Below, piece by piece: positions 1 to 64,000 of a stretch of 64,000 nt of DNA. Made by a program: the position numbers and the translations under genes. This DNA is from an uncultured Cytophagaceae bacterium (GTDB taxonomy: Bacteria > Bacteroidota > Bacteroidia > Cytophagales > Spirosomataceae). The stretch covers positions 1 through 64,000 of the forward strand of contig CAIVPF010000063.1 in NCBI GenBank assembly GCA_903907745.1. Direction: 5' to 3'. Under the pieces are notes generated by a model. That model ran no database searches. It was not told where the DNA came from and saw only the letters and a list, made by a program, of their open reading frames with translations. The first letter of the stretch is position 1. Each line of letters begins with the position of its first letter.

Positions 1-1283
1 AATGGCTGAAGCCCCATTTTTTTCCAGATAAAGACAAACTTAATCGTATTGTAAATCGCCAGCGCAATTAAAGCCGCTAGCGCCGCCCCATTATACGAAT
101 ACATCGGGATAAAAATCAGATTCCCGATCACCACGCAGAGGGCCAGCACCATGTAAAAAAATAAGTCGTAGCGGTAATAATTTGAATTAATTAAAATCTC
201 AGAATTCAAACCGGTTCCCATATCGATAATCTTGCTGATCCCCACCATGAGGACCACCCATTTTCCCGCCTCGTAAATTTCATGTCGGGGGATGATTTGA
301 TAAATAAATTCCAAATTGCACCAAATGAGGAGAAAAAGAAAACAGCCGACTAACAATAAATTCAAGGACGATTTTCGATAAATTTCCTCTATTTGGGACG
401 AATCATTTCGTTTCCAAGCCTGTGCCAAAAGTGGCGTACTTATCGCCGCAATCACATTCCGCGGAATCGCAATCATCAAACCCATCCGCGAATTAATATC
501 AAAAATCGCCGTCGTACTCAATCCCCCCGCATAAGCCGGAAGCATTAATTTTTCAATGTGCTGAATGAGCGTAAAACTCGCGCCGGCCAATAACACCCAG
601 CCTCCATAGGAACACATTTCTTTAAAAATCGGTTGCTTCAAAAATGAAAAATCCAACCGCGTATAAAAACGTTTTAGCTGTTTGATATAAACCAAAAGCC
701 CAATCACCGCCACCACATAGGAAACAGTAATGCATTGAATTAGCTCATGAAAACTCAAATACCCCCATCCAAAACCCAGAATTAAAATCGCATTCGATAT
801 CCGTAAATACAATTCCCGAATAATCGCCGGAACCACAATCCGCAAATGAACCCGCGCATAGGATTCCAACACCGTCATGTATAAATAACTAGCCGTCAAG
901 GGAATGATATAATAAAAATAGGCAGGTAATAAGGGTGAATTTTCTGAATAAATCCGATCAAAAACTTCATGTAAAGCCAAATAGCCCAACACAACTAAAC
1001 TCAAACCGAAAAGTGGTGCGAGAAGTAAAAAACCAAAAAATCCATTGTGCCCCTTTTCCGGATTATCGAAATGCGGAAAAAATCGCACCGCGATGTGCGG
1101 GATGCCTAATTGGGTAAATGAGGCGAAAATGAGGGGAATGCTGACAAGCGCGCCGGCGATAAGGCCTACTTGTGCCTGAGATAAAAATTGATTGTATAAA
1201 AAGATGACATTAAAGGTGCCAATCGCCGTACCTATATAGGTTACAAGGGAAGCTTTTGCGCTTTGGCGAATGACGATACCCAT
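1..1283 (-). CDS. Polysaccharide flippase / O-antigen transporter-like multi-pass membrane protein, C-terminus cut by window edge
   Basis: Minus-strand frame open from ATG at 1283 (MGIVIRQSAKASLVTYIGTAIGTFNVIFLYNQFLSQAQVG...) to the window edge; hydrophobic helices; Wzx/MATE-like N-terminus; upstream of glycosyltransferase genes. Confidence 0.75.
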   Translation of the reverse strand, partial: MGIVIRQSAKASLVTYIGTAIGTFNVIFLYNQFLSQAQVGLIAGALVSIPLIFASFTQLGIPHIAVRFFPHFDNPEKGHNGFFGFLLLAPLFGLSLVVLGYLALHEVFDRIYSENSPLLPAYFYYIIPLTASYLYMTVLESYARVHLRIVVPAIIRELYLRISNAILILGFGWGYLSFHELIQCITVSYVVAVIGLLVYIKQLKRFYTRLDFSFLKQPIFKEMCSYGGWVLLAGASFTLIQHIEKLMLPAYAGGLSTTAIFDINSRMGLMIAIPRNVIAAISTPLLAQAWKRNDSSQIEEIYRKSSLNLLLVGCFLFLLIWCNLEFIYQIIPRHEIYEAGKWVVLMVGISKIIDMGTGLNSEILINSNYYRYDLFFYMVLALCVVIGNLIFIPMYSYNGAALAALIALAIYNTIKFVFIWKKMGLQP

Positions 1284-1338
1284 AGATGTTTTCGGTGTAT
1301 TTTACAAAAATACACATTTGGTCGGCAAAGGGATGGAA

Positions 1339-2439
1339 TTAGAGGAGACTTTTTAGTTTTTGTGCTTGTTGGGCCAGTTCATAATGCGCCAACATATGCC
1401 TGCGCGCCGCATTTCCCATCTTTTCTCGCAGTTCCACATCTTCGGCTAATCGAATCAGCGCCTGTCCCATGGCTTGGATATCATGTTCATCGACCAAAAT
1501 TCCCGTTTCTCCATCCACCACTGCTTCGGGAATTCCGGCATGTCGGGTCGATACGATCGGTAGTGCACAGGCAGAAGCCTCTAATATGGAATTAGGTGTC
1601 CCCTCCGAATCACCGGAAGGAGTTAGGACGGAATGTTGGATGAAGACATCGGCCTGTTGAAGTGCTAAAAGGATGGTCTCGGGACTTTGTTGGCCTCGAA
1701 ATAAGACTGATTTTTCTAAGCCACGCTCTTGCACATATTGTTTTGCCTCGTCCCATAATTCCCCGTCGCCGATCATCGTGAAGGTCGCGTCTGGAAATTT
1801 ACCTACTAGTATTTCAAAGGATCGAATACTCGCGATGGGTGCTTTTTTAGCGGTGAATCGGCCGACGGAAATCAGCCGAAATCCCGCGGTTGATTTTTTT
1901 TCATGGGAAGGCTGAAATTTTTCGAGGTCCACGCCATAGGGAACCACATGTAAATTCGGTAATGGCCCACAGACGGATTCGATGTCTCTTTTCATCACTT
2001 GAGACACCGCGATGATGGCTTTGGCTTCTTGAGCCATACGGATATAAGATGAGCCATAGGCCTCAATCGTCTTTTTCTCGCTCGCATCAAAGCCATGAAA
2101 ATGGACGGAAAAAGGAATTTTCGCCTCCACGCAAGCCTGCCTGATATGTGTGCCCAGAGGCCCATAATTCGCCAAAACCGCCTCAATCTGATTTTTTTGC
2201 AAAAAGTTTTTCAGAAAAAAGGAATAGATTTTTTGATACATCGCTGGAAATAAATTCCGCAAGGTACCTCGAACCGCTAAGAGAGTCAAAGGAAAGGGAT
2301 AGATGGAGCCGCCACCGAAGAAGCGGGAGGGTTGCCAACCTTCATACAGCACCGCAAAGGGTTTCAATTGCTTCACCTGCTGATCGATAAAGGTCTCAGA
2401 ATAGGAATAGAAATTCGACCGGGCGATGAGTAATTTCAT
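1339..2439 (-). CDS. Glycosyltransferase family 4 (GT-B) protein
   Basis: 366 aa; GRFTAKKAP, EGTPNSILEASACALPIVSTRHAGIPEAV motifs typical of GT4. Confidence 0.9.
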   Translation of the reverse strand: MKLLIARSNFYSYSETFIDQQVKQLKPFAVLYEGWQPSRFFGGGSIYPFPLTLLAVRGTLRNLFPAMYQKIYSFFLKNFLQKNQIEAVLANYGPLGTHIRQACVEAKIPFSVHFHGFDASEKKTIEAYGSSYIRMAQEAKAIIAVSQVMKRDIESVCGPLPNLHVVPYGVDLEKFQPSHEKKSTAGFRLISVGRFTAKKAPIASIRSFEILVGKFPDATFTMIGDGELWDEAKQYVQERGLEKSVLFRGQQSPETILLALQQADVFIQHSVLTPSGDSEGTPNSILEASACALPIVSTRHAGIPEAVVDGETGILVDEHDIQAMGQALIRLAEDVELREKMGNAARRHMLAHYELAQQAQKLKSLL

Positions 2440-3138
2440 TTATTTTTTTGCGACCAGAATGAAGGTACAGGCATCCTGATTTCGGGTTTTGGCTAAGATA
2501 ATTTTATCGAAGAAAATAATGAGTGGTTGCATGATGAGCGCCAAAATAAAACGCAATGGCCGAGGTATTTTGAATAAAATTCCATCTTGAAAGAGTTGGA
2601 GCCCCATGGCGGACCGACCTAAAATTCCCTCAAAATACACCACCTCGAACCCAGCTTCCTTGACGATTTTTTGTAAACCTGTAGAGGTCCAGCGCCAATA
2701 GTCCGTTGGGTCCGGATGAAACATCCAATATCCATGCGTCGAAAGAATTAATTTTCCGCCCGGCTGTAAGATTCGATAAGCTTCTTGCAAATACTGGGTT
2801 GGATTTTCCACATGTTCGAGCACTTGGGTCGAAAGGACAAAACCCACACTTTCGTTGGGCATATCGATCTGTCCTTCGGGATTGATGGTCACATCGGCTT
2901 TGGTATTAAGCGCTAAATCGAGCCCGATGTATTGTTCTACGTAGGGGTCAAAAAGTGGCTGATAGGGTTTGTTGCCACAACCATAATCGGCGAGCAACTG
3001 ATGCGGGGCATTTTTAACGAAGAGGGAGATAACCTTTTCGAGTTGTCTGCGCAGTTCGTGTAAATAATAATAACGTGCGGACATCCGTCCCCAAATTTTG
3101 GGATAAAGTCGTTCGATACCTGCTTCTCTGCTTTCCAT
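2440..3138 (-). CDS. Class I SAM-dependent methyltransferase
   Basis: 232 aa; DYGCGNKPYQPLF motif I, LSTQVLEHVENP. Confidence 0.85.
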   Translation of the reverse strand: MESREAGIERLYPKIWGRMSARYYYLHELRRQLEKVISLFVKNAPHQLLADYGCGNKPYQPLFDPYVEQYIGLDLALNTKADVTINPEGQIDMPNESVGFVLSTQVLEHVENPTQYLQEAYRILQPGGKLILSTHGYWMFHPDPTDYWRWTSTGLQKIVKEAGFEVVYFEGILGRSAMGLQLFQDGILFKIPRPLRFILALIMQPLIIFFDKIILAKTRNQDACTFILVAKK

Positions 3139-3142
3139 GGGT

Positions 3143-4273
3143 TTATTGGCCTGTGATTCGACTGAATTCGATTAATGAGTTTTTGTATTCCAAATATTCT
3201 TTTGCCACATGTGTGTATTTACGGGCCTTTGCGGTTTGTCCATTTTTTTGAGCGATACGGATTAGTCCTAAATACGAAAGGCCCCGAATGTCCTTGGTAA
3301 ATCGTTCATCCCAAGGGTAATTTAATGACTTCAAATATAAGGATTCTGCCGCACTTAGGTTATGGTTTTCAAATTCTTCCCGCATTCCTCGAAAAGTCGT
3401 GGCGCAACCGATGAAATAGGGGGATTTTGATTTTTCTAATTGCTCGCAAAAAAACGCTGCCCCCTCATAATTTCCGGTGAGACTTAATAATTCGGCTCGC
3501 TGAAGAACATATAACTGATTATTTGGGTGGGCTTTGATTAATTCTAAACTATATGGAAGGCCTTTAGCTGGCGTACCTTCGTATTTATTATAAATGTAAC
3601 CGAGGTAAAAGAGGGATTCGTTTTTCACAAAAACGGCTTTTTTAGCCCCAGATTCTAGGTAGGAAAGTCCTATTTTTTTATTTCCATCTTCGAAAAACCA
3701 CATGAGCGGTTTGATGATGGGATGGATTTCGGGGTAGGAAATGCGGTAATATTTGTAAACGCCGGAGGCGTAATAAAATTCGGCTTGATTCTCGGTGTTT
3801 TTCAGGCCGATTTTCATGAAGGAATAGGCTTTTTTGGCATAATTAACCGCTTTAAAGAAATTTTGGTTATCGGCTTCAAAGCCTGCTAAAAATCCGAGGG
3901 AAGCCGTGCAGAAAAATGCGGCTTCTAAATCTTGTTCGTTTTTGGTATAGAGATCATGGGAAAGGGCATAGGCTTTTTCGAGGAGATGCACGTATTGTTG
4001 GCCTATCACCACATGATCCTTCAGGGGAAAATATTGTTGTTCCAATTGCATCGCGGCGAGTAGGTAACCCGCAGGATGTTTGGGGTATTTGGCTCTCAGG
4101 GCACTGAATTGCTGACCTGCTTCCTTGAAATCATAGGAATACAAATGATTCAATCCGGTGGTGATCGTCGTTTTGGCTTGGGCGTCTTGCAATAATTGAC
4201 CTAAAAATGAATAGGGCAACAAAACAAAAAACAAGAATAAAATCCGAGGCATCCGCATAAAATTGAATTGCAA
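3143..4273 (-). CDS. TPR-like exported protein, function unknown (start may be 4258)
   Basis: 376 aa; N-terminal hydrophobic segment, helical repeat pattern. Confidence 0.6.
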   Translation of the reverse strand: MQFNFMRMPRILFLFFVLLPYSFLGQLLQDAQAKTTITTGLNHLYSYDFKEAGQQFSALRAKYPKHPAGYLLAAMQLEQQYFPLKDHVVIGQQYVHLLEKAYALSHDLYTKNEQDLEAAFFCTASLGFLAGFEADNQNFFKAVNYAKKAYSFMKIGLKNTENQAEFYYASGVYKYYRISYPEIHPIIKPLMWFFEDGNKKIGLSYLESGAKKAVFVKNESLFYLGYIYNKYEGTPAKGLPYSLELIKAHPNNQLYVLQRAELLSLTGNYEGAAFFCEQLEKSKSPYFIGCATTFRGMREEFENHNLSAAESLYLKSLNYPWDERFTKDIRGLSYLGLIRIAQKNGQTAKARKYTHVAKEYLEYKNSLIEFSRITGQ

Positions 4274-4310
4274 AAATAGGCAAGCCCTGTGGTTTTTGGG
4301 TCTAATTTTT

Positions 4311-4318
4311 TACATTTG
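4311..4318 (+). promoter_or_regulatory. Bacteroidota-type -7 box (TAnnTTTG) for the M16 peptidase gene
   Basis: TACATTTG 28 nt before ATG 4346; no convincing -33 element seen. Confidence 0.4.
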
Positions 4319-4345
4319 TTTAATTCTTTTTTTCACTCGCCTTTC

Positions 4346-5581
4346 ATGATTTCATATCAAACATTTACGTTGGCCAACGGCCTCCAAGTTATCGTTCACG
4401 AAGATCCTAGTACAACCCTGGCTGTCATGGATGTGATTTATGATGTGGGGTCGCGGGATGAGGATCCTGAAAGGACGGGTTTTGCGCATCTATTTGAACA
4501 TTTGATGTTTGGGGGTTCGGCGAATATTCCGAATTACGATGCGCCATTGCAACAAGTAGGCGGCGAAAACAATGCCTTCACCACCCCGGATTTAACGAAT
4601 TATTATATTTCAGTTCCTTATCAAAATATCGAAACGGCATTCTGGTTGGAATCAGATCGGATGATGCAATTGGCCTTTAATCCGCAGTCTTTGGAAGTCC
4701 AACGAAAGGTGGTCATCGAAGAATTCAAACAGCGCTATTTAAATCAGCCTTATGGTGATGTGTGGTTGAAATTTCGTCCTTTGATATACGAAAAACACCC
4801 CTATCGCTGGCCGACCATCGGTGCTGAAATCAAGCACATCGAGGAGGCGCAGATGGAAGATGTCAAAGCATTTTTTAATCGCTATTATGTTCCGAGCAAT
4901 GCCATTTTAGTGGTAGCCGGGAAAGTGACGTTCGATCAGGTGAAAGCCTTGTCAGAAAAATGGTTTGCACCGATTCCGAGCGGGGAAAAGCCGCAGCGGA
5001 AATTACCTATTGAGCCGGTTCAATTAGTCGATCGACGCATGGAAATCGAGGCTCAAGTCCCTTCGAATCGCATTTATAAGGCCTATCCTGTGGTGGGTAG
5101 GTATGCGGATGGATATCATGCGGTGGATATGCTGTCTGATTTAATGGGTCGAAATGAGTCATCCTTTTTATATGAAAAATTAGTTCAAAATGAGCGCATA
5201 TTTGATTCCATTTCGGCTTCACAAACGGGTTCGACGGATCCGGGTTTGTTGATTATCTCGGGCCAAGTGGCAGATAGCATTTCGCTGGAGGAGGCCGAAA
5301 AGGCCTTGGATGAAGCGATTTCGCAATTTGTAGCCTTTGAATTTACGGAGGAAGATTTGCAACGAGTAAAAAATCAGGGAGAGGCGAGTTTGGTTTTTGG
5401 GGAGGTGGAAGTGTTAAATCGGGCGATGAATTTAGCCATGGCGGCGAATGCGGGGCATGTGAATTATGTGAATGAGGAGGCGGAGAAAATTGCGCAGGTG
5501 ACGATGGAGGAAGTGAATTTTTGGTCGAAGAAAATTTTTGTTGAGGGAAAATCAAATACCTTGTTGTATAAAAAATGCTAA
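4346..5581 (+). CDS. M16 family zinc metallopeptidase (track ORF starts at 4289)
   Basis: HLFEHLMFGG (HxxEH) zinc motif; start moved to ATG 4346 because a TACATTTG -7-like box at 4311 lies inside the longer ORF and the family N-terminus (TLANGLQVIV) follows. Confidence 0.9.
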   Translation: MISYQTFTLANGLQVIVHEDPSTTLAVMDVIYDVGSRDEDPERTGFAHLFEHLMFGGSANIPNYDAPLQQVGGENNAFTTPDLTNYYISVPYQNIETAFWLESDRMMQLAFNPQSLEVQRKVVIEEFKQRYLNQPYGDVWLKFRPLIYEKHPYRWPTIGAEIKHIEEAQMEDVKAFFNRYYVPSNAILVVAGKVTFDQVKALSEKWFAPIPSGEKPQRKLPIEPVQLVDRRMEIEAQVPSNRIYKAYPVVGRYADGYHAVDMLSDLMGRNESSFLYEKLVQNERIFDSISASQTGSTDPGLLIISGQVADSISLEEAEKALDEAISQFVAFEFTEEDLQRVKNQGEASLVFGEVEVLNRAMNLAMAANAGHVNYVNEEAEKIAQVTMEEVNFWSKKIFVEGKSNTLLYKKC

Positions 5582-5582
5582 C

Positions 5583-6065
5583 ATGAAAATACGGGTAGGT
5601 CAAGGATACGATGTGCATCAATGGGTTTTAGGTCGTCCCTGTATGTTGGGGGGAATTGAAATTCCGTCGGACAAAGGTCCCATGGGCCATTCGGATGCGG
5701 ATGTGGTGTGTCATGTGCTTTGCGAAGCTTTATTGGGTGCCGCGAACATGCGCAATATTGGCTATCATTTTTCGGATAAGGATCCGCAGTGGAAGGGTGT
5801 GGCGAGTACGAAATTATTGGCTCGGGTGATGGAGATGCTGCGCGAGGCGGGTTGGGAATTAGGGAATGCGGATGTGACGATCGTTTTAGATCAGCCCAAA
5901 TTAAATGCCCATATTCCGGCCATGAAGGAAAATTTAGCTCAGGTGATGGGGGTCGAAGTGGATCAAATCTCGATTAAAGCGACGACATCGGAGGGGATGG
6001 GTTTTGTAGGAAGGGGCGAAGGAATATCGGCGATGGCCGTGGCCTTAATTCAAAATATTTCATGA
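5583..6065 (+). CDS. ispF: 2-C-methyl-D-erythritol 2,4-cyclodiphosphate synthase
   Basis: MKIRVGQGYDVHQW...GHSDADVVCHVLCEALLGA...TTSEGMGFVGRGEGISA; true start is internal to ORF 5538..6065. Confidence 0.95.
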   Translation: MKIRVGQGYDVHQWVLGRPCMLGGIEIPSDKGPMGHSDADVVCHVLCEALLGAANMRNIGYHFSDKDPQWKGVASTKLLARVMEMLREAGWELGNADVTIVLDQPKLNAHIPAMKENLAQVMGVEVDQISIKATTSEGMGFVGRGEGISAMAVALIQNIS

Positions 6066-8323
6066 AGCAGGTAACGATCGATTTGGAAAAAGAGCGTATC
6101 GAGATCTTAAAAAGATACCGAAAGCTTTTGCGTGCGGCCAAGCCTTACTTGAAGGATGATGATGCCAAACAAATCAAAAAGGCGTTTTTATTGTCAGCGG
6201 AGGCCCATAAGGACATGCGTCGTAAATCGGGTGAACCTTATATTTACCATCCATTGGCAGTGGCCCAGATTTGTGTAGAGGAGATTGGTTTGGGCCCTAC
6301 GTCGATTATTTCGGCCTTGATGCACGATGTGGTGGAGGATACGAACACGACATTGTTGGATATTGAAAAGGAATTTGGCCCTAAAATTACGTCGATCATT
6401 GATGGATTAACGAAGATTGCGGGCACTTTTGATTATGGTACATCGCAACAGGCGGAGAATTTCCGAAAGATGTTGTTGACCTTATCGGATGACATTCGGG
6501 TGATATTGATCAAATTGGCTGATCGCTTGCATAATATGCGGACCTTGAGTTCGATGGCGAAGGAGAAGCAATTGAAGATCGCTTCGGAGACGATTTATTT
6601 ATATGCGCCATTGGCCCATCGTTTGGGATTGAATGCGATTAAATCGGAGTTGGAGGATTTGGGATTGAAGTATACGGAGCCGGAGTCCTATCGGGAGATT
6701 GCGCATAAATTGATGGAGAACAAGCGCAATCGGGAGAGTTTTGTGGAGCATTTTATCAAGCCGATTAAGAAATCCTTGGATGAGCGCGGATTGGCATATA
6801 CGATAAAAGGAAGGCCAAAATCGATTTATTCGATATATAATAAGTTGAAGAAGGGTAATACGGATTTTGAAAAAATATATGATTTATTTGCGGTGAGGGT
6901 GGTGTTGGATGTGCCATTGGAGCGTGAGAAATCGGATTGTTGGGAAGTTTATAGTATTGTCACAGATCATTATCGGCCGAATCCGAGTCGCTTGAAGGAT
7001 TGGGTGTCTACGCCTAAGTCGAATGGATATGAATCTTTGCACACGACGGTGATGAGTTTGCCTTATGGGAGTGATAAGGAAGGTCGCTGGGTGGAGGTTC
7101 AAATTCGGACCACGCGCATGGATGAGATTGCAGAGAAGGGGGTTGCGGCGCATTTTAAATATAAGGGAACGGATACGCGAACGAATCAAGCATTTGAGTC
7201 CTGGCTATCTCAGGTTCGGGAGGCCTTGGAGTCGAATGACAAGACGCAATCGGCCGTCGAATTAGTGGATGACATCAAAAATTCCTTGTATCATGAGGAG
7301 GTTTTTGTGTTTACGCCCAAGGGGAAATTGATTGTGTTGCAGTCGGGTTCAACGGCCTTGGATTTTGCTTTTGAGATTCACTCGGAGGTGGGTGCGAAAT
7401 GTATTGGAGCGAAGGTGGGTGGTAAATTAGTGCCATTATCGCATAAATTAGCGAATGGGGATCAGATTGAGATTTTGACTTCGTCGAAGCAAAAACCCTC
7501 GGAGGATTGGTTGCGCATTGTGTTTACGACGAAGGCGAAGGCGCGGATCAAGGATTTTATTAAGGAGGAGAATAAATCACATTTGATTAAGGGGCGGGAT
7601 ATGATTGAGGCGCGGTTGAAGCATTTGGGATATCCGACGTTGACCTTAGAATTAACGAATCAATTGCGGGCCTATTTCAATGCGAAGGATGCGAATGATT
7701 TGTTTTATCGTTTTGGGAAGGTATATATTCCGATAGAGCAATTGAAGCACTGGAAATCCGACCGTGAGCAGCATGAGCGGAAGCAGGCGGAGAAGTCGAT
7801 TCAGTCACCGATTGTGGATAGCAAATCGTTCCGAAAGGAGATGCAGCAGTATCACAAGGATCGGAAGGAGTCGGATATTTTGTTGATTGGGGAGGATATG
7901 GACAAGGTGGATTATACCTTGGCGAAATGTTGTAATCCGATTTCGGGGGATGAGGTGTTTGGTTTTGTGACGATTAATGAGGGGATTAAGATACATCGGA
8001 CGGGCTGTCCGAACTCGCCGGAATTATTGTCGAGGCATGGGGATCGGGTGATTAAGGCGCAATGGACGAGTCAGATTGCGATGTCTTTTATTGTGGAGTT
8101 GGTGATTCGGGGGATTGATCGGGTGGGTTTGGTGAATGATGTGACGCGGGTGATTTCGGATGAGTTAAAGGTGAATATTACGGCCTTGACGATCGGGGTG
8201 AAGGATGGTTTATTTGAGGGAAAGATTTCGTTGATGATTCAGGATACGGTTCATTTGGAATCCTTGGTGGTTGAGTTGGAGCAAGTGACGGGGGTAATTG
8301 ACGTGGCCAGGGAGGAAATTTAG
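6062..8323 (+). CDS. RelA/SpoT homologue, bifunctional-type (p)ppGpp synthetase/hydrolase
   Basis: 753 aa; HD domain (ISALMHDVVEDT), RelA synthetase (GRPKSIYSIYNKL), TGS and ACT regions. Confidence 0.95.
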   Translation: MKQVTIDLEKERIEILKRYRKLLRAAKPYLKDDDAKQIKKAFLLSAEAHKDMRRKSGEPYIYHPLAVAQICVEEIGLGPTSIISALMHDVVEDTNTTLLDIEKEFGPKITSIIDGLTKIAGTFDYGTSQQAENFRKMLLTLSDDIRVILIKLADRLHNMRTLSSMAKEKQLKIASETIYLYAPLAHRLGLNAIKSELEDLGLKYTEPESYREIAHKLMENKRNRESFVEHFIKPIKKSLDERGLAYTIKGRPKSIYSIYNKLKKGNTDFEKIYDLFAVRVVLDVPLEREKSDCWEVYSIVTDHYRPNPSRLKDWVSTPKSNGYESLHTTVMSLPYGSDKEGRWVEVQIRTTRMDEIAEKGVAAHFKYKGTDTRTNQAFESWLSQVREALESNDKTQSAVELVDDIKNSLYHEEVFVFTPKGKLIVLQSGSTALDFAFEIHSEVGAKCIGAKVGGKLVPLSHKLANGDQIEILTSSKQKPSEDWLRIVFTTKAKARIKDFIKEENKSHLIKGRDMIEARLKHLGYPTLTLELTNQLRAYFNAKDANDLFYRFGKVYIPIEQLKHWKSDREQHERKQAEKSIQSPIVDSKSFRKEMQQYHKDRKESDILLIGEDMDKVDYTLAKCCNPISGDEVFGFVTINEGIKIHRTGCPNSPELLSRHGDRVIKAQWTSQIAMSFIVELVIRGIDRVGLVNDVTRVISDELKVNITALTIGVKDGLFEGKISLMIQDTVHLESLVVELEQVTGVIDVAREEI

Positions 8324-8369
8324 CATTTTTCAGAATTTATAGCTTATTTTACTTCGTTTTTTTCGATAG

Positions 8370-8855
8370 ATGTCGGCAGCAATAGAGAAGTTTGATTCAG
8401 TAAAAAAGATTTTCACAGCTTATTTGGAAAATAAAGGCTTGCGAAAGACTCCGGAGCGTTTTGCGATCTTAGAGGAGATCTATCTGCGGGATGATCATTT
8501 TGATGTGGAGGAGTTGTACATCTCGATGAAAAACAAGAAATATCAGGTGTCTCGTGCGACGGTATATAATACCTTGGATGTGTTGGTGGAATGTGATTTG
8601 GTGGTAAAACATCAGTTTGGGAGGAATCAAGCGCAGTTTGAGAAGTCCTATGGTCGTCGGCAGCATGATCATTTAATTTGTACGGACTGTCACAAAGTGA
8701 CAGAGTTTTGTGATCCGCGGGTGCAGACGATACAGAGTTTAGTGGGGGATATGTTGCAATTTAATGTGATGCATCATTCTTTGATCTTTTATGGATCGTG
8801 TACGAAGAAAAATTGTGAGTCAAGGGAACAATATTTGGCTCAAAATCAGGAATAA
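8370..8855 (+). CDS. Fur family transcriptional regulator
   Basis: 161 aa; [43 protein letters not shown]. Confidence 0.92.
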
Positions 8856-8876
8856 TTTACGTTTAAAAAATTTATT

Positions 8877-10160
8877 ATGGCAGTTGATGTATTATTAGGC
8901 TTACAATGGGGCGATGAAGGCAAAGGGAAAATTGTGGATGTGTTAGCTCCTCGTTACCAAGTGGTGGCGCGTTTTCAAGGTGGACCGAATGCGGGCCATA
9001 CGCTTGAATTTGACGGTTTTAAGCATGTGTTGCATCAAATTCCTTCGGGGATTTTTCGCCAAGAGGTTCAAAATATCATTGGAAATGGAGTTGTGTTAGA
9101 TCCGATTATTTTCAAAAAAGAGATTGAGGGATTAGCGCATTTTAATTTGGATTTGCGGAAGAATTTAGAGATTTCAAAAAAGGCATCGATTATTTTGCCG
9201 ACGCACCGATTGCTCGATGCAGCTTATGAAAAAGCCAAAGGCGATGCGAAGATTGGGTCGACTTTAAAGGGAATTGGGCCAACGTATACGGATAAAATTT
9301 CGCGTCAAGGATTGCGCGTAGGGGACATGATTTCTCCATCTTTTCCTGAAAAATATCAGGCATTAGTGGATCGTCACAAGGCGATTTTGGATGTCTATAA
9401 ATTTGAATATGATTTAGCGGCGGCGGAAAAAGACTTTTTCGAGGCGGTGGAGTTTATGAAAGAATTTCATTTGGTAGATTCTGAGTATTCGGTGAACCAT
9501 GCGATCAATGCAGGAAAAACGATTTTGGCGGAGGGAGCGCAAGGTTCGCTTTTGGACGTTGATTTTGGTTCTTATCCTTTTGTGACTTCCTCGAATACGA
9601 TTACTGCCGGAGCTTGTACGGGTTTAGGTGTGGCGCCAAAGAACATTGGCGAGGTGTATGGAATTTTTAAGGCCTATGCGACTCGGGTGGGTTCAGGGCC
9701 ATTCCCGACGGAATTGGAAGATGAGGTAGGTGAGCGGATGCGTCAAGAGGGCCGTGAGTTTGGTTCGACGACTGGTCGGCCACGTCGCTGCGGATGGATA
9801 GATTTACCAGCTTTGAAATATGCGATGATGATTAATGGGGTGACTCAGTTGATCATGATGAAGGCGGATGTTTTGAATATTTTTGAAGAAATTTTAGTGT
9901 GTACGGCCTATGAAATGCCGGATGGAACGGTGACGGATCAAATCCCTTTTGAGATTACGGATATCAAAGTGAAACCGATTTATGAGACTTTGAAAGGCTG
10001 GCATTGTTCGTTGGAAGGCATGCGTCATTTTGAGGAATTGCCGGCTGAATTGTCGACATACATTCAGTTTTTGGAGAAGCATTTGAATTTGCCGATTAAC
10101 TTTATCTCAACGGGTCCGGATCGGGAGGCATGTGTGCTTCGGGGTTTGTTGGCCAACTAA
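8877..10160 (+). CDS. purA: Adenylosuccinate synthetase
   Basis: LGLQWGDEGKGKIVDVL; GSTLKGIGPTYTDK; 427 aa. Confidence 0.98.
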   Translation: MAVDVLLGLQWGDEGKGKIVDVLAPRYQVVARFQGGPNAGHTLEFDGFKHVLHQIPSGIFRQEVQNIIGNGVVLDPIIFKKEIEGLAHFNLDLRKNLEISKKASIILPTHRLLDAAYEKAKGDAKIGSTLKGIGPTYTDKISRQGLRVGDMISPSFPEKYQALVDRHKAILDVYKFEYDLAAAEKDFFEAVEFMKEFHLVDSEYSVNHAINAGKTILAEGAQGSLLDVDFGSYPFVTSSNTITAGACTGLGVAPKNIGEVYGIFKAYATRVGSGPFPTELEDEVGERMRQEGREFGSTTGRPRRCGWIDLPALKYAMMINGVTQLIMMKADVLNIFEEILVCTAYEMPDGTVTDQIPFEITDIKVKPIYETLKGWHCSLEGMRHFEELPAELSTYIQFLEKHLNLPINFISTGPDREACVLRGLLAN

Positions 10161-10163
10161 TTT

Positions 10164-10802
10164 ATGCCAACCGAATCCATTCATTTAGCGGATTTATATA
10201 AACACGATGAGATTTATTGGGTCCCAGCGGATAGGCTTTCGGAGATTTCCTCGGACGTAGTTTCTGTGGTCGAATCTGCGGAGGCAAAGGGTGGAGCTGA
10301 AAAATCTACGGAGGTTTCTGATTTAGTTTCGACGCCAGCAAAAAATCAAGTAGTTTCAAGTGTCAGTTCAGAGTCTGTGAAAACAGGTCATGTAGCGGAT
10401 TCGTTTGAATCTTCCCCGACATTGGATGCGGAGGCGAATCAAAAGCCTGTGATTCCAGAGACGACCTGGTTGGTGGTCGGTGATTTATCGGATACGGAAC
10501 GTGCGCGTTTGCAAATGATTTTCTCGGCGCCACCGATGTTGCTAAGTGAGCAGGATTGGGCTGTTTATGTGCCCGGTGGCGATGAGGCCGCCTTGTCTGA
10601 ATTCATTGCGCAGGCGAAAAACAAGAAATTTATATTTCTAGGTCAACAACCTGCCACGTGGCAGTCGGAGTTTCCGATTACGGAAATTGTCCAACATACT
10701 GATAAATTAATCTATTTTTTCCCTCGTTTGTTGTCTACGCTGACCGATGCCGAAAAATCCTTAAAATTGGCTTTTTGGAACGCAATAAAGGAAATGAAAT
10801 AG
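10164..10802 (+). CDS. Hypothetical protein
   Basis: 212 aa ORF 3 nt after purA; low-complexity Ser/Val/Glu middle, structured C-terminus. Confidence 0.6.
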   Translation: MPTESIHLADLYKHDEIYWVPADRLSEISSDVVSVVESAEAKGGAEKSTEVSDLVSTPAKNQVVSSVSSESVKTGHVADSFESSPTLDAEANQKPVIPETTWLVVGDLSDTERARLQMIFSAPPMLLSEQDWAVYVPGGDEAALSEFIAQAKNKKFIFLGQQPATWQSEFPITEIVQHTDKLIYFFPRLLSTLTDAEKSLKLAFWNAIKEMK

Positions 10803-10819
10803 CGTTTTTTCCGCGCTAC

Positions 10820-10848
10820 CTTTGGCAAAGCTTTAAGCTTTGCCAAAG
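10820..10848. terminator. Perfect palindrome between convergent genes (member of the CTTTGnCAA family; possible bidirectional terminator)
   Basis: CTTTGGCAAAGCTT-T-AAGCTTTGCCAAAG, 14-bp perfect arms; abuts the tsaD stop at 10849. Confidence 0.6.
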
Positions 10849-11853
10849 TTAAGCTAGAAACGAAAGTGAAGCCAAAGGACTCACATCCTGCCCACAAAAT
10901 TCCCCCGCTTCTGCTTTGAAATGAGCGGCCATCGCAATCATCCCAGCATTATCTGTACAATACGAAAAGGCAGGAATAAAGACCTCCCAACCTTGTTTCG
11001 CGCCTAATTCCTGAATCCTCGTCCGTAAACCCGAATTCGCGGAAACACCGCCCGCAATGGCGATTTGTTTACAGCTGGTTTGGACCATAGCCTTTTTGAC
11101 CTTGCGTAATAAAATTTCAACAAGCGTTTTTTGTACCGAAGCACAAATATCCGCCTTATTTTCCTCGATAAAATTCGGATTCATCGCCACCTGTTTTTGT
11201 AGAAAATACAAAATCGATGTCTTAATTCCAGAAAATGAAAAATTCAAACCCGGCATTTCACCCATCGGAAAAGGAAAGCGATCCGGGTTACCCTCTTTGG
11301 CTAATTTATCAATCAGCGGACCGCCAGGATAAGGCAATCCAATCAGCTTCGCCGTTTTATCAAAGGCCTCACCCACCGCATCATCCATCGTTTCCCCGAT
11401 GATTTCCATATCCAATGCACTTTTCACCCAGACCAATTGCGTATGCCCCCCACTCACCGTCAAACATAAAAAAGGAAACAGCGGCCGTGGCTCCTCGATG
11501 AAATGCGCCAAGACATGCGCCTGCATGTGATTAACGTCGATTAATGGTATTTTCAAACTAAGCGCCAGCGCTTTGGCAAAAGATGTTCCGATCATCAGCG
11601 CGCCCAACAAACCCGGCCCCCGCGTGAATGCAATGGCATTCAAGTCATTTTTGTTTATATTTGCTTTTTGCAGCGCTTCCTGAACCACAGGAATGATGGA
11701 TTTTTGATGAGCCCTGCTGGCTAATTCCGGAACGACACCGCCCCACTCCGTATGAATGAGCTGGGTCGAAATGACGTTCGAACGAAGTTCTCCGTCGACC
11801 ATTACGGCCGCCGAGGTTTCGTCACAAGAAGATTCAATGGCCAGTAGGATCAT
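10849..11853 (-). CDS. tsaD: tRNA N6-adenosine threonylcarbamoyltransferase
   Basis: MILLAIESSCDETSAAV...; HMQAHVLAH; AGGVSANSGLR. Confidence 0.97.
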   Translation of the reverse strand: MILLAIESSCDETSAAVMVDGELRSNVISTQLIHTEWGGVVPELASRAHQKSIIPVVQEALQKANINKNDLNAIAFTRGPGLLGALMIGTSFAKALALSLKIPLIDVNHMQAHVLAHFIEEPRPLFPFLCLTVSGGHTQLVWVKSALDMEIIGETMDDAVGEAFDKTAKLIGLPYPGGPLIDKLAKEGNPDRFPFPMGEMPGLNFSFSGIKTSILYFLQKQVAMNPNFIEENKADICASVQKTLVEILLRKVKKAMVQTSCKQIAIAGGVSANSGLRTRIQELGAKQGWEVFIPAFSYCTDNAGMIAMAAHFKAEAGEFCGQDVSPLASLSFLA

Positions 11854-11919
11854 GTCAAAAATTATTCGCAAAAATAAGGCAAATTAAACCGATTTCGGTT
11901 TTTTTCTTAAAAAGAAAAA

Positions 11920-14900
11920 ATGGTAAAATACCTAAAAATCTTCGCCAAATCGATCCTGTATGGATTAGTGGGGATATTTTTGCTGATTTTTACCTTCATT
12001 TTACTCCTGCGCGCCCCGAGTAATCAGACCCTTCTCGCCCAATATTTTTCACCCAAAATCGAAAAAGCCATCGGGTATCCTTTGACCCTCAAAGGAATCC
12101 AAATCAAGTTTTTCGACGAAGTCAGCTTCTGGGGACTCCGCGTGAAAGACCCCTGGGGCAAAGACATGATCTACATCGAAAGGCTGGATATCAATTTCAA
12201 CCTCAGCGATTTATTCCTACAAGGCGCCAAGCCCACCATGGAATACGCCCGTTTGCTACATCCTCGCGTCCATTTGATTCTCGAGAAAAAATCGGGAAAG
12301 ATTAACATGAATGAATTTATCGATCGACTCGTTCGTTGGCTCAGTTCTAAAAACCCATCTAAATCAAACGAATCATCTCTATTTAAAATCCAAGGTGCCG
12401 AAGTCGTAGACGGCATATTTTTATTGGACGATGAACAAGAAAAAAACCTTTCTTCCTCCACGCATTTCGACATTTCCCACTTTTCATTTATAAAAATTAA
12501 CGCCAAAGTCAACGATTTTTATGTCAAAGGCGACACCATCGGACTTCAAACCATCGGCCTCCAAACCATCGATCCAGCCAGCGGATTTCAGGTGAAAAAA
12601 TTGGATACGCATTTCATGATTTGTGATAAACAAATGCGTTTTGACCAATTGGACCTACGCTTCAACGACTCCTTTTTAAAAGATCAAGTCGTCATGAATT
12701 ATCGAAATTTGGATGATTTAACCCAATGGATTCCCAAGGTGCGCATGGTCGCGAACCTGAAAAAAAGCCAAGTGAAAGGCGAAGACGTCAGCCGCTTCAT
12801 CGAAGCCATGTCCCCCTACAAAGGAATGTATCGCCTAAACGGAAATTTGGATGGGACAGTGACCAATTTAAGCTTGAAGAATTTCGAAATAGCTTTTGGC
12901 CAAAATTCCGTCTTGCGAGGCAATTTCACCTTCAAAGGCCTTCCGAATATCGATCAAACACAAATGGATTTTGACATGAAAAAATCCTTGTTTGTCCCAA
13001 AAGACCTTGCCGTTTTCATTAGCCCCTCTGCCGTTAGCAAAATGGAAATGTTAGGTCCTGTGGCCTTTGATGGTAATTTTCATGGAACGAATCAGCGCTT
13101 TAAAACGATGGGTAAATTAAATACCGGTCTTGGCTATATGGAAGGGGATGTGCAAATGGACCTCAAAGATTCCATGGCGCTTTCAGCGTATCAAGGAGAG
13201 GTTAAATTGCGAAAATTCCAATTAGGTAAACTCCTCGATTTGCAAGATTATTTAGGCAATATCGATTTAGAAGGCAAAATTAAAGGCCACGGATTCTCAA
13301 AAAAATCAGCCCAGGTCGACTTTGATGGCAGGGTCTCCGAAATTCATTTTAATTCCTATGACTACAAGCGAGTTGTTTTCAAGGGCAACTTCCAAAGACA
13401 AATGTTTAAAGGGGCCGTCTCCGTCTTGGACTCCAATTTAATCGCCTCCATGGAAGGCGAAATTAACTTACAACCCGAAAAAGCTAGTTACCTTTTGGAA
13501 GGTAAAATCGAACATGCGCATCTTGGAAAACTCCACATGATGAAAGAAGATATTCAGGTTAGAACAGGTTTTGAATTAGACCTCCGCTTTACGACTTTGG
13601 ATGATCTTTTGGGTAGAGCCATTTTTACCGACTTGAATATAAAAAAACCGGGCATGGAAGATTTACCGATCGGTTTGCTCTCTTTTTCTTCCAATAAAAA
13701 CTTCAATGGTGATCGCCATTATCAAGTAAATTCTGATCTCATTTCCATCGATGTAAAAGGCAATTTCGTGCCCATGCGCATGCAGAACGACCTTAAACAA
13801 GTTTGGAACGAATATGCTTTGTTTTTCCAAAAACCTGAAAACGAACGCCAGAAATATTATGCCGCTCGAAGCTATGACACCGAGCGAAAATATCAAGCCG
13901 ATTTCACCATCATCTGCCATCAAGCAGCCCCTATTTTAAGTCGTTTTTACCCATCTGTGGGCCTAGGGAAAAATACCGTTTTTTCAGGAAATATCACGAA
14001 AGGAAGAACCTTTGCCTTGAGTTTGGAGTCCTATCCAGACACCCTGATTTTAGGGGGTTACCAATTTTATCAGTCCGTTTTCTCCTTGCAAAGCTCCAAG
14101 TTTTTAGGTGGGCCCGAAGTGTCGTCAAGCCTCGTTTTTCAGTCGAGACGCCAACAATTAAATTTCCTCAGCCCAACCGAAAATTTCAAATTAAACGCAC
14201 TTTGGGATCAAGATAAGATCAATTTTGGCTTAGACTTTAAACAACAAGGGGAAGATAATTTAGCCCATTTTGGGGGTAATTGGAAATTCGAAAAAGATGG
14301 ATTATCCCTTCGATTTAAGGATTCCTACATGAAGATTTTGGGGCAGGATTGGGCGATAGACCCGGAAAATAAAATTACGATTAAAGGCCCCGAATGGAAG
14401 GCGGAACAGGTGTTAATCTCCAATAAAAAACAATCCATTTCGCTCCAAGGAAGCCTGTCCATGGACTCCACGGAAACCTTGAAATTGCGGGCGAACAAGT
14501 TCCAATTAGCCACCCTCGGTCCCCTTTTCGCCATCAAAGCCTTTGGTGAATTAAACGCCGAAGTGAGTATTCAGAACTGGTATCAAAATACCCGTTTGGA
14601 TACATGGCTAATCATCGACTCGTTACGCCTAAATAAATTTTACATGGGTAATTTCCAGGGTGTGGGGACCTATTTGGCACAATCCCAATTGATGGATTTG
14701 AACTATCATCTAAATCGATATGGGGAATCTGTGATGTCCATCAGCGGCGCCTATAAACCTTACGAGGAAAGTAATAAGCTGAATATCAAAGCGGAATTAA
14801 ATAAAACAAATCTCGGAATTCTCGAACCTTTCACGGAAGGTGTCTTTTCCGGTTTATCAGGCGATGCCTCCGGGGAATTGCGGATCAGTGGGTCTTTGGA

Positions 14901-16389
14901 CGATCCGAATCTGCAAGGGCGTATTGTGGTTCAAAAAGCTAAGGTCAATTTTGACTATCTTAATACAGCGATCAATGTGACTGATACGGTGGTATTTAAG
15001 GGCCGACAAATCATCGGAAAAAATTGGACTCTAAAAGACAATGATGGCAACGTGGCTAAATTAAATGGAAAGGTGAATTTTCCGAAAGGAAAGCCATTTG
15101 AGATGTCTTTGTCGGCCGATCTTAATCGCTATAAAATCCTAAATACGCAACGGAGTCCTTCATCTTTTTATTTCGGGACGGGGATAGCTAGTGGCCTGTT
15201 TCAATTAGATGGAACCTTACAGGATTTGCGGATTTCAGGCAACTTAAAAAGCGAACGCGGGACTAAATTGTATATTCCTTTAGACCGGGAATTTGCCTCC
15301 TCGGATGAACAAGATTATGAGTTTTTAAGTGAAAGTTTAAAGGCAGTTTCAGAGGAAAAATTAGCCAAAAAACCCGCATCGAGCGACTTGCCTATCATCC
15401 TTGACCTCAACTTAAATTTCACGCCGGATGCCTATGGCGAGGTACAATTTGATAGTAAAAAAGGGGATATTATGCGTGTTTATGGTTCTGGAGGGATTAA
15501 AATGAGCCTGGATAAAAAGGGTGATTTTAAGATGAATGGCGATTATGCCATTGACCAAGGGGATTATACGTTCACCCTTCAGAACTTGATTAATAAGAAA
15601 TTTGCGATTCAACGAGGTTCGAAAATCTCCTGGAAAGGCGATCCTTTAGACGCGAATGTCGATATCAAAGCGGTATACACCCAATACGCGTCTTTATTCC
15701 CAATTTTATTGGATACGACCAATAAGGGGAATTTGCCTGAATTCAAACGCCGCTACCCAGTTGACGTCACCATTAACCTACAAAATCGCCTGCTTTCGCC
15801 GAATGTGTCCTTTGACATCGGTATCCGAGATTATCCCAAAGACATGACCCTAAACGGCGCAGTGACGGCCTTCACGAATCGGATTAAGACGGATGAGCAG
15901 GAGCTGACCCGACAAGTAAGTAACGTCTTACTATTCGGACAGCTCGTTTCTCCATTCGGGGGAAGTGGTATCGCTTTGGGAAATTTGGTGGGAAATTTTA
16001 CGGAGATGCTATCGAATCAATTGAGCAATTTGGCTTCGCAGATCAACAAAGATTTGAATATCGACGTGTATTTAGGTGGTGGGACCTTGAACCAAGATAT
16101 CTTAACGAATTTGCAATTGCGGGCTTCTTACAATGTAAATAATCGGTTACGTATTTCTCGCAGTGGAGGATTTACCGATGCACGAAATCAGACGAGCCCA
16201 CAGATTTTGTTGGGCGACTGGGCACTGGAATGGTTTGTGAAAAAAGATGGAAGTTTACGTGCGAAGACCTATAACCGGAACGTACAAACGACACTTTTAG
16301 GCTCCTTAAATTCTTACCAAATCAATCAGACGTTTGGGGCGAGCCTTGTGTTCAATAAGAGCTTTAATTCCTTCTGGGGAAGCAAATAA
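11920..16389 (+). CDS. TamB-like translocation/assembly module (AsmA/DUF490-type) protein
   Basis: 1489 aa, N-terminal TM, long beta-rich region, C-terminal DUF490-like part (LLFGQLVSPFGGSGIALGN...). Confidence 0.85.
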   Translation: MVKYLKIFAKSILYGLVGIFLLIFTFILLLRAPSNQTLLAQYFSPKIEKAIGYPLTLKGIQIKFFDEVSFWGLRVKDPWGKDMIYIERLDINFNLSDLFLQGAKPTMEYARLLHPRVHLILEKKSGKINMNEFIDRLVRWLSSKNPSKSNESSLFKIQGAEVVDGIFLLDDEQEKNLSSSTHFDISHFSFIKINAKVNDFYVKGDTIGLQTIGLQTIDPASGFQVKKLDTHFMICDKQMRFDQLDLRFNDSFLKDQVVMNYRNLDDLTQWIPKVRMVANLKKSQVKGEDVSRFIEAMSPYKGMYRLNGNLDGTVTNLSLKNFEIAFGQNSVLRGNFTFKGLPNIDQTQMDFDMKKSLFVPKDLAVFISPSAVSKMEMLGPVAFDGNFHGTNQRFKTMGKLNTGLGYMEGDVQMDLKDSMALSAYQGEVKLRKFQLGKLLDLQDYLGNIDLEGKIKGHGFSKKSAQVDFDGRVSEIHFNSYDYKRVVFKGNFQRQMFKGAVSVLDSNLIASMEGEINLQPEKASYLLEGKIEHAHLGKLHMMKEDIQVRTGFELDLRFTTLDDLLGRAIFTDLNIKKPGMEDLPIGLLSFSSNKNFNGDRHYQVNSDLISIDVKGNFVPMRMQNDLKQVWNEYALFFQKPENERQKYYAARSYDTERKYQADFTIICHQAAPILSRFYPSVGLGKNTVFSGNITKGRTFALSLESYPDTLILGGYQFYQSVFSLQSSKFLGGPEVSSSLVFQSRRQQLNFLSPTENFKLNALWDQDKINFGLDFKQQGEDNLAHFGGNWKFEKDGLSLRFKDSYMKILGQDWAIDPENKITIKGPEWKAEQVLISNKKQSISLQGSLSMDSTETLKLRANKFQLATLGPLFAIKAFGELNAEVSIQNWYQNTRLDTWLIIDSLRLNKFYMGNFQGVGTYLAQSQLMDLNYHLNRYGESVMSISGAYKPYEESNKLNIKAELNKTNLGILEPFTEGVFSGLSGDASGELRISGSLDDPNLQGRIVVQKAKVNFDYLNTAINVTDTVVFKGRQIIGKNWTLKDNDGNVAKLNGKVNFPKGKPFEMSLSADLNRYKILNTQRSPSSFYFGTGIASGLFQLDGTLQDLRISGNLKSERGTKLYIPLDREFASSDEQDYEFLSESLKAVSEEKLAKKPASSDLPIILDLNLNFTPDAYGEVQFDSKKGDIMRVYGSGGIKMSLDKKGDFKMNGDYAIDQGDYTFTLQNLINKKFAIQRGSKISWKGDPLDANVDIKAVYTQYASLFPILLDTTNKGNLPEFKRRYPVDVTINLQNRLLSPNVSFDIGIRDYPKDMTLNGAVTAFTNRIKTDEQELTRQVSNVLLFGQLVSPFGGSGIALGNLVGNFTEMLSNQLSNLASQINKDLNIDVYLGGGTLNQDILTNLQLRASYNVNNRLRISRSGGFTDARNQTSPQILLGDWALEWFVKKDGSLRAKTYNRNVQTTLLGSLNSYQINQTFGASLVFNKSFNSFWGSK

Positions 16390-16393
16390 AAAA

Positions 16394-16411
16394 AGCCGCT
16401 GGTGGGCGGCT
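16394..16411 (+). terminator. Short stem-loop after the tamB-like gene
   Basis: AGCCGC-TGGTGG-GCGGCT immediately after the stop codon. Confidence 0.5.
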
Positions 16412-16434
16412 CTCTTTATTCAGATTAAATCCGA

Positions 16435-17376
16435 TTACTTTACTTCGAAACCTCCTGTTCCGATCGCATAGCCTTCTGAATACAATTCAATTGTATATTT
16501 TCCTGGCTTATAAGCCACTCCTCCGCGCATATACAAAAAGCTAACTTCTTGGTTGTTATTTGAATATGTCACAGTTTGCTTCGCTGTAAAAGGAATTTCT
16601 TTTCCGCCTTGGGTGATTTTTCCAGATCCATTCGCATCGTCAGCTAAGGTTGCACCTTCCGCATCTAATACGCGTACGTAAACGATTTTATTCTCTAATT
16701 TCGTGATTGGGTTGGTGGCTAATGTAAATACGATCTTTAATTTATCGATACGCTTTCCATTTAAGCGAGCAGCATCGTTTTCTTTGCCTTTGGCATTAAC
16801 TGCTAGGACACGAATGTTTTGTGCTTTTAAAGCGGAAGCAATGCTTACTTTACGAGCTAATTCTTTGTTTTGAGCAGCTACATCCGAAAGCGTATCCGCC
16901 AAGTTTTTATTTTGAGTCTTTAGGCCCGTATTTTCCGTGTTCAGCGTTTGATTCTGTGTGGATAATACTTGGTTATTTTCTGTCAAAACACCATTTTGCT
17001 TTTTCAATTCAGCGATATCGGCATCTTTTTGAACCAAGAATCCGTCGTATTCCTTGATTTTTGCCTCATACGATTCGATGGTCGCATGGTTTGATTTTTT
17101 CAAAGAAGCCTTGTCTTGCTCTAATTGCACTTTTAATGCTTCTAAATCAGCCACCTGGCCACCTAAAGCTTTGATTTCGGCGATTTTGTTGTCCAATTGC
17201 GTGGAGATAGAATCTAATTTAGTGCGGGTATTGGATAATTCAGTTGCTTTTTGTTCAATCGAAACGGCTTGTTCTTTATTTAATTGGGTTGATCTAAAAT
17301 ACAAGACGCCTAAAACGGCTGATAAAACAGCTAGGACAATCAGGGCTACTTTGGAGGTGTTGTTATTGGATTCCAT
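16435..17376 (-). CDS. Membrane-anchored coiled-coil protein, function unknown
   Basis: 313 aa; N-terminal TM, long coiled coil, beta-rich C-terminal domain. Confidence 0.75.
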   Translation of the reverse strand: MESNNNTSKVALIVLAVLSAVLGVLYFRSTQLNKEQAVSIEQKATELSNTRTKLDSISTQLDNKIAEIKALGGQVADLEALKVQLEQDKASLKKSNHATIESYEAKIKEYDGFLVQKDADIAELKKQNGVLTENNQVLSTQNQTLNTENTGLKTQNKNLADTLSDVAAQNKELARKVSIASALKAQNIRVLAVNAKGKENDAARLNGKRIDKLKIVFTLATNPITKLENKIVYVRVLDAEGATLADDANGSGKITQGGKEIPFTAKQTVTYSNNNQEVSFLYMRGGVAYKPGKYTIELYSEGYAIGTGGFEVK

Positions 17377-17484
17377 TATTGATTATTTAGGGTTTAATTA
17401 TTTAGCGCCAAAAATACAATAAATAAATTGAAATAGCCCTTTTAAAGCACATTTTGGTTAATTTGCGAGACAAAACGAATCATT

Positions 17485-19080
17485 ATGCCTACGTATGACT
17501 TTATTGTCATCGGTTCTGGGATTGCAGGTTTATCCTACACAGCTAAATTAGCCACTTATTTTGAGGAGCAAAATCAAGTGGTCAGGATAGCCGTAATCAC
17601 CAAAACAGTTGCGGAAGAAACCAATACCAAATACGCTCAAGGCGGAATCGCTGCCGTTTGGGACGAGGAAGATTCTTTTGAAAAGCATATTCAAGATACA
17701 CTCGTGGCGGGTGATTTTTTAAGTGATCCAGCTGTGGTGGAATTGGTCGTGCGCGAGGCGCCGGAACGCTTGAAGGAATTGATAGACTATGGGACGGATT
17801 TTGATCGTCGGGCCGATGGCAGCTTTGATCTCGTCAAAGAAGGCGGACATTCCGATAAACGCATTTTGCATTACAAGGATTCCACAGGAAATGAAATCGA
17901 GCGGGCATTAGTAGCCAAAGTGAAATCCTTCGCTTCCGTCGATTTTTTCACACATTATTTTGCGGTGGATTTAATAACCCAACATCATTTGGGCGAAAAG
18001 GTCACCAAAGACACCCCGAATAAAAAATGTTTTGGGGCCTATGTCCTAAATTTAAAGACCCAAAAGGTAGAGACTTTTTTGGGAAAAACGACCATGCTGG
18101 CCACGGGTGGGATTGGCCAGGTGTATCAGTCGACCACCAATCCGAAAATCGCCACCGGCGACGGAATTGCCATGGCTTATCGGGCCAAAGGTTTCGTGCA
18201 AGGCATGGAATTCATCCAATTCCATCCGACAGCTTTGTACAATCCAGGTAAAAAACCAAGTTTCTTGATTTCCGAGGCCGTTCGCGGACATGGAGGTATT
18301 TTGAAGAATCAAGATGGGTCTACCTTCATGGAAAAATACGATGGCCGCTTGTCCTTAGCGCCACGGGATATTGTTGCACGGGCGATCGACTCTGAAATGA
18401 AAAGACAAGGAACCGATCACGTGTTTTTAGATACACGACATATTCCAAAGGAGGAAATCTTACAGCATTTCCCCATGATTTATGCGCATTGTCTCAAAGA
18501 ATTAGGGATCGATATGTCTGAGGAAATGATTCCCGTGGTACCGGCCCAACATTATTTATGTGGGGGAATCATCGTGGATGAATTTAGTCGGACGAATATC
18601 CAACATTTATATGCCGCCGGCGAATGTTCACATACGGGTTTGCATGGCGCGAACCGCTTGGCCTCGAATAGTTTATTGGAAGCCATTGTCTATGCACATC
18701 GGGCTTTTGAAAAATCAGTAGAAGAATTTGGGACGCAGGGGATGCCTTCAAATATCCCGGATTGGAATGATGAGGGGACTCGAAATCCAGAGGAATTGGT
18801 CTTGGTGACGGAAATGGCGAAGGAGTTGGAATCCATCATGTCGAACTATGTGGGGATTGTTCGGACGGATCGTCGTTTGAAAAGGGCCTACGATCGTTTG
18901 GAATTAATTTACATCGAACATGAAGAATTGTATAAACAGTCAAAAATCACGGTGCCACTTTGTGAGCTGCGTAACATGATTAATGTGGCTTATCTCATCA
19001 TAAAGCACGCCCGCGCCCAACGAGAAAACAAGGGCTTACATTATAATTTAGATTTGATTTCGAAGGCGGAGGAATTTTGA
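17485..19080 (+). CDS. nadB: L-aspartate oxidase
   Basis: FAD motif GSGIAGLSYTAKLA; TKYAQGGIAAVW; HGANRLASNSLLEA; 531 aa. Confidence 0.95.
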   Translation: MPTYDFIVIGSGIAGLSYTAKLATYFEEQNQVVRIAVITKTVAEETNTKYAQGGIAAVWDEEDSFEKHIQDTLVAGDFLSDPAVVELVVREAPERLKELIDYGTDFDRRADGSFDLVKEGGHSDKRILHYKDSTGNEIERALVAKVKSFASVDFFTHYFAVDLITQHHLGEKVTKDTPNKKCFGAYVLNLKTQKVETFLGKTTMLATGGIGQVYQSTTNPKIATGDGIAMAYRAKGFVQGMEFIQFHPTALYNPGKKPSFLISEAVRGHGGILKNQDGSTFMEKYDGRLSLAPRDIVARAIDSEMKRQGTDHVFLDTRHIPKEEILQHFPMIYAHCLKELGIDMSEEMIPVVPAQHYLCGGIIVDEFSRTNIQHLYAAGECSHTGLHGANRLASNSLLEAIVYAHRAFEKSVEEFGTQGMPSNIPDWNDEGTRNPEELVLVTEMAKELESIMSNYVGIVRTDRRLKRAYDRLELIYIEHEELYKQSKITVPLCELRNMINVAYLIIKHARAQRENKGLHYNLDLISKAEEF

Positions 19081-19140
19081 ATCTAATGTCCTTCATAAGA
19101 CCCATATTTGAATTCTTGGGCGCCATGCAAACGAGGAGTT

Positions 19141-19776
19141 TTAAATCTGATTTTTCAAGTACGAAACGATCACTTCTAGGCCTCTTTCGAAATGGTGATT
19201 GTTTGGAATCACGATATCACAACTCCGTTTATGAGGCCGAATAAATTCCTCGTAAGTTGGCCTTACATGGTATTTCCAGCGGTACATCACGTCTTGGAGG
19301 TCGTATCCGCGTTCTTCGTTGTCCCGTTTAATCCGACGTTTTAATTTGATTTTATCTTGTGCGTCAATGAAAATTTTCAAATCCAATAATTTCGCCACTT
19401 CAGGGAAATGAAAGACAAAAATCCCTTCGACCACCAGGATTTTCCGAGGGTGAAAATGCAACATAGCTGGAATTTTTTCAGCGTTATTGAAGGTGTATTC
19501 TTCCCGGCTAACGATATTTCCAGCTCTTAGTTTTTCGACATCTGCCGCGAAGGACTTATCGTCAATCGCGCCCGGCAAATCATAATTTTCGATTCCATTA
19601 TGGTCCTTGGTTTGCTGGTTTTTGGGCCGGTAATAATTGTCTTGTGAAAGGAGACAAATGTCATCTTGCGCAAATTGCTCAAGCAATCGATTCAAAAATA
19701 AGGTTTTACCAGAGGCGCTACCGCCCGTGATTCCAATTATAAAGGGACGCTCAATACTAGAAGACATGTAAATCAA
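19141..19776 (-). CDS. udk: Uridine kinase
   Basis: GITGGSASGKT P-loop; LSQDNYYRP; RRIKRDNEERGYD. Confidence 0.93.
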   Translation of the reverse strand: MIYMSSSIERPFIIGITGGSASGKTLFLNRLLEQFAQDDICLLSQDNYYRPKNQQTKDHNGIENYDLPGAIDDKSFAADVEKLRAGNIVSREEYTFNNAEKIPAMLHFHPRKILVVEGIFVFHFPEVAKLLDLKIFIDAQDKIKLKRRIKRDNEERGYDLQDVMYRWKYHVRPTYEEFIRPHKRSCDIVIPNNHHFERGLEVIVSYLKNQI

Positions 19777-19803
19777 TTAAGCTACAAAGGTGCTAAATGG
19801 CTT

Positions 19804-20337
19804 TCATTTTTCAAATGTTAGGTAACAGGCTTTTTCGTCTTTTTTTGTTTTAGCCCTAAAAATAAAGCCCGCATTTTCCATTAAGTCAATCAAATCACGC
19901 TCGAAAAACAAAGCTTTTCCGCAGTCTTGATGTATTTGATTTTCCTTAGTTGCTAGTTCCTCTTCCATGAGAATTTGTCCTCCTTTTTTACCTATGCGAT
20001 ACATTTCTTGAGCCACGTCTGCTTGATTGTCAAATTCATGAAAGCTATTAAAGAGCAAAATTACATCGGCTTCCTGATCTTGTAAAGAAGTTTTTTCGGC
20101 TGATTCTAGGCGAAATTCGGCGGAGGTGGACAGGGTTTTTTGATGTATTTTTTGGAAATAATCCAGCGTTTCTTGTAGGTCCATGGAGTTTAAAACAGCC
20201 GAATTTGAGTCGATGAGAATTAGGTGTTTGGCGGGTTTTTGGTGCATCAATTGGACTTCCCACCAGCCTGCGCCACAGCCTAATGAAACGAGCGTGGCGT
20301 TTGGATCATATCCTAAAAGTTCAACTAATTCTTTCAT
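19804..20337 (-). CDS. SAM-dependent methyltransferase (track ORF begins at 20406; ATG 20337 preferred)
   Basis: SLGCGAGWWEVQL motif I; the longer ORF start would overlap the divergent 20400 gene. Confidence 0.75.
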   Translation of the reverse strand: MKELVELLGYDPNATLVSLGCGAGWWEVQLMHQKPAKHLILIDSNSAVLNSMDLQETLDYFQKIHQKTLSTSAEFRLESAEKTSLQDQEADVILLFNSFHEFDNQADVAQEMYRIGKKGGQILMEEELATKENQIHQDCGKALFFERDLIDLMENAGFIFRAKTKKDEKACYLTFEK

Positions 20338-20399
20338 GAACAGGCAAATTATGGATAATTCAGGAAGGGTGCTATATTTGGGGCTATTAATCAAAAGAT

Positions 20400-20885
20400 A
20401 TGGCAAATTTTATAGCTCCGACGGCATCTGTGATGGGACGCGTGATAATCGGGAAGGACGTTTCGATCTGGTATGGCGCGGTCATTCGGGCGGATGTGGA
20501 AGAGATTCATTTAGGGGATGCATGTAATATTCAAGATAATGTGGTGTTGCATGCGGATGAGGGGGACAAAACGATCATAGGCCCGCGGGTGACCGTGGGT
20601 CACTCGGCGATTGTGCATGGGGCGGAAGTGGGGGAAGGTTCTTTGATTGGGATGCATGCGACGATATTGAACCGTGCTAAAATTGGCAAATATTGTTTGA
20701 TCGGTGCGCATGCTTTGGTGACAGAGGGAATGCAGATTCCTGATTATTCCATGGTTTTAGGCATGCCGGCGAAGGTGGTAAAAACCTTGAATGAGGAGCA
20801 AATTGAGCGCTTGAAACAAGGCGCAGATCATTATGTGGAGATGGGGGCAAGGCATTTGTCGGGCGAATTTCCCTTGATTCATTAA
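20400..20885 (+). CDS. Gamma-carbonic anhydrase / hexapeptide-repeat family protein
   Basis: IWYGAVIRADVEEIHLGDACNIQDNVVLHAD...GHSAIVHGAEVG; left-handed beta-helix repeats. Confidence 0.92.
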   Translation: MANFIAPTASVMGRVIIGKDVSIWYGAVIRADVEEIHLGDACNIQDNVVLHADEGDKTIIGPRVTVGHSAIVHGAEVGEGSLIGMHATILNRAKIGKYCLIGAHALVTEGMQIPDYSMVLGMPAKVVKTLNEEQIERLKQGADHYVEMGARHLSGEFPLIH

Positions 20886-20886
20886 G

Positions 20887-21339
20887 ATGCTGCAACTTAT
20901 TTTAATTCGCCATGCGCACGCAGGTCCCTATACCTTGCCGGATGAGGCGCGGGGGGTGTCCGAACGTGGATATCAAGAATTGGAAATCTTAAGGGAATAT
21001 CTGGTTCAAAAGGCTTTTCCTGAGGGTCTTTGGTTGGTTTCTGGGGCAGTTCGGACGAGGGAGACGGCGGCGTATTTGTTGGAAAAAATCCCATCGAAAC
21101 AAGTTCTCTTTGACCAGGATTGGTACCACGCTACGGGACAAGCGTATGTGGAAAAAATTCGTGGACACGAGGATCCTATATTGATCTTAGTGGCACATAA
21201 TCCGAGTATTTCTTTTGTTGCGAGTCATTTTTTAGGAGAAAGCATTCAGATGGATACGGCTTCTTGTGTACATTTGTACTGGCCAAAGGCCTCCTCCTGG
21301 CAAGATGTCATAGGAGGTTCCGCTTGTTTACTGCCTTAG
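20887..21339 (+). CDS. SixA-like histidine phosphatase
   Basis: LILIRHAHAGPY RHG motif; VAHNPSISFVA. Confidence 0.88.
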   Translation: MLQLILIRHAHAGPYTLPDEARGVSERGYQELEILREYLVQKAFPEGLWLVSGAVRTRETAAYLLEKIPSKQVLFDQDWYHATGQAYVEKIRGHEDPILILVAHNPSISFVASHFLGESIQMDTASCVHLYWPKASSWQDVIGGSACLLP

Positions 21340-21349
21340 TTTGATTGCT

Positions 21350-21478
21350 ATGAACAAAAACCGAATGATTTTTCGTTGGATTTTAATCCTTTTTACCTTG
21401 CTGATGGTGCTATTGGCGATCGATATGGCGCGAAATACCACCGCTCCTTGGAACAAGAAAAAGCAGCAGGCGAAATAG
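21350..21478 (+). CDS. Small single-TM protein, 42 aa (not in ORF track)
   Basis: ATG 21350 to TAG 21478: MNKNRMIFRWILILFTLLMVLLAIDMARNTTAPWNKKKQQAK. Confidence 0.7.
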   Translation: MNKNRMIFRWILILFTLLMVLLAIDMARNTTAPWNKKKQQAK

Positions 21479-21513
21479 GGATTAGTTCACATAGCCGAAC
21501 ATTTCCAAATAAT

Positions 21514-22035
21514 TTACAATACTGACTCGATGTGCTTCAAATGGTGAGTACAATGCCAAGCATAAATCCCTAACACCCGGTCTAAGCGATAGGTAATGCC
21601 TCGCTCTGGGTGAAAATAGGTTTTCGACCAATCCGATTCTTCCATTGTTTTCATCAAATACACCCAACGAAGGTGTACGTATTTGACGCCTTCCACTGAC
21701 CATTCAATCGGTGCGCCATCGCCATCAGGCATGTGTGCCCAATCGTTTTCAGAATAGGGTTTAATACTCGGATTTTCCTCGGTTAAAGCCATTTTGAAGC
21801 GTAAATAACTATTCATGTGGCTATCGAACATGTGGTGAACGACTTGTCGGGCGGACCAGCCCCCCGGCCGATAGGCCTTTGCCATATTTTCAGCTGAGGC
21901 ACCTGTGACTAAATCGGCTAATTCTTTTGGGAATTGCTCGATCGTTTCGATCCAAGTGGCACGTAGGGCCGGACTTATTTCATCGGGTGCGGAAAATTTT
22001 CCGATCGGATATTGTAGAGGATTTAATGGTTCCAT
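21514..22035 (-). CDS. DinB/YfiT-like putative metal-dependent hydrolase
   Basis: VVHHMFDSHMN, WHCTHHLKHI histidine motifs. Confidence 0.88.
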   Translation of the reverse strand: MEPLNPLQYPIGKFSAPDEISPALRATWIETIEQFPKELADLVTGASAENMAKAYRPGGWSARQVVHHMFDSHMNSYLRFKMALTEENPSIKPYSENDWAHMPDGDGAPIEWSVEGVKYVHLRWVYLMKTMEESDWSKTYFHPERGITYRLDRVLGIYAWHCTHHLKHIESVL

Positions 22036-23745
22036 TTAAAAGTTGGTATAAAATGCAGTAATATCTTTAGCTGTTTGACGAGTATGTGCGATGAGCGGGT
22101 GAACGCCGCTATGGAGCGCCTCCAACATTTCTTTGGAGGTTTCTTTAGCTAAATGTGCGACATGTAACTCCACTGCGACTTCGCCTTCTTCAACCTCCAT
22201 CGGCGTGCATACATGAAAAGCCACATTGCCTTGTGAGGCCAGGTCAATGAGCCTTGTCTTCGTGTCTTGGAAAGATTTTTCAAATGCCTCCGGCGTATTT
22301 CCAGTGATTTCAAGGACAATCGGCTCTTGGCTTGCTTTCAGGGCTAAGGTTGATTTGATCGCTTGGTCTAATTGGGACAAAAGGCTTCTGAATGCTTGGT
22401 AATTTTTCCCAGCCCGCATGCGTTCTCGGATGGATTGTCGGATGAAATAGGTGATCGAATCTGTGACATTCAGGCCGATTTCCGCGGTTTGTTTGAAAAT
22501 CAAGGAACTTGGCGACATGCCCGGAATTGTGTTTGGGTCATGTAAGACAACTACACCATCTGGCGTTAAAAATCCATCGATTCGCGTGCAAACCCCAAAG
22601 CCTAAGTCGTCAAAGGCCTGTTTTACCTGGGCTTGAATTTGTTGAAGATGTGCCAAACTAGCTTCCATCGGGATACGTTTCCGCGTGGCTTTAGACTTGT
22701 ATTTGGCATTGAAATCAAATACCTCCACGGATTCGTCGATGACAATTTCGGTCGGAGGAAGTGCAACGGAAACACCTTTCGGAGTTTGAATCACCCCGCA
22801 GCTAAATTCTCCACCATGTACAAAAGCTTCTAATAAAATTTCATCCTCTGAGTGGATCGAATGAATACTTGCTTTCGTGACACTTTGTTTAAAGTAGCTT
22901 TGTAAAACGGGTAAAAGGGCGGAAGGATGGTGGTACATTTCCTGTTGGAATAGCACGGGAAAACCGATCCCTTCGTCGAGGTTGGCCATTTTTTGCAACA
23001 AATCGACTTGCTCGGATTCGCTATAGGTCAACCACGTTTCACGATATATTTCACTAATAAAAAGACATTTTTTGATCGCTTGGTCAAAGTCCTCGACGGA
23101 ATCTTTTTTCACAAAGGCGAGGCCGATGGAGGATCCTTGGTGCGGAGCTTTGGCGACAAAAGGTAGCCCGATTTCCTTTTTTATTTGCTCAAAAAGCGTT
23201 TCGCGGCCATATTTTTCATAGTCGTCGCGCTTGAGAACAAAGAAATTTTTCTCGAGGCCGACGCTTTTTTTCAACCACTCGTTTTGTTTCGATTTGTCAA
23301 TCCCAATGGCCGAACCCAAAACGCCTGGGCCAGAATATGGGATACCATACCATTCCATGAGACCTTGAATGCTGCCATCCTCGGCGCCGGGGCCATGCAT
23401 GGCGATGAAGGCGAAATCGATATGTTCTTTGAATTGTTCTGGGCTGATTCGGGTGCCAATTTCTTGGATGATGGAATCATATTCAGAAGGATTTAGGGAA
23501 GCCAAAGATTCGATGTAAACGGAAAAGGGGGCCGTTTGATACGAGGCAGGTGGGAAAAAATCCCGAATGGAATCTTTGAAGATTAAGTCATGTTGGATCA
23601 GGATGAAATTTCCTAGGCTATCCACAAAAATGGGGATAGGGCTAAATAAGGCTTTATTGATATGAGCCATGGCTGTTTTTCCACCGGCGAAACTGATTTC
23701 GCGTTCACGTGCGGGACCGCCAAAAAATATTCCTATGCGCATCAT
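22036..23745 (-). CDS. D-alanine--D-alanine ligase-like ATP-grasp protein with long extra regions (569 aa)
   Basis: GGPAREREISFAGG, GPGAEDGSIQGLMEWYGIPYSGPGVLGSAIGIDK, HDPNTIPGMSPSSL. Confidence 0.85.
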   Translation of the reverse strand: MMRIGIFFGGPAREREISFAGGKTAMAHINKALFSPIPIFVDSLGNFILIQHDLIFKDSIRDFFPPASYQTAPFSVYIESLASLNPSEYDSIIQEIGTRISPEQFKEHIDFAFIAMHGPGAEDGSIQGLMEWYGIPYSGPGVLGSAIGIDKSKQNEWLKKSVGLEKNFFVLKRDDYEKYGRETLFEQIKKEIGLPFVAKAPHQGSSIGLAFVKKDSVEDFDQAIKKCLFISEIYRETWLTYSESEQVDLLQKMANLDEGIGFPVLFQQEMYHHPSALLPVLQSYFKQSVTKASIHSIHSEDEILLEAFVHGGEFSCGVIQTPKGVSVALPPTEIVIDESVEVFDFNAKYKSKATRKRIPMEASLAHLQQIQAQVKQAFDDLGFGVCTRIDGFLTPDGVVVLHDPNTIPGMSPSSLIFKQTAEIGLNVTDSITYFIRQSIRERMRAGKNYQAFRSLLSQLDQAIKSTLALKASQEPIVLEITGNTPEAFEKSFQDTKTRLIDLASQGNVAFHVCTPMEVEEGEVAVELHVAHLAKETSKEMLEALHSGVHPLIAHTRQTAKDITAFYTNF

Positions 23746-23984
23746 ACTTTTATTTCTTCTACTGACAAGATTTCGGGTACTTCTCTCCGAATGGCTTCTT
23801 CCACGCCGGCACGAAAGGTCATGTCAGACATGTTGCAAGATTTACAATTACCCACTAAGGCTAGTCGCAATGTATTTTCTGGGGTAATTTCCACGATTTC
23901 TACGTTTCCGCCATCGGCCACTAAATAGGGACGAATGGAATCAAGTGCGTGTTGAACTTTCGAAAAGAGTGGGTGGTTTTCCAT
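23742..23984 (-). CDS. NifU C-terminal-like (Nfu-type) protein
   Basis: MENHPLFSKVQHALDSIRPYLVADGGNVEIVE...GNCKSCNMSDMT; CxxC motif. Confidence 0.92.
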   Translation of the reverse strand: MENHPLFSKVQHALDSIRPYLVADGGNVEIVEITPENTLRLALVGNCKSCNMSDMTFRAGVEEAIRREVPEILSVEEIKV

Positions 23985-23988
23985 GGAA

Positions 23989-25068
23989 TTAAGCGAGTGA
24001 TTTTGCGTTGGTAATGGCAATTTGTTGGGCTAAATTTTCCGCAATTTGCTTGAAAGCTTCGCCACTTGGACCCGCTTCTGCTGCGATGGGTTTCCCTTCA
24101 TCGCCGGCTTCCCGAATGGCCTGAATGAGTGGAACTTCCCCTAAAAACGGTACTTTATATTTTTCGGCTAAACTTTTTCCGCCATCTTTTCCGAACAAAT
24201 AGTATTTGTTATCGGGCAATTCTGCGGGGGTAAAATAAGCCATATTTTCGACAAGGCCTAATAGTGGCACATTGATTCCGGGCTGATTGAAAAATTGTAA
24301 GCCTTTGGTTGCGTCAGATAAAGCAACTTTCTGAGGAGTTGTCACAATAACCGCACCGGTTAATTTAATTAATTGGACTAAGGTCAAATGAATATCGGAA
24401 GTTCCCGGAGGCAAATCGATGAGTAAATAATCCAAATCCCCCCAATTCGTATCGCCAAAAAACTGGCGCAAAGCTTGCGTCATCATGGGTCCGCGCCAAG
24501 GCACAGGGCTGTCTGAAGGGGCTAAAAAGCCCATGGAGATCATTTTGATGCCATATTGCATGATGGGTTGAATGCGATTTTTGCCATCGATTTCTTCCAC
24601 TAGGGGCTGTAAATCTTCGGCTCCAAACATCACGGGGATGGAAGGACCGGAGATGTCAGCATCCAAAATGCCCACTTTGGCACCTGATTTTTTCAGGGCC
24701 ATGGCGAGGTTCGCTGTGACAGTCGATTTCCCCACGCCGCCTTTGCCGGAGGCGATGGCGATCACATTTTTAACGCCAGGAATCAGTGGTTCTGAACTTC
24801 GTAGGCCGGTGACTTCGGCGGTCATGTTGATGACAATTTTCAAATCCGGATGCACCAACTTATGAATGGCATCCTCGCAATCTTGTCTAATTTTTTCCTT
24901 TAATGGGCAGGCTGGTGTGGTTAGAACTACTGTAAATCGAACTTCTCCTATCCCCAATTCCACATCTTTAATCATCCCGAGGGTGACTAAATCCTTTTTT
25001 AAATCCGGCTCTTGTACCGTACTTAATGCCCCTATGATCAGTTCTTTGCTAATACTTAATTCACCCAT
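23989..25068 (-). CDS. Mrp/ApbC-type Fe-S cluster carrier P-loop ATPase
   Basis: ASGKGGVGKSTVTANLA; DUF59-like N-terminus; LIDLPPGTSDIHLTL. Confidence 0.95.
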   Translation of the reverse strand: MGELSISKELIIGALSTVQEPDLKKDLVTLGMIKDVELGIGEVRFTVVLTTPACPLKEKIRQDCEDAIHKLVHPDLKIVINMTAEVTGLRSSEPLIPGVKNVIAIASGKGGVGKSTVTANLAMALKKSGAKVGILDADISGPSIPVMFGAEDLQPLVEEIDGKNRIQPIMQYGIKMISMGFLAPSDSPVPWRGPMMTQALRQFFGDTNWGDLDYLLIDLPPGTSDIHLTLVQLIKLTGAVIVTTPQKVALSDATKGLQFFNQPGINVPLLGLVENMAYFTPAELPDNKYYLFGKDGGKSLAEKYKVPFLGEVPLIQAIREAGDEGKPIAAEAGPSGEAFKQIAENLAQQIAITNAKSLA

Positions 25069-25114
25069 GTCTTAAATTTCTCCATTCAAACCTCAAATAT
25101 ACGGTTTTTGATGT

Positions 25115-26083
25115 TTATAAGGAACCTTGTTGGGCTTTAATTTTGGCTTGCCATTTTGAAAAATCAATCGCTGGAAATTGACCTTCAATCCGCTTGAATG
25201 CCGAAAGGATGTTTGCTTTGTGTAATTCGATTTTAGTCGGATGTGGCCGATGGTCCAACATACGCGCAAGTCCATGCCAAGCGCTATCTAAGTCATTTAA
25301 TTCTGTCGAGAAAAATGTCTCTTTGGTTTTTTGATACATATAATCTTGCGCGAGTTTATTGGGGTGTATCATATCGCTTTCATAAAAACGATAGTCCCGC
25401 AATTCGTCCAGCATGATTTCGTAGGCCGGGAAATACTGAACATGTTCGTGTTTTTTACAAAGAGCATCCGCCAAGACACGCAACAAGGATTTCGAAACCG
25501 CATTTTCGGGCATGCCTTCTTTCGTATGGCGAACCGGTGACACGGTGAGAATCACCTTTAGACTCGGAATTAGTGTATTTAATTTTTCCAAAGCCCCTTC
25601 CATCGCGGCACCCATCTCCTCTAGACTTGCCAGCGATTTGCTGAAGCGACTATTTGCTTGCTTATGACAATTGCCAATGGCTTTATTTAGATGATTGTCG
25701 AAATACCGAAACGAAGTCCCAAAAGTTAGGATAAGCCAATCAGCTTTTTGAAGAAATTCTTTGGTAGTGGACTGAATTTCTTGAATTTCTTGGCAAAGTG
25801 AATCTGCTGAGCTTTGTGTGAATCGAGAAGAAAAATCGGGGTGATTAAAAAAGCCTTGGAATTCGTAGCATTCCTTTGGATTTGGGGGAATGAAATCGAG
25901 GATTCGGGCAAGGGTGATGGGATGGAAAATGGTGCCTAAGGGTTGGTTTTTCACTTCCAAGGGGAGGTTTTCCAGGCGTGTCCCCATGTTTTCAGCAAAA
26001 CAGGAGCCCATGCTGATCACCCGACTATGGCTTGTGATTTTGTCGGGTGATGCAGGAATGGGGAATGAGGTTTGTAGGAGCAT
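25115..26083 (-). CDS. GSCFA domain protein
   Basis: SMGSCFAENMG, FGTSFRYFD, SPVRHTKEG. Confidence 0.9.
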   Translation of the reverse strand: MLLQTSFPIPASPDKITSHSRVISMGSCFAENMGTRLENLPLEVKNQPLGTIFHPITLARILDFIPPNPKECYEFQGFFNHPDFSSRFTQSSADSLCQEIQEIQSTTKEFLQKADWLILTFGTSFRYFDNHLNKAIGNCHKQANSRFSKSLASLEEMGAAMEGALEKLNTLIPSLKVILTVSPVRHTKEGMPENAVSKSLLRVLADALCKKHEHVQYFPAYEIMLDELRDYRFYESDMIHPNKLAQDYMYQKTKETFFSTELNDLDSAWHGLARMLDHRPHPTKIELHKANILSAFKRIEGQFPAIDFSKWQAKIKAQQGSL

Positions 26084-26085
26084 GT

Positions 26086-27840
26086 TTATAGGTTAGCTGC
26101 CCAACGATCCATTTTTTGTTCTAGAATATCCAAGGACATATTTCCGTCTTTTAGTAGTTCGTCGTGGTAATCGGAAAGTTTGAATTTAGCACCGAGTTGT
26201 TTTGAAAGGCGTTCTCTAATTTCACGGATTTTCAGCGCGCCGATTTTATAGCTCAATGCTTGTGCTGGAATGGCCATGTATCGTTCGATTTCGGCGGTGG
26301 CCCCTTGTTCGCTGATGGGTTCGTTGGCCATCATGTAGGCGATAGCCTCTTCGCGGCTCATGTTTTTGGAATGCATGCCAGCGTCAACGACTAAACGAAT
26401 AGCTCGGTGAATTTCATCGCCCAAAGCGCCCATGTATTGATAGGGATCTGTATAGAGGCCTAATTCTTTGCCTAAACTTTCGGTATAGAGGGCCCAGCCT
26501 TCTGCATAGGCGGAATTTCCACCGAATCGACGGAATTTAGGTAGGCTTTTGTTTTCTTGTTGGATGCTAATTTGGTAATGATGGCCCGGAATGGCTTCGT
26601 GTAGGAAAAGACTTTCCATGCCGCTGGTGACATTGAATTTTGTGGCATCCAAAATGGGCACATAAAAAATGCCGGGCCGATTACTTTCTTCGGAACCTTG
26701 GAAATATTCAGCGGAAGCGGAGGCGGCGCGGAAGGCTTCGGTTTGACGAATTTCAAAAGGGGTTCTTGGAACCTTGCCAAACATTTTTTTCAAGGAGGGC
26801 TCCATTTTCTTGTGAATGGTGTGGAATGCGGCGAGTACTTCGGCTGGCGTTTTGTACGGATAAAACGATGGATCCGTTTTCATATGTTCGAAAAATGCGG
26901 GCAGGTCGCCTTTGAAACCTACTTTATTTTTCGTGTTTTCCATTTCGGTGCGGATTCGTTTTACTTCGGCCAAACCGGTTTCGTAGATTTCTTGAGCCGG
27001 TTTCCGGGTGGTGGTCATGGCTTCGATGAGGTATTCGTAATAGGCTGCGCCGTTCGGAATGGCGCCGATGCCTGAGCTTTTTCGGCCTTTTAGCAGGTAT
27101 TCATTTTTTATGAACGTGGACAGACGAGCGTAGGCAGGAAGGATTTCTTCTTGGATTTTTTTTGTGTATTCGGCGGTGAATTGGGCTTTATCGCTTGCTG
27201 AGAAGTCTTTTGGGAATTGCTTCAAAGGGCCATAAAAGGTGCTTTCTTTGATGTCTTTGACTTGGAAAGCGTCTAATTGTGGAATGATTTTTTGAATCAA
27301 GGCGCTCGGTAGGACGTAATTGGCGGCGATGCCTTTTCGGAAATAGACGATGGAGCTGTCTAGGTATTGTGCGCCGATGGTCATTCGTTTGGCCCAATTT
27401 TCATAATCTTTTTTGGTCGCAAAAGGCTGGATGACAGAACCGCTGCCTAATTGCGCAAAGGTTAAATGGAATCCATAAAATTGGTTCAAAGGAATTAGGT
27501 TATCGGGAAAGCTGAGGCCTTTTTGGCTTAATTCGAGATCGCGTTTTAGGATGTCGTAGGAAATCTGATCGTTCTCGTCGAGGTTGTCACGCGATATGGA
27601 TTCTAGGGATTTTTGGGTGTTATCGAGGAGGGATTTGATTTTAACTCGGTGGCCGTCGGTGAAATCGATGCTGAGTTGATCATTAAATCGGTTGTCGCCG
27701 TTCGAGGTGGCTGACACGGGATTTAATTTGAGTTGTTCCTCGTAATAGGTATCGATGACTTTGGCCAAATCGGCCTTTTGATCTTTTTTTTGGCATCCCA
27801 TGGAAAGGAGGATGCTGGCAATGAAGAGTATTTTTTTCAT
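26086..27840 (-). CDS. DUF885 family lipoprotein (putative metallopeptidase)
   Basis: MKKILFIASILLSMGCQ lipobox; ESLFLHEAIPGHHYQ; internal start of ORF 26086..27885. Confidence 0.9.
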   Translation of the reverse strand: MKKILFIASILLSMGCQKKDQKADLAKVIDTYYEEQLKLNPVSATSNGDNRFNDQLSIDFTDGHRVKIKSLLDNTQKSLESISRDNLDENDQISYDILKRDLELSQKGLSFPDNLIPLNQFYGFHLTFAQLGSGSVIQPFATKKDYENWAKRMTIGAQYLDSSIVYFRKGIAANYVLPSALIQKIIPQLDAFQVKDIKESTFYGPLKQFPKDFSASDKAQFTAEYTKKIQEEILPAYARLSTFIKNEYLLKGRKSSGIGAIPNGAAYYEYLIEAMTTTRKPAQEIYETGLAEVKRIRTEMENTKNKVGFKGDLPAFFEHMKTDPSFYPYKTPAEVLAAFHTIHKKMEPSLKKMFGKVPRTPFEIRQTEAFRAASASAEYFQGSEESNRPGIFYVPILDATKFNVTSGMESLFLHEAIPGHHYQISIQQENKSLPKFRRFGGNSAYAEGWALYTESLGKELGLYTDPYQYMGALGDEIHRAIRLVVDAGMHSKNMSREEAIAYMMANEPISEQGATAEIERYMAIPAQALSYKIGALKIREIRERLSKQLGAKFKLSDYHDELLKDGNMSLDILEQKMDRWAANL

Positions 27841-27961
27841 GTTGATGTTTGTTTGCTGGCAATTTACATTTTTTTGTAGAGACACAAAAATTGTGTCTGA
27901 ATGGTATTTTTTCTATTTTTAAGCAGCATTTACAGGGTGCCTACCTAAGAAAAATAAATAT

Positions 27962-30610
27962 ATGTCAGAAATTGGAGCTGAGCGTGCGCGATTAAAACTA
28001 CGAAACGACAATAAGGGTTGGAAAAAGTGGGGTCCTTATCTGACTGAGCGTCAATGGGGTACGGTTCGTGAGGATTATTCTTCGCATGGAAATGCTTGGG
28101 GATCGACGACGCATGACATGGCGCGTTCCAAGGCTTATCGGTGGGGGGAGGAAGGAATCGGGGGGATTTCGGATAATAAGCAGCATATATGCTTTGCTTT
28201 TTCATTTTGGAATCATCGGGATCATATTTTAAAAGAGCGATTTTTTGGATTGACGGGGGCGGAATCGAATCATGGCGAGGACGTGAAGGAATTGTATTAT
28301 TATTTGGATTCTACGCCAACGCATTCCTATCAAAAAATGCTTTATAAGTATCCGCATGCGACTTTTCCGTATGAAAAATTGATTGAGGAGAGTCGGAAGC
28401 GGTCGCGTTTAGAGCCTGAATATGAATTGTTGGACACAGGGGTTTTTGATCGGGATGAGTATTTTGATATCACGATGGAATATGCCAAAGGGGATGAGCA
28501 GGATATTTTGATTCAGGTGACGGTGGAGAATCGCGGGAAAGTCGCGGCGCCGATCACGGTATTGCCTACGATTTGGTACCGAAATACGTGGTGTTGGGGT
28601 TATGAGAATTATAAATACAAGCCCTTATTGACGGGTGTGGGACATTCTTTTATTGAGGTAGATCATCGGTCGGTGGGGCGATTTAAATTATATGCGGAGG
28701 ATGCGGATGAGTTTTTGTTTTGTGACAATGAAACGAATTTTGAGCGTTTGCATCAATCGCCGAATTTATCTCATTTTACCAAAGATGGGATAAATGACTA
28801 TGTGGTCAATAAAAACAAGCATGCTGTAAATCCGAATCATATAGGGACGAAAGCGGCGGCCAAATATACGGCTAAGATTCCGCCGGGAGGGAAAAAGGTG
28901 TTTCGTTTGCGTTTGGTGGATCATACGATTAGTCAGCCATTTGTGGATTTTGATGAGGTGTTTGCTTTGCGTCTTCGGGAGGCGGATGGATTTTATGCGG
29001 AAATGCAGGAGGGGATTGAGGATCCGGGATTATTGTCTTTGCAGCGGCAATCGTATGCGGGGATGTTGTGGACGAAGCAGTGGTATTATTACAATGTTTT
29101 TGAGTGGATTAAAGGGGATCCGGCGATGCCCAGGCCGGATGCGAATCGGAAGTTTGGGCGGAATAGTACGTGGCGACATATGTATTCGGCGAATATTTTG
29201 TCGATGCCGGATAAGTGGGAATATCCTTGGTTTGCGGCTTGGGATTTGGCGTTTCATACCTTGCCTTTGGCGCGTTTGGATCCTGATTTTGCGAAGCGTC
29301 AATTGGCCGTTATTCTTCGGGAATATTACATGCACCCGAATGGGCAGATTCCGGCCTATGAGTGGTCATTTTCGGATGTGAATCCGCCGGTGCATGCGTG
29401 GGCGACGTGGAAGGTGTATGAGATAGATAAGCAGATGAATGGGGGAAAGGGTGATGTGATGTTTTTGGAGCGGATATTTCATAAGTTGTTGCTGAACTTT
29501 ACGTGGTGGGTGAATTTAAAGGATGAGGGTGGGAATAATATTTTTGGTGGAGGATTTTTGGGGATGGATAATATTGGGGTGTTTGATCGGTCGGCGACAT
29601 TGCCTACGGGCGGACATTTGGAGCAGGCGGATGGAACGGGGTGGATGGCGATGTATTCCTTGAATATGTTGCGGATTGCTTGTGAGATTGCGATTGAGAA
29701 TCCGGTTTATCAGGATATGGCGTCGAAGTTTTTTGAGCATTTCTTGCACATAGCTGGGGCGATGCAGTCGATTGGGGGGGAGAAGTTGAATTTATGGGAT
29801 GAGGATGATCAGTTTTATTATGACATGTTGCATAAGGAGGATGGGAGTGCGATGTTGTTGAAGGTGCGGTCGATGGTGGGTTTGATACCTTTGTTTGCGG
29901 TGGAGGTGTTGACGACGGATATGTTGGACAAATTGCCGGCTTTTAAGCGTCGGGTGGAGTGGGTATTGAGTAATCGGCCGGATTTGGCGAATTTGGTGTC
30001 GCGGTGGTATGAACCGGGGAAGGGGGAGAGTCGATTGTTGTCGATTTTGCGGGGACATCGGATGAAGATGATATTGAAGCGGATGTTTGATGAGCGGGAG
30101 TTTTTGTCGGATTATGGGATTCGGTCTTTGTCGAAATACCACAAGGAGAATCCGTACAAATTTGCGTTTGATGGGGGTTCGGTGCAGGTGGATTATACAC
30201 CGGCGGAGTCGACGGGGGATATGTTTGGGGGGAATTCGAATTGGCGTGGGCCGATTTGGTTTCCGATGAATTATTTGATTTTGGATAGTTTATCGAAGTT
30301 TTCGGATTATTATGGAACGGATTATGAGGTGGAATTTCCGACGAATTCGGGTCAAATGATGAACATCAAAGATGCGGCGGCGGGGGTATCGAGGCGATTA
30401 TTGGCCATGTTTTTACCTGACAAACACGGTAAAATTCCGATGTATGGGGAATATGACAAGATGCAAACGGACCCGAAATTCAAGGAACATCATTTGTTTT
30501 TCGAGTATTTTGATGGGGATACGGGCAAGGGGTTGGGGGCGAATCATCAGACGGGGTGGACAGGTTTGATTTCGGAGATTATTCGTCAATTGTATGGGAA
30601 ACAGGGGTGA
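27962..30610 (+). CDS. MGH1-like/GH63-type glucosidase
   Basis: 882 aa; WGTVREDYSSHGNAW, WRGPIWFPMNYL. Confidence 0.88.
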   Translation: MSEIGAERARLKLRNDNKGWKKWGPYLTERQWGTVREDYSSHGNAWGSTTHDMARSKAYRWGEEGIGGISDNKQHICFAFSFWNHRDHILKERFFGLTGAESNHGEDVKELYYYLDSTPTHSYQKMLYKYPHATFPYEKLIEESRKRSRLEPEYELLDTGVFDRDEYFDITMEYAKGDEQDILIQVTVENRGKVAAPITVLPTIWYRNTWCWGYENYKYKPLLTGVGHSFIEVDHRSVGRFKLYAEDADEFLFCDNETNFERLHQSPNLSHFTKDGINDYVVNKNKHAVNPNHIGTKAAAKYTAKIPPGGKKVFRLRLVDHTISQPFVDFDEVFALRLREADGFYAEMQEGIEDPGLLSLQRQSYAGMLWTKQWYYYNVFEWIKGDPAMPRPDANRKFGRNSTWRHMYSANILSMPDKWEYPWFAAWDLAFHTLPLARLDPDFAKRQLAVILREYYMHPNGQIPAYEWSFSDVNPPVHAWATWKVYEIDKQMNGGKGDVMFLERIFHKLLLNFTWWVNLKDEGGNNIFGGGFLGMDNIGVFDRSATLPTGGHLEQADGTGWMAMYSLNMLRIACEIAIENPVYQDMASKFFEHFLHIAGAMQSIGGEKLNLWDEDDQFYYDMLHKEDGSAMLLKVRSMVGLIPLFAVEVLTTDMLDKLPAFKRRVEWVLSNRPDLANLVSRWYEPGKGESRLLSILRGHRMKMILKRMFDEREFLSDYGIRSLSKYHKENPYKFAFDGGSVQVDYTPAESTGDMFGGNSNWRGPIWFPMNYLILDSLSKFSDYYGTDYEVEFPTNSGQMMNIKDAAAGVSRRLLAMFLPDKHGKIPMYGEYDKMQTDPKFKEHHLFFEYFDGDTGKGLGANHQTGWTGLISEIIRQLYGKQG

Positions 30611-30677
30611 TTTAGGGCTAAAGGAGTAGGGGTAATTTGATAAGAAATTTTATTTAGGTGAAAATTAAAAGGAAAAA

Positions 30678-31139
30678 ATGACAGCAGATCAAAATTTTGA
30701 GGCGTTGGGTTTGGTTTTACCGCCAGCGCCGAAGCCATTAGGGGTTTATAAGCCGGGATTACAGGTGGATCATTTTTATTATGTTTCGGGCCATGGGCCG
30801 GTGCAGGTGGATGGTTCATTGATTATTGGTCGGGTCGGGGAAGATATGGATATGGAGGCTGGGAAAATGGCGGCGCAGCAGGTGGGATTGACGATTTTGG
30901 CTACTTTAATGGCGCAATTGGGGTCTTTAAATAAGATCAAACGCGTGGTGAAGGTATTGGGGATGGTGAATTGTACCGCGGATTTCGGTCGGCATCCTTA
31001 TGTGATCAATGGATGTTCGGAATTATTCGCTAAAGTTTGGGGTGAGGAGCATGGCATTGGGGTTCGCAGTGCGGTGGGGATGGGTACTTTGCCTGATAAC
31101 ATTCCGGTGGAAATCGAGGTGATGTTTGAGCTTGCGTAG
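30678..31139 (+). CDS. RidA/YjgF-like protein
   Basis: 153 aa; YYVSGHGPVQ, ...GVRSAVGMGTLPDNIPVEIEVMFELA. Confidence 0.88.
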   Translation: MTADQNFEALGLVLPPAPKPLGVYKPGLQVDHFYYVSGHGPVQVDGSLIIGRVGEDMDMEAGKMAAQQVGLTILATLMAQLGSLNKIKRVVKVLGMVNCTADFGRHPYVINGCSELFAKVWGEEHGIGVRSAVGMGTLPDNIPVEIEVMFELA

Positions 31140-31142
31140 CCC

Positions 31143-31177
31143 TACCTTTGTCAATCCTTGCCGGTTTGACAAAGGTA
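31143..31177 (-). repeat. 35-bp hairpin element, copy A
   Basis: TACCTTTGTCAA-TCCTTGCCGGT-TTGACAAAGGTA; 12-bp perfect arms; loop is the reverse complement of copies B, C and D. Confidence 0.95.
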
Positions 31178-31234
31178 AGTTGGGAAAATAGGTTTGTCAA
31201 ATCACTAAGTTGATAATTTCATCCTCGCCTTTCC

Positions 31235-31269
31235 TAGCTTTGTCAAACCGGCAAGGATTGACAAAGCTA
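31235..31269 (+). repeat. 35-bp hairpin element, copy B
   Basis: TAGCTTTGTCAA-ACCGGCAAGGA-TTGACAAAGCTA; 12-bp perfect arms. Confidence 0.95.
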
Positions 31270-31296
31270 AGTCGTGGGGACCACATAGTCAAACCA

Positions 31297-32283
31297 CTAA
31301 ACTGATATTTTCAACATCGCCTTTAATGCCTTATAAGCCGGCACGCGAATTGATTCTTCCAAATGGATTTCAGGTAATTCATAGTACAAGGCATTGTACA
31401 ATTTCTCCAAGGTATTCATTTTCATATAGGGACATTCCGAGCAGGCACAGGTGTTTTGCTCGTTCGATGGCGCTGGAATTAAATGTTTTTGCGGTACGGC
31501 ATGTTTCATCTTATGCAAAATGCCAGCCTCAGTGGCGACGATGAAGGTTGAATGTTCAGAGGTTTCGACAAATTTCAATAAGGCCGTCGTCGAACCCACA
31601 TAATCTGCCTCCTTCAAAATTACCTCCTTGCATTCTGGGTGTGCGATCAACAAAGCCTCCGGGTATTCCGCCTTTAAAACCGCTAATTTCTCAAGCGAAA
31701 TATCTATATGTACCATGCAAGCCCCTTCCCACAAAATCAAATCGCGCCTCGTTTTATGCGCCACATAGCGGCCTAGATTCGCATCTGGAGCAAAAATAAT
31801 TTCTCGATCCGCCGGAATGGATTCCACAATTTGGACGGCATTTGATGAAGTACAAATAATATCCGTCATCGCCTTAATTTCCGCAGAACAATTAATATAC
31901 GAAACCACCAATGCTTCCGGATGTGCCGCCTTCAAAGCCGCAAATTCCTCCACCGGCACCGAATCCGCCAGCGAACAGCCTGCATTAAAATCAGGTACGA
32001 CCACTTTTTTGGAAGGATTCAAAATCTTCGCGGTTTCCCCCATGAAATGCACCCCACAAAAAACAATTAAATCCGCTTCCGTTTTTTCCGCCGCCTGAGA
32101 CAAACCCAAGGAATCGCCCACAAAATCCGCTAATTCCTGAATTTCCCCATCCACATAATAATGCGCTAAAATCACGGCGTTTTTTTCCTTTTTCAAACGC
32201 AGAATTTCCGTGATTAATTCAGCCCCTTTGGGCGTCGAGCGGGCGATATAGCCCACTGCATTAGCTTCTTCTTTTAAATTCAT
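31297..32283 (-). CDS. nadA: Quinolinate synthase
   Basis: VILAHYYVDGEIQELADFVGDSLGLS; CACSECPYMKMNTL; 328 aa. Confidence 0.97.
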   Translation of the reverse strand: MNLKEEANAVGYIARSTPKGAELITEILRLKKEKNAVILAHYYVDGEIQELADFVGDSLGLSQAAEKTEADLIVFCGVHFMGETAKILNPSKKVVVPDFNAGCSLADSVPVEEFAALKAAHPEALVVSYINCSAEIKAMTDIICTSSNAVQIVESIPADREIIFAPDANLGRYVAHKTRRDLILWEGACMVHIDISLEKLAVLKAEYPEALLIAHPECKEVILKEADYVGSTTALLKFVETSEHSTFIVATEAGILHKMKHAVPQKHLIPAPSNEQNTCACSECPYMKMNTLEKLYNALYYELPEIHLEESIRVPAYKALKAMLKISV

Positions 32284-33134
32284 ATCGCTTTTAAGCTTAA
32301 GTCCAAACTTTTTACTTGATGCGTCAGCGCCCCCACCGAAATAAAATCCACCCCCGTTTCCGCGTAGGCTCGTAAACTTTGTTCCGTAATTCCTCCCGAG
32401 GCTTCTGTGATGAACCGCCCGTCGATTTTCCGAATCGCATCGCGGAGGCGTGACGGACTGAAATTATCTAACATAATTCGTTGAACCCCACCAATCGCCA
32501 TCACTTGCGCTAATTCATCCTCATTTCTTACCTCGATTTCAATCGCCAATGGCTCCGCCAACAAGGCATTGTACGCAAAAGCCTTCTGCAAAGCAGCCTC
32601 AATTCCTCCCGCAAAATCCGCATGATTATCTTTAATCAAGATCATATCAAATAGAGCATAGCGGTGATTTTCCGCCCCTCCGATCTTACAAGCCCATTTT
32701 TCCGCCAATCGAAAATTAGGCGTGGTCTTTCGTGTATCCAATAAGTTGGCACGCGTTCCGTCTAATATTTTAACCAAAGAACGTGTATAGGTCGCAATCC
32801 CAGACATCCTTTGCATACAATTCAAGACCAAACGTTCTGCTTTTAAGATCGATTGGGCTAATCCCCGCACTTCCAACACCACTTGGCCCGGTTCGATCCA
32901 GGCGCCATCGTGAAGGAAAACTTGGACGTCTAGGGCTGCATCAACTTCCTTGAAAATCGCCAATGCCAATTCCACCCCGGCCAATACCCCTCGATCTTTC
33001 ACCAACAAAGCCGCACCCCCCACCGCATCCGAAGGAACAGTGGCTAAGGAAGTATGATCTCCTGAACCCACATCCTCTCGCAATGCCTCCTGAATAAAAT
33101 GCCGAATGTTTGTTTCCGATAAATATGCGTACAT
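32280..33134 (-). CDS. nadC: Nicotinate-nucleotide pyrophosphorylase
   Basis: EDVGSGDHTS; RLVLNCMQRMSGIAT; LLDTRKTTPNFR; 4-bp overlap with nadA. Confidence 0.96.
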   Translation of the reverse strand: MYAYLSETNIRHFIQEALREDVGSGDHTSLATVPSDAVGGAALLVKDRGVLAGVELALAIFKEVDAALDVQVFLHDGAWIEPGQVVLEVRGLAQSILKAERLVLNCMQRMSGIATYTRSLVKILDGTRANLLDTRKTTPNFRLAEKWACKIGGAENHRYALFDMILIKDNHADFAGGIEAALQKAFAYNALLAEPLAIEIEVRNEDELAQVMAIGGVQRIMLDNFSPSRLRDAIRKIDGRFITEASGGITEQSLRAYAETGVDFISVGALTHQVKSLDLSLKAI

Positions 33135-33189
33135 GTTACCTAATTAACGATCCCAAATTTACGAATTAAAATCTTAGCCCGCGAAGAAA

Positions 33190-33219
33190 TTGATTTCTAA
33201 AAAAAATATCCTATTTTTG
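33190..33219 (+). promoter_or_regulatory. Bacteroidota-type promoter (-33 TTG / -7 TATTTTTG)
   Basis: TTG at 33190-33192, 19-nt spacer, TATTTTTG at 33212-33219, then ATG at 33229. Confidence 0.55.
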
Positions 33220-33228
33220 CCTCTTATC

Positions 33229-33564
33229 ATGCAAAACAAAGTCAAGATATTTCATTTAATCCTGTTCATCCCCGTGCTTTTTTGGCTCGTGGCAAAGCCG
33301 ATTACCTTATTTTCGGCCGAAAAATCAGCGATTAAGACCGAAAAGAAAGGCAGCCCTGCAAAAGCAACGGTTTATGCGGAGCAACATATTTATCAAGTTA
33401 GTTCCACCTCACAGGTTGATTTTCCTACTGATTTTGTCTTCAATTCCCTTCCAACGATCTCGCTGGAACAACTGCAGAAATCCAATAAATTGCCCACTAT
33501 CATTCATAGAACGCAATTTATGCGAATTTTATTGACTCAATTTATCGCCACACTGGCTCCCTGA
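33229..33564 (+). CDS. Hypothetical membrane-anchored protein
   Basis: ORF 33190..33564 trimmed to ATG 33229 (MQNKVKIFHLILFIPVLFWLVAKP) because the promoter overlaps the longer start. Confidence 0.6.
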   Translation: MQNKVKIFHLILFIPVLFWLVAKPITLFSAEKSAIKTEKKGSPAKATVYAEQHIYQVSSTSQVDFPTDFVFNSLPTISLEQLQKSNKLPTIIHRTQFMRILLTQFIATLAP

Positions 33565-33619
33565 TGCGAGGTATCTCCTCCATTTTTATTTTCTAATTTT
33601 CAATTTTTAATTTCAGATC

Positions 33620-36547
33620 ATGCGTTACAAAAGTGCCATTATTTGGCTGTCTACGATTATTTCAGCCTTATGTATTTTCTTCCTTTCCTTTACTTGGAAA
33701 GCCGACAAATTAAGAGATCAAGCCCAAGCTTATGCCACAAGCAAAGACGGGAAATATGATCCAGCGAAACGTTTACATTACATTGATTCTCTTTGGAAAC
33801 AACCCGTGTATTTAGGATATACGTTTCAAGAGGTAACTCAATATGCCTTGCACAAAGGTTTGGACTTAGAAGGTGGTTTACATGCCGTATTGGAGGTTTC
33901 TCCAATCGAGATTTTGCGTGCTCTTTCTGGAAAAAGTAATGACCCTAATTTTGAAAAAGCGTTGGTGCAAGCGAGTGCTAAATTAGCGAGTTCGAATAAG
34001 CCGTTCAACGAGTTATTCTATGATGAATTTGCTGCGGTAGCTCCCAATCAAACTTTAGCCTCCGTTTTTGCGAACTCGGTGAACCGTGGGAAAATCAGTT
34101 CTACGTCGTCTGATTCTCAGGTCAAAAAAGTAATTGACGCGGAGATTGATGGGGCTGTGGATCGGGTTTACAAGATTATTCAAGCACGTATAGATAAGTT
34201 TGGAGTAGCGAATCCGAATATCCAACGTCTTCCGGGTTCTAATCGAATCCAAGTGGAATTACCAGGCGTAGATAATCCAGAGCGCGCGCGTAAATTATTG
34301 TCGGGTGCGGCGAAATTGGAGTTTATCGAGTGTTTTGAATTAAATGAATATGGCACGGGCTTAAATGCATTGGGTGCTTTGTTAGATCAAGAAGCGAAGG
34401 CGCCAGCGGTGGCGGCTACGGCATTGGCTCCGGCGGCGAAGGATACGGCGACGAATTCGTTGGCATCTCAATTAGCAAAACCAGCGGCAAAAGATTCAGG
34501 GAAAGCGAAGGCAGATACGTCGGCAGGTTCGGCTTTGACTAAATTATTTTTGCCATTAGGAAATGGGATTGGGGTGTATCGGAAAGATACGGCGCGGGTG
34601 AATAGTTTGTTTCGTCGGGCAGATGTGAAGGCATTTTTCCCAGCGAATTTAACATTTGCTTGGGCTGCGAAAGGAATTCCGGCGACGAATGGGGATGAGA
34701 TTTTGACGTTGGAGGCTTTGAAGAAGGCGGAAGGTCAATCGGCTCCTTTAGAAGGAGATGTGATTACGGATGCGGCGCAGGATTTTGATCAAGCGGGTCG
34801 TGCGGAAGTAACGATGGCGATGAATGGAACGGGTGCTCGTATTTGGAAAAACTTGACGGGTGCGAATGTGGGTCGTCGGATTGCGATTGTTTTAGATGGT
34901 TATGTGTATTCAGCGCCAGTAATTAATGGTGAAATTGGAGGAGGTCGTTCGTCGATTTCAGGAAGTTTCACGGTGGAAGAGGCGAAAGATTTAGCGAATG
35001 TGTTGAAGGCAGGTAAATTACCTGCGCCGACGCGTATAGTGGAGGATGCTTTCATTGGGCCATCCTTAGGAGCGGAGTCGATTAATCAAGGCTATATGTC
35101 CATGTTATTTGGATTGTTATTGGTGATTGTGTTTATGGTGGGTTATTATGGCACACCGGGTTGGATGGCGAATTTGGCCTTGTTCTTCAACTTATTCTTT
35201 ATCGCGGGTGTCTTAGTTCAAATCCAAGCGGCCTTGACCTTGCCGGGTATTGCGGGTATTGTGTTGACATTGGGTATGGCGGTGGATGCGAACGTATTGA
35301 TTAATGAGCGTATTCGGGAGGAATTGCATAAAGGGAAAGGATTGTTGGAAGCGATTCAATTAGGTTATGAGAAGGCCTTAAGTGCGATTTTGGATGGTAA
35401 CATTACGACGATTTTGGTGGGTGTTATTTTGATTATTTTCGGTTCTGGATCGGTGAAAGGATTTGGGGTGACTTTGTGTATTGGTTTGGTGACGTCGGTA
35501 TTTACGGCGGTGTACATTTCGCATATTTTGATTGATTGGATGGCGAAACGTGCGATTAAGGCGGGTAAGGAGAAGGAGATGACATTTGAGACATTCATTT
35601 CACGTGATTTGTTCAAAGGCATGAATTTCGATTTCATTGGAAAACGTAAATATTCATATGTATTTTCATGGGCCTTGATTTTAATTGGTGCTGCGGTTTT
35701 GTTTATGCAGGGAGGATTTAATTTGGGGGTAGACTTCAAAGGAGGTCGTTCGTATGTGGTGGAATTTGCTCAACCGGTAGAAGCTGGAAAAGTGAAAGAA
35801 GCTTTATCTGACGATTTCAAAGGCAAAGGTGTGGAGGTGAAAACGTTTAATGGCGCGAGCAAATTAAAAGTAACGACTGCCTATTTAGTGGAGGATGAGT
35901 CGATGACGGCTAATGCGACTGTTCGTGGGGCATTAGAAAATGGCTTGAAGGAATTTGCGGGTAATTCGCCTACGATTGTTTCTGAATCCAAAGTAGGAGC
36001 TACGGTGGCGGATGATATTTTGATGCAATCGTATTTGTCGATTTTCTATGCTTTGATAGCGATCTTTATTTATATTTTGATTCGCTTCCGTAAGTGGCAG
36101 TATTCGTTGGGAGGAATTGTGGCCTTGTTGCATGATACCTTGGTTGTGATGGGTATGGTCGGTATTGCTCGTTTATTTGGTTTTGAGTTAGAGGTAGACC
36201 AAGTATTTATTGCGGCGATTTTGACGGTGATTGGATATTCGATTAATGATACGGTGGTTGTATTTGACCGTATTCGTGAGGAAATCGGGGTGAATCCGGA
36301 TTTGGGCAATAAGGAATTGATGATTAAGACGATTAATGAATCGATTAATCATACGATGTCGAGAACGGTGATGACGGCGACTACTGTATTTTTGGTGGTG
36401 ACGGTGTTATTGTTTTTTGGAGGAGATGTATTGCGAGGATTCTCGTTTGCGATGTTTGTTGGGGTTGTATTTGGTGCATATTCTTCTATTTTTGTAGCGG
36501 CGCCTATTGTGATTGACTTTGCTTCGAAACCTAAAACAAAGAAATAA
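33620..36547 (+). CDS. secDF: Protein translocase subunit SecDF (fused SecD-SecF)
   Basis: 975 aa; HKGLDLEGGLHAVLEV; GMAVDANVLINERIREEL; GVDFKGGRSYVVEF; GYSINDTVVVFDRIRE. Confidence 0.97.
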   Translation: MRYKSAIIWLSTIISALCIFFLSFTWKADKLRDQAQAYATSKDGKYDPAKRLHYIDSLWKQPVYLGYTFQEVTQYALHKGLDLEGGLHAVLEVSPIEILRALSGKSNDPNFEKALVQASAKLASSNKPFNELFYDEFAAVAPNQTLASVFANSVNRGKISSTSSDSQVKKVIDAEIDGAVDRVYKIIQARIDKFGVANPNIQRLPGSNRIQVELPGVDNPERARKLLSGAAKLEFIECFELNEYGTGLNALGALLDQEAKAPAVAATALAPAAKDTATNSLASQLAKPAAKDSGKAKADTSAGSALTKLFLPLGNGIGVYRKDTARVNSLFRRADVKAFFPANLTFAWAAKGIPATNGDEILTLEALKKAEGQSAPLEGDVITDAAQDFDQAGRAEVTMAMNGTGARIWKNLTGANVGRRIAIVLDGYVYSAPVINGEIGGGRSSISGSFTVEEAKDLANVLKAGKLPAPTRIVEDAFIGPSLGAESINQGYMSMLFGLLLVIVFMVGYYGTPGWMANLALFFNLFFIAGVLVQIQAALTLPGIAGIVLTLGMAVDANVLINERIREELHKGKGLLEAIQLGYEKALSAILDGNITTILVGVILIIFGSGSVKGFGVTLCIGLVTSVFTAVYISHILIDWMAKRAIKAGKEKEMTFETFISRDLFKGMNFDFIGKRKYSYVFSWALILIGAAVLFMQGGFNLGVDFKGGRSYVVEFAQPVEAGKVKEALSDDFKGKGVEVKTFNGASKLKVTTAYLVEDESMTANATVRGALENGLKEFAGNSPTIVSESKVGATVADDILMQSYLSIFYALIAIFIYILIRFRKWQYSLGGIVALLHDTLVVMGMVGIARLFGFELEVDQVFIAAILTVIGYSINDTVVVFDRIREEIGVNPDLGNKELMIKTINESINHTMSRTVMTATTVFLVVTVLLFFGGDVLRGFSFAMFVGVVFGAYSSIFVAAPIVIDFASKPKTKK

Positions 36548-36610
36548 GGTCGATGCCGGTGGTCATAAAAGGTCGCCGGCATTTATATTTCATCTTAAAC
36601 TTTATAAACT

Positions 36611-38086
36611 ATGAACAACAGTATTTGGAGAAAAAAACCGATGCATATGTTTGAGCAGGACATGCAAAAAAGTGAGCTCAAGCGTGTATTAGGTAAATGG
36701 AGTTTGACGGCGATTGGGATCGGCGCGATTATTGGTGGGGGTGTATTTGTGTTAACGGGAACGGCGGCGCATTTTCATGCGGGTCCTGCTTTGGCGCTTT
36801 CCTTTATTATTGCGGGTATAGGCTGTATTTTTGCGGCATTGTGTTATGCGGAATTTGCGGCGATGTTGCCGGTGGAGGGAAGTGCGTATGCGTATGCTTA
36901 TGGAACGGTGGGTGAATTATTTGCTTGGATTATTGGTTGGGGTTTGATTTTGGAATATGCGATGGGAGCGATGACGGTGGCGGTGAGTTGGTCTGGTTAT
37001 TTTAATAAGTTGCTGCATTTATTTGGGGTGCATTTGCCGGCTACGTTGACGAATGACCCGATTTCGGCGGGGGCTTTGTTGAATAATAGTGAGGGTCCGG
37101 TGATGTCGGTGAATTTGCCGGCATTGGTGATTGTGTGGTTTGTGACGTGGATATTGGTGAAGGGGATTAAAGAGGCGGCGAGTGCGAATAATTTGATTGT
37201 GGTATTAAAAGTGGCGGTGATTTTATTTGTGATTATTATGGGTGCTTTTTACATCGATGTGGCGAATTGGACTCCATTTATTCCGGAGGAGACCTTGGTG
37301 AAGCATGAGAATGGGGATATGCTTCCGGCTTATGGTTGGGGTGGTATTATTTCGGGGGCATCGGCGATTTTCTTTGCGTATATTGGATTTGATGCGGTTT
37401 CGACCCAGGCGGGAGAGGCGATTAATCCGAAGAAAGATATGCCCTTTGCGATTATTGCATCGTTGTTGATTTGTACGGTATTGTACATTGCGGTTTCCTT
37501 GGTATTGACGGGGATGATTAATTACAAAGATATTACGGGGGATGCGTTGAAGGCGCCGGTGGCGTTTGCATTTGATCATGTGGGCCAGCCTTGGGCGGTA
37601 TTTGTGATAACGGCGGCGGCGACGGCAGGGTTGTTGTCGGTGATGTTAGTGATGATGTTAGGTCAAACGCGTGTCTTTTTGGGTATGGCGAAGGATGGTT
37701 TATTGCCAAAATTCTTTGCAGAGGTGCATCCTAAGTTTAAGACGCCGTGGAAGTCGACGATATTAGTGGGCGCTGTGGTTTCTGTGGTGGCTGGATTTAC
37801 GCCGATTTCATTGTTGGGTGATATGACTAGTTTTGGAACTTTATTTGCTTTTACGATGGTATGTTTGGCGGTTTGGATTTTACGTTTTCGTGATCCGAAT
37901 CGGGATCGTCCGTTTAAGGTGAGTGGTTTGAATATTGTGGCGCCGTTGGGAATTTTGGTGAATACCTTTTTGATTTTGAATTTGGGTCGTACGGCACAAA
38001 TTTTCGCGATGCTTTGGTTGTTTTTCGGCTTGTTTGTTTACTTCCTTTATGGAAGGCCGAAGTCTCATTTAAATACGAGAGAGTAA
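36611..38086 (+). CDS. APC family amino acid permease
   Basis: GIGAIIGGGVFVLTGTAA; 12 or more TM helices; 491 aa. Confidence 0.92.
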   Translation: MNNSIWRKKPMHMFEQDMQKSELKRVLGKWSLTAIGIGAIIGGGVFVLTGTAAHFHAGPALALSFIIAGIGCIFAALCYAEFAAMLPVEGSAYAYAYGTVGELFAWIIGWGLILEYAMGAMTVAVSWSGYFNKLLHLFGVHLPATLTNDPISAGALLNNSEGPVMSVNLPALVIVWFVTWILVKGIKEAASANNLIVVLKVAVILFVIIMGAFYIDVANWTPFIPEETLVKHENGDMLPAYGWGGIISGASAIFFAYIGFDAVSTQAGEAINPKKDMPFAIIASLLICTVLYIAVSLVLTGMINYKDITGDALKAPVAFAFDHVGQPWAVFVITAAATAGLLSVMLVMMLGQTRVFLGMAKDGLLPKFFAEVHPKFKTPWKSTILVGAVVSVVAGFTPISLLGDMTSFGTLFAFTMVCLAVWILRFRDPNRDRPFKVSGLNIVAPLGILVNTFLILNLGRTAQIFAMLWLFFGLFVYFLYGRPKSHLNTRE

Positions 38087-38090
38087 TTGG

Positions 38091-38119
38091 AAAAGCCCCC
38101 GAGATCGGGGGCTTTTTTT
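38091..38119 (+). terminator. Rho-independent terminator of the permease gene
   Basis: AAAAGCCCCCGAGATCGGGGGCTTTTTTT. Confidence 0.92.
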
Positions 38120-38132
38120 ATGGGGTGGAATT

Positions 38133-38640
38133 TTTGGCAATCCTGGGTGGTGGAATTTTTGGCAATCCTGGGTGGTGGAATTTTTGGTAATCCTAGGTGG
38201 TGGAATCTTTGGCAATCCCTTGGTGGTGGAATCTTTGGCAATCCTTCACATTTTATTTGGATTCGCCTTTCACTTGCGAGGTTTGCCAAAGTTAACCTCA
38301 AGAATTCCAAGCTCAGGGAGAACCTTTGTCAAACCTTGATACTTTCGTGTATTTAAACCTCACTGGCTGAGGATTGACAAAGTTTACCCCTTTGGCAATC
38401 CGTGGCGGTCTTTGGCAATCCGTGGCGGTCTTTGGCAATCCGTGGCGGAATCTTTGGCAATCCTGGGGTGGTGGAATCTTTGGCAATCCTTCACACTTTA
38501 TTTGGATTCACCTTTCACTTGCGAGGTTTGCCAAAGTTAACCTCAATAACTCCAAGCTCAGGGAGAACCTTTGTCAAACCTTGATACTTTCGTGTATTTA
38601 AACCTCACTGGCTGAGGTTTGCCAAAGGGTTTGGTTTGCC
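38133..38640. repeat. Compound repeat array left of prfC: tandem TTTGGCAATCC boxes plus inverted pairs of 59-bp hairpins, duplicated with 245-bp period
   Basis: Hairpins at 38233-38291, 38324-38382, 38478-38536, 38569-38627; boxes start at 38133, 38158, 38183, 38208, 38234, 38391, 38411, 38431, 38453, 38479. Confidence 0.92.
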
Positions 38641-38690
38641 AAAGGTCTAGTTTACCAAACCTTGCGCATTCTTTTCTCAAGATTTTGGCG

Positions 38691-38698
38691 TATTTTTG
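38691..38698 (+). promoter_or_regulatory. -7 box (TATTTTTG) upstream of prfC
   Basis: TATTTTTG 17 nt before ATG 38716; no clear -33 element at ideal spacing. Confidence 0.4.
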
Positions 38699-38715
38699 TG
38701 GCTTGATTAGATACT

Positions 38716-40308
38716 ATGCAGAAGCTGGAAGCTGAAATTGCCAAACGAAGGACCTTTGGGATTATCTCACACCCGGATGCGGGAAAAACAACCTTGACGG
38801 AGAAATTGCTCCTTTTTGGGGGTGCGATTCAAACGGCAGGGGCGGTCAAATCGAATAAAATCAAGAAAGGCGCAACGTCCGATTTCATGGAAATCGAGCG
38901 CCAAAGGGGTATTTCCGTAGCGACCTCCGTGATGACCTTTGAATATAACGATGTTAAAATCAATATCTTGGATACGCCGGGTCACAAGGATTTTGCGGAG
39001 GATACCTATCGGACCTTGACGGCAGTTGATTCAGTGATTTTGGTTATTGATTGTGTGAAGGGGGTGGAGGAACAGACGGAGCGATTGATGGAGGTGTGCC
39101 GAATGCGAAAAACCCCAGTGATTATTTTTATCAATAAGATGGATCGTGAGGGTCGAAATCCCTTTGATTTATTGGATGAATTGGAACAAAAATTAGGCAT
39201 TTCGGTACGGCCTTTGACCTGGCCGATTAATATGGGTCAAAATTTTAAGGGAGTTTATCATTTGTTGGATCGTTCATTAAATCTATTTTCGGCCAATAAA
39301 ACGAAGATTGAAAAGAATGTAGTATCTGTAGATATCGCAAGTCCTGAATTGGATGCGCGGGTGGGAGCGCGAGATGCGGCGCAATTGCGGGAGGATGTGG
39401 ATTTGATCGAAGGGGTTTATGAGCCATTTGATCGGTCGGATTATTTATCGGCAGATTTGGCACCCGTGTTTTTTGGTTCCGCGGTGAATAATTTTGGGAT
39501 TCAGGAGTTATTGGACACCTTTACAAAAATCGCTCCATCGACACAGGCACGCGCCACGGATATTCGATTGGTTCAGCCGGAGGAAAAAAAATTCACGGGA
39601 TTTGTGTTTAAGATACATGCGAATTTGGATCCCAAACATCGGGATCGAATTGCATTTTTGCGGATATGTTCGGGGGTGTTTCATCGGAATACGTTTTACC
39701 AACATATACGCTTGAAAAAAAATGTCCGTTTTGCGAATCCCTATAATTTTATGGCGCAGGACAAAGAAGTCGTGGAAGAGGGATTCCCAGGTGATGTGAT
39801 AGGATTATATGATACGGGGACCTTTAAGATTGGGGATACCTTGACGGAGGGTGAGGTGCTGAATTACCAAGGTATTCCGAGTTTTTCACCGGAGATATTT
39901 AAGGAATTGATCAATTTAGATCCGATGAAATCGAAGCAATTGGAGAAAGGCATAGATCAATTAACCGATGAAGGGGTGGCTCAATTATTTACCCAACCGC
40001 AACTAGGCAATCGGAAAATTGTAGGTACAGTGGGTGATTTGCAATATGAAGTGATTCAATACCGCCTAGAACATGAGTATGGGGCGAAATGTCGGTTTGA
40101 TGGGATGTCGGTGACGAAAGCCTGTTGGATTACCTCCGAAGATCCTAAAAAGCTTCAAGAATTTGTTCGCTTAAAAGGACAAAACATTGCCCAAGATAAG
40201 GATGGTAATTATGTGTTTTTGGCGGAATCCGACTGGATTTTGCGGATGAATCAAACGAATAATCCGGAAATTATATTTCATTTTACCTCGGAGTTCAAAT
40301 TGGCCTAA
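38716..40308 (+). CDS. prfC: Peptide chain release factor 3
   Basis: [45 protein letters not shown]; 530 aa. Confidence 0.97.
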
Positions 40309-40333
40309 GGCCCATTGGCAATCAGGTGGTATC

Positions 40334-40738
40334 TTTGGCAATCCGGCGGTATCTTTGGCAATCCGGCGGTATTTTGGCAATCCGGCGGTATCTTTGGCAA
40401 TCCTCTCCAATTCAGTTTGAAGACATATTTTGCTGGCAAGGTTTGCCAAAGTTAATCTCGCGACACTACACTTCCCAACCTTTGTCAAACCTCGCAACGC
40501 ATCCGTATAAGTGATTTGAAAGGGTAAGGATTGACAAAGTTTACTCCCTTTGGCAATCCGGTGGTATTTTTGGCAATCCGGCGGTATCTTTGGCAATCCT
40601 CTCCAATTCAGTTTGAAGACATATTTTGCTGGCAAGGTTTGCCAAAGTTAATCTCGCGACACTACACTTCCCAACCTTTGTCAAACCTCGCAACACATCC
40701 GTATAAGTAATTTGAAAGGCTAAGGATTGACAAAGGTA
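40334..40738. repeat. Compound repeat array right of prfC: tandem TTTGGCAATCC boxes plus inverted pairs of 60-bp hairpins, duplicated with 196-bp period
   Basis: Hairpins at 40392-40451, 40480-40539, 40588-40647, 40676-40735; boxes start at 40334, 40354, 40373, 40393, 40549, 40569, 40589. Confidence 0.92.
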
Positions 40739-40740
40739 TC

Positions 40741-42483
40741 CTACACCAAATTCAAATCCCTTTGAATCATCTTCACTTTATCCTGCAATTGAGAAAAAGT
40801 TACATCAAAATCCCCAGCTGACGCCAAAGCGGCATTGACCGATACATAAAATTTAATCTTTGGCTCCGTGCCCGATGGACGCGCGGAAACTTTGGAACCA
40901 TCCGCTAAAATCAATTGAATCACGTTCGATGCCTCTATACCCCGACCCACCGGAATAGCGCTCACCGCACCCGTCTCTAAATCGGTCGACGTAAGTCCCT
41001 CATAATCCAATACCCGAACCGGTTTCGAACCAGCCACCGAAGCCGGTACATTCGAGCGCAAATTCATCATCATTTGTTTAATCTCCTCCGCCCCAGCCTT
41101 TCCTTTTTTAGTCAAGGAGATCAGCCCCTCGTAATAAAAATTATTCTCCATGTACATTTCAGCCAAGAAATCGAACAAGGACAGCCCCTGATCTTTCGCA
41201 TATGCCGTCAATTCTGCTATCATCGCACAGGATGCCACCGCATCTTTATCCCGCACCGCATCGCCGATCAAATAGCCATACGATTCCTCACCCCCTCCTA
41301 AAAATCGCTCTTTGCCCTCTAATTCCCGAATTACCTGCGCAATAAATTTAAACCCCGTCAGTGTATTGTAACAAGGCACCCCTCGTTTAGCACACATTTT
41401 GTCAATCAAATCCGTAGTCACAATCGTTTTGGCCACAAATTCATTGCCTTTCAATGGACTCACTCTAAGTAAATAATATATAATCAAACTGGCCATTTGG
41501 TTTCCGTTCAATAATTGCCATTCGCCCGTCGGACTCTTCACCGCCGCTCCCACTCGGTCCGCATCAGGATCTGTCGCAATCACCAAATCCGCATCCAATT
41601 CCTTCGCCTTGTTCAATGCCAAAGTCATCGCTTCTTTTTCCTCTGGATTGGGATACACAACTGTAGGGAAATTCCCATTCGGTTCCGCTTGTTCCGCCAC
41701 CACATGTACCGCCTCGAAACCTAATAGCGCCAATGCCTTAGGCACCAAGGTTATTCCCGTGCCATGAATGGGAGAAAACACGATTTTAAGGTCTTTTTGG
41801 CGTTTGATGACTTCGGGTTGCCGACAATTCGTACGAATCGTTTTTAAATATGCCTCATCGATCGACTCATCCAACATATGCAATAAGTCAGGATTTCCCT
41901 CAAATTTTATATCTGTGATACTTTGAATCGCATTTACCTCCGCCACGATGTTTTTGTCATGCGGCGCTACGACCTGAGATCCATCAGACCAATAGGCCTT
42001 GTAGCCATTGTATTCCTTCGGATTGTGTGAAGCCGTAATGACTAAACCGGCTTGGCAACCTAAATGTCGAACCGTAAAGGACAATTGTGGCGTCGGCCGA
42101 AGCGCAGGAAATAAATACACTTCAATGCCATTTGCCGTAAAAATATCGGCAGCAATACGAGTGAATTCAGGTGAATTATTACGTGAATCATGCGCGATAG
42201 CAACTTTGATGTTTTGGCCCGGAAGACTTTTCAATAAGTAATTGGCAAATCCTTGCGTCGCTGCACCCACCGTGTAACGGTTCATACGATTACACCCCAC
42301 ACCCATTTCGCCACGCATTCCCCCTGTCCCGAATTCCAAAGATTTATAAAATGAATCCGTCAGCGTCGTCTGGTCCCCCTTTTCTAAGAGTCCCTGCAAG
42401 ATGGATTTTGTTTCTACATCATATGGGCCAGAAAGCCATTGGTCGATGTTTTTTTGAGTAATTGCGTCGAAAGTGGTTAACAT
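40741..42483 (-). CDS. Phospho-sugar mutase (phosphoglucomutase/phosphomannomutase family)
   Basis: VITASHNPKEYNGYKAYW; ATDPDADRVG; GGGEESYGYL; RPSGTEPKIKFY. Confidence 0.95.
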   Translation of the reverse strand: MLTTFDAITQKNIDQWLSGPYDVETKSILQGLLEKGDQTTLTDSFYKSLEFGTGGMRGEMGVGCNRMNRYTVGAATQGFANYLLKSLPGQNIKVAIAHDSRNNSPEFTRIAADIFTANGIEVYLFPALRPTPQLSFTVRHLGCQAGLVITASHNPKEYNGYKAYWSDGSQVVAPHDKNIVAEVNAIQSITDIKFEGNPDLLHMLDESIDEAYLKTIRTNCRQPEVIKRQKDLKIVFSPIHGTGITLVPKALALLGFEAVHVVAEQAEPNGNFPTVVYPNPEEKEAMTLALNKAKELDADLVIATDPDADRVGAAVKSPTGEWQLLNGNQMASLIIYYLLRVSPLKGNEFVAKTIVTTDLIDKMCAKRGVPCYNTLTGFKFIAQVIRELEGKERFLGGGEESYGYLIGDAVRDKDAVASCAMIAELTAYAKDQGLSLFDFLAEMYMENNFYYEGLISLTKKGKAGAEEIKQMMMNLRSNVPASVAGSKPVRVLDYEGLTSTDLETGAVSAIPVGRGIEASNVIQLILADGSKVSARPSGTEPKIKFYVSVNAALASAGDFDVTFSQLQDKVKMIQRDLNLV

Positions 42484-42661
42484 TAAATTGAATTTGGTAA
42501 ATTATAAATTTAAAGAATTTTGTAAAGATAATTTTTAATTGGTTTTTTATCGCGCTCAATAAATGATAAATTTAAGATTCAAATTTTGCATTTTTTGAAT
42601 TCAAAAAACGAGATTGTTCTAATTAGTCATAAAACGTGTATTAAGAGGAATTTAAATCAAA

Positions 42662-43408
42662 ATGGATAATAATTATTATAAAGATTATTTCGAATTAGAG
42701 CGTAATAATTGGTGGTTTTTGGCGCGGAATGAAATTATACTATCGCAGGTTAAGGACTTACATAAAATTAAAGGTGGGCCAATAAAAATCATTAATGTAG
42801 GAGTTGCTTCGGGGGCTACGAGTCAAATACTGGAACCTTTTGGTGAAGTTACTTCAATCGAATATGAGCAGGAATGTATTAATTACACGAGAACCAAAAT
42901 AGATATTGAAATTCAATTAGGTTCCATATTGGATCTAAAATTCGCCGATGAATCTTTCGATTTGGTATGTGCATTCGATGTAATCGAGCATGTAGAAAAC
43001 GATAAATTAGCGGCCAAGGAACTCATAAGAGTTTGCAAAAAAGGAGGATTTGTGTTTATAACCGTTCCCGCCTTTATGAGTATTTGGAGCCAGCATGATG
43101 TAATTAATCATCATGTCAAGCGATATATTTTATCTGAAATACAGGAATTGTTTTCAAAAACGATTCAACAGAAATACGCCTCTTACTTTAATTTTTACCT
43201 ATCTATTCCCATATTCTTTTTTAGGTATTTTGATCGATTAGTTCCTGGGTTTATCAAAAGGGAAAAAACAAATTCTGATTTTGACGTAGTCTCAAATTCA
43301 TTTTTGAATAAAATTTTATACAAAATTTTCGTATTTGAAAAATTGTTCATCAAAAGTAAAATCAAGTTTCCTTTTGGGATTTCAATTATTGGTATTTGGC
43401 AAAAATAA
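42662..43408 (+). CDS. Class I SAM-dependent methyltransferase
   Basis: NVGVASGATSQILE; FDVIEHVENDKLAAKELIRV; AT-rich. Confidence 0.85.
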   Translation: MDNNYYKDYFELERNNWWFLARNEIILSQVKDLHKIKGGPIKIINVGVASGATSQILEPFGEVTSIEYEQECINYTRTKIDIEIQLGSILDLKFADESFDLVCAFDVIEHVENDKLAAKELIRVCKKGGFVFITVPAFMSIWSQHDVINHHVKRYILSEIQELFSKTIQQKYASYFNFYLSIPIFFFRYFDRLVPGFIKREKTNSDFDVVSNSFLNKILYKIFVFEKLFIKSKIKFPFGISIIGIWQK

Positions 43409-43492
43409 TCAATCCCTCCTATGTTGGGGATGCTTTCAACGTGTCAAAATAACAAGGGGATATTACTTTCTTGATTGCTTATTTCCCTGATT

Positions 43493-44275
43493 TTAAAGTC
43501 CAAGGAAACTGATTTCACCCTCAAATACCTTCATGGCCGGTCCAGTCAAGAAGATATGGGTATATCCATTCGAGGCATTCCCTTCAAAAGAAATTGATAA
43601 ATGGCCCCCACGGGTTTGGATTTCTATGGGGCTTTGGTGACCTAATTGACTTGCCGCACAAAGCGCCGCTGCCGTAACTCCCGTTCCACATGAAAAGGTC
43701 TCATCCTCGACGCCCCTTTCATAGGTACGTACAAAAAGTGCATGATTACCTAAATCTTGCACAAAATTCACATTAGTACCTCCCTGCTCCACGAACGAAT
43801 CGGAATACCGGATTTCAGCACCCGTGGTCCGAACATCGTAATGATGAACGTCTTGGCAGAAACGAACGAAATGCGGTGAACCCGTATTTGTATATAAGTC
43901 TTGTTGAATATGTGTTATTTCAGCCACATCTTGCATTTGCAAGGAGATGACTTCATCGGTAATGATGGCTGTATGTGGGCCGTCTACGGCGATAAAACTA
44001 GTTTTTCCTTGAACGATGCCGAGATCAGCTGCAAAACGAACGAGACATCGTCCGCCATTGCCACACATAGTCCCAACTGTTCCATCCGCATTATAATAAA
44101 CCATGCGAAAATCATAATCATTGGCATGTTGAAGCAGCATCAGTCCATCCGCCCCGATGCCGAAACGCCGATGGCAGAGCTGGGCGATTTGTTTTTGGCC
44201 CAACTTAAAAAATTGATTTCGGTCGTCAAAGACAATAAAATCATTACCCGTTCCTTGGTATTTGAAAAACCGCAT
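43493..44275 (-). CDS. dapF: Diaminopimelate epimerase
   Basis: YQGTGNDFIVFDDR; MCGNGGRC; FSCGTGVTAAALC. Confidence 0.96.
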   Translation of the reverse strand: MRFFKYQGTGNDFIVFDDRNQFFKLGQKQIAQLCHRRFGIGADGLMLLQHANDYDFRMVYYNADGTVGTMCGNGGRCLVRFAADLGIVQGKTSFIAVDGPHTAIITDEVISLQMQDVAEITHIQQDLYTNTGSPHFVRFCQDVHHYDVRTTGAEIRYSDSFVEQGGTNVNFVQDLGNHALFVRTYERGVEDETFSCGTGVTAAALCAASQLGHQSPIEIQTRGGHLSISFEGNASNGYTHIFLTGPAMKVFEGEISFLGL

Positions 44276-44303
44276 GCGTATATAAAAAATAATTTAATGC
44301 AAA

Positions 44304-44831
44304 TTACAAAAAATGAGGTAAGTAGCGCTCATTAATTATCTTGAGGTGATGTTTTTCATGTCCAGCGATCATCCAACAAAGAGCCCGGACGCTAACGGAA
44401 TGGCCATTGGCATTGCCCAATTGGTTCGCTTGGGTCGGACTAAAGGACTTAATTAAGCTAATGGTCGCTTGTCGAACATGCTGATATTGAGTCAGAATAT
44501 CGGAGAAAGTTTGAGATTCGTATTGCGCATGGATCAGGTAATCGTTTTCGTCAAAACCGGGTAAGGCTTGTCGCTCGCCCCTAGAGATGGCCAGGGCACG
44601 GTAGGCAAAAATACGTTCGCTGTCGGTGAGATGTCCGATAAGTTGCTGAATACTCCATTTTTTAGCTGCGTAGACAAAATTCTCTTGGCCTTTTGTTAAG
44701 TTTTGACAGATATGGAGGAGGCTAGTTTGTTGGGTTTCCAAGAGATCCATCAAATCTTCCTCAGGCCCAAAGTTCAGATATTCAGCGAAATAGGGTGAGT
44801 TTGGGTATTCGTAAGCTTCAGGGCTTCTCAT
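44304..44831 (-). CDS. DinB-like protein
   Basis: LIGHLTDSERIFAYRALAISRGE; MIAGHEKHHLKII. Confidence 0.88.
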   Translation of the reverse strand: MRSPEAYEYPNSPYFAEYLNFGPEEDLMDLLETQQTSLLHICQNLTKGQENFVYAAKKWSIQQLIGHLTDSERIFAYRALAISRGERQALPGFDENDYLIHAQYESQTFSDILTQYQHVRQATISLIKSFSPTQANQLGNANGHSVSVRALCWMIAGHEKHHLKIINERYLPHFL

Positions 44832-44905
44832 ATTTTCAATAAATTTTAAACAAAGGTATTGTTTGAAAGCATAATTTAGCTAATTTTGTGCCACCAATTA
44901 CAGTA

Positions 44906-44982
44906 GGTCCGGTAGTTCAGTTGGTTAGAATACATGCCTGTCACGCATGGGGTCGCGGGTTCGAGTCCCGTCCGGACCGCCA
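44906..44982 (+). tRNA. tRNA-Asp (GTC), CCA apparently encoded
   Basis: GGTCCGG...CCTGTCACGC...GGTTCGAGTCC...CCGGACC-G-CCA; 7-bp acceptor stem, GTC anticodon. Confidence 0.95.
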
Positions 44983-44989
44983 ACAAAAG

Positions 44990-45024
44990 AAAAGCTTCAA
45001 AGAAATTTGAGGCTTTTTTGTTTT
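44990..45024 (+). terminator. Rho-independent terminator downstream of tRNA-Asp
   Basis: AAAAGCTTCAAAGAAATTTGAGGCTTTTTTGTTTT. Confidence 0.8.
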
Positions 45025-45027
45025 ACT

Positions 45028-45681
45028 TCAGGAAATATTGAGCTTAGTTACGATCTCTTGAAAATCATCCTTTATAAACTCCCAGTATTTACCCTTCAAG
45101 CAAATAGGATTTAGGTCATTATCTGCGTACTCAAAATTGGTTAAATTTTTTATAATTGTATTTTTATCATGTGAATAGGGGTAGCGTTTTTCATGTAATA
45201 ATAACATGTGTTGAACGCTGTAGGTGGGAAGTAATTCATGCAAATCCCAAAAGTCTTTTTTTCTTCCTCCTCTTTGAATAACATCCATTTTCATGGCTAT
45301 GATTTCTTCAATTGAAGCCATCCGTATGGTGTCAATTTCAATATAGGGCTGAAAAAAGGGGTCAGTATAGAATACATCTAATTTGATGGTATATTGTTTT
45401 TGTTCGCCTACAAAATAAGCTTTCCCCAAAGCTGCTGGCATTAAGGTGGTCGTAACGTATTTGAATTTCTTTCTTAAAAAATGATCAATTTGATCAAAGT
45501 CGATTTTTCCGTAGCTTTCATCACTAAAAAGATCAATATCGATCGATTCTCGGTGACCAATTTGTAAACTTAATGCTGTTCCACCCACTAAGCGAAAAGA
45601 ATCAAAAACTGGGGTACTCATGACAATGAAAAGGCTTTTATTTAACAACTCATTTATTGTGTTGTAGTATAGCGTTTTCAT
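45028..45681 (-). CDS. AbiEii/AbiGii-type nucleotidyltransferase toxin
   Basis: LVGGTALSLQIGHRESIDIDLFSDE nucleotidyltransferase motif (GG...DIDLF). Confidence 0.9.
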   Translation of the reverse strand: MKTLYYNTINELLNKSLFIVMSTPVFDSFRLVGGTALSLQIGHRESIDIDLFSDESYGKIDFDQIDHFLRKKFKYVTTTLMPAALGKAYFVGEQKQYTIKLDVFYTDPFFQPYIEIDTIRMASIEEIIAMKMDVIQRGGRKKDFWDLHELLPTYSVQHMLLLHEKRYPYSHDKNTIIKNLTNFEYADNDLNPICLKGKYWEFIKDDFQEIVTKLNIS

Positions 45682-46171
45682 TTTGTTGCTTTGAATTAAG
45701 CGTGTAGGGTGCTCCTACTTTTCGTTTTAAGGCCTCGGTGATGATTGCTGAACCATAAAATTGCTTAATCTCTTTAATCTCAAGCTCATTTCCTCGTTCA
45801 AATATGCGTCGAATAACCGCATTTTTTTGCTTATTCCAATCGATTTGACTGATATCTGTATCCCAAAATACTGATTTTCTGATATTGGCTACATCAGGTG
45901 TAGAGGGCTTGATTTTTTTCTTTTCTTCCTGAATTTCAAAGTAGGTTTGTAATAATGCCAAAGTGCCTTCCTCTAAATGGAGTTGTTGTTCAATTTTTAA
46001 TGCTAAAGCGGTATTTAAATTTCGCTTGCCTTTGGTGATGGCATTAAGTGTTTGTGGATGTTCCCCAATTGAAAGGGCAAATGGACGTTTAGAGATCGCT
46101 CTTTTTTTTAATTCCCGTTCTAAAATTATCCCAGGATGGATGCCTTTAAATTTTGAAATGAAGGAGTTCAT
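45650..46171 (-). CDS. HTH antitoxin-like protein with C-terminal DUF6922-like region
   Basis: HigA-like HTH (HPGIILERELKKRAIS...NAITKGKRNLN) plus SVFWDTDISQIDWNKQKNAVIRRIFERGNELEIKEIKQFYG; overlaps toxin start by 32 nt. Confidence 0.8.
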   Translation of the reverse strand: MNSFISKFKGIHPGIILERELKKRAISKRPFALSIGEHPQTLNAITKGKRNLNTALALKIEQQLHLEEGTLALLQTYFEIQEEKKKIKPSTPDVANIRKSVFWDTDISQIDWNKQKNAVIRRIFERGNELEIKEIKQFYGSAIITEALKRKVGAPYTLNSKQQNENAILQHNK

Positions 46172-46223
46172 GATTCAAATGTAAACAAAATTGTTTACAA
46201 AATGCTATTTTGGGGATAGTGTT

Positions 46224-48410
46224 TTACACCACTAGTAATCCCATTTCCCGCAATTCCTCCCCAATTCCCCCCTGCCAAAAATTCTTAAAATCACCCAAAC
46301 CCGTCTGGGGAAATGCCTTTTGGAATTCATCATATGTCCAGGTTTTATTAGGTCCTACCGAAAGGGAGGCCAAAATATCTACAAGCCACATACCCAGCTT
46401 CTCCGTCACCACTAATTCTACATCCTCCCGCCCCAAACTCATTTTCAATAAACTTTTCCCCTGCAAGGTTGTACCTAAGGTAGGGGTGGGGCCGAGCCAA
46501 CAAATTTTGTCATTCGGTTTAGGTAATTTTTCCTGCTTCGTACTCAATATCCGTGCAATATAGTTTTTGGGAATTTGCGTGCGAGGAATTTTGAAATCAA
46601 ACCAATCCTGCAACGGCATCTCCAAACCAATCCCATGCATGTAATTAAACAAAGATTTCTTCAGCCCCCCACTAAAAAGGGAATGATCCGTCCCAGTCGG
46701 ATCCGCATGTTCCAAATCATTATTCGCGAATTTTCCCGGTTTCGAGTTCAGGATTTGTATCTGGTAGGCTTCTGGATGTAGGCCCACTGGACTATGCGCC
46801 GTCAATGCAAATTGATGCCAAAACCCCGAATGCATGACCCCATTTTCAACCAGCTGTCGGACTACTTCCAAAGAATCTACCGTCTCCTGCGTCGTCTGCG
46901 TAGGAAATCCATACATCAAATAGGCATGTACCAAAATCCCCGCTTGCGTAAAATGATCGGCCACCTGAGCCACCTGGGCCACGGTGACACCTTTTTCAAT
47001 TAATTCCAACAATCGATCTGACGCAACTTCCAAACCTCCCGAAACGGCGATACAGCCCGAGCGAACCAGCAGTTGACACAAATCCTTCGTAAAACTCTTC
47101 TCAAATCGGATATTCGTCCACCAAACCACCGTCAAATCCCTACGGATGATTTCCAACGCCACATCCCGCATCAAGGCCGGCGGCGCAGCCTCATCCACAA
47201 AATGGAACCCATTATTTCCCGTTTGTTTAATCATCGCATCGATGCGATCGACCAACATGGGTGCCGTCGTGGATTCATAGTTTTTGATATAATCTAAGGA
47301 GATATCGCAAAACGTGCATTTGCCCCAATAACACCCATGGGCCAGCGTTAATTTGTTCCAACGCCCATCACTCCACAAACGATGCATCGGATTCGCAATC
47401 TCTATAACCGACAAATACTTGTCCAAAGCCAAATCCATGTAATCCGGAATACCCACGTCCTTTTGTTTCACATCGGGATCTTTTGACCCATTTTGGTAAG
47501 TTACGATTCCATCGATGCAACAAAAAGTCCGCTTCAAGTTCTTTAAATCCCTGTCTCCTCGTATATGTTCCAATAGGTTTATTAAGGGAGTTTCCCCATC
47601 ATCCAGCGTGATAAAGTCGACAAATTCAAAAACACGTGGCTCTTGCAAAGAACGTAATTCAGTATTTGCATAACCGCCGCCTAAAGCAATTTGGATGTGA
47701 GGATGCTGTTTTTTAATCCACTGCCCACAACGCAATGCACTATATAAATTGCCTGGAAAAGGGGCGGTAATCGCCACCAAATCGGGTTTTTCTTGTTGGA
47801 TTTTATCCTCCAAAATTTTCACCAATAATTCATCGATGTAGGTTTGTGGTGCTTGAAGGGCCTGATTTAATTCATGGAAACTGGAGGCAGATCTCCCGAG
47901 TCGCTCGGCGTATCGACTGAATCCAAAATGAGGGTCAACCGCATCAATGATTAAATCAGAAATGTCCTCTAAGTAGAGCGTAGCCAAATGCCTCGCTTTA
48001 TCGCGCACACCCATACTGCCAAAGGCCCATTCCAAATCCGTTACTTGTTGAAAACGAGACGCTTCTGGCAGGTAATTTTGTTCCGCAATGACATGCGCGA
48101 GTGTTGGATTTTTATCGTGTAAAAAGGAAATGACTGGGTCTATGGTGCGAATATAGGACTGCTTTAATCGTAGCATGCGCGCTCCATTTGTATTTAGTTG
48201 TTTGCCAGCACCTTCAATGTGTGCAAATAATTGCTTGAGTCCGTCTTTTGAAAAAAGCTCGAGGATTACTTCTAGGCCTAAGTCAGCCTGGTACGAGCTC
48301 AAACCTTGGGTATTTAAAAAACCTTTTAAATAGGCCGTCGCAGGATAGGGCGTATTTAATTGGGTAAAAGGTGGGGTGATGAAAAATACCTTTGGATTCT
48401 GTAAGCTCAT
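46224..48410 (-). CDS. B12-binding domain / radical SAM protein
   Basis: 728 aa; HGCYWGKCTFCDI cluster motif; N-terminal Rossmann-like B12-type region (ALGGGYANTEL, DDGETPL). Confidence 0.9.
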   Translation of the reverse strand: MSLQNPKVFFITPPFTQLNTPYPATAYLKGFLNTQGLSSYQADLGLEVILELFSKDGLKQLFAHIEGAGKQLNTNGARMLRLKQSYIRTIDPVISFLHDKNPTLAHVIAEQNYLPEASRFQQVTDLEWAFGSMGVRDKARHLATLYLEDISDLIIDAVDPHFGFSRYAERLGRSASSFHELNQALQAPQTYIDELLVKILEDKIQQEKPDLVAITAPFPGNLYSALRCGQWIKKQHPHIQIALGGGYANTELRSLQEPRVFEFVDFITLDDGETPLINLLEHIRGDRDLKNLKRTFCCIDGIVTYQNGSKDPDVKQKDVGIPDYMDLALDKYLSVIEIANPMHRLWSDGRWNKLTLAHGCYWGKCTFCDISLDYIKNYESTTAPMLVDRIDAMIKQTGNNGFHFVDEAAPPALMRDVALEIIRRDLTVVWWTNIRFEKSFTKDLCQLLVRSGCIAVSGGLEVASDRLLELIEKGVTVAQVAQVADHFTQAGILVHAYLMYGFPTQTTQETVDSLEVVRQLVENGVMHSGFWHQFALTAHSPVGLHPEAYQIQILNSKPGKFANNDLEHADPTGTDHSLFSGGLKKSLFNYMHGIGLEMPLQDWFDFKIPRTQIPKNYIARILSTKQEKLPKPNDKICWLGPTPTLGTTLQGKSLLKMSLGREDVELVVTEKLGMWLVDILASLSVGPNKTWTYDEFQKAFPQTGLGDFKNFWQGGIGEELREMGLLVV

Positions 48411-48464
48411 GTATCAACAAATTGATCTTTTTTTGATCAACCCAATTTAATGGTTGGATCTCCT

Positions 48465-48499
48465 TACCTTTGCCAAACCGGCAAGGATTGGCAAAGGTA
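48465..48499 (+). repeat. 35-bp hairpin element, copy C
   Basis: TACCTTTGCCAA-ACCGGCAAGGA-TTGGCAAAGGTA. Confidence 0.95.
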
Positions 48500-48519
48500 G
48501 GGGGACAAAAGGGGAGACG

Positions 48520-48627
48520 TTATTGATATCCAGCCTTCTTTTTTTCTCTCTTTTCTTCTTTTTTCTCCTTCGGAGTTTTAGCGGGTTCTTTCTTTTCCGC
48601 CTTTTTAGAATTCATGCCTTTGGCCAT
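48520..48627 (-). CDS. Lys/Glu-rich small protein, 35 aa (not in ORF track)
   Basis: ATG 48627 to TAA 48520: MAKGMNSKKAEKKEPAKTPKEKKEEKREKKKAGYQ. Confidence 0.65.
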   Translation of the reverse strand: MAKGMNSKKAEKKEPAKTPKEKKEEKREKKKAGYQ

Positions 48628-48762
48628 GGTCTTGGGGGTTTAGGGAAACAAGAACGGGAAATTAATGGATAAAATGATATATTTTTTAGGTTAATTTTGA
48701 ATCCAGCAAAGTGAATGCCTACGCGTTTCGGACTATTGAGGCAAATTTTGTTGCTTGGCAGA

Positions 48763-51738
48763 TCAACGATTATTTTTATCCCCCACTAATTTCAGCAAAT
48801 AGTCTATTTTTTTGCTCTGTGCTTCTAATTGCTTTTGTTGCTCTTGGATGGCCTTCGTTAATACCGGGATCAAATTAGCATACGTAATTCCTAAAATTTC
48901 GCCCTTTTCAAGATTCCCCTCAATCCCTGTAATAACTTCAGGAACAAGCTTATTTACCTCCTGTGCGATAAATCCAACTTGTTTTAGTTCATTACTTATT
49001 AACGTGTACTCCACAGGCCTTAGTTGCATCACCGTAGACAAACCGTAATGGGTATCCGTGATATTTTTCTTTATCCGAACATCCGAGGCAGAGGTCCAGC
49101 CCACCTGCCCCCCAATTTTATAAACCATACTATTCCCCAACACCACGGTATTACTATTGGTTGCCCGCGCATTATATCCAATCACCGTCGTATTAAATAA
49201 ATTATTTGACGATACATCCGCGTTAACCCCTATTATGGTATTTCTATTTCCAGTGGTAATCGCATTTCCAGCCCCGGGCCCAATACCAATATTTTCCTCA
49301 CCCGTCGTATTATTTAACAAAGTATAAAACCCAATACCCGTATTTCGTATCCCACTCTTATTACTTTGCAGCGAAGAATATCCGACGGCCGTATTGTGAT
49401 ACCCATTTGTATTGTAAAAAAGTGAATAAGACCCCAAAGCCGTATTGTAATAACCCTCATTATTATTTGGGAGCGATTGATACCCAAGGGCTGTATTTCC
49501 ATCACCCAACGTATTATTTAATAGCGATTTATACCCATTGGCAGTATTATATTTTCCTGATTTATTATTCGTAAGCGAATAATAGCCACTCGCGGTGTTC
49601 CCTATACCATCGGTATTTTGTTGCAACGAAAACATCCCAATAGCAGTATTTTCATATCCAGTCTCATTAAAAATTAACGAATAACTCCCAAAAGACGTAT
49701 TTCGATACCCTGTCGTATTCATTTTCAGTGAAGAATATCCAAAAGCTGAGTTGTCGTATCCTGTCGTATTATTTTGCAAAGAAAATGCCCCATGAGCTGA
49801 ATTTCGAACTCCGGTTGTATTAGATTGTAGCGAATAAGATCCCATCGCCGAATTATAAGAACCAATTAATGTCGGATTCGTCTTTGATGTATTACTTTTT
49901 AACGCATTATATCCCAAGGCCGTATTATCCGTACCTGCCAAATTTGATTTCAACGAAGAATAACCAAGCGCCGTATTTCGAACGCCTACATTGCCGCGCA
50001 TGGATAAATTTCCGATGGAGGTATTGGTCGTATCTCCCCCGCCATTGCCAACGACAATTCCGTTTGCGGTTAACTCATAATTTCCTAAATCAACCGACCT
50101 TGTCGCTCCCGTATAAGGTACACCGGCATTTCCACTAACTGAACTAATCGCCGTGGCGACAAAAGAAGTAGTGGCAATTTTGGAAGAATTGTCCAAAGGT
50201 GATTGAGTTACAGCCATTGTTCCGGTTGGCAAACTTGGAGTTCCAATGAAACCAGGGGAATCAAGTGCCGCTTTCCCATCCAAGGCCGTTTGCATGGCCA
50301 GAGAGATGGGTTTGGCAGCATCGGAGGTATTGTCGACATTGGCGAGCCCAACCATCGATTTGCTTATTCCACTAACCATACCCGTAAAACTTGGTGAATT
50401 TTTATCTGCCTTCGCATCCACCGCCGTTTGTAACGCGATTCCTTGAGTCGCTTGGTCTACATATACTTTTACCGCTCGTTGACTCGGATATAAATCGTCA
50501 CTCGTTCCCAAGCCTACGGACGTCGATTTGTTGGCTACATTTTCTTTCAACAAAAGGGCCGGCACCGAAGGCGAAGTGGCAGTGCCTGCTAAATCGCCAG
50601 CTAATTGAATTTTACCAGGGGCCCAAGTAGTGGCATCGGCGACACCCGTACCCACGGCATTGTAAATCGCATTGTCAACATAGGCCTTAGCCGCCTTTTG
50701 ACTTGGATACAATTGGTCCGATGGACTAGCACCCCCGAGGTTAATGGCAATGGATTTATTCGAAATTAATTCCACATCACCTGTAAGCGTACCTATTGTT
50801 GAATTTGCCGAATTCAATTGCCCTTGCATTTCACTGATTTGCCCGCTTAATGTCGAGGTACTGGCATTCATTTGATTCCGAGTATTCGTTAATAGGCTCT
50901 GTTGCTCATTTATTTTTCCTTCCATGGCTACGATAGCGTTCGTGTTGGATACCAATTGGCCCCCTAGGTCCCTGATCGATTGATTAACGATCAAAAATGC
51001 CTCATCATTTGCTTTTTTATTTTCCAAAATACGTTGATTCGCCAAACCAATAAGCACCGAATTTGACTCAATATCCGCTCGATTGGATTTAATTTCAGCG
51101 GTATGACTTACGATATTGGCTGTATTCGTTTTTATATCAAACGTATTCTTTAAAATGTCAGCTGTATTCGTTTTGATGTCAATCTTCAGCGGATCCAGAT
51201 CCTTTGGGATTAAGTATCCGGCATCATTGACAAATTGCGATAATTTGGTAGGAGAGTCCCGAACATTTTTATAGTCTACCGCCTCCGCATACAGCGCATA
51301 GGGCGTGTAATGCAAGGTCTGTGAACTTACCTGTTTAAAGTTTTTACAGGAATCGAAGCTCACGCTGACGATCAGTTTTTTGACATTCGCATTCCAAACG
51401 ACACTTTCAAAATTCGAATAAGCAATGGTGCTATTGGAGGCTTGTGGCTGCGTCGGACTTCCTGCACCGATATCGACACTGACTAAGCCAAATTCATCGG
51501 TAGTAACTTGTTGGGTTTCTTCATAATCCAGTCCTCCAGAGGAATTTAGGAGGCTAAATCGTAAACAGACATTTCCTTTGTTAAGCGGTTGGGTTTCTAT
51601 TCGGGCGCCTGGGATATCAATTGCTTTGGGGTCTACAATCACCGCTTGGTAATTTATAGTTTTTTTGCTCGTTTGACCCATGGCGCTTAGGCCAACAAGA
51701 CCGAACAAGAGGATGAATAATTGCTTATGGATATTCAT
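48763..51738 (-). CDS. Secreted tail-fibre-like protein with YadA-head-like repeats and C-terminal S74 (chaperone of endosialidase) domain
   Basis: 991 aa; signal peptide; tandem NTAxGxxSLxxNTTGxx 17-aa repeats; SDVRIKKNITD...GFIAQEVNKLVPEVI...YANLIPVLTKAIQEQQKQL. Confidence 0.9.
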   Translation of the reverse strand: MNIHKQLFILLFGLVGLSAMGQTSKKTINYQAVIVDPKAIDIPGARIETQPLNKGNVCLRFSLLNSSGGLDYEETQQVTTDEFGLVSVDIGAGSPTQPQASNSTIAYSNFESVVWNANVKKLIVSVSFDSCKNFKQVSSQTLHYTPYALYAEAVDYKNVRDSPTKLSQFVNDAGYLIPKDLDPLKIDIKTNTADILKNTFDIKTNTANIVSHTAEIKSNRADIESNSVLIGLANQRILENKKANDEAFLIVNQSIRDLGGQLVSNTNAIVAMEGKINEQQSLLTNTRNQMNASTSTLSGQISEMQGQLNSANSTIGTLTGDVELISNKSIAINLGGASPSDQLYPSQKAAKAYVDNAIYNAVGTGVADATTWAPGKIQLAGDLAGTATSPSVPALLLKENVANKSTSVGLGTSDDLYPSQRAVKVYVDQATQGIALQTAVDAKADKNSPSFTGMVSGISKSMVGLANVDNTSDAAKPISLAMQTALDGKAALDSPGFIGTPSLPTGTMAVTQSPLDNSSKIATTSFVATAISSVSGNAGVPYTGATRSVDLGNYELTANGIVVGNGGGDTTNTSIGNLSMRGNVGVRNTALGYSSLKSNLAGTDNTALGYNALKSNTSKTNPTLIGSYNSAMGSYSLQSNTTGVRNSAHGAFSLQNNTTGYDNSAFGYSSLKMNTTGYRNTSFGSYSLIFNETGYENTAIGMFSLQQNTDGIGNTASGYYSLTNNKSGKYNTANGYKSLLNNTLGDGNTALGYQSLPNNNEGYYNTALGSYSLFYNTNGYHNTAVGYSSLQSNKSGIRNTGIGFYTLLNNTTGEENIGIGPGAGNAITTGNRNTIIGVNADVSSNNLFNTTVIGYNARATNSNTVVLGNSMVYKIGGQVGWTSASDVRIKKNITDTHYGLSTVMQLRPVEYTLISNELKQVGFIAQEVNKLVPEVITGIEGNLEKGEILGITYANLIPVLTKAIQEQQKQLEAQSKKIDYLLKLVGDKNNR
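49250..50020 (-). repeat. Tandem 17-aa (51-bp) YadA-head-like repeats within the 991-aa protein
   Basis: NSAMGSYSLQSNTTGVR/NSAHGAFSLQNNTTGYD/NSAFGYSSLKMNTTGYR and similar; boundaries approximate. Confidence 0.88.
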
Positions 51739-51839
51739 GGGACGTATTGTTTATAAAAATTAAATGGAATACAAAGACCGAATCATCTGCACCTAGAGGA
51801 GGTCAGCAGAACCCAAAAGCACAAGAAAATGGGAAAAGC

Positions 51840-52133
51840 CTACTTTTTCACAATCGTGGTTGTAGGAGTGTACAATCCACTCGTCAACACGTTGATCAGT
51901 CCATCCACAAACGTATGCGTGACCGTAACTTGGTAATTTTTAGCATCGCCAGCCATCCTAACAGGATCAGATACTTTAATGGGTGCTAAACCCGCCACGA
52001 CATAATGATTTTTTTCAACGACCATCACTCCCGTTTGGGGACCGTTTCCTACCGTGTAGGATAAGGTATAGCAAGAAGCCATACTCAAGCATAAAAAAGA
52101 AAACACTGTACAGGTAACGAATTTGTTTTTCAT
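51840..52133 (-). CDS. Bor-like lipoprotein
   Basis: MKNKFVTCTVFSFLCLSMASC lipobox; HYVVAGLAPIK...THTFVDGLINVLTSGLYTPTT resembles the lambda Bor C-terminus. Confidence 0.7.
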   Translation of the reverse strand: MKNKFVTCTVFSFLCLSMASCYTLSYTVGNGPQTGVMVVEKNHYVVAGLAPIKVSDPVRMAGDAKNYQVTVTHTFVDGLINVLTSGLYTPTTTIVKK

Positions 52134-52239
52134 AAGATATAAGGTTAGGCTGCCTACTCTACGATACTTTTTCGGCTTTTTCTGGGTTTTAAATATTTGT
52201 TTTATTTAGGTTAGTGAAAAGCTTATTTTTCTACTGATT

Positions 52240-53277
52240 TTATTTCGCAATGCAACGTAATGAATATCTCATTCTATAATGGTTAGCATTTTGGTATGCT
52301 CCTTGACCAGGCCAAAACCTTATTTCTTTAGCGCTAAAAGTATCTTGTCGGTCTGTTGTCCAAAAAACAGTTTTTGAAGAATTTAATGTTGTACTACCAT
52401 TTTCATAAACACCCGCTTGTGGGATTTTTAGGAATGAACTAAAGGTACCTGAAGCAATATTGGTGGCAGTATTCGTATTTGTTATTAATCCAGCATTTAT
52501 CATTCCATTTAACTCAGCCGTCCATTCATACGTGTTTGGAACCCTAGTGCCATAAGGGCAGGGATTATTGACCCCTCCGTTCGTATCATTCCAAGGTTGT
52601 ACATTCCAGGTACTACCTGTTTTCGAATTCCAATTTGCGTCACTTGTCCAAGACTTGTCATTGACATAGTTAAATGAATTTGTAATATAATATGTACTTG
52701 GGGTGGTATAGGTAGGCAAAGGCGTTGAGGTTGATGGAGCTGACCTTAAAGCTCCACCATCATTAGATCTGCCCCATTGATATAAATCTCCAAATGAGGC
52801 TGCATCGGTTGAACTTGTAGCTACTTGTGTAGCGCCTAAATTTCGATCCATCCATATTCTATTGGTGTAGGGGGAGGTCACGGTGCCATAAGTTGAAAAG
52901 CTAGTTGAAGTTCCATAGGCCGTACCTTGGCTATTGGTGGCATAGGCGCGCACATAATACGTGGTACCTTGAGTGAGGTTAATCAAAGAACTTGTATATG
53001 TCCCAATGCTTGTACCCCCATCGGTTGTCACATTATCGCTTGTCGTAGGGTTTTGATTGCTGTTACTGTAGCAGATTCCGGAGGTAATTATCGACGAACC
53101 TCCCATTGTACTGATCGTACCACTCATCGAAGCACTATATGGACCAATATTTGAAACAGAAGATGTACTAACAGACGGAAATGCAAGAACCGTCTTTTGC
53201 ATAAACCCAACGGGGATCACTTGGGCATTTGCGCCAAGAGTATAAAAGATCAATAAAAGAGAGATGCGTTTTTTCAT
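52240..53277 (-). CDS. FISUMP-domain secreted protein with Fn3-like segment
   Basis: Signal peptide, AQVIPVGFMQK, NRIWMDRNLGATQVATSSTDAASFGDLYQWGR. Confidence 0.85.
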   Translation of the reverse strand: MKKRISLLLIFYTLGANAQVIPVGFMQKTVLAFPSVSTSSVSNIGPYSASMSGTISTMGGSSIITSGICYSNSNQNPTTSDNVTTDGGTSIGTYTSSLINLTQGTTYYVRAYATNSQGTAYGTSTSFSTYGTVTSPYTNRIWMDRNLGATQVATSSTDAASFGDLYQWGRSNDGGALRSAPSTSTPLPTYTTPSTYYITNSFNYVNDKSWTSDANWNSKTGSTWNVQPWNDTNGGVNNPCPYGTRVPNTYEWTAELNGMINAGLITNTNTATNIASGTFSSFLKIPQAGVYENGSTTLNSSKTVFWTTDRQDTFSAKEIRFWPGQGAYQNANHYRMRYSLRCIAK

Positions 53278-53286
53278 GAAATTACT

Positions 53287-54222
53287 TTAATCTTTTACTA
53301 AGCGAACAGACATACCATTGGTTTTTGAATAACTTCCCACGTCAAGGAAACCTGCAGTAACATGCAAAATTCTCCAATAAGCATTTAATGAGTTTATAGG
53401 ATCGGCATCAGAAGTCCAAAACCACCCACTTGTCCCTTTGGCTTCAAATGAGACACTAGCATTTAAAGCACCGCCTGGTAGTCCTGTAAATCCAGTCGAG
53501 TTCGTTCCATAATTTGCCCCCCATTCAGCACTTGTAGACTTTAGTGAACTTGACGAATTACTTGCAAGTGTGGTATATTCTGCCTTAGTAGGGATATGCC
53601 AACCAAGTGGTGCCAAACCTCTGGAATCGTTAACAGCATACCAACTATATAGCTTCCCAAATATAGTTCCATTGGCAGCATCCCAATTATAGTAAGTCCA
53701 TGCTCCAATTCCCGCGTTTTTTGCAGCAATCCATTCGGAAGCATTTGAAGCATAGGTAATTGGGTCTCCATTCCTGTAGGTGGTTACTTCTAAATTTCTA
53801 TTAGACCAAATTTGAGTTCCAATAGTAACACCATTGGGTCCGGAGGTCCAAAAGCTTATCTCATCGCCATAGCTTATCGCAGACGAATTTTGGGCGTACG
53901 CGCGTACATAATATTTGTTCACTTCAGCTAAACCAGTCAAATTACTCGAAAAAACACCTGATCCAGCCCCTTGATTTGTTTTTGTTGTTAACGCGATTGT
54001 AGGATTAATCGATGTACTCCAAACAACTCCTTTGGCAGTAATTGATTTTCCACCGTCTGAAGTCACATTTCCACCTGAACTGGCAGAGGTTGACGTAATC
54101 GATGTAACCTGGCTTGTGGAAACCAAAAGGGGTACGGCTTTCTGCATAAACCCAACAGGAATCACTTGTGCCAACAAGCAGTTCCCGGTTATTAGCAAGC
54201 ATAGAATGAGCCAATCTTTCAT
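53287..54222 (-). CDS. FISUMP-domain secreted protein (track ORF starts at 54357)
   Basis: MKDWLILCLLITGNCLLAQVIPVGFMQK; IWSNRNLEVTTYRNGDPI...GKLYSWYAVNDSRGLAPLGWHIPTKAEY. Confidence 0.88.
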   Translation of the reverse strand: MKDWLILCLLITGNCLLAQVIPVGFMQKAVPLLVSTSQVTSITSTSASSGGNVTSDGGKSITAKGVVWSTSINPTIALTTKTNQGAGSGVFSSNLTGLAEVNKYYVRAYAQNSSAISYGDEISFWTSGPNGVTIGTQIWSNRNLEVTTYRNGDPITYASNASEWIAAKNAGIGAWTYYNWDAANGTIFGKLYSWYAVNDSRGLAPLGWHIPTKAEYTTLASNSSSSLKSTSAEWGANYGTNSTGFTGLPGGALNASVSFEAKGTSGWFWTSDADPINSLNAYWRILHVTAGFLDVGSYSKTNGMSVRLVKD

Positions 54223-54223
54223 A

Positions 54224-57200
54224 TTAGAAATTTTGAACAGCCGAGGCAAAATAGGTGGTACCGTCATAAACCAGCGTGATGATATCTGTCTTTCCACTCG
54301 TTGCGGTGATCGTTGGCGCTGAACCTCCTGACCATTTCCATGCGGCCGGGAAAGCAACCGTATAGGTTCCCCCCTGAATGATTTCTATGAGATAAGTTCC
54401 GGCCACGGCATTGCTTATGGATAGCGTCGTTATATTCGTACCTAAGCTAATTTTAAAAATATTACCGGTCGAAAAATCGATAGAAGTAGATGTCGTTGCT
54501 GTCGTTGAAGCTGGCACAGTGGTTACATAATTTTTAGCGGTGATGGCTCCGGTAACACTAGCGATTGGGATGGTTACGGTTCCGGAAAAAGTTGGACCTG
54601 CTAATGGGGCGGCTCCCGAAATATCCGCCACGGGAATAGTACTCACTGTGCTTAAGGCAGATGTACCATTTCCTTTGACATAGCCACTCGTCAATGTGCT
54701 CGCGCCCGTTCCTCCCGCTGTAACAGGAAGGGTTCCGGTGGTTAAAGCACTGGTGCTCGATGCATATACAGCTCCACCGCTGGTAAAGGTGCTTAGCCCT
54801 GTTCCTCCATTAGCAACAGGTAATGTACCTGTTACTCCTGAAGATAAAGGTAATCCAGTTGCATTCGTCAAGGTACCTGATGCAGGTGTTCCTAAGATTG
54901 GAGCAGAAAACGTAGCATTGGTTAATGTCTTATTGGTCAAGGTCTCCGTTCCGGTTAGGGTTGCTAAAGTTCCTGTTGTTGGTAAAGTAAGCGAAGTTGT
55001 GGCCGTTGAGGTTAAAGTGGTAGCAAAAGCGCCTAAGGTAGTGAAATCACCTGCGATAGAAATATTGCCTCCTAGGGTGATTGTCTTTCCCGTATTGGCC
55101 ACGCCAGTTCCCCCATATTGTCCTGCTATGACGGTAGCATTCCAGGTACCGGTGCCAATGGTACCCACGGTAGTTAATGAACTTGAACCTGCTAATGGCG
55201 AAGCACCAACCGAACTATAATCAATCGTTTTGGCAGCTGAACCATTAAAGGTGGTTCCTGATGCGGCCCCACCACTGCTGGCAAAGGTGATGGCATTCAC
55301 AACTGAACCAGCACTTCCACTCGTATTTTGGTTTAATGTAGGAATGTCTGCTGCTACCAAAGCCCTGAAACTCGGTGTTCCCGCTGAACCATTAGGTGAG
55401 GATAATACATAATTTGCAGTTTGAGAGGTATAAGGGGCAATATAGTCCGTCCCGGCTTGTGCGATTGTTGGCACACCTGTACTCGTTGTATTTTTCAATA
55501 ATCCAGTTGATAATCCTGCCAACGAAGTTCCATTAATTTTACCCACTAACGTAGCGGATTGTGTTCCCGTTACATCACCTCCTAGATTCCCGGAAAAACT
55601 TGTCGCTGAAGTAGCTGTGGACGCATTTCCTGTTACATTCCCAGTTACATTTCCTGTCAAAGGTCCCGAGAATGCGGAAGCAGTAATCGTTCCCGCACTA
55701 AAGTTTCCATTGGCATCTCGTGCTACGATGGCGCTTACGGTATTGGCATTGGTTGCTGTAGTTGCCGAATTGCTCACTTTGCCTGCTGTGGAGAGGGTTG
55801 CCAATTTAGTATCGGCTATAGCTGCAGTGGATGAAATGTCTGCATTAACAATTTCTCCATTCCCAATTTTTGCACTGGTAATCGAATTGTCTGCCAAATC
55901 CACGGTCGTAATTGTCCCATCTGAGATCTTTGCGCTCGTTACTGCATCACCTGCCAAATCCGCGGTCGCAATTGTCCCATCTAAAATCTTTGCGCTCGTT
56001 ACTGCATCACCTGCCAAATCCGCGGTCGCAATTGTCCCATCTAAGATCTTTGCGCTCGTTACTGCATTCGCGTCTATTTTGCCGGTTGTTACAGCTAAGT
56101 CCGCTAATTTCACGGTGCTAATCGCTGCATTCGAAATCACGGGTGAGGAAGCACTGCTGTTGGTTCCACCTAAATCACCCGATAATTGAATTTTACCCGT
56201 CGCCGTTGTCGTAGCATCTGGCGCCCCTGCGGCGACACTATTCGTTACGAAAGCGGTTGTGGCGATTTGGGTGGTATTGGTTCCGGTGCTGGCGGTTGGC
56301 GCTTCCGGTGTTCCACTTAGAATAGGGCTCGTATCCATGACAAATTTGGTCCCTGAACCAGTTTGAGAGGTTATAGAGGTCGCGTTACCATTACTCGTAA
56401 TGGGCCCGGTCAAATTCGCATTTGTGGTTACCGTGGCTGCATTACCCGTTACACTTCCCGCGATTGGATTTGTGACTGTTAAATTTGCCAAAGTTCCCAC
56501 AGTTGTTAGGGATGAACTCAAAACGCTTGCATTCAATGTCGAACCTGTCAATGTCCCCGCGGCGGCCGTTACCGTGATGTCGGTTGAACCGTCAAATGCG
56601 GTGCCGTTGATATTTTTGGAAGTAGCTAATACACTAGCTGTGGACGCATTTCCAGTTACGTTTCCTGTAACATTCCCAGTTACATTTCCTGTCAATGCTC
56701 CCGAGAATGCGGAAGCAGTAATCGTTCCCGCACTAAAATTTCCATTGGCATCTCGTGCTACGATGGCGCTTAGGGTATTGGCATTGGTGGCCGTAGTTGC
56801 CGAATTGCTCACCTTACCTGCGGTGGAGAGGGTTGCCAATTTGGTATCAGCTATCGCCGCTGTCGCTGAAATGTCTGCATTATCAATTTCCCCATTCGCA
56901 ATTTTTACACTGGTAATCGAATTGTCTGCTAAATCCGCGGTGACAATGGTTCCATCTAAAATCTTTGTGCTCGTTACCGCATCAGCTGCCAAATCCGCGG
57001 AGACAATGGTTCCATCTAAAATCTTTGCGCTCGTTACTGCATTCGCGTCTATTTTGCCTGTTGTTACAGCTAAGTCCGCTAATTTCACGGTGCTAATCGC
57101 TGCATTCGAAATCACGGGTGAGGAAGCACTACTGCTCGGTCCACCTAAATCTCCGGCTAGTTTAATTTTCCCTAAGGTCAAATCATCCGCATTTGGGGTT

Positions 57201-60200
57201 CCTCCCGAGGTTACTTGATTATCTACATACGTTTTTATCGCCTTGACAGATGGGTATTTTTCATCTGAAGCCGCATCTGATTGAACATCAATGGATTTAT
57301 TTGCTATCGATTCTTTTGCCGTTAGTGCATTTATAGTGGCTTGCGAAACAGGTTTGTTTGCATCGCTTGTGTTGTCAACATTTGATAAATCCACCATATT
57401 TTTTGAGATCCCAAATACAGTTCCTGTAAATGTGGTAGTACCTGTAAAGGTAGGAGAGGCTTTGGGTGCCTTGAGATCCAAGGCGTTTTGGGCTAAATTG
57501 GAAATAGGTTTGTCAGCATCTGAGGTGTTATCTACATTAGCCAAATTAACCATGCTTTTTGAAAGTCCGCCAACGCTTCCTGTAAACGTGGGATTATTAA
57601 TGGGTGCTTTATCCGTTAAACCAGGCACAGTAGGCGAGGAGGCTGTTCCTCCCAAATCTCCCGTTAATTTTATCTTTCCTGCGGTGCTGCTCGTAGCATC
57701 TACAACTTCCGTAGCAATTTTGGAATCCACATAGGCTTTGTTGGCCGCATCCGTAGAACTGGATGGCGCATCGGTAATGAATATTTTTTTACCGGTTGGC
57801 ACCGTGAGGTTTCCAGTCATAGTACTTCCGGCCAATTGGACATAACGGGCATCCGTGGCAGGTAGGTTGGCCGTCACCTCATTCCAATTCGACCCATCTG
57901 AAATAAAGGTTCTTCCATCATTAATGGCGGTGCCATCACCTGAAACCACATAGATATCTCCATTTGTTCCAACATTCGCTGGAAGATTTACCAACGTACC
58001 CGTAGACACACTTCCAAAACTTATCGTCACCTCACCCGTAGAATTTGGTAAGGTACCATTTACCTTCCTGATGGCTCCTGTGACATCAGCTACTGGAATA
58101 CTACTCACGGTAGATAAGGCAGATATGCCATTTCCTTTCACATATCCACTTAAGGAACTGTTTCCAGTTCCGCCATTAACCACGTCTACGATTCCCGTGA
58201 CATTCGCAGCATTTCCTGAAATGCTACCGCTTACTTTTCCTCCGGATACACTTAAGATTTTATCGCTGGTAATGGCGCCATTGGCTATGTCAATACTAGC
58301 AATCGTTCCATCTAAAATTTTGGTACTTGTGATGGCACCCGTGCTGATGCTAGGTGAAGCGGCTGTTCCACTAAGATCACCCGTTAATTTAATTTTCCCC
58401 GCTACGGAACTAGTCGCATCCGCGATGGTCGCCGCGCTTACTTGGTTGTCGACATAGGTCTTGACAGCCTTTTGACTTGGATAGAAAATATCGGAACTAC
58501 TGAATGCACCTAGATCCGTGGATGTCGATTTATTTGATAGGTCTTCCTTTAAAGTCAAAGCTGTGTTAACATCAATTGAATTAGCTTTTAGGGCTAAACC
58601 TGGGACCGTTGGCGCCGAAGCCGTTCCCCCTAAATCTCCGGCCAATTGTATTTTACCTTTGGTCGAATGATTCGCATCCACGATCGTGGCGGAGGCTACT
58701 TGATTATCCACATAAGTTTTTACCGCTTTTTGGGTGGGATAGGCAATGTCAGAACTATTTAAATCACCCAAGGTTCGCGAGATCGCCTTATTTGTCGCAT
58801 CTTCTTTGGCAGTTAAAGCCGTTTGTGTAGCTGTGGAAACAGGTTTATTCACATCGCTTGTATTGTCGACATTCCCTAAGTCCACCATAGCTTTTGTAAT
58901 TCCTCCCACGGTTCCCGTGAAGGTCGGGTTATTCAAAGGCGCTTTTAAGTTCAAAGAATTGCTGACATCCGTTGCATTTGCCTTTAATGCCAAAGAACTT
59001 GTTAAATCTGAGCTATTTGCCTTCAGTGCTAGGCCGCTTGTGACATCCGAAGCATTTGCTTTTAATGCCAAAGCCGTGCTGACATCCGCCGAGTTCGCTT
59101 TTAAGGCCAAACCCGGTACGGTCGGCGCTGCAGCGCTTCCTGCTAAATCGCCGGCCAACTGAATCTTTCCTTTGGTCGATCCATCCGCATCGGCAATCGT
59201 AGCCGAAGCCACTTGCGCATCGACGTAAGCCTTTACGGCTTTTTGACTCGGATAAAGCGCATCACTCGTTCCTAATGAAGTGGTAGTGGATTTATTGGAA
59301 GCATCTTCTTTTAAAGCCATGGCATAAGTCACATCGGATGAATTCGCCTTTAATCCTAAGGCGGTAGTGACGTCCGCCGAGTTCGCTTTTAAGGCCAAAC
59401 CCGGTACGGTCGGCGCATCTGCCGTACCTCCTAGATCACCGGTTAATTTGAGTTTCCCCTTCGTAGCGGAGGAGGCATCTGCCGTGCCAGCGGCGGTTAG
59501 TAATTGGACAAATTCCGTAGTTGCAAGTCTGGTAGAATTATCGCTGGCGGATTGTGTGACGCCAACCGTTCCCGCGGGTAAATTAGGCGTTCCCGTAAAT
59601 ATCGGTGAGTTTTTATCTGCCTTCGCTTCCACCGCTGCTTGCAATGCGATACCTTGCGTGGCTTGATCTACATAGACTTTGACTGCGTTTTGTGTTGGGT
59701 ACAATTCATTGCTGGTTCCCAAAGTCGTGGAAGTGGATTTGTTCGATATACTTTCTTTAATGGCAAGGCCTGGTACGGTTGGGGAAGAGGCCGTTCCAGC
59801 TAAATCTCCGGCTAATTTTAATTTACCTGCTGCCAATGTCGTCGCATCCGGTACTCCTGAACCCACTGCCTCGTAAATCGCATTGTCAACATAGGCCTTC
59901 GCGGCTTTTTGACTTGGATATAATCGGTCGGAAGGGTTCGCGCCTCCTAAATTGGAGGCGGTAGATTTATTGGCCAAAACTTCCGCATCACTGGTCAAAC
60001 TGGAGACGGTTGATACGGTGGAATTCACTTGATTTTGTAAACCACTGATTTGATAACTGAAATTCGAGTTTGTGGTGTTAATTTGGTTTCGGTTATCATT
60101 AATCTGATTTTGTTGGTCAGATAATTTTCCTTCCATGGAGCTAATCGAATTTGTATTCGAAAGAACTTTTGTTCCTAAGCCTGTGATGCTTTGGTTGACT

Positions 60201-60823
60201 ATCAAAAAGGAATCGTCACTCGATTTTTTATTCACTGCGATTGTCTGATTTGCGGAGGCGATTTGACTTGTATTCGATTTAATATCTGCCTTGATGGGAT
60301 CTAAATCTTTAGGAATCAAATATCCGGCGTCATTGGAAAATTGCGATAATTTCGTCGGAGCATCTTTGACATTTTTATAATCGACGGCCTCAGCATAAAG
60401 TGCGTAGGGGCTATAATTCAGTGCTTGGGTGCTGACTTGTTTGAAGGTATTACACCCGTCATAACTCACCGCCACTTTCATGCTTTTTACATTCGCATCC
60501 CAGACAATGCTCTCGAAATTCTTGTAGGTCCCTGCATTATAGGTACCTGTTCCAACAGAAATACTGACGAGGCCATATTCGTCGGTGGTCGTTTGCTGGG
60601 TTTCTTCATAATCCACATTTCCTTGCTGATTCACAAAACTGAATTTTAGACAAACTTTGCCCTTTGACAATGGCTGCCCACTTATGCTAGCGCCTGGAAT
60701 ATCGATCGATTTGGGATCCAAAATCACGGCTTGGTAATTCAAGGATTTCTTGTTGCTTTGCCCCAAAATGCCCGTTAATGTAATCAAGCTTATAAAAAGG
60801 GTAAGGAATAGCTGTTTTTTCAT
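54224..60823 (-). CDS. Giant (about 2199 aa) secreted tail-fibre-like repeat protein
   Basis: Signal peptide MKKQLFLTLFISLITLTGILGQ; repeated YPSQKAVKAYVDNQVASATIADA / GKIKLTGDLGGTASSPTVPGLALKAN / SAKILDGTIATADLAGDAVT / TGNVTGNVTGNA. Confidence 0.92.
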   Translation of the reverse strand: MKKQLFLTLFISLITLTGILGQSNKKSLNYQAVILDPKSIDIPGASISGQPLSKGKVCLKFSFVNQQGNVDYEETQQTTTDEYGLVSISVGTGTYNAGTYKNFESIVWDANVKSMKVAVSYDGCNTFKQVSTQALNYSPYALYAEAVDYKNVKDAPTKLSQFSNDAGYLIPKDLDPIKADIKSNTSQIASANQTIAVNKKSSDDSFLIVNQSITGLGTKVLSNTNSISSMEGKLSDQQNQINDNRNQINTTNSNFSYQISGLQNQVNSTVSTVSSLTSDAEVLANKSTASNLGGANPSDRLYPSQKAAKAYVDNAIYEAVGSGVPDATTLAAGKLKLAGDLAGTASSPTVPGLAIKESISNKSTSTTLGTSNELYPTQNAVKVYVDQATQGIALQAAVEAKADKNSPIFTGTPNLPAGTVGVTQSASDNSTRLATTEFVQLLTAAGTADASSATKGKLKLTGDLGGTADAPTVPGLALKANSADVTTALGLKANSSDVTYAMALKEDASNKSTTTSLGTSDALYPSQKAVKAYVDAQVASATIADADGSTKGKIQLAGDLAGSAAAPTVPGLALKANSADVSTALALKANASDVTSGLALKANSSDLTSSLALKANATDVSNSLNLKAPLNNPTFTGTVGGITKAMVDLGNVDNTSDVNKPVSTATQTALTAKEDATNKAISRTLGDLNSSDIAYPTQKAVKTYVDNQVASATIVDANHSTKGKIQLAGDLGGTASAPTVPGLALKANSIDVNTALTLKEDLSNKSTSTDLGAFSSSDIFYPSQKAVKTYVDNQVSAATIADATSSVAGKIKLTGDLSGTAASPSISTGAITSTKILDGTIASIDIANGAITSDKILSVSGGKVSGSISGNAANVTGIVDVVNGGTGNSSLSGYVKGNGISALSTVSSIPVADVTGAIRKVNGTLPNSTGEVTISFGSVSTGTLVNLPANVGTNGDIYVVSGDGTAINDGRTFISDGSNWNEVTANLPATDARYVQLAGSTMTGNLTVPTGKKIFITDAPSSSTDAANKAYVDSKIATEVVDATSSTAGKIKLTGDLGGTASSPTVPGLTDKAPINNPTFTGSVGGLSKSMVNLANVDNTSDADKPISNLAQNALDLKAPKASPTFTGTTTFTGTVFGISKNMVDLSNVDNTSDANKPVSQATINALTAKESIANKSIDVQSDAASDEKYPSVKAIKTYVDNQVTSGGTPNADDLTLGKIKLAGDLGGPSSSASSPVISNAAISTVKLADLAVTTGKIDANAVTSAKILDGTIVSADLAADAVTSTKILDGTIVTADLADNSITSVKIANGEIDNADISATAAIADTKLATLSTAGKVSNSATTATNANTLSAIVARDANGNFSAGTITASAFSGALTGNVTGNVTGNVTGNASTASVLATSKNINGTAFDGSTDITVTAAAGTLTGSTLNASVLSSSLTTVGTLANLTVTNPIAGSVTGNAATVTTNANLTGPITSNGNATSITSQTGSGTKFVMDTSPILSGTPEAPTASTGTNTTQIATTAFVTNSVAAGAPDATTTATGKIQLSGDLGGTNSSASSPVISNAAISTVKLADLAVTTGKIDANAVTSAKILDGTIATADLAGDAVTSAKILDGTIATADLAGDAVTSAKISDGTITTVDLADNSITSAKIGNGEIVNADISSTAAIADTKLATLSTAGKVSNSATTATNANTVSAIVARDANGNFSAGTITASAFSGPLTGNVTGNVTGNASTATSATSFSGNLGGDVTGTQSATLVGKINGTSLAGLSTGLLKNTTSTGVPTIAQAGTDYIAPYTSQTANYVLSSPNGSAGTPSFRALVAADIPTLNQNTSGSAGSVVNAITFASSGGAASGTTFNGSAAKTIDYSSVGASPLAGSSSLTTVGTIGTGTWNATVIAGQYGGTGVANTGKTITLGGNISIAGDFTTLGAFATTLTSTATTSLTLPTTGTLATLTGTETLTNKTLTNATFSAPILGTPASGTLTNATGLPLSSGVTGTLPVANGGTGLSTFTSGGAVYASSTSALTTGTLPVTAGGTGASTLTSGYVKGNGTSALSTVSTIPVADISGAAPLAGPTFSGTVTIPIASVTGAITAKNYVTTVPASTTATTSTSIDFSTGNIFKISLGTNITTLSISNAVAGTYLIEIIQGGTYTVAFPAAWKWSGGSAPTITATSGKTDIITLVYDGTTYFASAVQNF
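55620..57170 (-). repeat. Internal duplication in giant gene: two near-identical blocks about 1 kb apart (about 55620-56170 and 56640-57130) plus 60-bp tandem repeat
   Basis: STVKLADLAVTTGKIDANAVTSAKILDGTI...TKLATLSTAGKVSNSATTATNAN...ARDANGNFSAGTITASAFSG occurs twice; 60-bp units near 55891-56070. Confidence 0.88.
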
Positions 60824-60954
60824 GGTAATCATTTCATTGTGAACTAGAATTGTCAATTTGTTTTTGGCATCTATAAAAGGCTGGTACCTATCGATAATAT
60901 GCCAATTAGTAGTATATGGTGTTTTCTCATGTTATTCATGGATGGTGCCATTTC

Positions 60955-61479
60955 TTATGGATTTAAGTTTTTAATAAGGGATTTACTTATGGCTTTGCCT
61001 CCTTGGAATACGTGTAAGATGTATTTCCCGACTTTAAAGTCTTGGAATTTTTCCAAGTGAATTTCCTTCATCTGTTCGGGGTATTCACCTTGCCAAACAA
61101 CTTGCCCTTGAATATCATAGACCTGCAGAATCACGGGATTGGCGGTAGGTCGATCAAAGCGCAGAGTCACACGATCCACAAAGGGATTCGGGAATGTCTC
61201 ATAAGACCAAGGGCTTTCTTCTTGGTATATTGGCAAGAGGCTTGTTCGGGCGATGGCTTGTTGGAGCCCAAAGGGTTGTTTAAACCCTTGTCGAAATATC
61301 AGCCCCTGACCTATGGCGGTTCCTGAAATGACGCTGGATTGCCCGAGTACTTGAGACATATAATTCTGGCCACTTGTGACAGTACCTCCCGAGGCGGCGA
61401 AGGTGGCCATTTTCAAGTATTGCCCCTGGCCCGCCAGTGAAATCAACAAGAAGAATCCTAAGGTAAATATTCGATGCAT
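60955..61479 (-). CDS. T9SS type A sorting-domain protein, short
   Basis: Signal peptide; C-terminal ETFPNPFVDRVTLRF...LQVYDIQGQVVWQGEY...KVGKYILHVFQGGKAISKSLIK. Confidence 0.88.
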   Translation of the reverse strand: MHRIFTLGFFLLISLAGQGQYLKMATFAASGGTVTSGQNYMSQVLGQSSVISGTAIGQGLIFRQGFKQPFGLQQAIARTSLLPIYQEESPWSYETFPNPFVDRVTLRFDRPTANPVILQVYDIQGQVVWQGEYPEQMKEIHLEKFQDFKVGKYILHVFQGGKAISKSLIKNLNP

Positions 61480-61489
61480 AGCGTTGATG

Positions 61490-62206
61490 TTAATTCAAAA
61501 AGCGAATACCGATGGAAAATACACTGGGTGTAAAATTCAAAGTGGAAAGGCCAATGGGATTGGCATTAAGGGTTTGGCTTTGTTGGTACGCCATGAAACC
61601 AACTATTTTCCCCGAGAATTGTCGCTCTAATTCTGCTCCAAAGCCAGCCATGAGTTTGACTTGGGAAAACTGAGGGTCATCGGTGAGATCTACGTAGCGG
61701 TTAAGCAGCAATTGGTTTCCGTGAACGATTTTATTTACGCTGGCAATTCCTTGAAGATTAATCGAACAGGCGAAGGGCAACTGGATTCGAAGTCCTAATT
61801 TACCTTGCAGGCCTATGTAATCAGTTTGATAGCTGAATGCGGTATTCTGAATGTCGCCGACGGCATTTAGTTGGTTAAACTGTATCCCCAAATCGTAATT
61901 GATCATGCTTAATAAGCGCGCAATTTTCGGATTTTGGCCCAGGTAAATGGCGAAAGGACTTTGCTCGAGTTTGTATTGCGCGGAGTCGACCAAGCTGGCT
62001 TTGTGGTAGGAGAGCTGAAAGGCGAGTCCTGAACCACGTTTGAGTCCTTGGAAGGATTGGCCTTGGTCGTTTTGGTAGTTGAATTGCGTGAGGGCGATAC
62101 CTTGGTTCAGTTTGAATTGTTGGGCCGAAGCGGGAATTGCCAAAAAAATAGAGAAGAATAAAATCGATATCTCTCTGGTAGGTAGGTTATTGAATGCTAA
62201 AAACAC
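61490..62206 (-). CDS. Outer-membrane beta-barrel-like protein (PorP/SprF-like or porin-family, unresolved)
   Basis: Signal peptide; alternating hydrophobic strands; terminal ...FSIGIRFLN. Confidence 0.6.
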   Translation of the reverse strand: MFLAFNNLPTREISILFFSIFLAIPASAQQFKLNQGIALTQFNYQNDQGQSFQGLKRGSGLAFQLSYHKASLVDSAQYKLEQSPFAIYLGQNPKIARLLSMINYDLGIQFNQLNAVGDIQNTAFSYQTDYIGLQGKLGLRIQLPFACSINLQGIASVNKIVHGNQLLLNRYVDLTDDPQFSQVKLMAGFGAELERQFSGKIVGFMAYQQSQTLNANPIGLSTLNFTPSVFSIGIRFLN

Positions 62207-62401
62207 GTGATTAGAACTAGGTTATTGGCCTTAGTGAAGTTTAAGGTCGTACAAAAGACTTTATATTTCCTTAAAAGCTAGTCCTAGAAATAATTGAAAT
62301 TTGTTTGAAAATAATTAAAATTAAACACGTGGATATTTGAACTATAGTTTAATTTAAATCAAAATTATACTTTTGATTTTAGTTCTAAAAATTTATAAAC
62401 T

Positions 62402-63580
62402 ATGTTATTAACTTCAGTTATCCTCAACCTATTTCTGTGCCTTTTAGTTGTTAATTACCAATGGAAGGATCATAAGGCAATTATCTATTCGATTGCGAGT
62501 GTTATTTTATTTAATATTCGGCAGATTACTATTTTATTGCTTAATAGCCAATCCGATCCTGAAATTTTGACTGCCCTTATGTTTCATTTAGATCCTCTTA
62601 CCTATCTGGTAGGGCCATTTATTTTTTATTATTTCAGAAGTGTTGTCGAGGGAAAGTTCGTGTATGATAAAACTTTGATTTTTTTATGCCTTCCTAGTGT
62701 TCTATTGTTTATTAATTTAATTCCTTACCTACAAATTCCGTTTCAGGAAAAAGTTGTTTATGTTTCACGTTTACAGCATCATGTTAAAACGCAAAATTTG
62801 TTTTTCATAAACTCTTGGTTATTTCCCCGAAATTTTCATCGAATATTCATACCTATTTCTGTCATTCTTTTTATTCTATATAGTTTTTGGTATGTTCTTC
62901 GGTGGAATAAATCGAAATTGGTTAAAATTAAAAGTTTGAAAATCATCCAATCCACGGTGATTATCATGTTAATTACAATTTTACCCATGCTTATTTTTGT
63001 CATTATAAATAGCATTCATACGGCTGGAAATTCTGAATTTATTTTTCGTACACTCAATAAAAATAGCACGAAATATTTTTATTATTACTCCTTGTTATTG
63101 CCTCTGACTTACTTATTCTTTCCTAGACTGATCTATGGTTTAAATCCAAATGCAACGGTATTAAATCAGGTCAATTCTTTTCTAAAAAATCGTTTTCTAA
63201 AGCCTTCTGAAACGGCATTTTCGGAGTCAAAAAACAGCTCGGATTTAGAACTTATTATGGACTATTTGGAAAAGCAAAAGCCCTATTTAAAGAAAGACTT
63301 GTCCTTACATGATATTTCAAGGGAATTGAATATTCCTCATTTACGGGTTTCCAGTTGTTTCAATAAACAATTAAAAACTTCTTTTCCGGAGTTTAGGAAT
63401 CGGTTACGCATCAAGCATGCCATTGAATTGTTTCAAAAAAAGGTGCATTTCCAAATGTCCATTGAGGGGATCGCGACGCTTTGCGGTTTCAAAAATAAAT
63501 CGAGTTTCTATTCGGCTTTTAAAGCTGAATATGGAACTACGCCGATTGAATGGATCAAAAAAGAGGGCTTATACATCTAA
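62402..63580 (+). CDS. AraC-family transcriptional regulator with N-terminal membrane helices
   Basis: Several TM helices then LSLHDISRELNIPHLRVSSCFNKQLKTSFPEFRNRLRIKHAIELF...GIATLCGFKNKSSFYSAFKAEYGTTPIEW. Confidence 0.92.
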   Translation: MLLTSVILNLFLCLLVVNYQWKDHKAIIYSIASVILFNIRQITILLLNSQSDPEILTALMFHLDPLTYLVGPFIFYYFRSVVEGKFVYDKTLIFLCLPSVLLFINLIPYLQIPFQEKVVYVSRLQHHVKTQNLFFINSWLFPRNFHRIFIPISVILFILYSFWYVLRWNKSKLVKIKSLKIIQSTVIIMLITILPMLIFVIINSIHTAGNSEFIFRTLNKNSTKYFYYYSLLLPLTYLFFPRLIYGLNPNATVLNQVNSFLKNRFLKPSETAFSESKNSSDLELIMDYLEKQKPYLKKDLSLHDISRELNIPHLRVSSCFNKQLKTSFPEFRNRLRIKHAIELFQKKVHFQMSIEGIATLCGFKNKSSFYSAFKAEYGTTPIEWIKKEGLYI

Positions 63581-63634
63581 AAATCAGCATATTGATATTT
63601 TTCCCAAAAGGGCTAAAATGTCAATTCTCTGCTT

Positions 63635-63669
63635 TAGCTTTGGCAAACCGGCAAGGATTGCCAAAGCTA
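63635..63669 (+). repeat. 35-bp hairpin element, copy D
   Basis: TAGCTTTGGCAA-ACCGGCAAGGA-TTGCCAAAGCTA. Confidence 0.95.
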
Positions 63670-63742
63670 GGGAAAGCTAGGGGAATTAATAGAGGTGTTT
63701 AATTAGAAAAAATTCGTAATTTTCTTTTAAAACCTTTAGCCT

Positions 63743-64000
63743 GTGAAAATCATACTCCTTATTTCTTTGATCCTAATTACGAGATCGACCTTTGGCCAAA
63801 TGCGGCGAACACCTGAGCAAGATAGTTTATTGGCAGAAATGCAACGAAAAACAAATTCGGATCATGCGCAAATGTTGAAACAACTAGCCATCACAAGCCT
63901 TCGCCAAGGGGCCAGTGGAAATGCAAGTGCTCCCAATGCGGCCAATTATGATGAATCTAAAGCTGTGCTTTTTCCTGATTTGCCGAAATTGTTAGTTTTG
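63743..64000 (+). CDS. Secreted protein N-terminus, cut by window edge (possibly an esterase-type enzyme)
   Basis: GTG start, VKIILLISLILITRSTFGQ signal peptide, frame open to edge; ...GASGNASAPNAANYDESKAVLFPDLPKLLVL. Confidence 0.55.
   Translation, partial: MKIILLISLILITRSTFGQMRRTPEQDSLLAEMQRKTNSDHAQMLKQLAITSLRQGASGNASAPNAANYDESKAVLFPDLPKLLVL

Follow-up and report, generated by a model that had tools for sequence, protein, structure and literature searches.

A hairpin array beside prfC in a freshwater Cytophagaceae bacterium, probably a long-loop REP cluster of a RAYT/REP system

A pattern in which each type of REP goes with a cognate RAYT is known from Proteobacteria, and the BIMEs of Escherichia coli are bound by host proteins. 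In Pseudomonas fluorescens SBW25 there are tandem clusters of REPINs that include the flanks, and the spacers are conserved in length but not in sequence (PMC3116915). The loops of the GTAG and CGTC families are sometimes long, with an inner region of up to 27 bp in GTAG-14 (PMC3733652). Most Bacteroidetes-specific RAYTs have been assigned to subclass 2.6 (group 5), for which 'atypical secondary structures' are described (PMC6006769).

The array described here lies between the convergent genes prfC and a pgm-like gene, in a stretch of 64,000 nucleotides (the window) from an uncultured freshwater bacterium labelled Cytophagaceae. We read it, with a probability of about 0.86, as a REP cluster of a RAYT/REP system (a REPtron) whose transposase gene is found elsewhere, on contig C44 of the same genome. 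It is a known kind of repeat, but in an unusual long-loop and tandemly amplified form. The genes and the parts of the array are the following.

38716..40308, + strand: prfC (peptide chain release factor 3), flanked by arrays (NCBIfam TIGR00503, 666.6 bits, above the cut-off)
40315..40403, + strand: tandem single-arm repeat with a 20-bp unit, TTGGCAATCCGGCGGTATCT, about 4.5 copies, without palindromic partner (TRF)
40392..40451, + strand: candidate long-loop REP unit I, T.T type, copy 1 (RNA fold z -3.0; covariance model R1 65.8 bits)
40452..40479, no strand: spacer of 28 nt between units I and II (unit coordinates)
40480..40539, - strand: candidate long-loop REP unit II, A.A type, in opposite orientation, copy 1 (RNA fold z -2.6; R1 61.9 bits)
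40548..40599, + strand: second module, single arms repeated in tandem every 20 bp, 2.6 copies (TRF)
40588..40647, + strand: unit I copy 2, same sequence as copy 1
40676..40735, - strand: unit II copy 2, interior 33/36 against copy 1
40741..42483, - strand: phosphohexomutase (pgm/glmM-like), convergent with prfC (best NCBIfam matches below their cut-offs)

All four 60-bp hairpins that the first-pass annotation had placed at 40392-40451, 40480-40539, 40588-40647 and 40676-40735 are present, and its plan of inverted pairs holds, with units I (+) and II (-) alternating. The spacer measures 28 nt as it had said, and its period of 196 bp agrees with TRF, which reports 40353-40735 with period 196 and 97% matches; in a module alignment the two modules are identical at 165/168 positions (98%). 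The end motifs, which it gave as 13 nt, are exactly 12 nt long and become 13 only with a flanking T/A, and its interiors of 34 nt are 34 between the 13-mers and 36 between the 12-mers. The distance of 3 nt to the pgm-like stop codon is true of the annotated end at 40738; counted from the end of the last arm, at 40735, to the first base of the stop codon, at 40741, the gap is 5 nt.

The 12-nt unit ends read CTTTGNCAA[A/T]CC ... GG[T/A]TTGN'CAAAG. Unit I is CTTTGGCAATCC-36 nt-GGTTTGCCAAAG and unit II is CTTTGTCAAACC-36 nt-GGATTGACAAAG, and the ends pair except at position 10, where a T.T mismatch in unit I and an A.A mismatch in unit II serve as an orientation marker; stem position 6 is G-C in unit I and T-A in unit II. 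A tandem run of one arm, in 20-bp copies, comes before the units. Chance does not explain such arrays, since the arm counts far exceed the shuffled expectation: with at most one mismatch TTTGGCAATCC occurs 33 times in the window against 3.1 expected (0/100 shuffles), and CTTTGTCAAACC 19 times against 0.46 expected in the shuffle control.

The same arm sequence is found in the palindromes that flank the single resident RAYT gene elsewhere in the genome. The canonical palindrome of this family is 29-35 bp long with a 5-nt loop, is specific for the genus and occurs in tens of copies per genome. Its form, CTTTGNCAA[A/T]CC-5 nt-GG[T/A]TTGN'CAAAG, has 18 exact copies in the own genome, where a covariance model finds 99 matches at E <= 1 (27-99 across seven genomes). 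We found the canonical pattern in 11 of 38 searched genomes of the genus, in 0 of 61 genomes of other genera and, in its exact form, in none of the viral contigs searched; the named carriers among the matches listed are MAGs labelled Cytophagaceae and one labelled Spirosoma fluviale. The copies are intergenic in 78 of 86 classified cases (relatives and window), although about 92% of the sequence lies in open reading frames. In a set of 180 distinct copies, taken from the window and from relatives, N-N' in the stem is G-C in 122, C-G in 51 and T-A in 6; the stem positions thus covary, and it is pairing, not a fixed sequence, that is kept. In the flanks of these copies the stem extends outward as TA[C/G] and the 5' side is C-rich, and no guide tetranucleotide like GTAG shows in their composition on that side. 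A counterpoint to a REP identity is that single arms in tandem, which stand without partners at C73, C94, C112 and in both prfC arrays, are not palindromes. The window holds these canonical copies:

31143..31269, no strand: canonical REPIN with REPs at 31146-31174 (T.T) and 31238-31266 (A.A) (one DNA hairpin, -40.3 kcal/mol, z -11.6)
48468..48496, + strand: canonical single REP (A.A)
63638..63666, + strand: canonical single REP (A.A)

The REPIN is 127 nt long and sits between convergent genes, of which the right one is nadA. REP clusters are also seen near an apparent 3' end of rRNA genes at contig ends (L010:1-330, the start of C73 in the own genome, and L028:1300-1759, the end of C74).

The RAYT gene was revealed by translating the DNA between inverted REPs about 800 bp apart, and encodes 203 aa. 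A Pfam Y1_Tnp search of the whole genome missed it and gave zero matches, and its score is below the curated Pfam cut-off; it matches NCBIfam REP_Tyr_transpos with E 6e-7, likewise below the curated cut-off, and 20 of 20 aligned homologues match too. H62-F-H64 (HxH) and a downstream Tyr133 are invariant in these 20 homologues. An AlphaFold2 model has a mean pLDDT of 81 and a pTM of 0.83, and a fold search of the PDB with this prediction gave a sole significant match, 4ER8 (E 2.6e-6, prob 1.00), which is a REP-associated tyrosine transposase bound to a REP hairpin; a profile search of PDB sequences gave zero matches. Because the arms match the palindromes flanking the RAYT, and the RAYT fold matches 4ER8, we take units I and II to be REPs. 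They would be long-loop (34-36 nt) REPs in opposite orientation, and the pair would be an inverted doublet of the REPIN/BIME kind.

Homologues of the RAYT at 72-100% identity occur in ten congeneric genomes, the own genome included, and in all ten there is a T.T REP about 100-155 nt 5' of the gene and an A.A REP 21-24 nt after the stop, in opposite orientations. REPs are present in 10/10 genomes with this RAYT and in 1/28 without it (Fisher p 2e-8, which overstates the co-distribution because the species are related). RAYTs with 32-57% identity elsewhere in the genus have other flanking palindromes, e.g. AGATTTGACAAC.., AGCTTTACTAAC.. and AACGCTGTCAAGG.., and the type of REP is matched to its cognate RAYT within the genus. 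The lone exception to the co-distribution is G011, with REPs and a distant RAYT only, in an assembly that is 84% complete. As a side observation, the congeneric RAYT loci L271, L277, L286 and L285 have their own palindrome pair per lineage.

A further array lies on the other side of prfC, between the classical terminator of the upstream gene (~38090-38117) and a promoter-like TATTTTTG just 5' of prfC.

38124..38245, + strand: 25-bp tandem single-arm repeats, 4.8 copies (TRF)
38233..38382, no strand: pair 1, unit I 38233-38291 and unit II 38324-38382
38390..38463, + strand: 20-bp tandem single-arm repeats separating the two pairs (TRF)
38478..38627, no strand: pair 2, unit I 38478-38536 and unit II 38569-38627 (hybrid 3' arm)

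The hybrid arm in unit II of pair 2 has the end GGTTTGCCAAAG, and lone arms follow 3' of this pair at 38633 and ~38650. The modules of this left array share 176/186 identities (95%). Long-loop units are found in three related species only: eight here, all beside prfC, six in the sister species G036 (four beside prfC, on both sides, and two at another site) and one in G025. They score 57-69 bits in a covariance model across seven genomes, against at most 44 for short-loop copies. At L291:2207-2456 (G036, C2) a long-loop unit is followed by tandem copies of its interior and 3' arm with a 47-48 bp period, a second case of one-arm expansion.

The first-pass annotation had seen the same architecture with different interiors on both sides of prfC, and had taken this to suggest that the arrays were assembled from modules rather than copied from a single ancestor. 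Their grammar is indeed shared, but the left units are 59 bp and not 60, with a spacer of 32 nt and a period of about 245 bp. The difference between the interiors is also real, as an alignment test found no significant similarity between central interiors at different sites, and total unit length nevertheless stays at 58-60. With blastn, an alignment of the two arrays gives 70-76%, largely from the shared arms and layout, and the interiors are found at no other locus of the 2.79-Mb genome, where the arms alone recur (blastn and covariance model). It is the suggestion of modular assembly that is not supported. At the same site, interiors are orthologous between the own species and G036 (29/38 for right I and 26/36 for left II, with p <= 0.001 for the central parts), and both units have all four of their arms unchanged between them, at a divergence that leaves third codon positions of prfC 67% identical. 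Modular assembly, with end motifs recombined with new fixed-length interior cassettes, is not needed, because both arrays pre-exist in the sister species and the loops drift at about the neutral rate with arms unchanged; unrelated interiors of constant total length would suit it, but the interiors are inherited vertically and change about as fast as third codon positions do, loci within a genome share none of them, and neutral loop drift accounts for the pattern, so that we find it very improbable. The arms would instead be constrained or homogenised, and the loops would drift with their length kept. The left-right difference can be plain age, and both an ancient single ancestor of the two arrays and independent seeding by REP arms are possible.

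The prfC-pgm gap is a repeat-accumulating site across the genus. In a comparison from which the values for G000 and G022 were left out (spurious ORF; prfC end undetected), congeners without the REPs of this family (family A) have a classical A-tract/T-tract hairpin directly 3' of prfC, in several of them the terminator alone; six congeners have a different palindrome in the gap (AACGCTGTCAAGG.., the flanking type of another RAYT lineage) and most of these keep a normal terminator; species with family A have REPs or other palindromes there. In the own gap, inspection and a terminator scan found no GC-rich stem with A/T tracts, and there is a single run of five T; the scan is insensitive, since it also missed the evident terminator at 38090. 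The array hairpins are not GC-rich stems followed by a T tract, and a search of 38050-40800 against Rfam gave only sub-threshold matches. The long-loop pair I+II has the inverted orientation of REPs as in a REPIN and folds modestly better than shuffles (z about -2.3, against -11.6 for the canonical REPIN at 31143), into a single hairpin with RNA parameters (z -2.2) and into two separate hairpins with DNA parameters. In G022 (L132:3496-4398, C55) a gene for a PIN-domain-like product of 154 aa lies between two REPs of the gap (Pfam PIN E 0.015, under the cut-off), and the prfC flanks of relatives (L222, L223, L225, L234) have further palindromic repeats, CCCAGACTAAAGTCTGGG, CCCTAGGCTAAAGCCTAGGG and GGCGCGAAAAGCGCC, in the same gaps.

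A role in ending transcripts is conceivable because no classical terminator is left in the own gap, and the hairpins might then be kept as a bidirectional terminator, or as a stabiliser of RNA 3' ends, between the convergent prfC and pgm. The terminator after prfC in congeners without this REP family, and folding of the units beyond that of shuffles, agree with such a function. We still consider it unlikely, as the left array lies between a classical terminator and the promoter-like region of prfC, where none is needed, no U-tract follows the hairpins, the number of units differs between sister species, and most of the six congeners with a different REP in the gap have a normal terminator as well. 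The 12-nt arm could also be the site for a nucleoid or regulatory DNA-binding protein, which would make the arrays multi-site platforms and the palindromes secondary. The partnerless arms in tandem would be natural on such an account, and so would arms that stay unchanged at the divergence seen in prfC, but with irregular arm spacing (20, 25, 28, 36 and 47-48 nt), covarying stem positions and co-occurrence with the RAYT-flanking copies it becomes improbable. We would give hardly any credence to a MITE reading, in which the elements are non-autonomous ends of an ordinary DNA transposon with no relation to a RAYT: short elements that end in inverted arms and are dispersed between genes are what it predicts, but in ten species the RAYT gene has one and the same palindrome pair at its sides, and analogous pairs accompany the other RAYT lineages. 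Three further candidates were rejected, integron attC sites (the 60 bp would fit) by reading, as there are no RYYYAAC/GTTRRRY boxes, CRISPR since the units are inverted pairs and not direct repeats with unique spacers, and two fused 29-bp REPs (58 = 2 x 29) by reading, the interior being without trace of inner arms.

If the array is a REP cluster, its history would have begun with the arrival of REP hairpins in the non-coding gaps on either side of prfC, probably through the resident RAYT, whose substrate would be single-stranded REP DNA with CTTTGGCAA[A/T]CC hairpins. Whole doublets were then duplicated in tandem together with their flanks, as the modules of 196 bp and about 245 bp show, and the near identity of the modules marks this as recent. 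Single arms may have multiplied by 20-25 bp at a time, probably through slippage between them, and recognition or concerted evolution would hold the arms as the loops drift at constant length. A host role, e.g. in stopping transcription of the convergent genes prfC and pgm, would be secondary. As neither excision nor insertion nor an empty site was observed, we only infer that the long-loop form is mobile; a comparison of the site downstream of a photolyase gave no clean empty site, since the gene order differs. It seems to us hardly probable at all that the long-loop REPs make up a mobile class of their own, in which the RAYT would move a cargo that varies but keeps a fixed length, set between constant arms, and each array would record independent captures of ~24 nt.

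With the REP reading, an anonymous repeat array is tied to a defined transposase family, in a Bacteroidota RAYT group that is little studied. One genus with several RAYT lineages, each with its own palindrome pair, offers a natural series for RAYT-REP co-evolution and specificity, and the flanks of prfC illustrate how a REP may turn into a tandem satellite: the arms stay constant, the loops drift at a fixed length and duplication goes step by step.

The system resembles TnpAREP subclass 2.6 (RAYT group 5; PMC6006769) in its Bacteroidota host, its single-copy HuH tyrosine transposase, its C-terminal SS motif and YIH.NP, and in flanking atypical structures with copies elsewhere in the genome. 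The motifs are NH[FY]H, YIH[VAT]NP and WSSY here and NH[LIV]H and YIH[QN]NP in the table for the subclass, which we assign tentatively, by motif (PMC6006769). GTAG does not define this subclass, because it is reported as atypical; the passages on it contain neither structure sequences nor the long-loop units and single-arm satellites found here (PMC6006769). Like the GTAG and CGTC superfamilies, the repeats are intergenic palindromes of 20-40 bp with dimers in opposite orientation and clusters, but no GTAG or CGTC tag was detected beside the stems (PMC3733652). Alternating orientation and an intergenic position, often 3' of genes, are shared with the BIMEs of E. coli (general background; PMC6006769). 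The inverted REP doublets, and near-identical tandem doublets with their flanks, recall the REPINs of SBW25, where spacer length and folding are conserved (PMC3116915). Phylum and REP sequence differ from those of SBW25, there are tens of REPs here against more than 1000 there, and each REP at the prfC loci, unlike those of the SBW25 REPINs, has a 34-36-nt loop of its own (PMC3116915).
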